From Paragonimus westermani (taxonomy: Eukaryota; Platyhelminthes; Trematoda; Plagiorchiida; Troglotrematidae), in the NCBI GenBank assembly GCA_008508345.1, contig QNGE01000914.1, positions 91,606 through 155,605 of the forward strand: DNA of 64,000 nucleotides, given 5' to 3'. Below, piece by piece: positions 1 through 64,000 of this stretch. Every line of letters begins with the position of its first letter. The stretch's first letter is position 1. The position numbers and the translations under genes were made by a program. Below the pieces are notes generated by a model. That model did no database searches. It was not told the origin of the DNA and saw only the letters and a list, made by a program, of their open reading frames with translations.

Positions 1-1854
1 TTTCAAACCTCCTAACACGTTGTATACTGTTCCACATTCCCCTGCGGTCGACCAATTGACAATATCTGAGTCACTGCAAGCAACGTCATCTAACTAGAGA
101 ACATTACACATGGGAAAACGCATGACAGTTTTCGATACTAACCTAAGGATACCACCTCCAAACCAATTAATTGGGTGAAATGTTATCATGTATCGTCGTT
201 TCCGACAGTTGATGGTTTTTCACGATGACAGTTGTATTGTATTCTTATATGTTCGTCGACTCTGACGCAATTTCAACTTGATGTAATGAACAAGAGGATA
301 GTATCTGTGAACTACACTTGAAGACATGATCGTACAATACCATAAGTATGAAGACATCCAGTAACTTACTAAAGTATCACAATGCCTTATTGAGCGAAAC
401 CAGTGCACACCGACTGCGTTCAGTAAGACATAGGCAAGCATTTCCGAATATACATCATACATAGTATACATAGTATAAATATATTTATACGTATGCACGC
501 TCCTTGCCTCTTTTGTTTTAACACAACTCTGTGCAGTGGTAATGTAGCAGTACTTGATAAATCACCTCCAAAGATGGACAAACGCACAACGCGCTTTGAT
601 ATTAAAAGCCTCAGGGCTTGTCAACAACCGGTGAACTCATGGATTAGAAGCACTCCGCATCAACAGGTTTGCCGACCCACGAACTAATGCGTCAATCGGC
701 TCCGGTCGCAATTATGCCGTGTGGTCCAACGGGTACATCCAATCTACAAGGCCACAAACATCTGTCGCCTCCGTCCTGCGTCATCCGGCCTTGAACGATA
801 ATATACCAACGAACTTATTCGTCATCTACATGAAACCAAGCAGCAGCCGTGCGTAGATGGCAACATGCGGCCAATCACAATCCGCTAGCATACCGACACT
901 AATTTGACCCTGCTTCACCCCATATGTTTCGCTGGTTGTGCTCGTGGGGACCTGTTTCAACGGCCGTTGGTTCATTGAACGTAAGCCGACATGATCCACA
1001 AGAGGGTTTTTCTAGGCAGGTGGTGCGCTAGTTCAAGGATCATGCACACTGACCGGGACAGCTAAAAAAGGGTCACAATTTCACTAGTTGCTGTCTTCAT
1101 CACTCTCAACGTGTACTGTGGAAACATCAATGGTAGGTGGGATTACTGAAAAAGCACTCTGCAGCTTCGTAAAAATTGTAAACTCGGAAGAATGTACCAT
1201 TTTATAATCCATAGTTTGGGCGGTATGGAAGAAATATCAGATTGCTGGAGGTCGTAAACAATCGGTTGATACTGGTTACGGTATATCTGACCTCGTATGC
1301 TTCATGAACTTCACTAAGCTCATATGCCTCAACCATATAATCGTAGTCAACATCCGATTAATGTATATATATAATATATATAATATATTATCCTCAGTCG
1401 TCCTTGGTAGAAAAATGAGACGTTGTATGTGTGTCTAAATGGACCATGTACACCAATCAGGGATGGTGAAATTTCGGAATACGCCATGATAGCTGTATGC
1501 AAAAACTAGAACGAACGCTGTCACGGACATAGCACAGTTGTTATTACCAAGCTTACTATATACACCAATAGGAAACTTCGAAAGCGGTAAAAGTCACGCA
1601 CTGGCAAAAATGTGTACGTACACCGGAGAGAAAAAATCAACCAAAGGCATGCAAGTTGAAAATGAGGGAATTGAGATCAAATTGGTCCTATTCACGAAGA
1701 AGTCAAAAAAGACCGCTTGTGACGGAGTTGGCAAAATTGGTCGAAGTTAAATCGCTCGAAATTTTGGTTGGGTTAGTATTTAGTAATCGACTGATGAAGT
1801 GAATAGAAACGAAGTGGGACATAGACTGAACAAGTGAACTCATTTGAATTGCTT
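1..1854. other. Unassigned sequence with an AT-rich microsatellite
   Basis: I see no supported gene here. An imperfect TA/TAA run lies at about 1362-1392. The segment around 600-1000 is richer in GC than its surroundings and could be an old transposon, but no reading frame gives a recognisable motif. Short open frames at 493-687 and 1538-1750 look like chance. Confidence 0.4.
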
Positions 1855-3338
1855 TTATGCAGCTGACAATGACAAGTGCTTCAGAGAAGCAGTGAAGTTC
1901 GGTTGATTTTCATCAGCAGAGTTCTCAGACATCAACCGCACCACCTTAGAGATCAGTCGCCTAGCCAAACCGACATAATTTGCACAATTATCGCTCTGAG
2001 CGTATGAGTGGAATGTGGGGACCAGCAGTGACTGACCGTTGTTGATGACGTGGTCGGAAGCAGCCGTTGTGCACTCGATAGCTTGCCAAATCTTACTTCG
2101 TGCCACTTGATGGAGCGATGCGTGCCTTTTAAGAAGTTGTTGTCCGACGGCCAAAAGTGGAAGCTTCTGGACTGTGGCAACTGTTCCACTTCTCTTATCT
2201 ATTAATAAGTCTGATCATTAGGTACCCATCACGGAACGAAGAATTGGCGTTCCGCATAATAACCAATGCTGTAGCGTATCTTCATCGGTTGCGCGTGAGC
2301 ATATTAATCATAAACCACTTGTTCACGACCAGACTGGATATCTGGCTGCACACGTTCCTGCTGATGTGCACTCGGCACAGAAGTTGGTGGACGTGTAGTA
2401 GATGTATAGCCGCACTATTGTCCATGGTCAATATCCTTTTCTCCACCGACCCAACGAAGATCACAAGGTGTTGATAAAACAAGGCAGTAGCTACCGCAGT
2501 TTCATTTGTCAACCAGCCGAAGTAAATCAGTAAACCTACAACGCTAACTTCTGCAATCACCAAAACGAACAGGCTATAGCCTTCCTTACAACTCACACAT
2601 GTAACATCGATCCTAATAACCTCGGGGAAGCGCCGGCTTGAGTCTGTTTGTTCATTACTCCCAAATATGAAGTGGGTTGGACGTTTTCCATTATCTACGT
2701 TAAATTAGCACTTACTGGTTATGTTCACTTAGACATGCAAACTGTCCACCTAGCCAATCGTGCTTCCGTTCGAAATCAATCAAGCGTAGAGATTACATAC
2801 ATCCTTTGTCGTTGTCTTCCTGTCGAAATGTTGCCCCATGTGTTGCGTAACTCTGAATAAGACAGTGCCACAGAGCATCCGCGACCAAATTCCCCTGACT
2901 CCTCCACCTGGGACAACACTTTGAAGCTTCTTGTTGGACTGCGATGACGCCACAAGGATGATCATACACCATGAGAAACTTCGCGACTCGAAATCTTCCG
3001 TCCACGTTGCGACTGATGTTGAGGTGTAAATTGCATCCAATCTGACCGGTTGCCCCCTTCCGTACGCAGAAAGATGACCACAAGACGTTTACCCTGTAGA
3101 CACATGCATATAGACGTTTCTTATGATCACCGTGCGCAGGTTTGGATGATCGTATGCAGTATGAACAGTCGAGTTGAACTTTGGAACATACAAGCTTTTC
3201 TGCAGACGCCTCTAAATTTTGAAACTTTCGTGGAGACACGACACTACCACAATGCTGCTGAAGCAATATAGATAAATCATCAGCAATCTCACTCGCGCTA
3301 CTTGTTAAAAAGAAGGCATTCTTCTGGCTTAAATGCAC
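1855..3338 (-). pseudogene. Decayed MULE transposase / ZSWIM3-like gene (FAR1-like domain plus MULE DDE region)
   Basis: Three minus-strand blocks follow the order of MULE-derived proteins (Mutator-like transposases and the related ZSWIM family). Block 1 (3338-2793, 181 codons open) has a FAR1/SWIM-type DNA-binding look: a Cys pair, then IGCNLHLNISRNVDGRFRV and a DHPC end resembling the C...HNHP zinc-binding pattern. Block 2 (about 2640-2282) reads FPEVIRIDVTCVSC, GYSLFVLVI and NETAVATALF, then LLCRVHISRNV. These match the first catalytic Asp strand, the following strand and the CxxH segment of the MULE domain. Block 3 (2154-1855) reads like the alpha-helical C-terminal part of ZSWIM proteins. 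Blocks lie in different frames with stops between (for example before 2793 and near 2220), so the copy is broken. It is either a transposon remnant or a dead ZSWIM paralogue. Family assignment is by motif memory only. Confidence 0.55.
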
Positions 3339-6300
3339 ATTTATTGCGATTGTGAATCAATCACGAACGACGAATTGGGGACACTCACCCACAGAATACA
3401 CAGTTTCGACGCAACGGGGCAGATAGAAAAACATGTCACGGAATGAGTACACCAAGTAGGGGAGATAACCGTGTATTTGTAAGGAACGTAGTTCCACCTT
3501 TGAAACAGTTGTTTTCGGATTACTACAAGGGCTGTTCTGGAATAATACCCAGTTAATTCTTACAATGGAAAAAGTGCAACAATAAAGGTCGGGTGTCAAT
3601 GCCTCAAGTAGCGGAGTGGTTCGGGACTCGCATAGGCAACAGCGGGAGGACAGCGAGCAGTAAGATCAGGGCCGTGCGCAGGCATTGGCGATCAGCAGGA
3701 AGATTATGTGAGCGAAAGTTTCTAAGCCGGTTTACTGATTCCAATTTCCTAAAAAGCGTTTAACTATTATCATGGTTACGTATTCGAGGACTGTTAACAC
3801 CAATCAGTGATTATTTTTCCAAACATCGGAAAAAGATCGAAACTTTGTTGTATGCCTTTTAAAAGAGAATTTCCCAGAAGTACATACAGAGTTTGCTGTA
3901 AGTCTGTTCGCGCGGTTGTCACACGGATTGTACAGCCATTGCAGCATCACTAAGTGTCCACTGGGAGGAGCGGGAAGGAAACATGTAGTAATATATAACA
4001 ATGTATAGTATGATATATAATCCATACAACGATATGTGTAATACATGACAATTGAAAGACGGATACCAAAATATAATTTTTTACAAGAAATCAAACACCA
4101 CAGGTAGCATTACTCACAATGAGATTACTTACTGAAACAAAATTCGGCCATAATTCTCAGGGTTCACAACGATTTTATGATAAATGGCTTCAACTGCCCT
4201 CTCTTCAAATTAAAAACACTTACCTCGTTAGTCGTCATATAATTCGGCATCCGTTGGTTTGGCACGCTTAGCAGTAAGTTCCGTGCGACTACCCACTCTG
4301 CCGCACATCCGGAACCAGCGTCGCATATGTGCGCAGAGTTAATCATTCATCACGTCAGCTTACCTCTGGATAATGGAGAGTTTCGGCAGCCCGTCAGTAA
4401 ATTTGTTGGACACGGTGTGATGAAAAGTGTATACACATTTTGAGAAAAGGTGTGTACGATTTAAACGAAAACGTTGAAAATTAACCAAATGCCCCGTGGA
4501 CAACAGCATCACTGGAGAGATGCAACAAGGAACGCATACTGTTTACCGTTTGAAGAAACTTGCATGTCAATATTTTGTTGATATAACATTTCGTCTGCCG
4601 TCAGCGGTAACCTTATCAGGCTTTTTCGATGAAATATTTTGTCAGCCCTCACCAATGACCTTATAGATTATTTTGATGGAATCGTCTTCTGATAGGCTGC
4701 TTTCGACATTCCATGCCTTATAAATTGGCGTCAACGGGTGCACCTGAGCTATCGTACGTTTGAGACAGTGCATAAGTACAAAATAACACAGTTGCGCTCA
4801 TCCTTCTTAGCACTGCAGTAGTACTACTACAGACATTTGATAGTTCTTAAGTATGCACTCCTATAATTGCACAAAATAATGCAAGTTTTATGGGTCTGTT
4901 CAAAACTCCGTGTGTCCGTGAGTACTTGAGTGAAAACAAAAAGTAAAGTAACAATCTGAAAGCAGTTTCCGTATGTTTTATACGAGAATGCACAATGCAT
5001 GTTAGTCGCTTCTGTATTGTTAAATATGAATATAATCGTCTAACTTCTCCCACACCTGTCTTAGGAAAGGTAATTGATTAGCCATTAGAAATGTCTGATT
5101 TCGTTTGAAAAAATATCGACAAATATGGCAAAAATAACGATACGGTTTTGAGAGTAAGTGAATAGGCATTTACTTTTGGATAATGAATTGATATGGTTAT
5201 TTTTAACATTTTGCTCATTGCCTGCCGATGTCCGCCGGATACCGGCATTCGCGGACGTGTAGCGTGCTACATGGGGCGTTGATCCTGTATTTTGTTACCA
5301 ACCTGGAAAATAGAATACACATGAAAAGCACATCAAGTTGAAGAGGTAGGTACGTGCCTTCGTACGGATCAAGTTATGATTTTGTCCTCGGGAGGGATGT
5401 TGCAACTGTAACATCTGTTGTTAGTTTGACTTAACAAGATGACTAAATCAGATGCCACGTCCTAGAATTAGACTAAAACCGAAATCATCATCCCATATGA
5501 AACGCGGCTATTAGTACTGTTACTTATCATCGCTACAAGTCTTTTCAGAGAAAAACTATGATCACATTTTCCCATCTTATTACTGCCCTAGCAACATATA
5601 ACATCAAGCGGAGTTACCGTGGTGATTTTGTTGCATTGAAGTACAAAAACCAGGAGAAATTGGTCATTAGTGTCCCACTGGAAGTGTGGAAGCTTGGGGT
5701 TGTCTTCTCCATTATTGCACATATACGACGAAAAGCACGAGTGCGACAATTTTAGGACGGTTCACCCCGTTTCGGATCTTGTGTAGGCCTATGCGGGATA
5801 ATTCGGGCAAACGACCGACGTTTGTAACCTCACGATTCATTTGCGATACAATGTCTTATTCACGTAGTGTACAGAAATATTATGTTACGACGCAGATCTT
5901 TGTTTCACTTTACTATTTCCGAGGGTGAGTACGAATATATTGGCAAGTACAGCGACAGATTCAATGTTGAAAGCATTAGTCAATAGTAGTTACTCTAATA
6001 ACACATCTGCTCTGTGAGTAATTTCTGAGTGTTACCCGAGCAATCTGCTATTGATCTTTGCGTGTCCTCAGAAGACACTTTGAGAACAGTCAGGGAATGG
6101 TCTAGAAGGAAACTGCGCGTAGCCCTATAGTGCGGTTCAATTCAATGTCGCCTACATCTTGTGTGTGTGGATAAGACCCAATTACAATGACAGCTAGCCT
6201 CTGTCTTCAAAACACTAGTAATGTAATCCATCAATTTTGGAAATATGGTGATGACCACCATAACCAAGCAAATTTTATAGTAAAAAACAGGTTGCACGCT

Positions 6301-9300
6301 CTTAAGACTTTGTCCGACGAATTAAGATGAATATCCTCATATCAACACATGCTGTTTGTCAGTATCCGCAGGAATTTATCATTTAGTCCACGCTTTTGTA
6401 CCTGCAATAAGCCAAGTTTTTGCGATGCATTGGAAGTTGAATATTTTAGCTAATAGTCAGGATACGGCAATTAATCATTTGGACAAAAATATAGAGAACT
6501 TACAGTATTTTATGAAGTGAGAGAGTCATCTACGAATGCATCTGAAGTGTTGCCAAAATTGCGATTGAACCTGTGCCCCTTGCAGTGTGCTGAAGACAAA
6601 TTATATGAACCAAAAGTCGTAGTACGGACTATTTACAAACTACGCTTAATTAGAATATGTGTAGCACTTGTCGGCAATGTTGATTTGACCCACCGTTCCG
6701 GTGGGCAAGAACACCACACCCTCATGGTCCACAACGAAAATCAAGATGGACAGGTCACCTGATTGTTGTGCTATGTAATGACCCGAGTTAATGTGAATAA
6801 ACAGAATTTTTGTGAACAAAAACGCATTATGACTAATCATCTTGTGGTGTGCAAACTTAGGACAATTAACGTCATTAAAATAAACGTCAACAAACGCCCC
6901 TTAATGGTTTTTAGTGAGTGTTCTTCCCGGAACACACAGAGATCACTCAGAGAACGGTTGACCATTCCACTGTGTTAGCAGAGTAGTTAACGAAAAAACG
7001 ATAATTAATTTAAACATATTTTCAAAGGAAAGGGAGGGTTGTGCACTTGAAAATCTATATGGCATGCATTGGCCCGCATAGGTCTTACACAGGCCGTGCG
7101 CTCAGTCTGGACCGTTGTGCTACCATGGACCTCAGCGTCTTGAATGCACACGATGCCCACAACAGATCAAAGACGAGTGAGAACCTTTTAGCCGTTTGTT
7201 GTAACTGTGGTTGAAACAAGCGGTTAGAATATCTACGATTCGAAATATCTTACAAGTCAAATTTAATTTCCTAAGTAGCTATCGTTGTTCACTGATTTCA
7301 ACCATAATTCGAGACGTAATTCACAAGACACGATTTATTCGCTCTGTGAAAACTATATACTTTCGATTCGGGCTCATCTAACCTCCATAAAATACGTCGT
7401 CTCCGCGGTAAAAGTGCCTACTAGTCAGCGAAGAATAGACTCATGGAAAACCCAGAGATCCAAAGTGATTTCCGGAATGTTTAGAATAATTGTAAGCGGA
7501 AACACGCTAAGCTTGTACAAGAAATGAGTCTGTTGGGAGATGACGCCAACAAAACTCCTTATTTATGCTTATGTGTATAAACTAAAATGGACTAAACCTT
7601 CAGCTCTGTCTCTACAGCTGCTCGGTGAGACGAATTCTTCCTGTTCTCAGTTGCTGCCAAGTTATTCAAGAAACCACACTCGATGATTTTCAACGTGCCA
7701 CTTCCGAAGTGATACCCTGTTCTATCGCTGAATTGCTTTCGGAAACTACGCTTTACCGCTAATTCTTCTGTACCAGATTTTTAAGAAATTTCACCGAAGT
7801 TTATAGAACCAGACAAAACTCATTCCATGGTTCTTAAAAAAGCAGGCGTTGTCCTAGCAGAGCTTTTTTATAATGTGTTCGAACTGACATTATTCCCGCC
7901 TTACGGAAATAAGCCACGTTTGTTGCAGGGAGTCTGCACTCCTTCACTCAATACGGGCTAACCAACTCTACTACACCCCGTTCAAAATAATGAAACACTC
8001 AGTAAAACGCATCCCTTCTAAGCAATTTTTATCGAACTACCCTTTTTATCCGCCTATCATAACTTTTTTAAAGTTCATGCGTGGCAAACAGTTTTGTTGC
8101 CATGGCTAGGCTAACGGAGACCAAAAACAATAGTCTCATCTGAGATATTATCTTCTCCAATTTCCCCAAGGCTCTTTGTCGTAAACCACACGGCATGTGC
8201 AGAAACAATTCAGAAGCTTATAAAATCCCAGGGGAGACCCTTTATTGGGTTGGTTTCTTTCTTGGTGGTATGGAGTTTAGAAGTAAAACGGGTTCAGAAC
8301 TTTCACCGCCCCCTTCGATTTATTAGTGAGTCTCCCAGAGGTCAGTACTTGGTTCTCTAGCTTCTTCATTTGTAGCGTTGCTGTTGCAAAAATTATCCAA
8401 GCAGTGCTGACGACTTTACAGTCTGGAATGTTAGTGATCCCAGTACATTGCAGATATGATTAAGCAAAGGTAAGAGGTTTAGACAAACTCTAAAAAACAA
8501 CAAATGCGCAGGCATTTTCCGGCCGAGACTCCTGCTGTGCTATTGTGATTCTCAGTGATCACGACATAATAAATGTAATAAAGATTATCCGAAATAAGAT
8601 CAAGGCATCTCGATTTTGCCCAACGCATTTTTCTGTATCACCGAATGAAGGCAGTAATATGGGGATTCGTTACTTTCAAGGCGATCAAGTGCACTTTTAT
8701 CCACATGGACAGAAATGCATTTCATTCAATTCACACGGTTTATATAAAACTGTTATTTGGACATGCAAGTGAAGTTGTGTGTACCGAATCGAATGAAGAC
8801 GTGTACTTACCAAACTAGTCAGCGGCTTAAGATTGACTAATCACGAGCCTCAGCCTCAGAGTTTTAATCTATATCCACGTAAGTTTAAACAATTGTGTGG
8901 TACTTTAGGTTTCACATACTTTTTGTCGGCTTATATCTCGCACAACACTCCTCCATCGCATTCGATGATAATGGCCGACGCAAACATACTAGGGAAACTT
9001 ACAGACTCCGTCCATGGACCCTACCCCAGTAACATTTAATTTTATACGGTTAATAAACATTAGACACGCATTTAGTTATTGTTATTTACTTGAAACAAAG
9101 CTAGACTCCCAATTTCGGTTTTTTGTTGATACTTATTGTAGTTCCCAAAAACCATACTCCACTCCTTTTTACAATATTGCCTTTCGGGTCAGCAGACCTC
9201 CGCTTAGTACCAAGTAAGATAGAATAACAAGATCCGGGGGCTTTGGACTTCTAGTCTCAAACTCGTGTAGCAACTGCTGAATTGCTCAACTCACTTCTAC

Positions 9301-12287
9301 GAATACCAGTAGCATTCTTACTGGACATAGCTGCCCTTAGGCTAATACAGAAAAATTGGTCACACGATGCTGGGTGTATTTAAAAAGTGTCTTCGGTTTT
9401 ACTGCAAAAAGGGTGATTAGCCCAGTACCATCTTATTCTCAACCATTCCGAGTATTCACTTGCGTTAATACAATGTATCGCACTCCACTTGTAAACACGT
9501 ATAAATTCAAATATCAATAAATGCTAATATAGAATATGCGGTTTACTCCCTGTAAATTGGACAAGGAAAATAATCAGCTCACAAATGACATATGGCGCAT
9601 GGCTATAAAGGAGGCTACGGTTGCCTATAAGTCAGCGCGGGCCTTGAGGAACTTTACGCCCAGGGCATTAGTATTGCAAATGAAATAATGTGTGGATAGA
9701 TCACTCTTAATGGCTAAGTTTTGTAGTATATCTATCGTGCCAGTTTTCATGTTTTATTTCCGGCCTAGCCTCACCCATAGTAGCACATAGCGTTATCACT
9801 GAGAAAAAACAAGAACGGGGTGGACAAGTGGGTAAGCACTCGATCTCGTCCACTGACAATTTAGAACGCCTCTTCTGAAGAGGGGTCGAAATTTAGTCCG
9901 TACAAGCATCGGGCTAAGAGGACGCGTTAGGGTTTGGAAACAAACTGTATACTTCCAGTAATGTTTGGATATATGACAAGTGGGTAGTTTAGCCTGCTCT
10001 CAGTCCAAAGACAGCAACTAAGAGAAGACAGGAAGCGCGAGGTGGGTCCCAGTTCATTCGGCAGCACTCAAAAGCGTGTCAAGCGAAAAGTGCGTGGAAA
10101 CTTCGATTTGGTTAGACGACACTCGAAATTGTACGGGTTAAACGACCTTTAAGGATGGAATAACAGACGAGTCGATAGGAAGAGAAGAAACACTTGCTAC
10201 GTACAGTTAATTGCACGACGGAAGAAAGTGGCATTGAGTTTGTATCAGGCCTCCTATGGCAGACTTACACAGAATCATGCATACAGAACAGACGAGCAAG
10301 AAAACACGGTTGCAGCCAGGATCCTGAGGCAAGCCACACGATAGCTGGTCACTACAAGACCCCTTGCGATCCAAAAACGAGTCGGCACGCATAATGAGCA
10401 AACTTCTGCTTGGTGCACAAGTGCCTCTCCAAAGATCATGCGTAAATTGACAAGTTTCGACCACGTCCTTTTTTCAGGCTACTCCATATCACCTATTAGT
10501 TTCCGTTCTATCTCTGGTGAATTCCAATTTAAGTGTTATTTCAGTTGAGTGAATGAAAGTTTGATTGGCAAACTGAGCTGTTGGTGGGGGGGGGTGAGAG
10601 GAAAAAACGAGTGTTAATTTTAACTGAAAACCACAGGTCCCTATTTAGTAAGTCATTTTGTTCCGCACAATGCCGGTGCGGGGTCTGTAAGGGTGGAGTG
10701 AATGCGGAAATAACTGCTCAAAACAATAATCGTTAGGCTGTGAACGGAAGCTCTCGTCCTCTGTTGATATTAACTCGACGTCCTTAGCCGCACTCTAAAC
10801 AGTTTGTCTGGCTCACACAGTGCCAGCAAGGAGCCCTACTTAATGGCTGCCACTCCATTCACACGAGACACATGACCACTTTGAGTAGCCTTCAGGGATG
10901 TACCTAGTAGGCAAGCAATAACTTATTTCTAACGGTCTCAGCCAACACAAGACACCTGTAATAGATAGCATTGAACATGTGGTGAACTTTACTGTGGGCC
11001 ACTTGATTCAAGACGACCATATGATGGATTTCACACAGAACTGGTGATTATTCACACATGATTAGACACCGTTTATTGTTCGACAGTATAACGCAGGAGT
11101 AACTGACTCTATGTGCGCACTTCTAACCCAGAATAAGAGAGGCGCAACGTACCCTCATTATTTCGGTGCGCTCCCACACACGAGTCTAGCAGCCGCTTAG
11201 AAAGCACGTCGCTGGGTCACAACATCTGTGCATTCCAGGTATTAACGGTCAGCTGGAACAAGTAACTCAGAGTGCAAAATCGCACTGTCCGTTATATGAG
11301 AGGTGTAGGAGAATGACCAAATGTTTGCTCTCATTTCAGGGGAGTAAGTCTACTTTGAGCTGTCCCGCCCATACCGCCATGTGAATTTCGGTGTATGACA
11401 GTAGGATCACGCAGAGTAACCGTTAACTTTGAGGATACGTGTTGAAATTATTTGACTGCTGGTTGAAGAATAGACTCCTCAAGCCGAGAATTACACATAT
11501 GGTGGATTTGTGTAATTTTTGATTTAAAACTTATTGCTTTGTGTGTAAGAAGACACTACCACGTAGCCGCACTCGAGTCTCGGACAGACATGGGGCATCA
11601 TGTTATCAGCTACCACAGAATTAATAAGTTCTGAAGTCCCTGACACCTCTGAAGTGCATGAAGAAGCATTATTGTGGGTTCAGAGGCAGACTGCATTGAA
11701 CAACCTACCTAGATACTGTGTCAATTTCCTATTGTCGTACATCATTGTCTTATTGTAAAGAGACGGTATTTTATATCTTCATATCATCAACATAGACAAC
11801 GGGAGATAACTGGAGCTGATTCTATAGGTTATTTTTGGAATAAATGAATAGCTGCAGCACTTGTCCTTGTAATATACCGCAGAGTGCAGGCAGCCAGTGA
11901 ATATCGGTTGATCCTGATAAAAAGTGACATCCAGTTTAGTAAGGACGAGATGACAGAATGTGCCCGAAAACTGGCAAGCAAAGTAACCGTGGTGAATTCT
12001 GTTAAGGGCTGTGTTGACGTCTTAATAACACAATGTCGTCGGTTTAGTTTCTCGCTACCAATTCTACTCAACACCCATTTGATAAGTAAGAGATTCGTAA
12101 AACAGATCCACCCTCTTCAAAATCCACGCTAGTTATCATTTTAGAGCATCAGACGGTCTAGGTGCTCCTGAAGATGACAGGTCACCAGCTGTCATAATTT
12201 TTTCGAGCACACAAGTTAAGTCGAGTGGTCGTTAGCTGATAGTTTTAAACTGTTTGTTTCCACTTTTCTAACAGTATGCCTGAAAGA
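3339..12287. other. Long stretch without a recognisable gene
   Basis: About 9 kb with no domain I can name. Minor items: a tRNA A-box-like string at about 3608-3622 without a B-box, a diverged two-unit tandem repeat at 4588-4682, a run of nine G at 10587-10595, and scattered short open frames without codon or splice support. It is probably intergenic or intronic DNA with old, unrecognisable repeats. Confidence 0.4.
4588..4682. repeat. Diverged tandem duplication, about 47 bp x 2
   Basis: Positions 4588-4634 and 4636-4682 align along their length (ATTTCGTCTGCC against ATTTTGTCAGCC, ACCTTAT in both, TTTTCGATGAAAT against TTTTGATGGAAT), with roughly 70 percent identity by eye. No function is suggested. 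Confidence 0.4.
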
Positions 12288-13500
12288 CCCTCAGAAACAT
12301 CAACAATTCCACCTCCAGCACACGCCGAAGCACGTGCTGAACGTTTACGAATGGGTTGGCCATCGTAGCTCGGGTATGTCTCCCAAGCTTCTGTCTCAGG
12401 GTTTCTGGTGACGCCGAAGCTGAATCTCGTGGTCGAGCTGGAGTGGGAATGGTACTAAGTTCCTGAGCAGAGCAATATTTGCTCGATTGGATCCCTGTGG
12501 ACAGTCGCTTGTGCGCTGTCAGACTCAATACGTTGGTAAAAGTCTGTCAACGCAAAGCAGAAAGGCGTTGTGTATTCATCACACCGGCAAACGCTCCGAC
12601 GGACAGCTGTCCGGATGCTACCAAGGATGCGTTCTATGACGCCCTCGTTGACTTTCGGAGGTAATCTAAACACTCAGACATCATCACACTAGCGGGCGAT
12701 TTTAATGCTCAGCTTGGTCGTCCTTCTCCGGATGAGAGGCGGCTAGGAGATATGTTTGGTGTCGGGGCACAACGAACTGACAATGGCGAAAGACTACTAC
12801 AGCTGTGCGCATCCCACGGTCTATATGTTTCGAGCACTGCATTCCAACACAGGAAGAAGCACTGTGTTACTTGGAGACCTCCGTGTGCTTCTCAGTCGTG
12901 GACACAGTTGGATCATATAGCAGTTAGCTATAGGTGGCGCGACTGTTAAGGACTGTCGTGCATTTTGGAGCAACCACCTGGACTCCGACCATGCCGTTGT
13001 GCGTGCCCGTTTCGTTTTGTCATTTGCCCAGAAGACTTACGCTCGTAAATGCAAGGTGTTTAACTGGCATTCGAGCGATGAGGATGTAAAGAACGCTTGT
13101 CAAAAAGCGTTGGCAAAGAAGTTGCCCAGTTCGAGTTAGACGAACAAGCATGTTCCGAAGGGACTGTTCAGTTCCGACAGAACTGGATTTCCGTCACGTC
13201 GATAAATCTTATGAACAAGCGTCGCTCTACCCCACCTGGTTCTGTATACGATGACGACCGTCGAGAACTTAATCGCAAGCTGACTAAAAGCTTGCGCAAA
13301 GACCGTGAGTACTACTTGGTCCAACAATCGAAAGAGATGGAAGAGGCCTTTTTATCTGGGAATACCAGAAGGCTCTTCTCCCTGATCCGTGGTTGTACTG
13401 GCCGTCAAGTCGGTGTAAGTGAGACCATATGTGAAAAAGATGGTTCACTTATCACCAGCCAGTCGCGCCGACTTGACCGGTGGGCTGAACATTTTGAAGA

Positions 13501-14015
13501 NNNNNNNNNNNNNNNNNNNNNNNNNNNNNNNNNNNNNNNNNNNNNNNNNNNNNNNNNNNNNNNNNNNNNNNNNNNNNNNNNNNNNNNNNNNNNNNNNNNN
13601 NNNNNNNNNNNNNNNNNNNNNNNNNNNNNNNNNNNNNNNNNNNNNNNNNNNNNNNNNNNNNNNNNNNNNNNNNNNNNNNNNNNNNNNNNNNNNNNNNNNN
13701 NNNNNNNNNNNNNNNNNNNNNNNNNNNNNNNNNNNNNNNNNNNNNNNNNNNNNNNNNNNNNNNNNNNNNNNNNNNNNNNNNNNNNNNNNNNNNNNNNNNN
13801 NNNNNNNNNNNNNNNNNNNNNNNNNNNNNNNNNNNNNNNNNNNNNNNNNNNNNNNNNNNNNNNNNNNNNNNNNNNNNNNNNNNNNNNNNNNNNNNNNNNN
13901 NNNNNNNNNNNNNNNNNNNNNNNNNNNNNNNNNNNNNNNNNNNNNNNNNNNNNNNNNNNNNNNNNNNNNNNNNNNNNNNNNNNNNNNNNNNNNNNNNNNN
14001 NNNNNNNNNNNNNNN
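13501..14015. other. Assembly gap (515 Ns)
   Basis: Unsequenced bases inside the LINE. They hide the reverse transcriptase catalytic region. Any frame drawn through this interval is meaningless. Confidence 0.99.
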
Positions 14016-14715
14016 GTCAGCCTGTAATATTGCTGATGAGATATCAGCGAGGATAGCAAAGGCACGAGTTGCCTTTTCCAAACTGCATCATCTGTGGCGT
14101 CGAAAAGACGTTCTGTTGTCGCTATATATAACGCCTGTGTGCGTTCCATTTTAATGTATGGTTCGGAAACGTGACTTGTTCACAAGGAAGATATCAACAG
14201 ACTTGCTGTGTTTGACCGTCGTTGTCTCCGTCACTTGTCCCAAATTAAGTGTGCTGATCGCGTGAGCAATGTGGCAGTGCGCCGGCGCGTATTCCGGAAC
14301 GTTCGGGATGCGCGATCAATTGGTCAACTGATTACGTCGCACGTGCTCCGTATGCCAGCTGCGTGTTTACCTTACCGGGCATTATATACTGAGGCCACCA
14401 ACAGCTGTGTAAAACCGCGTGGTCACGAAATATGAAGACCTTGACTGCTCCATTGAGCAAAGTGGGCAGGCGTTGCCTGCCTGGATGAGGTCCCCGTGAT
14501 CACTCAATCCGCTGATTAGATACGCTATCCGAGATGGCGGTGTATCGCAGTCTATGGCGTACTTGTATCCACACCATTTCTATTTCTTCCGCTTAGTCTT
14601 CTTTTAGTATTTGTCGACCTTCTAATTAATGTTTCCTTCTAGAGTATTCCACGTTACTGTTGAGGTGAGCAGTGGCCCGAGCCACAGTACCTTTTGGTCA
14701 GGCTCATGGCTATTA

Positions 14716-14733
14716 TGATGATGATGATGATGC
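14716..14733 (+). repeat. ATG-type short tandem repeat, probable LINE 3' tail
   Basis: A run of ATG units follows the LINE coding end and about 280 bp of 3' untranslated sequence. RTE-clade elements commonly end in short tandem repeats rather than poly(A), so this is a likely 3' terminus. Confidence 0.5.
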
Positions 14734-14737
14734 AATG

Positions 14738-17700
14738 CAGGAACTTTTATATAGAAACGGACTTCCAACACTTAACACAGTTTAGATTGTTTTGTCAAAC
14801 GTTCAGTGGAAATGTCAACAGTGCAATCCGTTTTTCTGGCAACATTCCGTTTGCCGGGTATTTCTGTACTCTGTATAACGAGTAAGATTTAAATTCTATA
14901 CTGGTTTGTTCAGCAAATATGCTGCGACACTCAGCGTATGTTAGTGTTATCGTTATTGTTTGTTCAATGGGATGGAATGCAGTTGCCTGCAGTTTCACTT
15001 TCATGGACTTGAAATTATCACGTGGTGTAATCTTGCGATGAAAACTCTTTCTATGCAAAAACACTGGGGTTACTGGCGACACTGACACACCAGTCTCTTC
15101 TTTGTTTTCATTAGATGTTACTTGTTCTACCAGAGAATCCATAAAATATATTTGAATTTTCATTTCAATCAGTAGATTTAAATCCAACATCACAAAACTC
15201 AGTTTCTTCTATGGATTTTATTTGCTAATCTTTAATAGTTAACTATGCGCGCCTTCTACTATCTGGAATTTACTTCGTTCAAATGAATAAAGTCCGTTAT
15301 CCTCATACTAATTATCTGATCGGTACTTTTTATACTGCTGCATGCTTCTAGCTGGAGTGATTCAAAGAAAAAAATGGTTTAGTATTTAACGTTTGGTTGA
15401 AGCTGGTGCTCACATATAATTTGTTTTACTCTTCAGCTTGCATGGGATAAGTGTGAGAGGATTCAGTACAAAAGACACTAAGCCACACTGGAAACGAAAA
15501 CTATATTTCTGTCGGTTGTGGATCTTACTTAGCTCTTATCCACAAACGGAATACACTATTCAACAATGTCCACCTGGAACATACCTACAAGAGAGCCAAG
15601 TTAGGCCAAATTATTTTCGTCTTAATTTTGACACAGAATCAAACAATTCATATGCAGTCACGAGAGGGACACATCTGCGTTATATTCCACCCCTACATGA
15701 AGTACCTCATCAATGGTATGTGAATGGAGCCGCTTAAGCTGTCCGCCTTCATTTCAGGCAACCGACGCTGAACAAAGTAAATCCTTACCATTGGTCTGGA
15801 GCAGAGTTGTTGAAGGTAACTACAGAATGTGTGGGTGGATAATGTTGGAGGCCACTACTCCAAAACGTTCCATATTTTGCATTTATTGCAGGTTTAAAAA
15901 CACAGCTGCCGTTCGGGATTGATTTTTAACAAGAAAATAAACATGAAAGCCATAAATGCTACAGATGAGTTAATAGTTTGGCATCTAAATTATGAGGCGC
16001 GGTAAATTACATCAAGTGTACACTGGAGCAAACTCAGTTGTGCGGTTATGACAGGGCTGTACATTGCCATTTCGGTACACCAGCTTTCCACAAATGTGTA
16101 CACCGTATCATTATTTTAAAGCATAGTATTGTGTTGAATATGGGAGAAGTAGGGATATTATTTGAGTAATTGCGTTACGCTTGTGTACACAAGAGCCCAC
16201 GTTCTTAGTTCCCCTCTCGCGGAGGGTTTTCGGCTTCGAGCAGTAAACATGGTTACTATGGCTCAGGTTGCATTGCTACTAATGATGGACTGTGAAGCAA
16301 CAGAGTAATACTTAAGCACAAATTTGTAAAGAATAGCAGGAGCGGGAAAGGAGAAGGCGGAAGATTAACCAATATTTGCGATACAAAAACATTTTCAATT
16401 CTCAGTTTCTTTCCTACCGTACCGCTGCATTCAGTACAGTCGGAATTATCACTCAAAAACCACTTACCTACCTGTTCACACTGGCTGAAATGCAAACTGT
16501 TCTGATTGTAGCCGATGTGGATTAAATGTCCTGTTTTTAACCGGATGATGGCATTTAGTGAAGAACCGATTGTATTCCAAGGAAAGTTACATGTATTACT
16601 GAGGAAAAGTTATCGCAACTGCGGGATAACACAGAATTTGACAGAATCTGACAAAACATGCCGGGAATCTAGGCTGAAATTTGCAATGTTTTTAGAACAA
16701 AGATTAGAACCATTGTTTAACCTTGGAAGATGGGTTACAGCATCAGTGTTTAGTGGCCAATCCACACTGCTGGTCTGCATGTGCGCCAAATTGGAGGTTA
16801 TAGGTTGGTATCGGGCAAGATTATAGTCAGTTGAGTACTTTCCCTTGTATTCACAGCCACACCTATTTAACATCAGGCTAGTCATGTCAGTCATGCAGGT
16901 ATAAAAATGCTTTGGAATGAGTCGAACAATTGTGTGTGAAACAGAATCCGTTCAGATAGCTGCAGTTATTCAGCTGAACTGTTACAAATTATTGTGTAGG
17001 TAGCAATCAGGGGAAGCTACCACGGTGACTGTTTGGATGACTGACGATAAGGTGAGTATGAATTGGATTTGTTTTTTGTGCAGTGATTGTATTAATTAGG
17101 TCACTCCGGTCTTGATATGCAAGTTGTAAACTTTCTTATTACCCGGTGCACAATGAATACGTTTCCAAAAATTAACGCATAATCTGATTGCGTCCACCAT
17201 AAATACATACTGTTGCTTCAGAAGGTCGTTGGAAACGCAAACTAAGGAGTCATGAACGTTGAGGACTTATGCTGACTGTCATTTTAATACATGGAACTAA
17301 CAGGGGGCGGGGTAACAGTACCTAAACTTGCTGTGTCGACATATTACACGTAACAGATGTAAATGAAAATGTGGTCCTAATAATTCCACACAACCCACAA
17401 CCAATAAAGCTGGTGCATCTTCGGGTCACTGCATGTGCGAACAGAATCAGTCTTTAAGAATGTTCCTAGTCTGTTTTGTTCCGTATCGTAGTTGTATATA
17501 TCAGAATAATGCGAAAAGAAAACATTTAAGCTTCCAGCTTGTACATAACGTTGGTGCTATGTTGCATGCGATTTCACGAACGTTACTTGTGCTAGCTGTC
17601 AGCCCAAACTAATACAGTGACGCAAAAAATGGTTGAGTTTTTCGAGGCTTTCCGAATGGAACCGATAACTGTGACCAAATTATGTGCTCGGTGTACTTTT

Positions 17701-18090
17701 TTCAGTCAATAATTCACTGGTTCAGTGGATAGCTTTGTACACACTGCTTGACGTACTTCTAGCACGTGATAGTGTACTCAGAGAAGTACTTCATTAAGGA
17801 GACAACGTTTGGGAAAACCCCTATGTTAAATGAAATGTCCACATTACACAGACTTTCACAACTACTTCCATAAGCAGTTAAAACTGACGACAGTTATATG
17901 AGGTTATCTATGTTCTATAAAAATTTTCATTTTTCACTGTAACCAGCAATTGCGTAATATGTTTATTTTGTTCGAGCTATGGTGAATGAAGCTGAATGGA
18001 ACAGAAATCCGGAGAAAATATTCACGGATCACCTAGCTAGAAAAATTCTCGCTAACTATTCCACATTCTTCTGAGTGTTTACCTCAAAAG
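14738..18090. other. Stretch without a recognisable gene
   Basis: Several open frames of 60-130 codons occur (14795-15193 minus, 15438-15737 plus, 16515-16826 plus), but none has a domain, splice context or codon pattern that I can defend. The segment at 15540-15600 contains QCPPGTYLQ, a string seen in Cys-rich extracellular repeats, but too few cysteines surround it to call one. Confidence 0.35.
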
Positions 18091-18260
18091 CTGTTTGCAT
18101 GAAAAGCATTTCTGTGGAGTTGTACTACTAACAGAAGTTGATGACGAAAGTGTCATCTTTGGAATGGCTAGTTCGCTAGAACAGGCAATGAAGCAAATGT
18201 TCAGGTTTGGCCCGTCGGTGAATATCAGCTATCTAGCCCAAAAATACAACGTGAACATTG
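18091..18260 (+). CDS. Possible internal exon, product unknown
   Basis: An open segment of 170 bp begins after a plausible acceptor (pyrimidine-rich, ending CTCAAAAG) and ends at a strong donor, ATTG followed by GTGAGC. The frame gives an acidic, well-mixed peptide containing VVLLTEVDDESVIFGMASS and NISYLAQKYNVNIG. I do not recognise a family. Chance is quite possible, because a single exon-sized frame with two splice-like signals is not rare in 64 kb. Confidence 0.28.
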
Positions 18261-18303
18261 GTGAGCAGACTGAGTAATTTTCAGGAAACTGATATCATTG
18301 ATT

Positions 18304-18322
18304 ACATATATATATATATATG
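18304..18322. repeat. (TA)n microsatellite
   Basis: An uninterrupted TA dinucleotide run of about nine units follows the possible exon at 18091-18260. Confidence 0.8.
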
Positions 18323-18928
18323 CTATCACCATCCACTACTTGAGATGGTAGACCTTGTAGAACGAAGAACAGAAATTTGCGCGTCACATGCAATATTAAA
18401 AGTGCGAATGTGAGAAGAGAACACAAAAGATGATAAATCGATGCACGTAAAGTATCGCAAAGTAAAAGCTTTTAATTTTCTATCTTTTCTATGACAAGCG
18501 GAATAATAGAACAAAGGATTTTTGGTAATTATTCCGACACTTACTAAGATACCTGGAACGCTTTAATGAAAAGGTACCACATCGACTATTAAGCTTCCAG
18601 TTCTATTTTAATCCAGCACTAGCCAAAAAACACGTTGTGAAAATCGGTAAGCTGACATCCTTAACATGCATCCAAACCAAAAAACACGTGTGAAATGACA
18701 AAATTTCCTTTACGCGACTACAGAGTTTGTTCGTTTCAAACATACGTCAACAAAATTTCTCCGTGCTGACATGATAATTGTACCACACTTTTGAAGCATC
18801 ACAGACAATACTAGAGACTATTTTGCGTTCTGCTAATTGATTCGTAATGAGATCCGCAGCCACAAAGTAGTTCGGTAAGATTGCTGTGGTTACATAGATT
18901 TATTGTTGGACAAAGAAGTCTCAAGCGT

Positions 18929-19885
18929 TAATGACCGGTCTGTGTACCTGGGAAGCTGTATCAGCAGTGATATAGGTATAAGGCATCGAACAGAAGCTAG
19001 TATCTCCAAGGCTAGGGCAGCGTTTGCTAATCTGGAGCACCTCTGGCAAAAGAGGTATCTCTCTGATGCCTGAAGGTCACGTATATGAGGAAAAAGTGAA
19101 GGATTTGTCACTGCAGTGAAGCTTCACCGCTCTGGGTAGAAGACGTGATAAGTCTTAATGTATTTTACCCGCAAAGTCCACGTTCAACCCCTCGTATCGA
19201 ATGGCCGCGAAGAGTAAACAAGGAGATCAGAATTGGGGTGTTTGCTAATGATTATCAAACAAATTACTCCGTGTAATCCTCACATTTGCACAGATTTACA
19301 TGAGTAGATCATTTAGTGATGATGCGGGCTGGTCTACTGCTACGCTGAGTGCTCTTTGCCGACGTTGCAGCTGACAATCAAAAGATGCGAAGTGGACAGA
19401 TGATGCTGTGGCGCAGGGAAATGAAATAGTTCACGAACGGAGTGGCGAACGCAGGTCGGGTACGTCTCCCGAGCTGGGGCCATCATGACTCAGTGAGTCA
19501 CTGGCTGAAGACGTTAGGTGAAATGGCGGCTAATCGAGTTCAGTGGCGTGAACGTCCTCTCTGTTTGACCGAGTTGTCTGCCGAATGAGTAATTGCGTTT
19601 AATGACGCGAGGCAGTGAAAGCCGTGAGGAAGCTGTCTTGCTGATGACGTTTTATTCTCACCGACAGTCTGGTTGACTGTTTGCATGATGCAGCCTCGTT
19701 TATGTTGAATGTATGAATTTGGACGTGGCTGTAATTTTTTCAGTCGTTAGATGCTTTCCCTTGTCCCTCTTTTTATCTCTCTTTTCCAATGCGGGATTAT
19801 TTTTTTCTTCGTGGTTGTGTGACCATTAGGCGTTACTGAGAACCACTTATGAATTCCTATCTACGGTGATGATGAGGCTTCTCAA
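18929..19885 (+). mobile_element. 5'-truncated RTE-like LINE (C-terminal part and 3' UTR)
   Basis: Only the end of the ORF remains. It opens with VYLGSCISSDIGIRHRTEAS and ISKARAAFANLEHLWQKRYL (about 18940-19070), then, after stops and a frame change, PLWVEDVISLNVF and RIEWPRRVNKEIRIGVF (19125-19250). It ends with RLPSWGHHD, HWLKTLGEMAANRVQW and a stop at 19586-19588. These are the standard C-terminal blocks of the trematode-type RTE protein. The following 300 bp is probably 3' UTR, ending near a short GATGATGA stretch at about 19868. 5' truncation is typical of LINE insertion. It is clearly inactive. Confidence 0.82.
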
Positions 19886-20321
19886 TATACTCCACCAACA
19901 CTTATACCTAACGGTGTGCTAGAAGCTGTATGAAATTTCATCGCGCGATTGAATCAGGTCCTCTGACCTTACTGTAAAACTGCTTGTACAGTGACATCAC
20001 ATCTTTGGTCTCTCGCAGAAATCCCGAAACAGTATGGACGTCATAGAAGTGCAAATTCGTTTGACCTACTTCGTGCGCGTGCCCGGGTCCGAAAGTTTTC
20101 TGTTTTTGGGCATTTTCACAGTAACGGGATTGCGATCTGTCAGAATAAACCTTAAATTCTAAGGCTTCGTTTATCTAAAATAAGTGATTCATGAAACACC
20201 CTTTGCGCCAATGTCATTTTCCGTGTAATTAATAGAGACCCCTCAAGTGAGAATTCAAGATTGTTTTACATATGTCTCATGAGTTTATGTGCGAAAGCGT
20301 ACTTCATTTATAAAATAATTC

Positions 20322-21205
20322 ATGCTCCGGCAAGCCAGCATTATAGAAATTTACGCTAGTGGTAGATATTCTGCCCAACTTGACCTGACAAGATCTTATC
20401 TGCAAGTTGAAACCATTTCAAATTATCGAGATGGTCGTGTCAGACAAGTTAATTCCGGTACATTTGTGGACATCTGCAAGTGGAATGACATTAATCACGT
20501 ACAATCACCGCTCTACTATCTGCAACCAAATGGCTTAACTGAACGGTTTGTGAGCACATTCAGAAGAGCATTTCACGAAGCCAAAGTAGAGGGTTTCACA
20601 GCCGACATCCTCGAAGCGTTCCTCCTCACTTACCGGACGACCCCGGATCGACAATTTTCGGAATGGAAGTCTCCCGCGAAATCTGTCATGTGACGCAGAA
20701 TACAAACAACGAGTGACCCGCTACATTATTCCAAGCTACCAGCGACTAACAGGAATTTTCAGATGGAATGATCGTTCAATCGTAGACATGGAGCTGGAAC
20801 CCGTTACTTTGAGTTTGGTCAACCACTACTGACCAGGGACTACCCAGAGATAGAGATTGCACGGACACTCTAGAGAATTCGAGGCTTCCAAGCCATGATC
20901 CTCTATGAAATTCACGTTAGCCCATGTATCTTGATACGGTCTGCCAATCAGACCAGACCGTTGGGGGTGTGCAAACGGTTTCCTCGGAGAATCTTGATTT
21001 ATTAATGTAAGAGTCACTGGCCAGTGCCAAAGGTTAAGAGGCATTTTAGAGACGCAGAACGTTAAGTTTCAGTGGTCGAACGTCAACAACACCTCGACGA
21101 TTAAGCCTCAGCGGGACCGCTGTGTCCCCATTCCGAGCAAATCCGCACTTGCTCACATAGAATGAACGTTCTGGAAGAGGAGGTGTTAGGAGTTATACCT
21201 CCTAA
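20322..21205 (+). pseudogene. Deleted Ty3/gypsy pol: RT piece joined to integrase and C-terminal tail
   Basis: A 123-codon frame starts with GRYSAQLDLTRSYLQVE, the segment around the first catalytic Asp of gypsy reverse transcriptase. Within about 40 codons it passes into integrase: VNSGTFVDICKWNDINHVQ, then PNGLTERFVSTFRRAF (the Glu of the DDE triad is present) and FLLTYRTTPD. The remaining RT, RNase H and integrase N-terminus are missing, so an internal deletion fused the two parts. After a stop at 20692-20694 the integrase C-terminal part continues in shifted frames: FNRRHGAGTRYFEFGQPLLT (about 20780-20840) and YEIHVS...RSANQTRP (about 20905-20960). A short frame NERSGRGGVRSYTS ends at the TAA 21203-21205, probably the polyprotein end. 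It is inactive. Confidence 0.75.
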
Positions 21206-21500
21206 TGAAGCGGCCACGGCAAATCACACCTTACCGACTGATCGATCCGGCGCCGGGCAGATTGATCTATTTTTCCTCACTCATTTAATCAGACTGCGGT
21301 CGTACGATCGAACGCTTGTACGTAATCCGAAGCTTTTTTCGCGTTTACTTCCTGATGCCCCTTGTAACGTGGATCGTTGTAACGCCCTGACTGTGACGTA
21401 TGATGGTCTCATTTGATATGCAGTGTATCTTAGTATCATTTCACCCTATAAATTTAGAGCCTAATTCTGACTCATTTGATTCTTCCAATAAACTGTATTG
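21184..21500 (+). mobile_element. Probable LTR start of the gypsy copy (3' end not determined)
   Basis: The presumed polyprotein stop overlaps a TGTTAGGAG string at 21184, which could be the TG start of a 3' LTR. An AATAAA-type polyadenylation signal lies at about 21488. I could not find the matching 5' LTR or a clear CA end, so length and identity are uncertain. Confidence 0.35.
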
Positions 21501-24022
21501 CCTCATCTATTTTTCTTCTCGGTTTTGGGTCAAACGACTAAGCGCTCAATCAAAGAGGACGATCCAATAAAATGGACTCCATTCAGCATACGGCTGTATA
21601 ATGAATACTGATGGATTATTTGATTTTTCTGTTGTCATTTACGAGGTAAATGGTTAAGGTCTGAGAGTATCATGTCACTTTCTTCAGGCCAGGTTTTGTA
21701 CAATGATTGAAATAACTTTGTATTAGTGCCGAGTAGTGGGATAGATTTGATTTGGTGGAGTGTATATGACGCAGTTGAATTGGCGGGTAGCTGGGTCCAA
21801 ATGTTACAGTTGCGAACTTCCGGCGTGGCTTCGTAGCACAGCTGATATGGCGCTTGCTGCATTTCGGCATGGCGTTGCTCTCGCTGGTTCCAGTCCACCT
21901 GAATTCCACATTTTTACAACTGAGTCTGTCCTATAGAAATGAACCTGACTTGTTTAAAAAACTTATTTAAATTTTACATTGTTAGTGTTAAGGGCGAAAT
22001 TCTATCTTATAACCGTGATCTTTGAAAGCTGGGAGAGAATGTTTATCCGTGTTGACCAGCTCTCAGATTAGGAGGTTCGTTACACTTTCTTCGGCACCTT
22101 GATTCATCAGACAGTTGGCTGGGGTTTGGACCGACTCCCGTCGTCTTACGTTGATAAAAGCTCTTACGTTTGTTCGTTCGTAATGTAAATATCGTCTGAG
22201 AAGGGGCAGTTGAAATACTTGTTGCGTCCTTTGTTAGATGGATACAATCGACCGTTGGTTGTAAGTTAGGATTGTGAAAGACAGATGTAACTTGGTGTAA
22301 AGATTTCTCAGACAGTCTTCAAATGACTTTCAGTTTAAGTTCCCATGCTGCCTCGAAATCAGTCGTTGTAGTTTGTTGGTTTATGAGCGGAGATCGACGG
22401 CGATCAGTAAAACTTCTTAAATTTGGTCATTAACACCCCATACTAGATGGGCTATCTCGTGAACATGAAAAATTCATTTCCTTTGTCCTATCTTTAACGG
22501 AATTAAAACAAGTTACCACTTTCCGTAATATTGATGCGTTATTATTGGAATAATCTCGATGGGTTTTGGTAAGTGAAAAACTGCGGTCCTTTTGCTGAAA
22601 CATCAAATACGTGTTTAAATATATCACTCTAACATTACCTTAGCAAGTCTTTTTTGGGACAGATAAATATTTCGGATAATTTTTTGTATCCTAATCCATC
22701 TGTTAAATCCTCCCTTAGGGTGGCTGGACAAAATGGAGCTCAGCTGGGCATCCAGACATACTAGCGGATTCATCCACAGCTGTGCAGCCGGATTGGTACA
22801 CCAGAAGCATTCAAGGCACACGCAACGACGATAAGAAATACTGCGAGCATTGGTCGTATGATCGCTGGGACAAACCTATCAGCACGGTTCCACTAGGTTT
22901 GAATGGTATTGTGCCTGTAGAACTGAGACAGATGCGACCGACACGTTGCTCGGATCGGACCACGGTCAGACCCCGCGCGTTATCTCATGGACCGAATTCA
23001 ATTCATTATGGTATAGGAAGTGGCTATCTGTATGAGGACCCGATTCGAGCTAGAAAGATTCCAACGAATTTCTTTTCATACAATTAACTGAGAAATCGAG
23101 ATAAAATAGATTTCAGTCGCAAATCACCCTTGTCTTTCATAAGTTTAGAAAATCAAATTTGCACCCAAGTTGTATACATTTATCATGCTTTGCACGAAGT
23201 TTTGTCATAATGGTAAATATTGCAGTAATATCTGTAGGTTTGTTGACTTCCATCTCTGTTTTGATTGAACTGTGAAATCCATCTTCTATAGCCGTCTCAT
23301 TAGTTAGATGTACACCACAAAACAGTGCTGCGTAAAAAACCTCACATTTCCCCCCATTTACCAAGTATATTGTTTGATACAACTCAGCAAACTTATAACT
23401 AAACAGTGCGTTCCGAATGGAGTAATTTAACTAACTACGGTCACGAAGGTTTCTGTTTGCCCGGCTTATAAATTCAGCCGAGTGAACCATTTCACCGGAC
23501 AATCTTTTTAAGCTGTCTGTACGAACACAGGTGTAATATTTACTGGATACAAGCCTAGTGACCCTTTTTCCTGTCTGGATATCTAACAAGGTGTTTACCG
23601 TTGCATATGATGGGGTTGGGTAGCTATTCCACAAAAACGTTCGTTATTGAGCTGAGACATTCACATTACAGTGTGACTAGATATCGACAAGTAGATCGTA
23701 AAAACATACCTGGCGTTGTTCAGGAAATTAGTTGGTAAATTGGAAATGCCTATATTAGTATTACCAACCGTAAATCTGCCCGAGGTGAAAACTCATTTCA
23801 TATGTTCTCACCACTGCTGAATAACTGCGAAAACCGCATTCATTTAGCAGAAAAAACAACTAATCCACTCTGACGGTGCATTATGCTAAGACAGATAAAC
23901 CCACAGCAATGTAAAAATAACGGTTAAGCTTCTTTTTGCATATAGCGTCAACCGCTGAAGGACACTCAGTAGTGTTGTGAATTAGCACAAGCTATAAAGC
24001 AAACCTCCCTTGTGGCATGTAG
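21501..24022. other. Stretch without an assignable gene
   Basis: Open frames at 21635-21898 (minus) and 22782-23087 (plus, 101 codons) have mixed composition but no motif I recognise. The second could belong to an unidentified retroelement, since it is GC-richer than its surroundings. The rest is AT-rich and featureless. Confidence 0.35.
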
Positions 24023-24049
24023 TTGCCAATAAAACGCGGCATTGCATGC
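24023..24049 (+). CDS. Possible 5' part of an exon split by the LTR element
   Basis: If the LTR element and one copy of its 4-bp duplication are removed, the 27 bp here (after an AG at 24021-24022) join in frame to 25467-25644. The result is a continuous open stretch of about 205 bp ending at a GTAAGT donor. The acceptor is weak. Product unknown. See the finding on exon interruption. Confidence 0.22.
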
Positions 24050-24386
24050 TGTAGAGTCTGTTACCATTTCGATCTTTTGTTACATACCATTCTTCATACC
24101 GGTTATGTTCATTGTACATATTAACTACTTGTCTATTGTTTGAATCAATACACTACTTCGTCCTCGCGCGTTTCGCCTTCTGCTCGCACGCGGTCCTGGT
24201 TATCGTGGACTAACGGTGACAACGTTCATTTAGCTCGCTGGAGGAACCAAGTCCGTTATTACTAAAGGCAAGAATCTTCTTGCAATACGCAGCAGACTTA
24301 GTGTAGTGGAATTAGTTGCCGACACCTACTGTGAATTCTTGTATTTGCCTTGAGGTACTGTTCCCCCAACTCTCCGTTCCACTACA
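24050..24386 (+). repeat. 5' LTR (337 bp)
   Basis: It runs from TGTAGAGTCTG to CCACTACA. The last 55 bp (24332-24386) recur at 25408-25462, which fixes the right edge. The left edge is fixed by the target duplication. The upstream half (U3) contains a GC-rich patch near 24165-24200. Confidence 0.85.
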
Positions 24387-24390
24387 TATT

Positions 24391-24403
24391 TGGTGAGCCC
24401 GAG
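24391..24403 (+). promoter_or_regulatory. Probable tRNA primer binding site
   Basis: TGGTGAGCCCGAG lies four bases after the 5' LTR. A TGG start (complement of the CCA tail of tRNA) at this position is expected for minus-strand priming. I cannot name the tRNA. Confidence 0.5.
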
Positions 24404-24513
24404 TTTATTTGTTTATTCGATTATTTTTCTACATTTTCTACACAACCCCCCAAAATTTTCTTTTCTCCATTTGATCGACTCCTTCTTTGAGTGTTTTTTC
24501 TCTCTCCCTGAAC

Positions 24514-25341
24514 ATGACCGATTCTGAACCAGATCCCACCGCATCGGAGAATGCAGTTTATGTCAAACTTCCTGAGTTCGGTAGTCGCGATCCTAGGCTT
24601 TGGTTTGCTCAAGTCGAGGCTATCTTTGATTCTAGAAGAATACGTTCTCAAAAGTCCATGTATAATTTCATAGTTGCCAACCTCCCCGAGCAGGTCGCTA
24701 CCGAGGTCGCCGACCTCATCTACACTCGACCCAGCGTTAGCCCGTACGACACTCTAGAGGCCGCAATCATCGGACGAACTGCAGCAACCGACGAGCAGAA
24801 CCTGCGCAAACTTCTGGCAGGAGTAGAGTTGGGTGACAGAACTCCTTCACAACTCCTCCGTCACATGACACAGCTTCAGAGCAAACATACGGTAAACGAA
24901 CCAATTCTACGTGAGTTGTGGCACAAAAATCTGCCAGACGATATTCGAAAAGTATTGTCTATACTTGATAAGGACACACCACTCCAAAAACTTGCAGAGC
25001 TGGCTGACCAAGTATATGAGAGTTATCAGAGTCGCACTGTATCTCATGTGCATTCATCAGAAGTGTCTTCAGGCCGTAGTTGGCCGACGGAAGTGGACGC
25101 TCTGGAACAGCAGTTTTCCGAAATGTCCATGCAGCTCTCTGCAATCTCTAAACAACTGGCAGCCCAGTCAGGAGGCCCTCCCTACCGCCGCCAGTCCCGA
25201 AGTCGTTCACGCAGACGGCGAGGCAGTCGAAACGTGTGTTACCAACATCGTCGGTTTGGCGCTAAAGCTGTCCGTTGTACCAGACCATGCAGTTTTGCTA
25301 AGGATAACCCTCATTCGGGAAACGCGGAGGCCAGACAGTAA
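24514..25341 (+). CDS. gag: Gag protein of the Ty3/gypsy element
   Basis: An intact frame of 275 codons from the first ATG at 24514. The open frame extends a few codons upstream to 24487 but without ATG. The N-terminal two thirds (KLPEFGSRDPRLWFAQVEAI, then NLPEQVATEVADLI and LRHMTQLQS) match the capsid-like Gag region found in flatworm and arthropod gypsy elements. It is followed by a Ser/Arg-rich basic stretch (RRQSRSRSRRRRGSR) and a single Cys/His cluster, CYQHRRFGAKAVRCTRPC, the atypical zinc finger of this Gag family. The stop (25339-25341) overlaps an ATG at 25341 in the -1 frame, where ATAVHGASNCRLFYVFDRS looks like the start of the protease. Pol is lost just before the expected aspartic protease active site. 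An open gag in an otherwise dead element is notable. Confidence 0.85.
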   Translation: MTDSEPDPTASENAVYVKLPEFGSRDPRLWFAQVEAIFDSRRIRSQKSMYNFIVANLPEQVATEVADLIYTRPSVSPYDTLEAAIIGRTAATDEQNLRKLLAGVELGDRTPSQLLRHMTQLQSKHTVNEPILRELWHKNLPDDIRKVLSILDKDTPLQKLAELADQVYESYQSRTVSHVHSSEVSSGRSWPTEVDALEQQFSEMSMQLSAISKQLAAQSGGPPYRRQSRSRSRRRRGSRNVCYQHRRFGAKAVRCTRPCSFAKDNPHSGNAEARQ

Positions 25342-25407
25342 TGGCGACGGCTGTTCATGGCGCTTCAAACTGTCGCCTATTTTATGTGTTCGACCGTTCC
25401 ACTGCCA
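25341..25407 (+). pseudogene. Residual start of pol (protease leader), truncated
   Basis: A -1 frame relative to gag encodes SNCRLFYVFDRST, which resembles the segment just upstream of the protease active site in related elements. The sequence then switches to LTR sequence at about 25408. The junction lies at a short TGAATTC-like stretch, suggesting a microhomology-mediated deletion (inference). Confidence 0.55.
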
Positions 25408-25462
25408 TGAATTCTTGCATTTGCCTTGAGGTACTGTTCCCCCAACTTTCCTTTTCACTACA
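25408..25462 (+). repeat. 3' LTR remnant (last 55 bp)
   Basis: It matches 24332-24386 with about four differences and ends in ACTACA directly before the repeated ATGC. Confidence 0.85.
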
Positions 25463-25466
25463 ATGC

Positions 25467-25644
25467 AAACTGAGCGTCAGTTGGCATCATCCTGTGATGA
25501 AGCTTCACAAGCCCACATTGCCACATCCTTCCAAACGCAAAATCAGGATAAACGCAATGCGCCTGAAAAATGTGTTACTGGAGTGGTACTGTTGGCAAGA
25601 ATATTTACTAGTTACTCTGAAGATTTAGTGAAGTGTACTTCAAT
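25467..25644 (+). CDS. Possible 3' part of the exon split by the LTR element
   Basis: It is open in the frame that joins 24023-24049 and is followed by a consensus GTAAGT donor at 25645. The peptide (containing SQAHIATSFQTQNQDKRNAP and VLLARIFTSYSEDLVKC) has balanced composition but no recognised family. Alternatively the open frame is accidental. Confidence 0.25.
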
Positions 25645-28600
25645 GTAAGTCCTATTTTCGAAAAGCATAAATTAAGGGATCACTGTGAAATTCATTTCAT
25701 GAACAGACTATAAATCCAGTTGCGAGCTTTACAAAATATTTTGTAACGTTTCCATATTCCAGTTGCTCTTGACATTTTGCTGATGATACGCCCTAAAAAT
25801 ATCCCAGTACTCGGGTGATCTTTTTAATTCCCTGTAAACTGGGCGAATTTTAGTATTATCGTTCAGTAGCAAACTTTCCAAACGTTTAGTTGCATGCATT
25901 ACAGCAGTGAGATGCAGAGCGACGCTGTAGACACTGCTTCTCTCCTTCGTCACTAGTTGGCAAATGGGAGAAGCTAATTAGTTCTGAAGATATGTGAAGT
26001 GCTCTTCAAAATTTTTCAGGGACAGACGGAGTTTCGATGTAACCACTGCATAAAAATTCGTGGCTGCATAGACCAACAAACTCAAAAGCCCTAGATTTTC
26101 ACATTCCATTTCTTCCTGTCGTGATATATTAAGTTTACTAGTATCGAGAAGCACAGCCGTGCACTACCTGTATGCTCCGTCAGTAGTAACGACGTTTCCC
26201 ACTTTGCATTGTCCCAGTGCAGTTTGCTAACGTTGTCTGAATAAGTTTGCTATTTCTCGGTGGGCGGTGCTTCGCATACAAATATCATACATGCCAAAAG
26301 GTATCTTCTAAGTGAAGTTATATCCTGGTTTCGCCAGCAACAAGGCCGGCTTCTTGAAGCCTTCATTGATTCCATTCACGAGAAGCACTGAAATGAAGAG
26401 ATTTGCAACACATTTAATGCAACAAGAGCGCACTGTTGTACTGAGCTTTCATGGGTTTGAACCACTCTAATTTGAGCCCGTTCACAAATTCGTAGTTTAA
26501 GATGTGTCCGCAACCTTGAGATTAGCAAGATCTGGAAAATTCATCTAAATCATGTTTTCGGCCAACAGCTGTGCAGTTCCGAGGCTCTCAAAGCCTTTCA
26601 AAAGTTTAATGTGGTCAGTGGTTTACCTGTAACAAACGATAGACTTTTCCCACTAACTATAGCAGCCAGAACTGTAGCCGTGCTACTTTGGTTTATCGGT
26701 TCGCTGTAATGAAAGCTGGTTACCATTATGTCGATTAGACCTTATATTGGTCCATTTAATGTAATTCAGCCTATATGCATCCCGGAGATAAGGGCCACGG
26801 CTCTTTCTCAAAAATCACCGCTACTCAAAACATATGTGATTACCACAGCTTAATTTTTGTGGTCAAATAGTTTAGAGTAATTCTGTCACCTCGACAATGT
26901 GTTTCACACAAAGTAGTTTGCACTGAAAAGAACTAAAGATAAAATATCATTTTGGTTTGTCTGCGCCGTGCAAGGTCGTAACGTGTTATGGTATTTAAAC
27001 AAGACAGAGAACCACATATTCTCTGCATTTTTATAGAGATTTGGTCGTGCTCACTAAAATAGGGCACATGATAAGTCTGCGTCAGACAGTTCAACACTCT
27101 GGCTTTAGTGGCTGAGACTGATATCACGCTGATAAAACCTTCTGAACGCAAAAACCCACTGAGGCCACTAAGCAACAGATTCGATAATTCCGCAGTGACA
27201 CCAAGTTCGTAAGCGGTAGATTACCAGATGTCAAACTATACTGATTTACTCGTGTTTGGGTACGCCGGTAATCAGGTTAATCAGGTTAATTGAACGTCGT
27301 ACGGCTTATGATGTCTACTTATCGATTAACAACAGGAGTCAAAGCAGCTGGAACAGTGGCCTTCGTCATCCTCACTTGAAGAACTAATGTCACAGCTCAC
27401 TTTACACCATAGTACACACTGTAAGCCTGTCAAAATGCCGCATCAAACTATGTGGGGGGCATCCAGTTAAGTTGTGTTCCGAATTGCAAAAACGTTTGAA
27501 CCTGAGAGAGGGTCTTAATGAAGTTGCGGCGTGGTTCCGGAAAGTGATCACCCAATGAGTGTCAAATCTTTTACTGGTTAACTACGTTACAACATAATGC
27601 TGACATTTATTATGGTGATAACATTTCTGTGATAAAAGAAGGTTTTCAGCCATGTAGCTACAAAGAGATTGAGTGTGTAACCTATTCTGTGAGCTCATCA
27701 TGTTAGGAGTATGTATATGAGTAGACGTTCGCTGTTAATGTCTTCAAAAAATGTTTCGAAGTTACCAACAAAAAACTAACATGACGTAAATTATTAAAAA
27801 CAAACTGGTTTGGATAGTGTAGGTCATACAGGAGAGCTTAGTTCAGGGTTAAACATTAGGTTTTTGTCTTGTGGTTAGAAGTACATTTCTGCATTATAAG
27901 AAAGCGAACAATTCTAACAACTGAAACTGATTTACAAAATGGAATTAATTTTTTTGGATCTGATGAAGGCCAACCAATGAACCGCATGCTGTCTAACAGT
28001 TGAACAAGATTCCTTCAGCATATTCTTGCAGTGAAACTTACGTACACACGAGTTAGAACGTTTCAGCCGATACGTTTGGACTACGAGCTATCCGACCGTA
28101 TTCTTGAAATAAATACTGGCATTAACTAAGGCAATCAGTCATGCCGTAGCAGTGTTTTATGGAATATATCCTATTTACATAGAAAGCCGCGAACTTATTC
28201 TACCACAAACAACAATCAGGCCGACGCGTTTGTCACTTACATGCACACACCGACCAGATGGCTTTAGAAGAGGTCGAATCATTTCATCAACATGTCATTA
28301 CAACGAAAGTTGACCAAAGTACCATTATTTTTGTGTATGATGAAACAGATGATACACAGATATCGTGCGTTCCGCAGCATTGGCGCTCTCAACTCAAAGA
28401 ACGTTGATATTTCTCAAGTCAGTTGTGGTTATTAACTTTCATCGACTCTGTCGCAGGTATACAGTGACGCCAAGTTGTAGTTGCAGTTTGTTGAGAAAAC
28501 CCATAACACTTTCTCAAAATGCTTGAAAGGACGCGATTGAAACCTATGTGAATCACATTGTTCACATTCTCCCTCCAAGCGGATTTGAGAATACCGCGCT

Positions 28601-31399
28601 GGATGGCCTAATATGTGCTGTTGGAAGTTTCAGCCCACCCCGTTTCATCTTCCTGGGAGAAAACTAGAATGAAGGGACAATATCAACGCTCTGTGTTTAG
28701 TAGACGATGCATACGACTACGATTGTTCTTGTTTTACATTGCGATGTTCCATCAGAAAGGGCAGCTGCGTGCCACAATCTTGATCAATCTTCTTTGACAC
28801 ACTGACTGTGTTCTAAATCGGTACACGGATTACAGAAACTGTCCGAACTTCAAATAGTCAACAGAAATGGAGTCGTTCAGTACATTCAATGTTAGTGGCT
28901 GGTGTGACTAGCATGGAAATAATATTCAAATCCACGCAGCAACTCTGTAACTTCAGCTGGAATACATCCAACTGACGGGTCTGACCGGTGTAGCCCCGTT
29001 GTACTGTAGAAGCCAGTAATGCACAGACAGACCTACTTTCATCATACACATTCAAGATTCACGTAATCCACTACTTCAGCAGGACTGGGTGAGCAAGCCA
29101 TCATTAACTGTTGTCTCCACACAACGGTGATATGTCTCGGTCGGGCTTGCCCAAATTATTTATTGCTGTGTAGCCATCCTGTTGGGTTTTACTATCTATT
29201 TGTATCCAAGGGACTTTTATTAACGCTGTAACCACTCATGTTCCAATGTATCCGAGAACACTGGGATTAGGTATTAAACACAACGGACAACCTGATGGAG
29301 GAGGCTTAAGCAGTGACTGTTGTACGAGTCCATGTATTTATAAAATGGTGACGGCATTTGTTTGGGAAATGGCTTTCTTCCCCCTAACTTACTACAAAAC
29401 GTTCCGCTAAACAGGAAGAACAGAGTAGAACAGTGTCTCACATACACGCCCTTATTTTTCTAAATAACATTGTCGTGTATAAGAAGAACTAGAATTCTAA
29501 GTAGACCTTTTTTTCCGTAAGATGAATTCTACTGTGTGTGGCGAATAGATATCGATATATTTCATTGCCAACTATTTGATCGGTTTCTACCCAGCGTGTT
29601 CGAGGATTCTGCTGGCTACGCCCCTTGACTTATGAACCCCTATCGTAAACGTACGGGAGACATGATGTGTTTCAAAATATTTTGAATCATTATTTTATCG
29701 AAATCTTCTTCAGCTGCAACTGGATTTGTTTTCTTATCCAAACGTACAAGGAAAAACTAGCGTAACTTGCAGAACGAGTGACAGTACGTGACTGCACATC
29801 TATGCCGTAAAATTATTCCTGTAGAAAAAGTACCGAATTCTCCTACGTTCTTTCAAAGAAATTTTCAGACAGCCTGTCAGGGATGCAGAGCAATGGCAAA
29901 AAACCAGTCATTTCAAAATTCCGATTACATGACACCTAAACGGAAATTTTCTCTCCCAAACCATGCTATATGTTGAAGTAGGAAAGCAGTAAAGGAATTC
30001 TGGGTAAGTTAAGTGGTCACAAAATGTGAATGCCCCAACCATTCAATTGAGTAAGTTTGGAAAAGGTCACCTGTCTAGTTAAGGTCTTATGACCACTCAA
30101 GTCAGAAACGGTGTCCGAGATGGCACAACGTTGTAGTCAACGTTGTGTCTGTTTTTCTATCAATTCCAGTCTTTCCGCTTAAGCTGCCATTAATAATTTT
30201 TCGCCTATTTGATAACTGCTTGCTCTTTCAGTATATCCTGTATCACTGCTGACTTGAGCAGCGTCTCTAACCGTAACAGTGTACAGTTTGACTCAGGGCT
30301 GTTCTGATGATGGCTATAAGATTTTTCTCGTTTAAATTGTTTACAACTTTGATTTCGATTTCCAGCCTGTGTGTGTTGCTTTTTTTTGTATGAATTACCT
30401 TTGCAGAAGAAGGTTTTAATATAAAGAATATACGAAGCTCAGCGACTGAGCAACTTTATGTTTGGAGCTTTTGGATTCCGTCTACTATCTAGTTCCTAAG
30501 ACATGATATCTTATTTCGACCATATGGTGAACGTGAAAAACAGTTCTGAACATTCTGTTAATCTAGTACAAAAATTAAAACTGTGTGAGTTGATTGAAAA
30601 ACTTGAACGTTCTACAAGCAGTCTATTTCTAAATGGATTATCATACTCTCGCAGTATTTTCCAAGTTCCTTCTGGCAGTTCAAAATAGAATCTTAACGTG
30701 AAGCTAACCATCTCCTTCGCGAATTGTTCACATTCTCGTCTCTTTCCCTTGTCGTTTTGTTGACGCACATGTCAGAGTTTAGTATCTTTAAAGATATATA
30801 TGACTCAGACATTAAAGTGTAGTCCTTCATCCATTTCCATATCAAAATTATCATTTGTCTCCAGTCATATCGTACTGAATGTCAGAAATAAGAAACCGAA
30901 GTAACTGCATAGTTTTCATCATAGGGACTGTCCTGTAAACCGAGGAAGTGCTTTGAGTATGCAGGGTGCATTCCGGATGAAAGGTTCATTGGACCGTAAA
31001 ATAATGATAAGCATTTAGACTTATTGCAAGAACCCTTAATTCAGAACAGATCCAAATGTGAGAATATTTAGGCGGCAGCTGAACTCAGACCCTTGGCAGG
31101 AACGGAATGTATATATGCAAGACATGTTATACCCGTCAAGCTAAGAAGACTTGCCAAGTTTTCCTACCCAGTTGAAGCCTGGAATGTTTTAATTTGGTCA
31201 TCGCTGAATTAAGGTCTATCAAACTGTTTATCAGCAACCCGGTTTTTATGTTGAAGAGTGGCGCCAGTGGCTTCCAGTGTGCACTCACCGACAAACCCTG
31301 TTGGGAAGCTACTCTTTAAGTTTACCTGAAAAAGTCCGTATGACACAGAGATAGTTATATAGCTAAAACTAACCGCGAAACTTATTGGCCCTTGAAATA
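25645..31399. other. Stretch without an assignable gene
   Basis: Nearly 6 kb of AT-rich sequence. A minus-strand frame at 25729-25953 (RPVYRELKRSPEYWDIFRAY in it) and a plus frame at 30503-30688 have protein-like composition but no known motif or convincing splice borders. A tiny TAATCAGGT repeat lies near 27275-27295. Confidence 0.35.
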
Positions 31400-31463
31400 G
31401 CTTCGTAGCTCAGCGGAAATTCCGTTGTTTGACGTTCAGTTCTAGTCACTGTTCTGAGTCCAG
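31400..31463 (+). repeat. tRNA-like (pol III box A/B) remnant
   Basis: TAGCTCAGCGG at 31406-31416 fits the A-box consensus. GTTCTGAGTCC at 31451-31461 fits a B-box with one inserted base, at tRNA-like spacing. No acceptor stem pairs, so this is a decayed tRNA or tRNA-derived SINE head, not a working tRNA gene. Confidence 0.35.
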
Positions 31464-31469
31464 CCACAG

Positions 31470-31625
31470 TTTTGATTTTGCTGCAACTGTGGTATTTTCT
31501 AAACAGCGTACTCTCCGAGCTGCTAAACTATAACACGCAGGCTTACAATTTCAGTTTCACTCGGACAACCTCGAGCAGTTTTGTCGAAATCGCTGCAGGA
31601 TCACTGATGATGTGTCTGCTTAAAG
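31470..31625 (+). CDS. Possible exon, product unknown
   Basis: 156 bp open between an AG at 31468-31469 and a strong donor AAAG|GTGAGC at 31626. The peptide is hydrophobic to polar (LLQLWYFLNSVLSELLNYN, then FVEIAAGSLMMCLLK). Because it starts right after the tRNA-like remnant, it might instead be the body of an old SINE. Low confidence. Confidence 0.22.
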
Positions 31626-32469
31626 GTGAGCAAAATGAAGTGAACTTATTGAATAAACTTCGTCTTCCAGTTTTGCAACTGGTTCTGACTCATCGTAGAG
31701 AACATACCCTGAAAATAAATGTGAACATATTTTTGAACTGCTGAATATTAGTTAGGAGTAGCAAGACAGCTCTTTTAAAACTTTATCGACTTGTTACATC
31801 TGATACAAACAATTTTCATTTTCATGCGTGGCACTTTTGCAAATGACGCACAAATCATGGTTAACAGCTTGAACAAGTATATGTCGGCTGGGACATTTAC
31901 ATTTATGCAGTTCCATCTAAAACGCATCTCACTGAAACAAACATTTTGTCTATTTAATGTCCGTTTGCCAGTCTTTTAATCAAAAACATGCACTGTTTGC
32001 TGCGAGTACGTGAACGAACATTCCACATTGCGCAGCAGTTGTCAAGCTTTCACGTCAATTTCGACCATAACAGGTGCAAAGAAGTCGTTCAACAGTCGTC
32101 CCTATGCATCCCGCATTGCGATCAAGTCGTGATGTGACATACGTTCACAGTGTACCTGACTGCAGTCAGACAAGGTATACAACATTGAAGATAGTAGCCC
32201 ATAAACAAGAGTACGGTTAACTATTCACTAATGCGGTTATTGTAACTTGAAGGTCAACTGTACGTGATTCCAGCAAGCTTGTTTAGTAAACATACTCGCT
32301 CACTTTTGTGTTCTTCATTCCCGACTAATATTTGATTTTGTGGTCTTATTGTTGTATGAGAGTTGGATAAGGGCGAAACTATTTATGTACTGCTGACTTT
32401 GATAGCGGTGTTAATGGTATTGACGACGTTGCTACCTGACTATCAAGCAGCTTCACCCATATGCTGTTG

Positions 32470-33249
32470 GCCTCAATGTACAGTGCCCGATTAAAAAAAC
32501 GCTCAGTGACCTAAATATGGCAGGCTGTGCAACTTGATTAAATGATCAACTGATCATGCATCTCAAGCGTTTAGGGTATACGGCTGAAGAATCAAGCATT
32601 ACTCACGCGAGTATCCCAGTTGATATGATTTAATTTGAGGATGTTTAAGTGCGGCAAGCCTGTTATCTTTGTCATGAGCGGGTCATGTTCCCGGGCCACA
32701 GTACAAAGCACGCGAACATTGTACACCCATCTCTTCAACGACGACTGGACGTCTTTTCGATGTCAAAAGTGGCGCATGTTGACAAACCCAACTCACACCT
32801 TCACTGTATATCCTCGCCAAGATCTCATCAGGAATATTGCAAGCTGACAGGTCTGTGTTACTCAAATATGTGAAGCTGCTTACAGTCTCAAATGACTTGA
32901 ACGTAAGAATTACAATACCTCAATCCTTAAGCAGAGTTCTGCACTTTGAAGGTTTGAAGCTCATTCTATTCAAACCAGCTTGGCCACTCACGGTGTTCAG
33001 CAGGATCTCCATGCTTTTTGCAGAGGGTCCAAACAAGATACCATTACTCACAGACTCCATGTCAGTCAAACTAGTCTCAGAGAGAAACTTAACATCAAAC
33101 TCACTGACTTCCTTAAGCGCATCAGTAATTTCATTACAATGTGTATGACGCGCAACAAAATTTTGTTGAACATTTTTCAACACAAAAGTGTACTCGTTTG
33201 AATATCTTCGTATTAAAAAATAATTGCTCGGTGTATATTGTTTATTCAA
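32470..33249 (-). mobile_element. RTE-like LINE fragment (RT thumb to C-terminus), minus strand
   Basis: Reading the minus strand from 33249: DVKFLSETSLTDMESVSNGI and LFGPSAKSMEILLNTVS correspond to the region of the RT active site (YADD in active relatives). MSFKPSKCRTLLKDW is the next conserved block. After a frame change FTYLSNTDLSACNIPDEILA and ARIYSE follow (about 32880-32800), then PAHDKDNRLAALKH, NWDTRVSNA and SVDHLIKLHSLPYLGH (to about 32480). The order matches the 3' half of the elements at 12.3 and 18.9 kb. The active-site YADD is replaced by SNG and stops are frequent, so it is dead. Confidence 0.75.
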
Positions 33250-34950
<1,701 letters not shown>

Positions 34951-35113
34951 CCGAAAATGGCGATCAATAAGCACAAGATCCACGCAAGAGGGCCATTTTT
35001 ATACTGAATACTGGTGAAAACGTTTCCCTCACACCTTCCGCAATAAGTGTCACACGCATCTGGGCCGAACGTGGAAGGCGCGAACTTAGTTGCAATCGGC
35101 TGAGTGACCACAG
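34951..35113 (-). CDS. Internal exon of a LITAF-domain protein
   Basis: The minus-strand frame reads VVTQPIATKFAPSTFGPDAC, then DTYCGRCEGNVFTSIQYKNG and PLAWILCLLIAIFG. This is the first half of a LITAF (LPS-induced TNF factor-like) domain: Pro-rich/FGP lead, CxxC zinc pair, charged link and the start of the hydrophobic membrane-inserting helix. LITAF proteins are small monotopic proteins of late endosome and lysosome membranes. The exon starts after a good acceptor (TTATTCCTATTGTAG) at 35113. It ends at 34951 before GCAAGT, a classical non-canonical GC donor, leaving GG to complete the expected Gly codon. The second half of the domain (hydrophobic end and HxCxxC pair) should lie on another exon at lower coordinates, which I could not find. 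The first exon is also not identified. It could be a lone pseudogene fragment, but clean splice borders argue for a real gene. Confidence 0.72.
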
Positions 35114-36547
35114 CTACAATAGGAATAATTATGTCCAGCAAAAATGCAATATTACCGAAAACCAACTCTTGTGTCATGATGGGGGAAATAATGGTGCAAC
35201 AACCGGGCACGTCATCAAGCGCACAGAATAGAATTATTTACTTTAATGCATCCACATGCATTTAACTCATTCGTCAAGTGGTCTAATCTGATAAGTTCTA
35301 ATCTACATACTTAACTGTTATAGAACACAGCGGTTTCGAAGCAGACTGTGATACTACTCTCTGGCTAGGCTGACTCACTTTGTGTATCTCAGGATTTTAG
35401 CCCGGCCATGGGTTAAAAGATTTGTCTTTGTAATACAAAAGTGCTCCCATCAAAAATGCTTCAGAGACTTATAGAACTGAGCACAACACATTTAGGCTAC
35501 AGCGATCAACAGAAAACGGCTGGCTGACGTTACATCTAATCCCCAATAGAGGAGACATAATCATGTCAATTACAGTCACAGAAAATTATTGACAGATAAC
35601 AGGAATGAATTAAAAGCCAAATTGTCAGCATCACAACCAAATGATGGGAATGTACTGTAAAACATTGAGTTGACAAATGCAAGACAGAATTGTAGACTGT
35701 GTGATTGCAACTCATAAAATGCAAGGAGCGTATGAATCGAATAAGCGGAAAATAGCATATTACAACCTAACGTAATAAGTCCGATCTGATGAACAAATGA
35801 CCATCAATTTACGGTAAGTTTTGATTGTTATAAGCTTCACATTCAGAGAACCCTGTTATTTGTAGTAAATAAGCTAAAGAAGGATAAACCAAAAAATCGA
35901 AAAAAAATTCCACAGATATTTAACATTGCAAGCAAAGGTGAGCAGAGTGCAGTATAACACTTGAACTCCGTGAACGAGACAAGCTGGAAGAGAAATATGT
36001 AGAGGGTTTGTCTAACCTATGGATGTGGTTAACAGAAACTTTGTCTCCAAGTTCATCGTCTCTTACCAACTGGCTTGACACAATCTTATGGTATAAGGAC
36101 AATCTATGAGTTACTTTGATTTAGGTGAGAAAGCTACATATGTTGATGACACTTCATTCTCTTCAACATAAAGATTAAATAAACAAACGGCTAAACTAGT
36201 TAACTATTTTGGAAGGATGTAAACACAGACTATGTAGGGGTTTGACAGTCTTATTAACTGGTTGAAATAAAACGTCAGACCTTCGACGTTATTAAAAACA
36301 AATGCGATTTGTGTAAAGTATTGTTAATCCGGGGCAGTATAGTCAACTAACTAGCCTACGAAGTCGCGAAGAAGCTGCTGAACCCATTTTAGTTGAGGTA
36401 AAAAAACGTGACAACTGAGGGCAGCTGAAGTTACACCTGTTAAGTAGAAAGTGAATGTAAATATTAATATTAACAAACTCAATGACACAAAGTTATTTGT
36501 GCCGTTTTTTGTTGATGTTCTTCACTCCGCTTGTAAATGAAAATCTC
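35114..36547. other. Unassigned, possible upstream intron of the LITAF-type gene
   Basis: AT-rich sequence with no motif. Short open frames at 35576-35758 and 35920-36102 (minus) are not convincing. Confidence 0.35.
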
Positions 36548-36912
36548 CTACTACTCATCAGCAGTTAAAATACCGCCCAACAAGTTAACGAGTTCTGCAA
36601 TTTCAGCTTGAAAAGAAGTCATGGTAGAGCGGTCGTCGATTGGACTTACACGGCAGTTACTCTCTCCTCTCAAGCTGATCTATACTCACAAGCAAAAGTG
36701 GTTGAGCGTTCACGTATAATGTTTTGGTCCTGCATAGTGTGAATTTAATGGTACAACGGTTGTCTCATGAAGGCATCGCTGGAGATCTAATCTCTGTCGT
36801 GGCAGGCAAATGCACTAGTGACGAGCTCTAATGGCAGCGAAACTCGAGTCTAGTAGATTTTTTCAAACAGACCGACTGGAAAATCTATGGGAATGCGACA
36901 GCTGGGTGAATC
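36548..36912 (+). mobile_element. Old copy of the 431-bp hammerhead-bearing element, plus orientation
   Basis: It aligns from end to end with the reverse complement of 46600-47026. The head CTACTCATCAG is at about 36551, GTGGTTGAGCG at about 36693, a decayed tRNA-like part at 36745-36800 (A-box mostly deleted, B-box altered), the ribozyme remnant at 36812-36856 and the tail to about 36912. Identity is low (roughly 70-75 percent by eye), so this is the oldest of the three copies. Confidence 0.8.
36812..36856 (+). ncRNA. Decayed hammerhead ribozyme
   Basis: GCACTA, GTGACGA, GCTCTAATGGCAGC, GAAA, CTCGAGTC and TAGTAG follow each other in hammerhead order. The first core base is changed (CTGACGA to GTGACGA), helix II has mismatches and helix I is shortened. 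It is not expected to cleave. Confidence 0.7.
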
Positions 36913-39900
36913 ATTAACCGAGCGAACAAATGGAGATATAATTTGATCCATTCGCTCGAACAAATCAAGTCATGTTGACGCTGGAAATAACACTTCTATA
37001 CTTGAAAGAAGGAAGTAGCCAGTGAGGTCAACGGATTTAGTAAAGCTAAATATTTACTCAGTAATCTGCGACTACTTACAGTAAGCTACTCAGGAAAAAC
37101 GGTGGCTGTATTATTGAGTCAGTTATCATGTGTGTATATTAGTATCCACCCTCGGAGTGAGATGTAGCTATTTATCTTTTGCAAATTAATCTGACGCATA
37201 CATTTTTGCCCGTACTTATCAGCCAAGTGCATAAGTTGCTATAGAAAACAGAACAATCGCTGATTGTGTCAGCCTACTTCTGTGTTGGGCAGCACGAAGA
37301 TGCGTAGGACTGACAATAGATGTAAAGAAAATTGAAAAGAAGCGAACAAATAAAATTTGAGTAGAACTGCTTACGTGCAATTATATAACTAGTGATTGTT
37401 GGTACTCATTGGAACAATATTTTGTCGGGTGTGTACTTTTACCGGCTTGTGATAGTGGACCAAGAAGATCGTGTGGATAATCTGTCATCTGAGTCCAACT
37501 AAAATAGAATGTCAGATCTCTCAACGGAGTTAACCATGACCACAGAGTTCTTCAGCGTGGTTTAGCTTATACAGATCCCATTACCAAAACGAATCTGAAT
37601 ACAAAACAGTCTGTCAATTACTTAGTCATTTCACCACGAATGACCGTTCAGGCGTTTATCTTTGTGTGCTAACAGCTTTATCAGCGGATCATTTGAGTTG
37701 TGGAAGGTTTTGTTGGTGACTTTTAGGTATTCTCTGAAATGTCTACAGTTTACTGAGAAGTGAAAACTTTTTCAGTCTACCTGGGTAGAGGAGCTTCCCG
37801 GGCCTCATAATTCTCTTAGGATTTCACATCTGAGCAATTTCTATAAGTGCCAGATTGTATTTGGTGTGAAGTTGATAGGAAAGCATCATATTTTTACGTG
37901 TGGGCAGAATATGGAGGTAGACAGAGTGACAGATATCTAGTGTTCAAACGCTCCACAGACGTTCTTCCTAAGCTGTACAGTATCAGTTTCGCATTCTAGA
38001 TATGTCTATGTAACCTGGTGATAGATTTCAGTTGTCCGTCATAACTTTCCCCAAACAGTGTTTGCATACGAAAACAAACAGGTTAATAGTGTCAAGTTAA
38101 CTGTGAGCAAAATTTTGATGAGAAATGTGCACGAAAGTGAACGGCAGATCGAGTTATTCAGGCAAGTGGTTCGATCACTTAACACTCTTTTGTAGGTTTC
38201 CATATTTTCTGGACATTCCACAACTCTCCAAATTTATGCGCCATCGGTGTAGAGCACCAACGGCGGTTTGAAGATACTGGGTGGTCCAACAACGAAAAGG
38301 ATGAACAAATTGATCCCTTAGGTGTGTCTTTGCGAAACGCCACTTTTGTGTAAAACAGAGCCTGATAGTCGTTTATCTACCTTTAAGCTGAATCTAGGGT
38401 AAGTTAGACAATTAGCAATTTACTTGGGTACCTGCTAACTAAGACCACAATTGTGATGTCCTTGGGAAGATAAAGCTATCAACCTCATCAGAGTATTCAA
38501 TTGAGGGCCAAAAATATTCATCAGATGTGTAATGCACGAATACTCTTTACAGAAACCATTTTGTTCATCTGTACTGCTTTCGAGCTCTGTTACTTTGGGT
38601 CGAAGTGAGTCATGCTGTAAATTCTGCATACATTTTGGAATAGTGGAAACAAATTATGGTCGATGGTTTGCTAAGTATGTAAGTGAATGTAAACATGTTC
38701 AGAATAAATGGGCTTGTCAGTGCAAGGAAAACCGTATGTATTCGCAAGTCAGCACACACTAACAAAGCGAGCAGTATGATCGTTGGTGAGGTACGTTCGA
38801 TGTTTGTTTTCGATGTATGTTTGAATAAAGTAAACTCATCAAATCGATTAGCGTAAGTTGATATTGCTTTAAACTAACATTTTAACGAGCAGCACATGGT
38901 GGCGTTAAAACATCAATTGTTTGTAAAAATGCTCAAGGAGTTTTCAAAATCAGAAGACCCTTGAGAGATCATCTTCGTTATGACTATGCTTACAAACACT
39001 CACTTTTAACAAAACGTTGTAAGCACACACTAAAGATAAGTTCTTCAAATATTCAACTATTCTGGCAACTCGACTCGTTCAAACATGGAAGTTAAATCTG
39101 GGAGAAGCGTATTGTGTGACGTACACAGTTTGTGATCAACTGTTTACCCAAACTTTCTACACGGTTTTCGAAAACGATTTGCATACGTAAATTCTGAAAA
39201 GTGCACAGCGACTGCCTAGTTTTAATCAAATTAATGCAATATACGCTTCAAAAGCTTTGATGTTTTTGACTTAGAAATCGCGTACTTGTTACCAAAAGTA
39301 ATTACACGAAGTCTCATACTAAATAAGGGCCCTTGACTACCTGATTATTTTACAAATCAGGTGTATCACCAGCTTTTGCGTCCAACAAAGCGGTACCTCT
39401 CATTATAAACTGTGTACAACACATTTGACAACGAGGGGGATTATGACGCCAACAAAAATTACGATCAATCGTGCCAAGTTTCACAATTTCTGATCAGAGT
39501 GACAAAAGACTAAACCAACTTGACTCAAAAACAGACAGTACCTTGAGGTGGCAAATCCATTTGCTGATAAGTTTCGTATGCCGGCGGGTCACCTAAATGA
39601 ACTGTGAACATCTTCTGGTGGAGTGTTAATTATCGCGCACCTTTATCCGTCATGGAAATGTAACAGTCTGTATTTCGGAGATTGAACAAAAGTCCACCTT
39701 AAGGAGCTACACTTTATATATCGATTTGTCAGAACGAAGAAAAATGTCTCAACCGGTGTGCACCTGATTGCGTTTTGCTACTGATGCTTTTCTATTGGCT
39801 GATCGAATTCCTAGCCACCGTTAGCCGTTTGTGATGCTTGGTGTCTGTTTTTATTGTGTGAGGGTATTCTGCTCTACATTCATAGTTGTAGAAATTTTGG

Positions 39901-42373
39901 TTTTTAAATAACTTCGAACTGACAAAATTCGTTTCCCAGATGTCAGTCCAGCTGCACGTGATTGCTCTTCCGGAGATTTTGTGTAGGTCAGTACCCGTTT
40001 ACGTAGTTGTCATCGGTGAACGTGAGCGGAATTTGTTCTCATAACAAATGTTTAGTAGAAAAGGCTCACATTTGCAAGGTAGTGTCTGTCTTACAATTAT
40101 GTATATTCAGAAGCAATCTGTGTTGACACTGCGGCTACCCTGGCAACCGGCATTCCTACCGTTTTTATTTCCGGATTTCGTGTCCGTCTGTTTAATCCCT
40201 TGAGCCATGACTTCCGCTCTGTGGAATTTTGAGTCCTTTAAACTTTGTTACATATCCGTGAGTGATCAGAATGTGCAAAATGTTACTTCGGAGTGCATCA
40301 CACAAATTGCAAATTCTCACTGATTTTCCCCCAGATGGGGCTGTCAACATGTAGATGCTATAGAAGTTAAAGGGGTTGTCGGAATTTATTCCATTTCTGA
40401 CCTTCAGCCAAACGTTCATTCAGTAACCATTCATCTCCGTTACAGTTTACTCGAGGCTTTTCGAGCTCAGTGGATGAACATCTCCATGTGATTTGTCTGT
40501 TGGTAAGTACGACTGATGTAAACTATGCTCCTGGATATTAGGCTTTATGGATTCTGTGCAAGGTTAAAGTCATCTCTCAGAGACACCAAAGCCAGCGTAT
40601 TAATTTGGTTACTTGTTGACCGATGCATTCTCCTGTGGGCGCTGTATACGCTACACATTCAATAGGGCATCAATCCGCAAGTGGCGGTAGTAGAGTAGAA
40701 GGTTTCCGGACACACTACTGTGTATTCTTTTTTCCCCAGAACATCAGTTCAGTGTTTTTAGGTGAATTAAAATCTCTCCACATTATTGTATTACTATCCC
40801 AGTGCTATCTTCCGGTGAACGTTTTGCACTGAATAGGCTTAACGTCAGTAGGAGTTGAGATAATTTACAGCATCAGGATTGAGATCCTCATTGACCATCG
40901 GTCGCGACCACCCGGGGTCATTTGTAATACCGATCCGCTTCGGTGGTGTGATTCTCAGTGCAGGAAGTCCGTTAATTTTGTAGCATTTTGCGGAAAGCTG
41001 TACTCGTCAAAAACCGCCAGTGAGCAACCACAGCCGCATTCCTCACGACAGTGACTTGCGCTCATTGAAACGTCAGTGCCAAACTCCGCTTTGTTGAGCG
41101 TGCGACACTGATTCTTGCATTTACCCCACCCTCTGCGACCACTTTCACCTGAGACGTATATCTTTACATCCTTTCAGTTAGTTTGTCTTCACAGTAATTT
41201 ACGGTCGGTGAGACGTAGACGCTCAACAAACTTTCAGATCTTTTTGGATGGTGGGCGATTTGTCCATCGCATTTCGTTAATTTGCCTAATAATGATCTCT
41301 CGTCTAACTTCCAATTCATTAGGCATATATAGCAGGCGAAAATTAACCAAAGTGCCATTATTTGTGAAACAGTTCTCTTGATTTGTGCTATTCAAACATT
41401 TGTCATCACTCTCAGTGTGACTACAACCCAAATTTCGATTTTATCCACTAATAATCCAGTCACGATATGTCTTTATATATTAGAGGTTGTATAACCATAT
41501 TAAAACCATTTGTCCTCTTCTTTCAAGCGATTATTCAACCCCAGTTTTGAATAAAACAGTATTCACATCAAAAGCTATGAGATTTTTACTATCTTATACA
41601 AGGTGTAAACTGAACCACTCAACGATGTGTTGTGTGGTGGAAGCAAGTGAAACAGGTTGCAACCGATCATGAACTGGACAACTTGAAGGAGCACGCTGTT
41701 AAGGCCAGGGTTTCTCACTGAGCCAGTATAGGAAGAATTCAGATTTTGATCAATTTGATCTTTGTGGACTTACAAGCAATTGATCACTTTCCAATGCACA
41801 TTAGCTGGCCAATTTTTAAGGATTCCGAAACCAAATTTATGACTTACGCTTTATCTGGAACACAAGACGGACAGATCACACACTCAGTTTTACACACGTT
41901 GCAATTTGACCAAGTGCCAGGACAAGTATTTTTCGCGACTGCCTCCATATCTTCTGCATTAACCAAAGATTCAGCTAGCCTACGTGCCGTTGTCCAACTA
42001 CACTGATTGCAGTACAATCTGAACAGAGATGACTAATAACTTTGAGCTGCATTTATTTATGACCTGCTGCTAAACCAACGAAAGGATAGTCGTACTGGCT
42101 GGTTGTCCCTTTGTCAGTGGTAACTGCACTAGAGCTACGGTCTGATAAAACAGGGGAATTACGTGGGTTTCTCATCTTTCCATACAAGGAGCAAAGTACG
42201 CCAAAAGTGTTCAATTCAAACTGGTCGTCCTAACAGTTCCGGCATAATTGGATGTGACTGATAATCTGTGCAAAAGGAAGTCACACAGCTTACATTAGTT
42301 ATGAGGGGTTTACATATCACGCACCGATTGACTTCACCGGTTTGATGGATAGTACGCAGGACAACTGCTTTCG
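36913..42373. other. Stretch without an assignable gene
   Basis: More than 5 kb with no recognisable coding motif. A perfect 12-bp inverted repeat (41090-41101 and 41219-41230) is noted separately. Open frames at 40623-40832, 41115-41381 and 41746-42006 remain unassigned. Confidence 0.35.
41090..41230. repeat. 12-bp perfect inverted repeat, 117-bp spacer
   Basis: TTTGTTGAGCGT at 41090-41101 pairs exactly with ACGCTCAACAAA at 41219-41230. No target duplication or transposase is seen. It could be a MITE relic or chance. Confidence 0.35.
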
Positions 42374-42784
42374 ATGTACGCTGACTTACTTATTAGTCAC
42401 CTAATTGGAATTAGGGAACGCGACTCGTCAAGAGGGGGTTCTGTGTTAAAAATTTATGAAGGTGACTATCACGCCCTTTCCATCAACACACAACCTGAAG
42501 ATAAAACTGACATGTTAAATTTTACAGTGATGGAAATTCAGTGTTCGCTCGGAAATCGACCGAGTTTAATTTCTTATAGGAGGTTAACCGATATAAACGA
42601 GGTTAACGTTAGCCAGATTGAATACTGCTTCAGTTATCACTGGTTTCTGACGAAAAGAAGCGTACATGTACTCATTAGTTTTGTTGTGAATGCCACCCAA
42701 CATCATAACTCACGTCGACCTCAGAAATGGGTGGCATGTAATAATGATATACGGCATTCCAACAGACGGAGTGGCTTTTATTAA
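42374..42784 (+). pseudogene. Possible CR1-type LINE endonuclease fragment
   Basis: A 136-codon frame contains RDSSRGGSVLKIYEGDYH, then NFTVMEIQCSLGNRPSLISY and RRLTDINEVN. This order resembles the RGGGV...VEI...LxxYRPP...N stretch of APE-type endonucleases in CR1-like LINEs. The upstream N-E catalytic strand and downstream GDFN strand are not evident. Without a search this stays tentative. It is the second longest continuous frame in its region. Confidence 0.38.
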
Positions 42785-45700
42785 GTGATTCGTATAATCC
42801 AATTTCAAAACCCTTCTGTTCTTACAACACTCTTGAATCGACTCTAAACTATATTAGTTTCAACAACGAATCCCTATCGATTTTAAGCCTACCACATCTG
42901 ATATATCGTGTGCATTTTGAACCAAATTCTATTTGAAACATCTCGCTTGTGATTGTTTTCCTCAGCACACTGGAAAATCAGTCAATCCTCACAGTCGTGC
43001 AAAGCAGGTCAGAATGGACTGAATGTTTTGCTCCGTTAGCCATCTCAATGTGCATTCCAGAACAGAATTTAACCACCAACAGAACGGTGTTTAACCGGTC
43101 AACAGAGAGAGAGAAATAGGATACCTGTGCCCAAAACACGTGATGTGTTGACGCACAACTAGACACAGGTCAAACTGTGATGTTTTCAAGTTTGTGATCA
43201 TACCCCGTGAATGACTTCGAGAATGTCCAAAGTGTGTGGGCGTTTAATATAAGATAGACTGGAAAGGAATTCTGGTGCGTGTTGAATCGATTTGGCTAAA
43301 TGCAAATTGCGTGCTACCGGATATTTTTGACAGTGCTATGACGACCTGAATGCTTTACACAAAGTTGATATAGATATGGACGATAATTTAAAAATGCTGG
43401 ACAAATACTTTACCTTTGCAGTTTTTGCATGTTGACCACTTCTTCCTGGTTTTAATTTCACCAATCTGAAATAACCAAACACACAAACGTGGTGACACCA
43501 TATTTCACAGAGCATACTATGTTCAAATTAGCCTAATGGGTACTGAACTCGAGTACACGCAGAATGAAGTTGGTAAGCAGTAAGAGGTCGTACAATGAAC
43601 TGTCTAGTTTTTGTGGGACAGAAAAACAAGGAAGATTACAGTACACTTTAGTGGGAATTTTTGTATCTCTGAAAGAAATGGGTATTTTCTGTGAAAATGG
43701 CCATTAGGGGATTGATACACTCCTAGATGAATATGTATTTAATGCACTGACCGGTTCAGTTTGATAGCCTAGACTTGGTGGTCAAATAAATTGAAGAAAT
43801 TGTAAGGATCGTTAATTCATGAGTAGACTGAAAATGAAACCAGTGGACTTGAAGATGCAGGTGATGTCAGTGAATACAATGCTACTTATGCAGATGTTTA
43901 TGGGGCATGTGCATACTTTCAGTGACACCACTCTCACCTAAAGAAATACTTTTTGAAAAGTTGGTCGGGATAACACATAAGTAAGCTAGTCGATAAAAAT
44001 CAACTAAACAAGCTAATACTTGGTCAATATTATTAATGACCATCGCTGTGTTCTGTGATAGACGATCGAATGATGAATACTGCAAACCGTTGATTACCGC
44101 GTGAGCTGTGATATAAAGGGTTTTATATAGTCGCACAGAAAACTGTGCTGGAGGAACGATGACAGCACCGATTGTCCAGAAAAGTCCCACTTTGAACTGC
44201 TGTCGCAACTGGATGCTGAGCAATAGACACCCAACAGAGCGCAGTCGAATTAGCACGACAAAGCTTTACTGTTATCCTCTCCCCTAACTCTCCATTCATT
44301 CTCGTTCATCTGATAGCTTCTTATTTGATCGAAAGTGATGTGAGCCCTTTATCTAAAAATGCGCCGTCGCCAGGCCTCAGATTCGCAGCTTGGAAACTGT
44401 ACCTTGTTTCATTTGTTGATTTGAACCTTTATCCCTTATAACTCGCTTTAACTCAGCGTACGCTGGAAGCCGGCAAAGTTGTGCCAGCTCCAAAATTTGT
44501 TTGCAACGGTTTCGATCATTCAAGAACAGTTTACTTAGCTGAAGTAATTTGTTGAACAGTGATCTTAAAATGATTATACCCTCATGGGTGCACGCTACTT
44601 GCTCTAAAATTCTAAACTACATTTGATTAGTCAACATAATTTCTTCGTTTCAAAATTTCCCCCTTTTACTGGTCGCATAAATGTCATCTGTCTTGGACTT
44701 CAACAAATTTCTCATGGCCACGAAGTCTTCAGTATATATGTTGACGCCATATAGCTGCAGTCAAGTCCGATATTGCAAGAAAACTGTCAAACACTAGCGG
44801 TCCTCAGTTTCTTCTCACATATCTATTTCCGACCAGTTCATGAACCTGAAAACATCAATTTTTTCGGTAGCTTGATCTTAAGCGGCTTTAAGTGTGCTCG
44901 CTTGTATAATCAAGACCCTAACTGTGCGGCATCTAGGCATTTGCAGGTTTGGAGATAGCCACCACAAACTGGGAATGTTAGCTCATTTTTCGTTCCCACT
45001 AGGATTGTCAGGTTAACGTGTAACTTAAGGATTTGGCAGTAATCCTGGACAACCCGATTCCTAGCGATTCCGATCTTCAAATGACATTGCTAACACCACT
45101 TGTTTTAACCTGCGAATCAGGAGACCGTCAATAGCACGTGTGATATTCATTCGACTGCAATGTCGTGTGCAAGCCAAACTGCGTAGGAGCACTACTCTTT
45201 AGCGGGCTACTGATTATTTAAGGCAACACAACCATGATTGCCAGTTTTAGTAGACATTTTGAAATCCCACTGGGGTGCAAACCGAATTCATGATACGGCA
45301 TATTCCAACACATGTCTAAAGATTAAACATTTGATCCTACGGGTTGAGATCGTATAGTTCACTCACCTAATGTAAACAAAGTTATTGATCGCGTATCATC
45401 CCCTGATTTAAGTTAGAAAGCGAAACGTCTCTGAAATGGTTTTTGATACACCTATTCCAGGCTTAAATGGTTTGAGATGACTGCCAAGTTCCCTGGCTTA
45501 AGGCTGCTTCCATGTCCACAGCAGTGATTTAGAACTTGAGCTTTCCACGACAATCAACGGGAACGTTGTTGTTTGGGTTTTTACGATCGACACACTGAGT
45601 AACATCGTAGTATACACCTGTTAAGTTGTAGAGATATATGTCTGGTAATGAAGAAGGCCAGCGGAATTGATAGCCTAGCTGATCCCAATGATCACTCCAA

Positions 45701-46587
45701 TTACTACTTCCCAAAGAACACAAACAGATAGTCGTTACTTTCAACTAACCTGTTACATCTAGGTGCTGTATTTTATGGGTGGCAAATTGCACCCTTCAGC
45801 ATCTGTTGAGAATATTTACTTCTTCAAAAAAAGCATTTTCCAGCTAACAGTTTTTGTTTTATCACGTTGAAAATTTTCATCTTTTCACAATTTGTGCTTC
45901 TTTCCTACCTGGGTCTGTGGTAGGTGCTTAATAATTTTCCTGTAAACACCGTTGGTTACACGTGCATACTTAAGTTTAAAATTGTTAACATAGTGCAGCA
46001 ATCGTTCACTGCTATATGGGCATAAAAGACGTAATACTTACAGTCATGACTGGCCTATATACAACATCCAGCTTCCGTTTGTGCAAATCCTCTACGGGTC
46101 CGAAAAATGCACCGTATGTCGCCAAACTAGATTATGAGTGGTGAGCAATATCATGTAATAAATGTGTTCAGGGAAGACTCAACTGCTAAAGTTCTGCACC
46201 GCTAAAGGTCTGAATTAGTCTCTGGTACGAGTCCAGCTTTTGCAATTATATATCCTGTAACTGTCAGTAATAGAAATATCCATGGGATTCGATGTGTCTG
46301 TTACGTCACACATCGTAACTAGTCTGTCCACCCTGACAGATAATGATAAGTCAACCTTTGAGCCCAACAGCAACTGGGTTAACTGTAACACTCAACCTGT
46401 GCAAACCAAGTATTCGGACACCTCAGAGCAGTATTTGCACCAGGGCTTACGGGAGTTGCTTCTGAGCTAATCTGTCTACTTTTTTCCTGTCTGTCACGCC
46501 ACGCAGCGAGTATATTTAATGCATGTGTAAGTAATATGGAGAGCTTTTATATCGGTTCAGAAAACATCATGTGATGTTAAAAGTTAA
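42785..46587. other. Stretch without an assignable gene
   Basis: Minus frames at 43882-44256 (124 codons) and 45529-45744 (71 codons, containing DIYLYNLTGVYYDVTQCVDR) look protein-like in composition, but I recognise no family and splice borders are ambiguous. Confidence 0.35.
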
Positions 46588-46600
46588 CTGAACATAGTGT
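46588..46600. repeat. Target site duplication, left copy
   Basis: CTGAACATAGTGT here is repeated as CTGAACACAGTGT at 47132-47144, with one mismatch. The length suits LINE-type target-primed insertion of the block between. Confidence 0.65.
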
Positions 46601-46674
46601 TTTCAAGTTGACCGTCACTCTCATTTGATCGCAGCCTTCTCATTCGGATAGACTTTCCAGCCAGCCTCTTTCGA

Positions 46675-46733
46675 AAAGAAGCACTAGACTCGAGTTTCGC
46701 TCTCATTAGAGCTCGTCAGTAGTGCATATCCTT
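46675..46733 (-). ncRNA. Type I hammerhead ribozyme, complete
   Basis: All parts of the fold are visible on the minus strand. Helix I outer part AAGGA pairs UCUUU, followed by an internal loop (UAU against U). The inner helix I GCACUA pairs UAGUGC perfectly. Next comes core CUGACGA, then helix II GCUCU-AAUG-AGAGC (5 bp, tetraloop) and core GAAA. Helix III is only AC/GU with loop UCGA, followed by C17. Cleavage is predicted after GUC, between 46687 and 46686. The very short helix III with palindromic ACUCGAGU is typical of hammerheads that act best as dimers. The internal loop in helix I opposite loop II is where natural hammerheads make the tertiary contact that gives activity at low magnesium. 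Basis: sequence plus the known consensus. Activity is inferred. Confidence 0.92.
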
Positions 46734-46743
46734 GCCACGGCCG

Positions 46744-46798
46744 GGATTTGAACTCCGGACATTCCAATCATGAGGCAACCGTGTTAACCACTGCGCCA
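46744..46798 (-). promoter_or_regulatory. Internal RNA polymerase III promoter (A- and B-box, tRNA-like)
   Basis: Minus strand: TGGCGCAGTGG (46798-46788) is an excellent A-box and GGAGTTCAAATCC (46756-46744) a good B-box. The intervening GGTTAACACGGTTGCC-like sequence and CCGG arms recall a tRNA body. Transcription would start about 12 nt upstream of the A-box and run into the ribozyme. Confidence 0.75.
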
Positions 46799-47131
46799 TT
46801 GACCTCACATTAGGCACGACCGAATCATCAAATCTGAACGCTCAACCACTCTCGCTTGTGAGCAATGATCAGGTTGCCCGATCGTCTCGAGAGGAGACAC
46901 AGTTACTGCCTGTTAACTCCAATCGATAACCCCGCGATTAGGACTTCCGAGACAGGTCGAGATCACAGAACTCATTAAACCTGCAAGGCGATATTTTAGA
47001 TTACTGATGAGTAGTCGGGGATTTGGTTTATTTTCAAGTTGACCGTCACTCTCATTTGATCGCAGCCTTCTCATTCAGATAGACTTTCCAGCCAGCCTCT
47101 TTCGAAAAGAAGCACTAGACTCATCAGTAAT

Positions 47132-47144
47132 CTGAACACAGTGT
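47132..47144. repeat. Target site duplication, right copy
   Basis: CTGAACACAGTGT, partner of 46588-46600. Confidence 0.65.
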
Positions 47145-50100
47145 GTTTTTGACAGTCGGCTTGGCATTTCCTCTTCAGATTGCTGGATTCTGTGACAAGA
47201 TTAAGGACTTCTTCATATGATTAAATGTCCAAAACCTATGGCTAACGCAGTTTGAAAAATCAACAAATTCTACCATTTCCCGGTATCGTGATCGACTAAC
47301 GCGAAAAGTCTAACAATCTGAATTGTTTTCTAAACACTGTCAAACTAGACCCATATATTGTTTCAATATCTGTGTGTATATGATATAGGGGTTACAGAAG
47401 CTTCCCTTAAAACCTTCATGCACTTTCATGTAGCCATCGGCAGAGTCATTAGTTTAACTGGAAGTAGTCGTTTTGATTATGTGATGATTTTATTCTAAAG
47501 GATTGTCTGTGGACGTGTATCTGACAAGTCCTAATCAGTTCATGCATTTGACGTATTTGGATGCAATGCAAGAACTGTCAACAATGTTTGGTAGGTTCAC
47601 ACGATGTTCGCTGTGGTCAGAATGAAACAATTCTTCCCAATATCCCAAAATGTTACCTATACATATGCTCACCGAGACCTTATAACTTTACTGAGGACTG
47701 TTTGATCTTCACCGTTAGAAAACCGCATGTTATGCGGAATTTCCTCTGAAATTGTTTATTCACTGTGATACAATACTCCAACAGGTGCCGCACTTACACA
47801 TATTTTTGCATTTATTCGTTGCTGTTTGGTTACCACAGCTTTTTGTGATTGCTCTTTATGCGATGTCACACTTTCATTGCCACACCATCTGTCCTCGACT
47901 GATTTTATCGCACTCAAACAGGAATTGTTAGAAACTTCTCAAATATTCACGAGTCACAATTGTTTTTTATTTATCCTTCCCATATCTAGTTTCTGCGTAA
48001 TTTTGCAACCTCTCCTAAACAGATTCACACGTGTATATCGTACTGTATATGTATTGCTATATTGGCAAACGACTCACAAGATTTGCAATTTTTGTTCTGC
48101 TCGTCATACTCAAAGGAGCTGTGGGAAGAGTTGAGCGAATTAATTCTTGTTGTCTAGAAAATCAGGCCAGTAACGAGATCGGATTGCCCAGACGTGGCTA
48201 GTGCATTACCAGCTTAGCTGCGAAAATATGCCGAAAACCCAGTGTGTCCAGAGTTGGACTCAGTTACCCGCCCATCTCATTGCATTTGACAGTCCTCCAA
48301 AAAGTTCAAAGGTGATACTGCTCAATAAAAGTTCGCCTGCGGTTTAAGCTCTACTCGACCAACACAAGTGATAGCCACTGATTTCATGTTATTGACGAAC
48401 AGTATATATCAAGCAGTCAAGTAAGGAGTCAATTTTACGCTTGTATTTAATACCTCATACATTTGCTGTAAATAGGTTTTTTGCATGTCTTCTATTGTTT
48501 ATCATATCATACTGCACAAAATCCCCTCAAACGTCGGTTTGGATGAGGTTGACTATATTTCATTTGAGTCTCGTTCAAAGGTCGTCTGTTTGATTTGTCA
48601 GTGGTGCTTTTGAAATTGTGTATAATGCCCTCGTTCAATCTACCATATATATGATGATGGTCAATGAGGCTTCATGCACAAACGTCCGCACATTCCTTTT
48701 CAGTCGTTAACTAAGCGGTTCAAACCATTTGATTATTGACTTGCGAAAATAAAAAGTAACAGTATCGGCAATCAAATGAGCGATTTTTCGAACAACTGTT
48801 CGATTGAGAGAAACGTATTGACGCTAATGGCTTTGTTTAGCAATGTTTTGGAGTAAATTTCGTCCTATCCACCGAATCATAATAACAAGTTCAATTTGAA
48901 TACGGCGCCTTACCTTATCATGGTAGTGTTAATTTTGTTAAACGTTTTATAGTTTTAATGGCGCTTCTTAGCCTATATCCGTTTGCTTACATGTTTGTCG
49001 TTGCTCAACTTATCACTACTACCATCAGCGAGTAATGATTCGGCAACAAGTGTTATATTTGGTGGGGAGAAATGAGAAGCATGAAATTGCAACAAACGAG
49101 AATGAGAGGTCACTAGGCCCCGTCTGACGAGTTGTTTTTTGTTGTCACTGAAACCAGCGCCGGCAACTGTTAGAATTAACCTGAATCCTCCGCGGGAGCC
49201 AAAAGTAACCAGAGACGTATGTCCTACAACGCTGCGCAGTTTGTCAGTGCTTGTGTTGGTGTTCATGTCCACGTTAATCAGCGGTAACGACAACCTAAGT
49301 ATCAGTGTGATTTCTTTCCATTTCAAACACATGTTCGACTGTTAAACAGTATCTGACGGTGGAGCTGACCAACCAAGAAGGCATATTATTTGCGCAATGC
49401 ATTTCTGGTGCTGTACTTACCTTATATGCAAATGGTACTTGATTAAGTAATCAAGCCGTGAAAATATCAATTCAAGTAGCCTTCAAATTCCATTCTACCT
49501 AGTGTTGTCTGTTTAACCTTCGATGGTGCATCAGTGTTGTAAAAAGGAATCTAGCACTGTTCAACACAGGTTGGTGAACCAGATTGTCAGTTCAGTACTC
49601 CAAGGGTATCTTCATTTTGTGTAAACTTTTTATCATACCATTCCTTTCCGTTTGCAGCCCACCATTTGTATTGCACCATCCCAATCACCCATAGATGAAG
49701 GGTGCGCTAACATCGCATTCAAAGGTAAGATATAATGTGATTTTCACACAACGTCAATAGCAACGTTCAAACATCAGACGTAGGTGACTACTTTAACTTG
49801 GTTTGCAATCACGCCATAAAATCTGGTTATTCCTTTGACAAGTTCCGTGCCACACCAGGTGCAACCACTGAGGCTCCATCAAATGCTGTTCCAACTGTTG
49901 ACCGCCAGATTAGGTCAATAAGCTAAATCAAAGCCATTAGTAGATCCTGAATCCTGTTTTCTTGATAAGGCTTCTCACAAACCAATAACTTGGTTGTTGT
50001 AAGGTTTTTCGTAGTTTCAAGCCATTAGGAATGAGTATGGTTCTTCGGTTTGAAAACATAACCCTCCAACCAACCACCGGAACTGTTCTATGTTGGGAAA

Positions 50101-53100
50101 TTATTCACATTCTAAATCTGAACAATTGTTTGGGCACAAACAGGGCAACAAAACTTTTACTGTGAGGTTAACTTGGACGGTCAGAGTTACCTACCACAGT
50201 TTGTTACATCGAGGTGGGTTCAGCAAGGCAAACCGTCCGCAACAAAGGCTTAGAAACTACCACCGATGAGGTTGCTGAGAAACATCACTAGAACTGGTCC
50301 AATAATGTACACCACATAAACAGAGGACAATTAAGAGCTAAATTTATTTTTTATGTTTTGACAGTTGGTGTAATATTTTTAGCACATAACCTTTAAGTGC
50401 TGCAATATACAGCTGACCTCTTAGCATTTTTTGATAAATCGATGTCATCTTTCTTCTTCTGTTTCTTCAGTGCACCACAGATTAGTTAAGCATGTGACTT
50501 TAGAGTGATCAGACCTCCACAGTCACCACTGCCAGATATAAATGAGCATTGTTTATACATGTGATCGCCGCAGGAATTTGGTAGTTGGAATTGCGGTAGA
50601 ATATTAAGGGCTTCTGTTCAATCTTCATTTGTATTCGTAATAACCAGAGAAAACTCCTGAAGCCGCCGCTTTTGAAATCTTAAGCCTACCGTAAATTTCT
50701 CCCCAATCACCCACGGGGAACTATGCATGTTGACAGAGTTGTTTCAAGTGGGGACTTGGTTGTAGTTAACATCTGGTTATTACGGATAACTGACTAGTAG
50801 GATACACGGGTGTTTGCGCTCAGAAGGGAGACAGGGAGATGATACAAGTGCCTGCAAACTGGACCGTAAACCCCCGTGGCCAGTTGCTAGGACGCATCGA
50901 ACTCATGCACTTGGTTGCTTGCCCACGAAAGTGTAAATGGTAATAACACCACTGGATGTACATAGAAAACAATTCATGCGAATTTAAACTGGGAATCGAG
51001 TTGGTAGAGTGAGCAAATTTACCAACTGGACTGCTGGGAAGAAGCAGCAAGGTTCGAAAGTATTCACTCGTCACAACCCGTGCGACACATTCTACCGACA
51101 ATAAAAACACGTTGATACCTGGCGCACACTAATGTTCAGTTTCATTTTGAGATACTAATCGAGGTGATAACAGACGTTTTGTGTCCGTACGTTAATTCAC
51201 GCGTTACTGTCGCCAGAGTAAGCTTAGCTAGAATATCCCACAGTCGAAGCGGCCACATTTCTGGACGATCAGTTGTATGCTTTACCGTACCAGTGGTTAC
51301 TGCTAGTTTTTGGTCAGCTCATGCGATGGACAGAGCACTCATAGTAAAGAACTTAATGCCCTTGTTTAAATGCAGTGTATCTCTAGTCTTATACAGAATA
51401 ACTCGAAGAGACGTCGTAGAACTCAGTTCTCGTCATCGGTACTGAGCTGCAACGTACAGTGTTATGATAAACAAACAGAAGTTTTTATGAAGAGCACGGC
51501 TGTTTGAAACCAAAATGAAATACGATCAACGCTATTAAGTCAAACAAACCGGTCCTTTCGCGGATCTCAGAGTCCCAATTTTTTATTTAACCTTCTCTTC
51601 TTTGAAAGTGTTTACAAATATGAGTCCGGATGGGGCCCAGGTGTGTTTCGGTATCTTACTTGTTTACCTGTTTAACTAGCTAATTCTGTTTGTGCCATGC
51701 TACTCGTCTCCCACATCCCAAGATTTCATGGTTGACCTCAAGAAATTCCCATCGTAATACTTGTACAAACGGCCGCATATAGATCAATCGCTCACTGCCA
51801 TTTCTCCTTAAACAAGACAACCCGAAGTGGCACGTGGGTTGAACCATCACGAAGCACTACTTATTCACTGGAACAAATTTCACGCAAAATATATCACGAC
51901 TTTTGTCAACAATCGTATATTTTCTTCATGTAGAGGCCGTTTAGTTGATTGTGAAGTGGTGCTTTTTCCACAGAACGCGATCATTAGTTGCAGTAGAGAG
52001 AAAATCGAGAGATTGTTAGGAAAGTCGGATGTAAATCCCGGTGTCCAAGATAAGGGGAGGTTGGCTCACACGACCTAAACAATTCACCAGCCTAGTTGGC
52101 GACGTAATACACACAAAACTTACGTGTGTTCGAACAAGCTGAGTGGGTTGATCCTTTGCAAAATACAGTCGGCGTTAAATGTCACACACAACTTCAGTTC
52201 ATTTACTTGCAAACTTTGAGCTAGCAAGTGAAAAAAAGCTCATCGGACGGATGAAAGATGCGATGACGGTCATACATCGCCAGATTACACAATTTGTAGA
52301 GACCCTGATTCAGGCCTTGATAGAACGCACGCATCACAACAACCAAATATTCCATGTCATCAATACTCATTAGTATAAGAATTAAACCTCGTTTTATAAT
52401 AAACCACGTTGTGTTCAAGTCTTCTAATATTTGCGCAAACAGAAAGATGATGGAGTGCACACCAACCCTGTTCTGAAGGTGATTGTAATTCATAACCGAA
52501 CATTGTGTTCCACTGCTGCTTCACTGCATAAATATTTACGTTGTACAAATACTGACTACATTACTATTTCGTTGGCTGACATGATGCGTTATTACTACTG
52601 TGTGGAAACTAGCTTTGGGTTTGAGCTAAGTGACTTTCCGGTTACATTTGTGTATTTTCAACCATCACAAGAGTGTTAGTAACATACAAGAAATAGGTAA
52701 CCCCATTTGCGTGGGACTTCCTACTAGCATATCACTTGACTTGTAGTTTTAATGATAGAGTGTGTTGGTTCGCCATATGGAAAGCCTTTGAAAATTCGAT
52801 CATAAAATGTCCGTTCAGTCACTAGCCTTCTTCCTTATTCAGGCGCTGTTAACGACTAATCACTATGGCGCTATCTTGCAGACAGCACTGCCTAAAACCA
52901 AAAGAAATAGACACGATGCTGAATGATATTGTGGACGATAATTTTCGCTCCTCAGGAATAGACACTGGGGAAGGATATTGGTCGATAGGTTTTTACGTTA
53001 CTCCCCTCGAACAGACTGACAGTACCGGTTCCCACTTGCGCGTTTTAAAATGTTGCAGTAAACACCGCCTTGGTTTGAATTTGGAAACTGCAAAGACGCA

Positions 53101-54453
53101 AGCTCCTAAATGCTTCTATGAACGGCATTCTGGAACGCATTTTTGATGCACTTGTACTTTCTGCTAGCTTCCACGGTTTCAGCAACACGGTTTCTTTCAA
53201 AGAGGTCTATCACTAGACCTTCCGTAGTAGCACACCCTCATCGAGCCCGTGTTTACTTTTAGAAGGTCAGAGGAAATGATTTCAACATCTTAACCGTTAA
53301 ATGTAGCTAGGCATGAAATTAAAACTAAATCACCAACAGGCGTGATAGACTTTGCCCAAAACGACGCGGCCGAAACTTGTCTGTTCATATATTATTGCCA
53401 AACCTATGATTTTCACACGTAATTCTAGATCGCGAACATTTGCTCTTATTGGCCCGAAAGTCTTTTAGGATTAAGCACTGATACGTCCCATTTACCATGA
53501 CATGACTTACATCCGCGGGTAGTCTGTTAGCAAAATGCGGTGTGTCACTGCGGGAGCAATATTAGCTTTGAATTTAAGTCAGAACCGTTCTACATGCTGT
53601 GAGGTCGACAACTGTATGATAGTTACTGTAAAGCATTCAGATATGCATGTATAATGTTTTGTGCTGTTTTTACAATTTGGTACCTCATTCTGCTAATCTC
53701 GCGTGAATGTTGCACTGTACATTTTTGTTTTCGAGTTGCTATTAATACATTGCGATTGTGACATAATCGTGGCCCGAATTTGTCGGTGATTAGTAAGGCA
53801 ATGCTAATCAAACAACATCGGCCAGTTTTGTGTGCGTTTAAGGCGCTGACGCAGTCGGTCTCCTTACCGTGGAATCGATTGCAATGTTGAAGCATGAAGG
53901 GTCAAAATTATTTGTTTGGTGCGTTCAGTTGTTGTTGCCATGTTCAGTTTGTATTTAGTTAGTTGGTTTTACATTGGCGACTGTTGAGGGTAAATCGAAG
54001 TGTTAACATCTCGCGGTAGATGTCTTCTTTCGGTCTTGACTGAACCAAAACTTCTGAGATTGCAAACATCTACGAATGAAGGTTGAGTATTGGAAAAGCG
54101 CGATCACGTACGAACTAAGTATCTTTTTCCTATGTCTTATGGTAGTAGGCCGAGTAAGACTGAACATTCCTTCATTAAGGCATGTTGGATCGCTGCTCAG
54201 GCCTACGCTTCACACAACTGGAATGTTGTTTAGTTAAAATCCATCTACAAACTTTCGATAGATCACATTTAAAATTCCAAAGCCTCATGTAATTTTTTAA
54301 GCTTAACGTGAACAGCAGATTAGGTGGCAAATAGCACAAGTTTTCCTATACTATCATGAGGGTTAAGCTAATAACACTCCTATACACTATGCAATGTTAC
54401 CCACCGAAGTATGGTTTAAGTAAACCGGGAAAACATAGAAGCAAAGCTACAGA
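47145..54453. other. Stretch without an assignable gene
   Basis: Over 7 kb. Open frames at 47826-48134, 48973-49332 (minus, 119 codons, GC-richer), 50820-51110 (minus), 51164-51445 and 52865-53146 have no recognisable domain. I see no RNA gene and no LTR pair. Confidence 0.35.
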
Positions 54454-54723
54454 ATGCTTGACAAAATAAAACATTTTGCTCTCAGGAGCGTGTTTTGTGG
54501 GTCATTGCTCGCCCTAGAAAAACTCGAGGGTCTGCAACGTTCAGCCACTCGGATGAACAGATGTCAGTTGAGTATATCCCATTTTAACCAATCAGCAGAA
54601 CTGAACATTCTAATTGGTCTCCTCCATAATGGACATCCACACCATGTATTGTATTGCAAATATTGGGTGCGCATCTTCGCTGGACGACTCGGTCTAGCCT
54701 GCTGTGAAGTGAATTTCCGTTAA
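54454..54723 (+). pseudogene. Possible LINE C-terminal fragment (CR1-like)
   Basis: The frame contains ALEKLEGLQRSATRM followed by SISHFNQSAELNILIGLLHN. This resembles the LEKVQRRATK...YEERL..L.L block found near the C-terminus of CR1-like reverse transcriptase proteins. No other part of an element joins it convincingly. Confidence 0.4.
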
Positions 54724-55299
54724 CCAACATCATGAACTGATCACCCGGTTACACCCGGAAATCCTTACTGGGAGCTGGCGCAAACGCTGTTGCAAACACA
54801 TCAATTGATATCACACCTGTCCGGCTTCTCGGTCATCGTCAGAATAGCAACTAAGCCATTAATATATCTAGATCTCAGTGATGGCCATCAGTTGCACTCA
54901 CGTTGATGGCCAGGAGCCACGTCCCTAAAGGAACGGGGTATAGTATTTGAGCACAGCATGCATTGGTTTGATTACCTTTAATCGCAGCGCATAATGAAGC
55001 ATTCAACAGTGAGCGTACGTCATTCGCAGCAACTATGAAGGGGGCAACTTCGCGTTCCAGCGTATTATGTCCGGCCCCATTTGGTCATGGAAAATAACGT
55101 GAATTCTTTAAACTGCAAGGCTGTTATCGGATGGTGGAAAGTTAAATCCTAGCTTCTTCCCGGTTGGGGTAATTTGTCTTTCCGGTTCGACTGACACTTT
55201 TCTTACTTGACGATTGCCTTGACACCGTTTTTATCCACGTGTCCATGGTTAGCTAGTCAAACCTTTGCACCAACAAATGTAGGCTTAAAATCATCACGC

Positions 55300-55555
55300 T
55301 GGATGGAACAGAGACGTCTGACTGCTTCGGAGTGCATTTAAAAACCTAGAACGTGCCTACAGAGCTAATGTTAGTAAAGCATTTATCGCTGGTAATCTCT
55401 TAGTTGAGAAGGAAAAACATATAAGTGAGAACAACATCAAACACTGACCGCATTTGGCGGATGCCCTTTCCGTATCGATAGCTGACGGTAACGTTGGTAG
55501 GCCAATAGAGTGTAGCGTGCCAGAGGCTCACAGGGTACCAGATTAGTAGGCAGAT
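55300..55555 (+). pseudogene. Possible LINE linker fragment between endonuclease and RT
   Basis: An alpha-helical, basic frame (SAFKNLERAYRANVSKAFIA, EKEKHISENNIKH, then SVSIADGNVGRPIE) resembles the linker that precedes the RT domain in CR1-like proteins. Weak. Confidence 0.28.
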
Positions 55556-56369
55556 TAAACCGGAAAACCATGCACACTCAGGTTCATATTTAGGTGATCT
55601 CTGACAGGGCTTACTTCAGCCTTCATTGTTAATAATCATACTTTCTTCAAATGACTAATAAAGAAACCGAGTTTAATAACAAGGCGGAAGTTCTGTTGCC
55701 TTTCAGCACTGGCTTGATTTCATCATTCTCTGTTATTGAGATGTCTTCGCATGTCAAACGTTTTGAAGGAGAACAGTGGGTATTGAGCTTTGTGTGGTAG
55801 ACTAATGATTCTGCTAACAGTACATATGATACATTAAGGATAGTTATGCAGACATTCAAAACCGCACCAGTGCTGCCTGTTTATCGTGCGTCCTTCAGAA
55901 TCCTTTCCCCTACAACAACTATTACTTCTCTATTTTAACCAATGTGTGTCAGACAAACTTTTAAACTGAAGTCTAATTGATGACGGAGAACTTGCCACAC
56001 GTGGCAATGTGTCTGTGATAAGCATGGCATACTTTATGTCTCTCGGTTATACAGTTGTTCTACTATTCCAACCTCCCGTATAGTTAATACACACAACTCA
56101 ACGTCATACGTTCTGCGTTGTCGCGCCCTATTATGTCCTGCAATTCCTATACGTTCGGTCGTTGTTCTATTCCGTTCAATCCCAACCACTGCACTTAGGA
56201 CTTGCGTTTTGAAATCTCATACAATGAATTCTGAAGTGGATGAGTTAACAATAATTCAAATTCTCGTTGAGTGATGGATTATTCAGAGTGGTTCGGTATT
56301 TGGCGTCTCACAAAATCCCATTTCGATGGGAAGAGGGCCATTTTCTCTACATTTCGTTATGCTCTTGTC
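55556..56369. other. Nothing assignable
   Basis: AT-rich sequence. The frame at 55647-55859 (minus) has no supporting signal. Confidence 0.4.
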
Positions 56370-56379
56370 AAAAACTTGA
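56370..56379. repeat. Target site duplication, left copy
   Basis: AAAAACTTGA, repeated exactly at 56804-56813. Confidence 0.6.
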
Positions 56380-56436
56380 CTACTGATGAGTAGTCGGGAG
56401 TTTGGTTGATCGCAGCCTTCGCATTCAGATAAAGGC

Positions 56437-56481
56437 GTGTTAGACTCGAGTTCCGCTCTCATTAGAACTCGTCAGTGGTGC
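56437..56481 (-). ncRNA. Hammerhead ribozyme, mutated core (left arm)
   Basis: The minus strand keeps CTGACGA and a helix II (GTTCTAATGAGAGC), but the GAAA core is GGAA, and helix I strands (GCACCA and TAACAC) pair poorly. Probably inactive. Confidence 0.72.
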
Positions 56482-56681
56482 ATATCCTTGCCACGGCCGG
56501 GATTTGAACTCCGGCCACACTTTCATGAGGCAATCGTGTTGACTACTGCGTCATTGATCTCAAATTGGGCACGATCGAATCATCAAATCTGAACGCTCAA
56601 CCACTTTCGTATGTAAGCAATGATCAGGTTGCTCGATCGTCTCGATGGTGACACACCAACTGTCCTGGTAGTCGGGGATAT

Positions 56682-56727
56682 GCACTGCTGACGAGCTCTA
56701 ATGCGAGCGGGGCTGGAGTCTAATGGG
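56682..56727 (+). ncRNA. Hammerhead ribozyme, mutated core (right, inverted arm)
   Basis: The plus strand keeps GCACTG, CTGACGA and helix II (GCTC...GAGC), but GAAA has become GGGG and helix III is disrupted (CTGGAGTC). Inactive. Confidence 0.7.
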
Positions 56728-56803
56728 TCTTTTCGAACCAGGCTAGCTGCGAATTTTAGCTGAATGCAAAGACTGCGATCAAATGTGTGCGATGTTCAAC
56801 TAG

Positions 56804-56813
56804 AAAAACTTGA
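56804..56813. repeat. Target site duplication, right copy
   Basis: AAAAACTTGA, identical to 56370-56379. Confidence 0.6.
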
Positions 56814-57279
56814 TTTTTCTGGATTCGCCAATTAGTATTTCTTATCTCTGACTGAAAAAATTCTTTTCCAACTTTCCAAACGGGCAAATTTCGTAGCAAT
56901 TGGAAAAGGCAGAGTTAATGTGTTAACTTGATGTGATGTAACGTGTTAACTCGATCAGATTTCGCCACACACTTGCGAACGGAAACGGACAAATGTAAAA
57001 TTGCACATCAGTCACATGATCGATCGATTGCTGGTGTTGACTTGGCAAACTTATGACGGATACATTTCTTGCCTTATGACTGAAAGTTCCGGATAAACTG
57101 TTAAGCACGTGAACAATATGGCGATGTAAAAGAAGCTAGGAAAGCCACTGAAACTCTCCTGTGTAATTATTCTAGAGGCAAGAGCCCAAGGCCAAAACAC
57201 GTTCACGAAATCAAACCGTGCACACTGATTTTCGTTCGTTGTGTTCTCTAAAGGGAATAATTCAAACAGTGCCAAAACA

Positions 57280-58860
57280 GCTTAGGAGATGCGTATACTG
57301 TGGACGCAGTCACTCCCGGTGTATTGTCCATAGACCGAGGCAAAGTGGATCACACCTCATCAGTATGTAAATTCAAAAGTTTGTCATTCGACGACGAATT
57401 CTAATTGCAAGTTACAGTCATTGTGCGAAAAAGTTCGAGTCTTTCTGCATCTGTTTTGCTCCAAATAACTTCGCATTTTTCGAAAACATTAGTGTCCGTT
57501 TCAAGCAACTGTCACAATTTCGTTGTTGACACGGGTAGTTTGGGGTCAGTAATTCTGCGTTTTATCCAAATGTCTTCTAACGTGACTCAAGCTTACGCTC
57601 GTGATATTATGAAACACGCATAGTCTCTTGTATGTTGTTGTACCGTTCCGGAGGAGGTACGCGATGGCAACCCTACTGATTACCACATTTAGTTTCAACC
57701 TCAGGTCCTTCTGCTTTTGGGTTCAACGTCTTACGCCCACTGCGTTCTAGCAATTCTCTGACAACGTCAGTGAATGAGGCTGGCATGAAACAACTTCTGC
57801 ATGACTGTTCCGAAGCCAGAAGAGACATGCGAGCATTGAAAGTGAAATTTGGCATACCATTTGGATTATAAGAACCTGTGCTCAAATAACTGGAATCCAT
57901 GTATGATAAAAGAGTAATAACACCGGTTGAATCCTAAACTGGACGATTCCCATAGTGACGCCGCTGAAGGCTGATGGGAATACACTCAGAATTTGTGGCA
58001 ACTAGGTGCACTTGCACAGCGAAAGAACAAGAGGGTGTACTGTATCTTTTGTCATGTTTCATAGTCTTTTCAAAAGTTAATTCAAACTGCTTATCTTCAA
58101 ATGCCGCTTGACGTAGTGTCAGGCTGTTCGACAGTGATTAACAAACCATTCGGATGGTATCAATACAGTTATCTAATTGTGGTGTGAATGTCTTGTTAGC
58201 CGTACTCCGAGATGCAATGGATACAATTACTGAAGACTTAGGTGGAATTGAAGCCCATCAAAATGATGTTAGTGTTCAAGTTTCTATACATTTATCCACG
58301 GTAATTGGCCGATTCCCTCTGTTAAATTCATCTTTCTGACTTCAGCGTGGTCACTATCCAAAGGGGGTGTGCGTTTTCAGTGTCTTCTCTGTCATGCATT
58401 GGTTACGTTGATAATCGTGGTTCGTACACAGATTTAAAACGCGAACGCAACGCCGCCAACCACCTTATATACATTCCACTCTGTCCTTGGACTACTACGG
58501 TACTCACGTGTTATTCCCAATTTTCCTAAAATTGCTCATTCTTTGTTCCACACGCTATCTAACCGTGAAAACGATCGCAGTTTACTCTATCGTCTTCAAA
58601 ATATAGCTGTTTCAAAGCCGTTTCCACTTGTAATTCCTGACACCAAACCCAATGAAATAAGCGCATTTCCTGAACATTATGGCAAGCCTGTTACATGCCT
58701 CTTTCATTGTCTGTCCAAAGCAGAACGTGGGTGTTCTCGTACCAAACATGAAACATTCACATTATACGGGGCGGTTATAAGAATCCACACATCAGCTAGG
58801 ACTGTCATTCACAACTGTAATAAGCACTACAGAACGTTTGTCCTGCTATCTTGCAACCAC
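57280..58860 (+). pseudogene. Ty3/gypsy gag-pol remnant (zinc knuckle, protease, RT, RNase H)
   Basis: Several plus frames carry the element in correct order. CVYCGRSHSR and KVDHTSSVCK (about 57288-57352) are a Gag zinc-knuckle remnant. FVVDTGS (active-site Asp at 57528) is the aspartic protease. FGIPFGL..EPV and VITPVES, PIVTPLKADG, LRICG (about 57850-57998) are the RT start. AYLQMPLDVV and PFGWYQYS, AMDTITEDLGG follow (58090-58240), then HQND (58256-58267) where active enzymes have YxDD. YSQF/IPNF and IAHSLFHTLSNREND (58490-58575) form the RT thumb side. KPVTCLFHCLSKAERGCS with FTLYGAVIRIH (58684-58800) belongs to RNase H. Frameshifts and stops separate almost every block, and the catalytic motif is altered, so it is dead. 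No LTR or integrase was found. It gives way to a CR1-like LINE at about 58.9 kb. Confidence 0.82.
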
Positions 58861-58944
58861 TGGTGGAAATCTTGGCATACCTGCACGCCTGACTGTTGCC
58901 CGTACCCACGGAACAGGCAAAGCTATCAGATAGCTAGGAACAAG

Positions 58945-60400
58945 TTTCAGTCATTCCAGTTCACACGACGGACAACAGAAGGGAGGTCTCAAACTATCAT
59001 CCCGTTAACCTCAAATCACCAACTTTATAACTCATGTGAACGATTATTTGGGGGCAAGGCCGTGCGACGTGTTATCAAACACTGGATTTTAACTGCGCAG
59101 CGGTACAACTTCATGAGGCGAAAAACTTGAGCTCACCAAACGACTGCGTCCAGTTGTAACATGCCACCTAGATTTCGGCAGGAAATTTGACTTTATTAAT
59201 CACAGACTACCCCTCGAAAAATTAATGGCTTATGAATTAGTTCCAGAATTGAGTAAATGGGTCGTGGTCTACATTCGTGGCAGGCGTTTTATGTGCAATT
59301 GGGGAGGTAAGTTACAAATGGCTGTTTCCAACAGTGGAGTTTCATACGGGTCGGATTTAGTTACCTTAATTTTTTAGTGTGAATCAATGTTTTAACTAGC
59401 AGACTTAGCTGTACGCGTTGGTTTCTTGTGGATGCCAAGAAAACAGATTTTCTTCTTACGGAGACTTCCTTACATCAATATTTGGACGACCTTTATAGAG
59501 TGCACCGTTGAGTGCGAACTGCCATTGAATGCTAGTGAATGAAGTTGGCACTAAAGTGGCACCCATGCACATAAGGGGGACTAGTGTAGTGTTGATATGT
59601 AGAGGGTGGTTGTAATTAGGAACTCAGGAATTCATGAGTGAAAGCTTCAAGATCGCAAACCAGCTGAGAGTAGCCGCCCGAAGATCAAATCGGATGTTGA
59701 ACCAGCTCAAGAGGACGGTTGCATCACGGAAGCCAGAAGTTTTGATTCCTCTGTACAAGATGTGCTTGCAGCCACACCTATCATATTGCACAAATGCCTA
59801 ATGTCCCCATCTGTGGCGACTATCAAAATATTACTTATTATCTCACAAAGAATAAGCAGGCAGTGTAAGCAGTGAAGCGGTTATTTACAAAGGCCTTTGG
59901 AGAGCTCATGTAAACAGATGACACTGACAGGTGGGAAAAATTTTCACTCGAAAGAACGTTCAGTTTTACTGAGACTTTTAGCCCTTAGAAAAGTCCTCGG
60001 ATGCGGGACAGCATCTGTTGTCCACCGCTGTCCACCACTTCGTTGGTGGTCACTGAGACCAACCGGTTTGCAAAATTCTTTTCTCAACCCTTTCATTTGC
60101 TGTGGCAGATGCTTGCTATTTAACAGGTCTACCACAGACTACGACTGATCAGTTTCAGTCTCTGAGCGAAGGGGAGTGTAACAAAGAAGGAGACTAAGTA
60201 TCTTTTGGTTCGCAATGGATATTCGTCAATCTCAGTGCATGAGCTAAAGTTTGTTACACAGCCAGCCAGAACAAAGTAGTCGAGCACATTCTTCTCGAGT
60301 CGGATAGTAAACCTTTGGAATAAACTACTACCTACAGTATTGACGGCCACCACAGTGACTGACTTTAAGTGTCCTCTTAATGAATGCCAGTCTACAAAAT
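58945..60400 (+). pseudogene. CR1-like LINE, reverse transcriptase to C-terminus, degenerate
   Basis: Blocks in order on the plus strand: SVIPVHTTDNRREVSNYHPV and NLKSP (58952-59020, RT block 1), CHLDFGRKFDFINHRL (about 59160-59210, motif A with the catalytic Asp region altered), WVVVYIRGRRF, SNSGVSYGSDL (about 59330, the SGVPQGS motif B changed), RRSNRMLNQLKRTVASRKPE and VLIPLYKMCLQPHLSYC (59675-59790), and FFSSRIVNLWNKLLP with VLTATTVTDFK (60285-60370), the usual C-terminal end of CR1-type ORF2. Several frameshifts and stops are present. The 5' part (endonuclease) is missing. The 3' UTR probably runs to about 60.65 kb. Confidence 0.78.
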
Positions 60401-63400
60401 CCCTGGAACCGTTTTGAAGCTTTTCTGGGTCAGTGGCGAGTGGGGTTTTGTTTTTCCTCTCACCATGACTTCTTAGTATTTGCACATTGCTCACCTGCGT
60501 TTAATGAGTTCGCATCAGTAGATCGACTGTCTGTTTACTTCTTGTATCATATAGTCCTTCTGTCCTTCATCTTTGCCTGGTCTTCTCTCCTAACTTGTTG
60601 TAACGTGCATTCGATACCAACAGGCGCTCACGGTTTGAATTCAAATTGCGTAACGAAGCGTGCTACTGTGTTGTTGGCACCGTTTTGGTTTTCGTTTATG
60701 TAAGTCGTGTGCATGGCTTACTGGACGTTTAGTTCACGTATGTTTGCGTTGCTTCCTTTTACAAGACTGTTGCTGGAACACCCCTTGAGAATAACGCTGT
60801 TCCCCGGTTCCTCCACATTTGCCCCAACTTGGTCTGCAAGTTTTACGGGCATCAGAGTAGAAACGACCAACTTGCACATTGTAGTGCGCACTTGTTTTCT
60901 TCAGATTTGATTTGATTTCTTTTCGGACACTAACCAGATTCTGACGAATATGAATCTGACTGAGATTCATGGTGAGACTAGCCACGACAGTGAACCGGTA
61001 TTCATTCGCTGTACATGCGACCTTAGCCAACGGCTTTGTAAACACGTCACACCGTTGGTGATGTTCTCTTGATCAAACTGAAGTGAAGTGACTGTCTTCT
61101 CCATCTGTAGTGACAAGGTGGGATCTTTGGAGCCAGAAACTAGACACTATTAATATACGCCGTAAGTCTTGTGAAATGAAATGAACTGAACTGACACCCC
61201 GTAGGACGTTCGCTTCGTTAAATTAGCTGTCTATGTTGAACATGTGGAAAAAATTGTGTGTGACAAAAGGCTGGTTGCCACCCCACACCCGAATTTATTT
61301 ACTCCCTCGTTTCTGACTGCTCTTCTTCTCAAGTTCGAATCACCTGCGACGATTAGGTTTGGACAAACGCTAACTTCTTCACTTTAATGAGGCTTAGTAC
61401 CACTTACTTGTCGAACCTTGTTCTCGCGCATTCACTCCTTTCTTGTTTCCAAATGCTGTTGTCACTTCAAGTTTCACCTACGCTAGATCGTTTTGTCATT
61501 ACGTGGTTCTCTTCATTCAACTGTGTTGGTGTGATTACTTGGTCCCAGACATAGTAAATTTGGTAGAATCATTATCAAGGTTTGTTTTTTTCGCCTCTTT
61601 AGTTTTTGGTCCTTCTACCGCGAAAAATTAGCGATAAAAATCTTGTCCGTACAACTTTATTTTTTTGGATTGGGATTGACTGTTTTGTGGGTCGAGGATA
61701 TTGCATGCACTCATTTCGTTACGGACGTGACTTTCCGATATCCAGTATATCGATAGAGATTACGGGCAGACTGGGTGTACTTTGACAAGTCAGTAGAATT
61801 CCGGAATTGATGCAGACTCCAGAGTTTCCCTCGTGGCACCTATTTGTGGAGAGATCCTTATGGGAAAATCTGAGTTTTACGTGGTTTCACCGATGCCACA
61901 CAAGGGGCCCCTTACTTGATTAGACAATAACCTCCCTTGATGGGTCACTGTTTGTTGCTGGGCAAGCCATGCACACACACGTCCATCAAAGTTGAGGTTC
62001 TGATGAACCGAGTCATTAACCCACGGAACAAGCCGCCTGAGTCTGTGGTTCGGGCTACATGTGTCGAATGACCCAAGAGGAAGTTGAACCAAGAATAGAG
62101 GTGTTTGTGACTTAATAGCAGTAATTTAACAGTTATGTTTGTTTGACTTAAGAATGGGATTTATTGACCGTTTGAATAATCGCGAATACTTGCGACTGCT
62201 TGTTTAACGTTTGTGAACGAGTACTTACATACGCTTGTGTGTGGTTCTGCTTCAGTATGTCAGAATATATATTACAGCACGCGTGTAATAATAAGAACTC
62301 CCAGAAACATGTGACAAGTTATGGACACCAAATGTAAATACCTACCTGTAGATGACTTGGTGCATCTTATACCTAATTTACGCTCCGTGAAACGTTAAAC
62401 TATACCTGTATGCGACAGCAGCAACCGGATCTGAGGATCCAGTCGTTGAGCCTATGGGCTAGTCGGTTTATGCATGATCAGTCTGACGCGTATACACGCA
62501 AAATGTTTAGTTGAACAAGCGGAACCACGTACAACTAGCGGACCACAGACAAACATGATTACAGTCGTATGTACAACATGAACTATTATTTCAGCACATA
62601 CTGCTGTTACCTCCATGTTACCATTTTTCTATCTTCGTGGATTTTTGCGCGTGATATAGCCTGCTCATAATTACTCGATAAGAACGGCATACTAACGTTT
62701 CGCACACCAGAACGCCGTTACCTGTATAGCGCAGTCATTGCACGTGATCTTATCAATGCTGTTTCGGTTAAGCTGGTTTCCCATCGTGGCACCACTTCTT
62801 TACTAGTCCACCATCTTGGAACTCAATTATGAACTTCGCGTCCGTACAGAGTTATTCGTTGCACTCACTAAAGATATTCAAAAGCGACAGGTTGTAATAC
62901 CCCATCCCTATACATCCGACAGCCTACCAGTAATCTTTGACTGTTGAGCGGAGCTAAGAAACTGCTTTTGATTCCGCAGAATGTAGTCAAGCTTCATTGT
63001 GTCAGTGGCTCACAGTTGATACTTTCCAACTTTCCCCTAATATCTGTCTCTTGTTCTTTTTAGTATCGCACGTTTTTTTGACCGCACTTTCATCGTAATA
63101 GACCAACAGTTCAGTCCAACTCTCCTCTTCGTGCGACTCTTTGGCTGTGCCAAGTTTCATGAAACGCAATTAGTCTGCGTAATAACGATTTGGTCTAGAC
63201 TGGTCGTCCAAAATCACGAAACCTGAAGGCATTCACCTGTTGGTCAAACGTCACAATTGAACAACCCTTCCATGTTTCAGGTTATAATGAACATACACGC
63301 CCAGTTGTGATCAGTGTTCTGAGTTCGCTAGACGTAACATCATTATCTATAATACGGCGGAAGCTGCGAACAATTCCTTTTTTAGTGCGTACGTGCACTA

Positions 63401-64000
63401 ACTTTACGTTTTCTCAGGTGTACGCAGAAATGCCAGACGCGAAATGAAAATACAGGTAGTTGCGGAGATCAAAAATATATTATGCAATAATTACAAATAG
63501 TCTCGATCAGCGCTAGACGACACCGATACGCAAAATAGCTAGGGAGGCTAAGGATCCGACTGTCGAGCGCGCGAGTAAGCCGGAAAAAGTGTATGTCGCG
63601 CTTACGCCGTCAAGCATGCAAACGAACAAACGCTATCTCATGCATCAGGCAGACTGCAGGCAAAGATCCTTAAGGTCCTATGTACAATATGAGCTAAGAT
63701 TTTAGGAGGGATTTTACACATCTTACAGGAGGCAGGTCAGGGTTATCTCCAGGTCACTACACTCTAAGCAAAAAGCAGATGCACATTTGCAACAGAGGTC
63801 TCTATAATGGCTGCTTAAAGTGGGTATGAAAGAAAAAACCTAACTACGTGGGCTGTAAAAACGTTGCCATGATAGAAGCTTGCGGTCGATCCGTGTCGCA
63901 CCTGGATAGTTAACTGATGCTGAGGAAGCTCTGTTGACTGCACATTCCATGTCTTGATTCGGCGGTTCCCACCTGAAGGGAGAATCTGCTTTACCCTTGG
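60401..64000. other. Stretch without an assignable gene
   Basis: The first 250 bp is probably LINE 3' UTR. The rest holds only short frames (60707-60910, 60734-61045 minus, 61877-62092 minus) without recognisable motifs. I found no further copy of the hammerhead element. Confidence 0.35.

Follow-up and report, generated by a model that had tools for sequence, protein, structure and literature searches.

The window analyzed here is a stretch of 64,000 nucleotides of the Paragonimus westermani genome. On its minus strand it carries a type I hammerhead ribozyme inside a dispersed, non-coding repeat of 431 nt, which is present as one full unit and part of a second. The features of this insertion, and of two older copies elsewhere in the window, are as follows (positions are those of the window).

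46687..47117, minus: full 431-nt unit, with unit 1 at 47117 and unit 431 at 46687, delimited by the exact 431 spacing
46675..46733, minus: hammerhead including outer helix I, from the covariance match (46681-46725) and the letters
46733..46804, minus: tRNA-like head, with box A at 46788-46798 and box B at 46744-46753, from the box pattern
47031 and 47001: proposed start site 1 (unit 87) and proposed start site 2 (unit 117)
46600..46686, minus: partial second unit (unit 1-87), ending at start site 1, from segmentation and the 92-bp repeat
47120..47133, plus: short inverted arm, with its outer end at start site 2, from segmentation and the letters
46588..46599, plus: target-site duplication, 3′ (right) end, CTGAACATAGTG vs. 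CTGAACACAGTG, 11 of 12 positions alike
47132..47143, plus: target-site duplication, 5′ (left) end, sharing 2 nt with the arm
36530..36904, plus: older copy whose ribozyme core is broken
56378..56807, no strand: older copy, head-to-head inverted, with two ribozyme remnants
36799 (plus), 56430-56500 (minus) and 56670-56745 (plus): ribozyme remnants with a core mutation

Away from the repeat, the window includes an ORF at 34929-35237 (minus) with a LITAF-like zinc ribbon (Pfam E-value 1.6 × 10^-6), probably an exon, for which a search for relatives found none; a 288-codon frame at 24475-25338 (plus) with a DUF7041 match (E-value 4.2 × 10^-25), gag-like by eye and probably a retrotransposon remnant; and a run of Ns at about 13500-14016, within what appears by eye to be a LINE frame.

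The hammerhead and its 431-nt unit

A preliminary description, made from the letters of the window, had placed a complete type I hammerhead at 46675-46733, and a search with the Rfam type I model bears this out. RF00163 scores 34.7 bits at 46681-46725 of the minus strand, above the curated cut-off of 34 (E-value 6.2 × 10^-5), and it is the sole Rfam match of the 64-kb window at gathering thresholds. It is this covariance score, barely over its cut-off, that carries the weight of the ribozyme call. The RF02275 (HH9) model aligns to 46664-46737 with 35.3 bits, under its own cut-off of 52. The bare core pattern CTGANGA..GAAAC occurs three times in the window when 1.08 occurrences are expected, and thus is worth little as evidence on its own.

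The details given in the preliminary description can also be read in the window. The core on the minus strand is CUGACGA..GAAA..UC, with the cleavage C in place. Helix I (GCACUA/UAGUGC) and helix II (GCUCU/AGAGC) pair throughout, and outer helix I (AAGGA/UCUUU), which includes one G-U pair, extends the motif to 46675-46733. Helix III, described as two base pairs with a self-complementary region, has two pairs, A-U and C-G, that enclose UCGA, and thus ACUCGAGU is an 8-nt palindrome. Cleavage is predicted between 46687 and 46686 because of the type I layout, and the palindrome of helix III suggests that the RNA probably cleaves as a dimer. The two other repeats in the window, said to hold mutated ribozymes, do so: they have three remnants, each with a mutation in the core. 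As a whole, the earlier interpretation is partly supported. A type I hammerhead in a dispersed repeat stands. That description took the ribozyme as the main finding; more informative are the surrounding retrozyme and its insertion ends of the type left by Penelope-like elements (PLEs), on which it is silent.

Our unit numbering begins at the base that follows the cleavage site. It consists of a tRNA-like head, the ribozyme and a 3′ stretch, with box A at unit positions 320-330, box B at 365-374, and the ribozyme at 393-431 and 1-6. A 92-bp direct repeat, with copies 431 bases apart, brackets the ribozyme region. The unit has a GC content of 47.8%, a longest frame of 53 amino acids, and a single run of four Ts. 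The head was identified using the box A/B consensus, a pattern that occurs once in the window, at this position, vs. a mean of 0.15 occurrences in 40 shuffles; neither ARAGORN nor Rfam (E-values up to 10) calls a tRNA there. The fold of the whole unit is no more stable than those of shuffled sequences (z −0.98).

By its size, tandem form, GC content, lack of an ORF, and ribozyme type, the element is a metazoan retrozyme. In the cited passages of PMC7229834, metazoan retrozymes are small non-coding tandem repeats with a type I hammerhead and a GC content below 50%. Retrozyme tandems with a type I hammerhead are taken to measure 150-450 bp, and the unit here measures 431 nt. Metazoan retrozymes are further characterized by unit-length RNA, linear as well as circular, in large amounts.

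Copies in the genome and where they end

A search of the genome (823 Mb in 9,701 contigs) with the repeat stretch finds at least 67 matches on at least 40 contigs (40 scored of 1,625 candidates), many of them spaced at exact steps of 431. Arrays hold from one to six full units, a count perhaps affected by the assembly; the C1766 array has six consecutive units. Mismatches to the reference unit amount to 3.2% within 40 nt of the boundary of the insertion and to 0.2-0.8% at 160-480 nt, with a single mismatch beyond 480 nt, and 43 of the 52 exact units match the majority sequence letter for letter. The array interiors have probably been collapsed by the assembler, and unit counts are therefore unsafe. 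Insertion ends, on the other hand, should be safe, because they adjoin unique flanks. The interior letters of the window copy, ribozyme included, may also be an assembler consensus and not those of the locus itself. We dropped the dating of copies by unit identity, as identity rises with distance from the flanks, which points to the assembly.

In the loci read, the ribozyme motif of the retrozyme is matched 182 times (a number that includes repeats, since some loci overlap), in 37 distinct variants, and 134 of the 182 are identical to the window ribozyme. The core, by a loose pattern, is present in 20 of the variants. A motif scan of viral contigs gave no match. Using RF00163 on the genome results in at least 42 matches, at least 35 of them over the cut-off (74 scored of 136,546 candidates). 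We sorted 30 hammerhead loci by eye, and 7 belong to the retrozyme family, 20 to a set characterized by ACAGCUGU, and 3 are near the Rfam consensus. This second, commoner set (L002-L007, L009-L011, L014, L015, L017, L020, L023, L025, L026, L028-L031) has the palindromic ACAGCUGU at helix III and inverted neighbors. Counted from the cut, its ends seem to be near +40 and +155, and it could possibly represent PLE pLTRs or another retrozyme.

Where does the retrozyme end when it inserts? We segmented 40 insertions, one per contig, against the unit. The right (3′) end falls at unit 86-94 in 20 of them and at 113-126 in another 18, two places that are about 30 nt apart; the two remaining ends are at 154 and 204. 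If ends were uniform, the chance of having 38 of 40 at two such places would be about 3 × 10^-46, for ranges chosen after seeing the data. The 40 copies were picked by their score to a query that has its own right end at 87, which disfavors ends before 87 but is unable to generate two peaks. In twelve older copies, some located via the ribozyme, others met by chance within fetched loci or lying in the window, right ends are near the same two places in eight cases (82, 83, 117, 118, 119, 126, 126, 128) and off them in two (55, 72), the last two (L001 and L022) being unreadable. Right ends cannot be read from the L019 search because its alignments stop where subfamilies diverge.

The left side of the insertions refers to the same two places. 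An inverted left arm is found in 15 of the 40 insertions, and in 12 of these the outer end of the arm is at 85-97 or 112-123, matching the two right-end places (the other three are at 55, 249, and 428). These 12 include the window copy, whose right end is at 87 and whose arm, 14 nt long, starts at about 120. We had also considered the left edge of this copy as an internally deleted ribozyme, and the segmentation rules that out in favor of an inverted arm. The two strands make opposite use of the two sites in 9 of the 12 arms, which is not significant (p 0.07). For the insertions that start with a direct left end, none of the 25 ends is within 5 nt of the ribozyme cut, and thus the templates ran across the cut. 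Five of the 25 are at the two start places (p 0.03). Nine are at unit 243-270, a cluster seen post hoc, where the reverse transcriptase perhaps stops at a hairpin.

Target duplications with a score of 9 or more, corresponding to 9-16 aligned nucleotides, are present in 16 of the 40 insertions, vs. 0.19% of 1560 mismatched pairs of flanks; a clear target duplication is absent in 24 of the 40. The duplication of the window copy is 12 bp long with one mismatch.

A tRNA-derived SINE moved by a LINE, using target-primed reverse transcription and twin priming and with the hammerhead as a passenger, would agree with several of these observations. The retrozyme has a tRNA-like head, there are LINE-like frames nearby (window 13082-13400, by eye), and LINEs too show 5′ truncation and inverted 5′ pieces. 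But the right ends are two discrete internal places about 30 nt apart, and neither has a T run or a simple repeat. Moreover, the arms finish at both right-end places, while the arm ends left by LINE twin priming are expected to be scattered internally. We find it improbable that a LINE is responsible.

Penelope-like elements and their probable role in copying the retrozyme

Paired internal ends have been described for PLEs. In the parts of PMC11167929 that we draw on, the PLE protein cleaves and extends both strands, and reverse transcription uses two adjacent internal start sites, alike for the two strands. Part of the genomic PLE copies carry a 30-40-bp tail, which is the sequence that separates the two start sites (PMC11167929). 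The reported cut at +26 and start at +111 to +118 place the start 85-92 nt after the ribozyme cut, and the first site of the retrozyme is 87 nt after its own cut. In the same account, insertion in vitro proceeds without need for the PLE's own ribozyme, so a role for the hammerhead in the insertion step is not implied. PLEs are also described as having an inverted pLTR, a 31-bp tail, and 8-10-bp duplications (PMC3846280). Read by analogy with these descriptions, the paired ends, the shared arm ends, and the target duplications of the retrozyme are the signature of a PLE.

The same genome has PLEs of its own. An endonuclease fragment (L017) has at least 150 matches in the genome (150 scored of 21,625 candidates), and one copy (in L085) retains an 839-codon frame, at 559-3078, with RVT_1. 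Pfam makes no GIY-YIG call in either the fragment or the full frame; we assign GIY-YIG to this PLE because its C-terminal part, read in fragment P0001, can be aligned to the region of a relative in which Pfam does call GIY-YIG, with 45% identity over 33 residues. Among the 120 relatives listed, the PLE protein is closest to one of Dicrocoelium dendriticum (59% over 99%); the remaining relatives with a name come from Trichobilharzia, Paragonimus, Schistosoma, and Heterobilharzia, plus one bacterial MAG. Apart from the MAG, the named relatives in this list are thus flukes, which fits the flatworm host given in the preliminary description. By eye, a hammerhead-like core lies over the start codon of the L085 PLE.

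We measured the right ends of 22 PLE copies (20 plus-strand stretches hand-chosen from the 150, together with L017 and L085). Six ends are at 638-644 and 11 at 670-679, with one each at 625, 631, and 651, and two unaligned. The two commonest ends, 640 and 670, are 30 nt apart, as are 87 and 117 in the retrozyme. For the L085 PLE, the start sites are about 32 and 62 nt after the ribozyme-like cut (by eye), vs. 87 and 117 nt for the retrozyme. A common recognition sequence 3′ of the start sites was a candidate that we abandoned: the retrozyme and the one fetched PLE copy compared with it look alike near the start sites, with a similarity not clearly above the nulls (p 0.03-0.07). With no clear sequence match and a different distance from cut to start, the helper may be another PLE family.

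In L085 (1-3276), a PLE copy sits within a retrozyme copy, near start site 1 of the retrozyme, which on the left side stops at about unit 83 and on the right side resumes ACTTGAAAAT. This PLE is a partial tandem, with 120-672 repeated at 2708-3260. In L087 (211 nt), an inverted piece of retrozyme is found within about 12 nt after a PLE right end.

The PLE signature of the retrozyme ends, together with PLEs of the same genome whose own ends have the spacing of about 30 nt, indicates that PLE enzymes probably mobilize the retrozyme. We regard it as quite probable that it is copied from two internal sites by PLE enzymes supplied in trans. The proposed course of events is as follows. The 431-nt retrozyme would be transcribed, probably from the tRNA-like head. 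By comparison with published retrozymes, the hammerhead, probably acting in dimeric form, would release unit-length RNA from the transcript, and this RNA would then probably be ligated into a circle. Both target strands would be cut by a Penelope-like enzyme that joins a reverse transcriptase to an endonuclease of the GIY-YIG type, and reverse transcription would start at one of two sites, 87 nt and about 117 nt 3′ of the ribozyme cut. One or more rounds of copying from one strand would produce the tandem, and copying from the other strand would produce the inverted left arm.

Alternatively, the two right ends could be the 3′ ends of processed RNA, copied by any reverse transcriptase. Two fixed RNA 3′ ends would yield two fixed insertion ends. 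However, the templates pass both places in every tandem, and a PLE of unrelated sequence in the same genome has an equal spacing, which leaves this explanation with very little probability. A satellite that spreads by recombination while its ribozyme decays would account for the tandem register of exactly 431 bp. It is hardly credible, however, for short insertions that are dispersed over at least 40 contigs and have fixed ends, of which 16 of 40 show target duplications, and for a helix III palindrome retained in 29 of the 37 ribozyme variants.

Copying by PLE enzymes suggests a broader generalization, which we consider possible rather than probable. Animal retrozymes, including the fluke hammerhead SINEs, may be the SINEs of Penelope elements, small RNAs defined by a tRNA-like head, a hammerhead, a closed circle, and copying by the PLE enzyme that begins at either of two fixed positions within the RNA, takes one or several rounds, and proceeds on both strands at once. 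If so, the hammerhead would exist to give an endless template to an enzyme that starts inside its RNA.

Relation to known retrozymes, PLEs, and fluke SINEs

PLEs have been named before as candidate mobilizers of retrozymes, strong candidates in the Discussion of PMC7229834 and candidates also in PMC7761336. The basis given in the cited parts of both papers is that PLEs and retrozymes both carry type I hammerheads and co-occur, to which PMC7229834 adds the tandem copies. In searches of open-licence PMC papers, judged by title, abstract, or selected passages, we recognized none that argues from insertion ends for PLE-moved retrozymes. The element is thus a new family of a known kind, and what is new about it is its PLE-type ends. 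The evidence from insertion ends is direct and can be counted, and with them the proposed link to PLEs becomes testable in any genome with retrozymes, by looking for paired right ends about 30 nt apart and for arms that share them. This genome in addition supplies both the RNA and an open PLE frame for in vitro work.

As in the metazoan non-LTR retrozymes described in PMC7229834, we find a type I hammerhead, small non-coding tandems, a GC content below 50%, no LTR-type structure, and target duplications longer than 4 bp. The unit of 431 nt is slightly above the 170-400 nt given there for the RNAs of metazoan retrozymes, and the tRNA-like head, the PLE-type paired ends, and the inverted arms are outside the retrozyme description in the cited part of that paper. 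The right-end pair about 30 nt apart, the inverted arms, the tandems, the target duplications of about 10 bp, and a hammerhead with a minimal helix III are all shared with PLEs as presented in the cited parts of PMC11167929 and PMC3846280; unlike PLEs, the retrozyme has no protein.

The parallel drawn in the preliminary description with Sm-alpha of schistosomes is an apt one, as the cited part of PMC2770079 presents it as a SINE-like, hammerhead-bearing element similar to tRNA-Gln-TTG. Like Sm-alpha and Sj-alpha (PMC2770079, PMC8490949), the element described here is SINE-like, carries a type I hammerhead, and belongs to a fluke genome; its head may likewise be tRNA-related. Compared by description and not by sequence, Sm-alpha measures 335 bp vs. 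431 nt here, and it resembles tRNA-Gln-TTG, whereas the head of this retrozyme receives no call from the tRNA finders.
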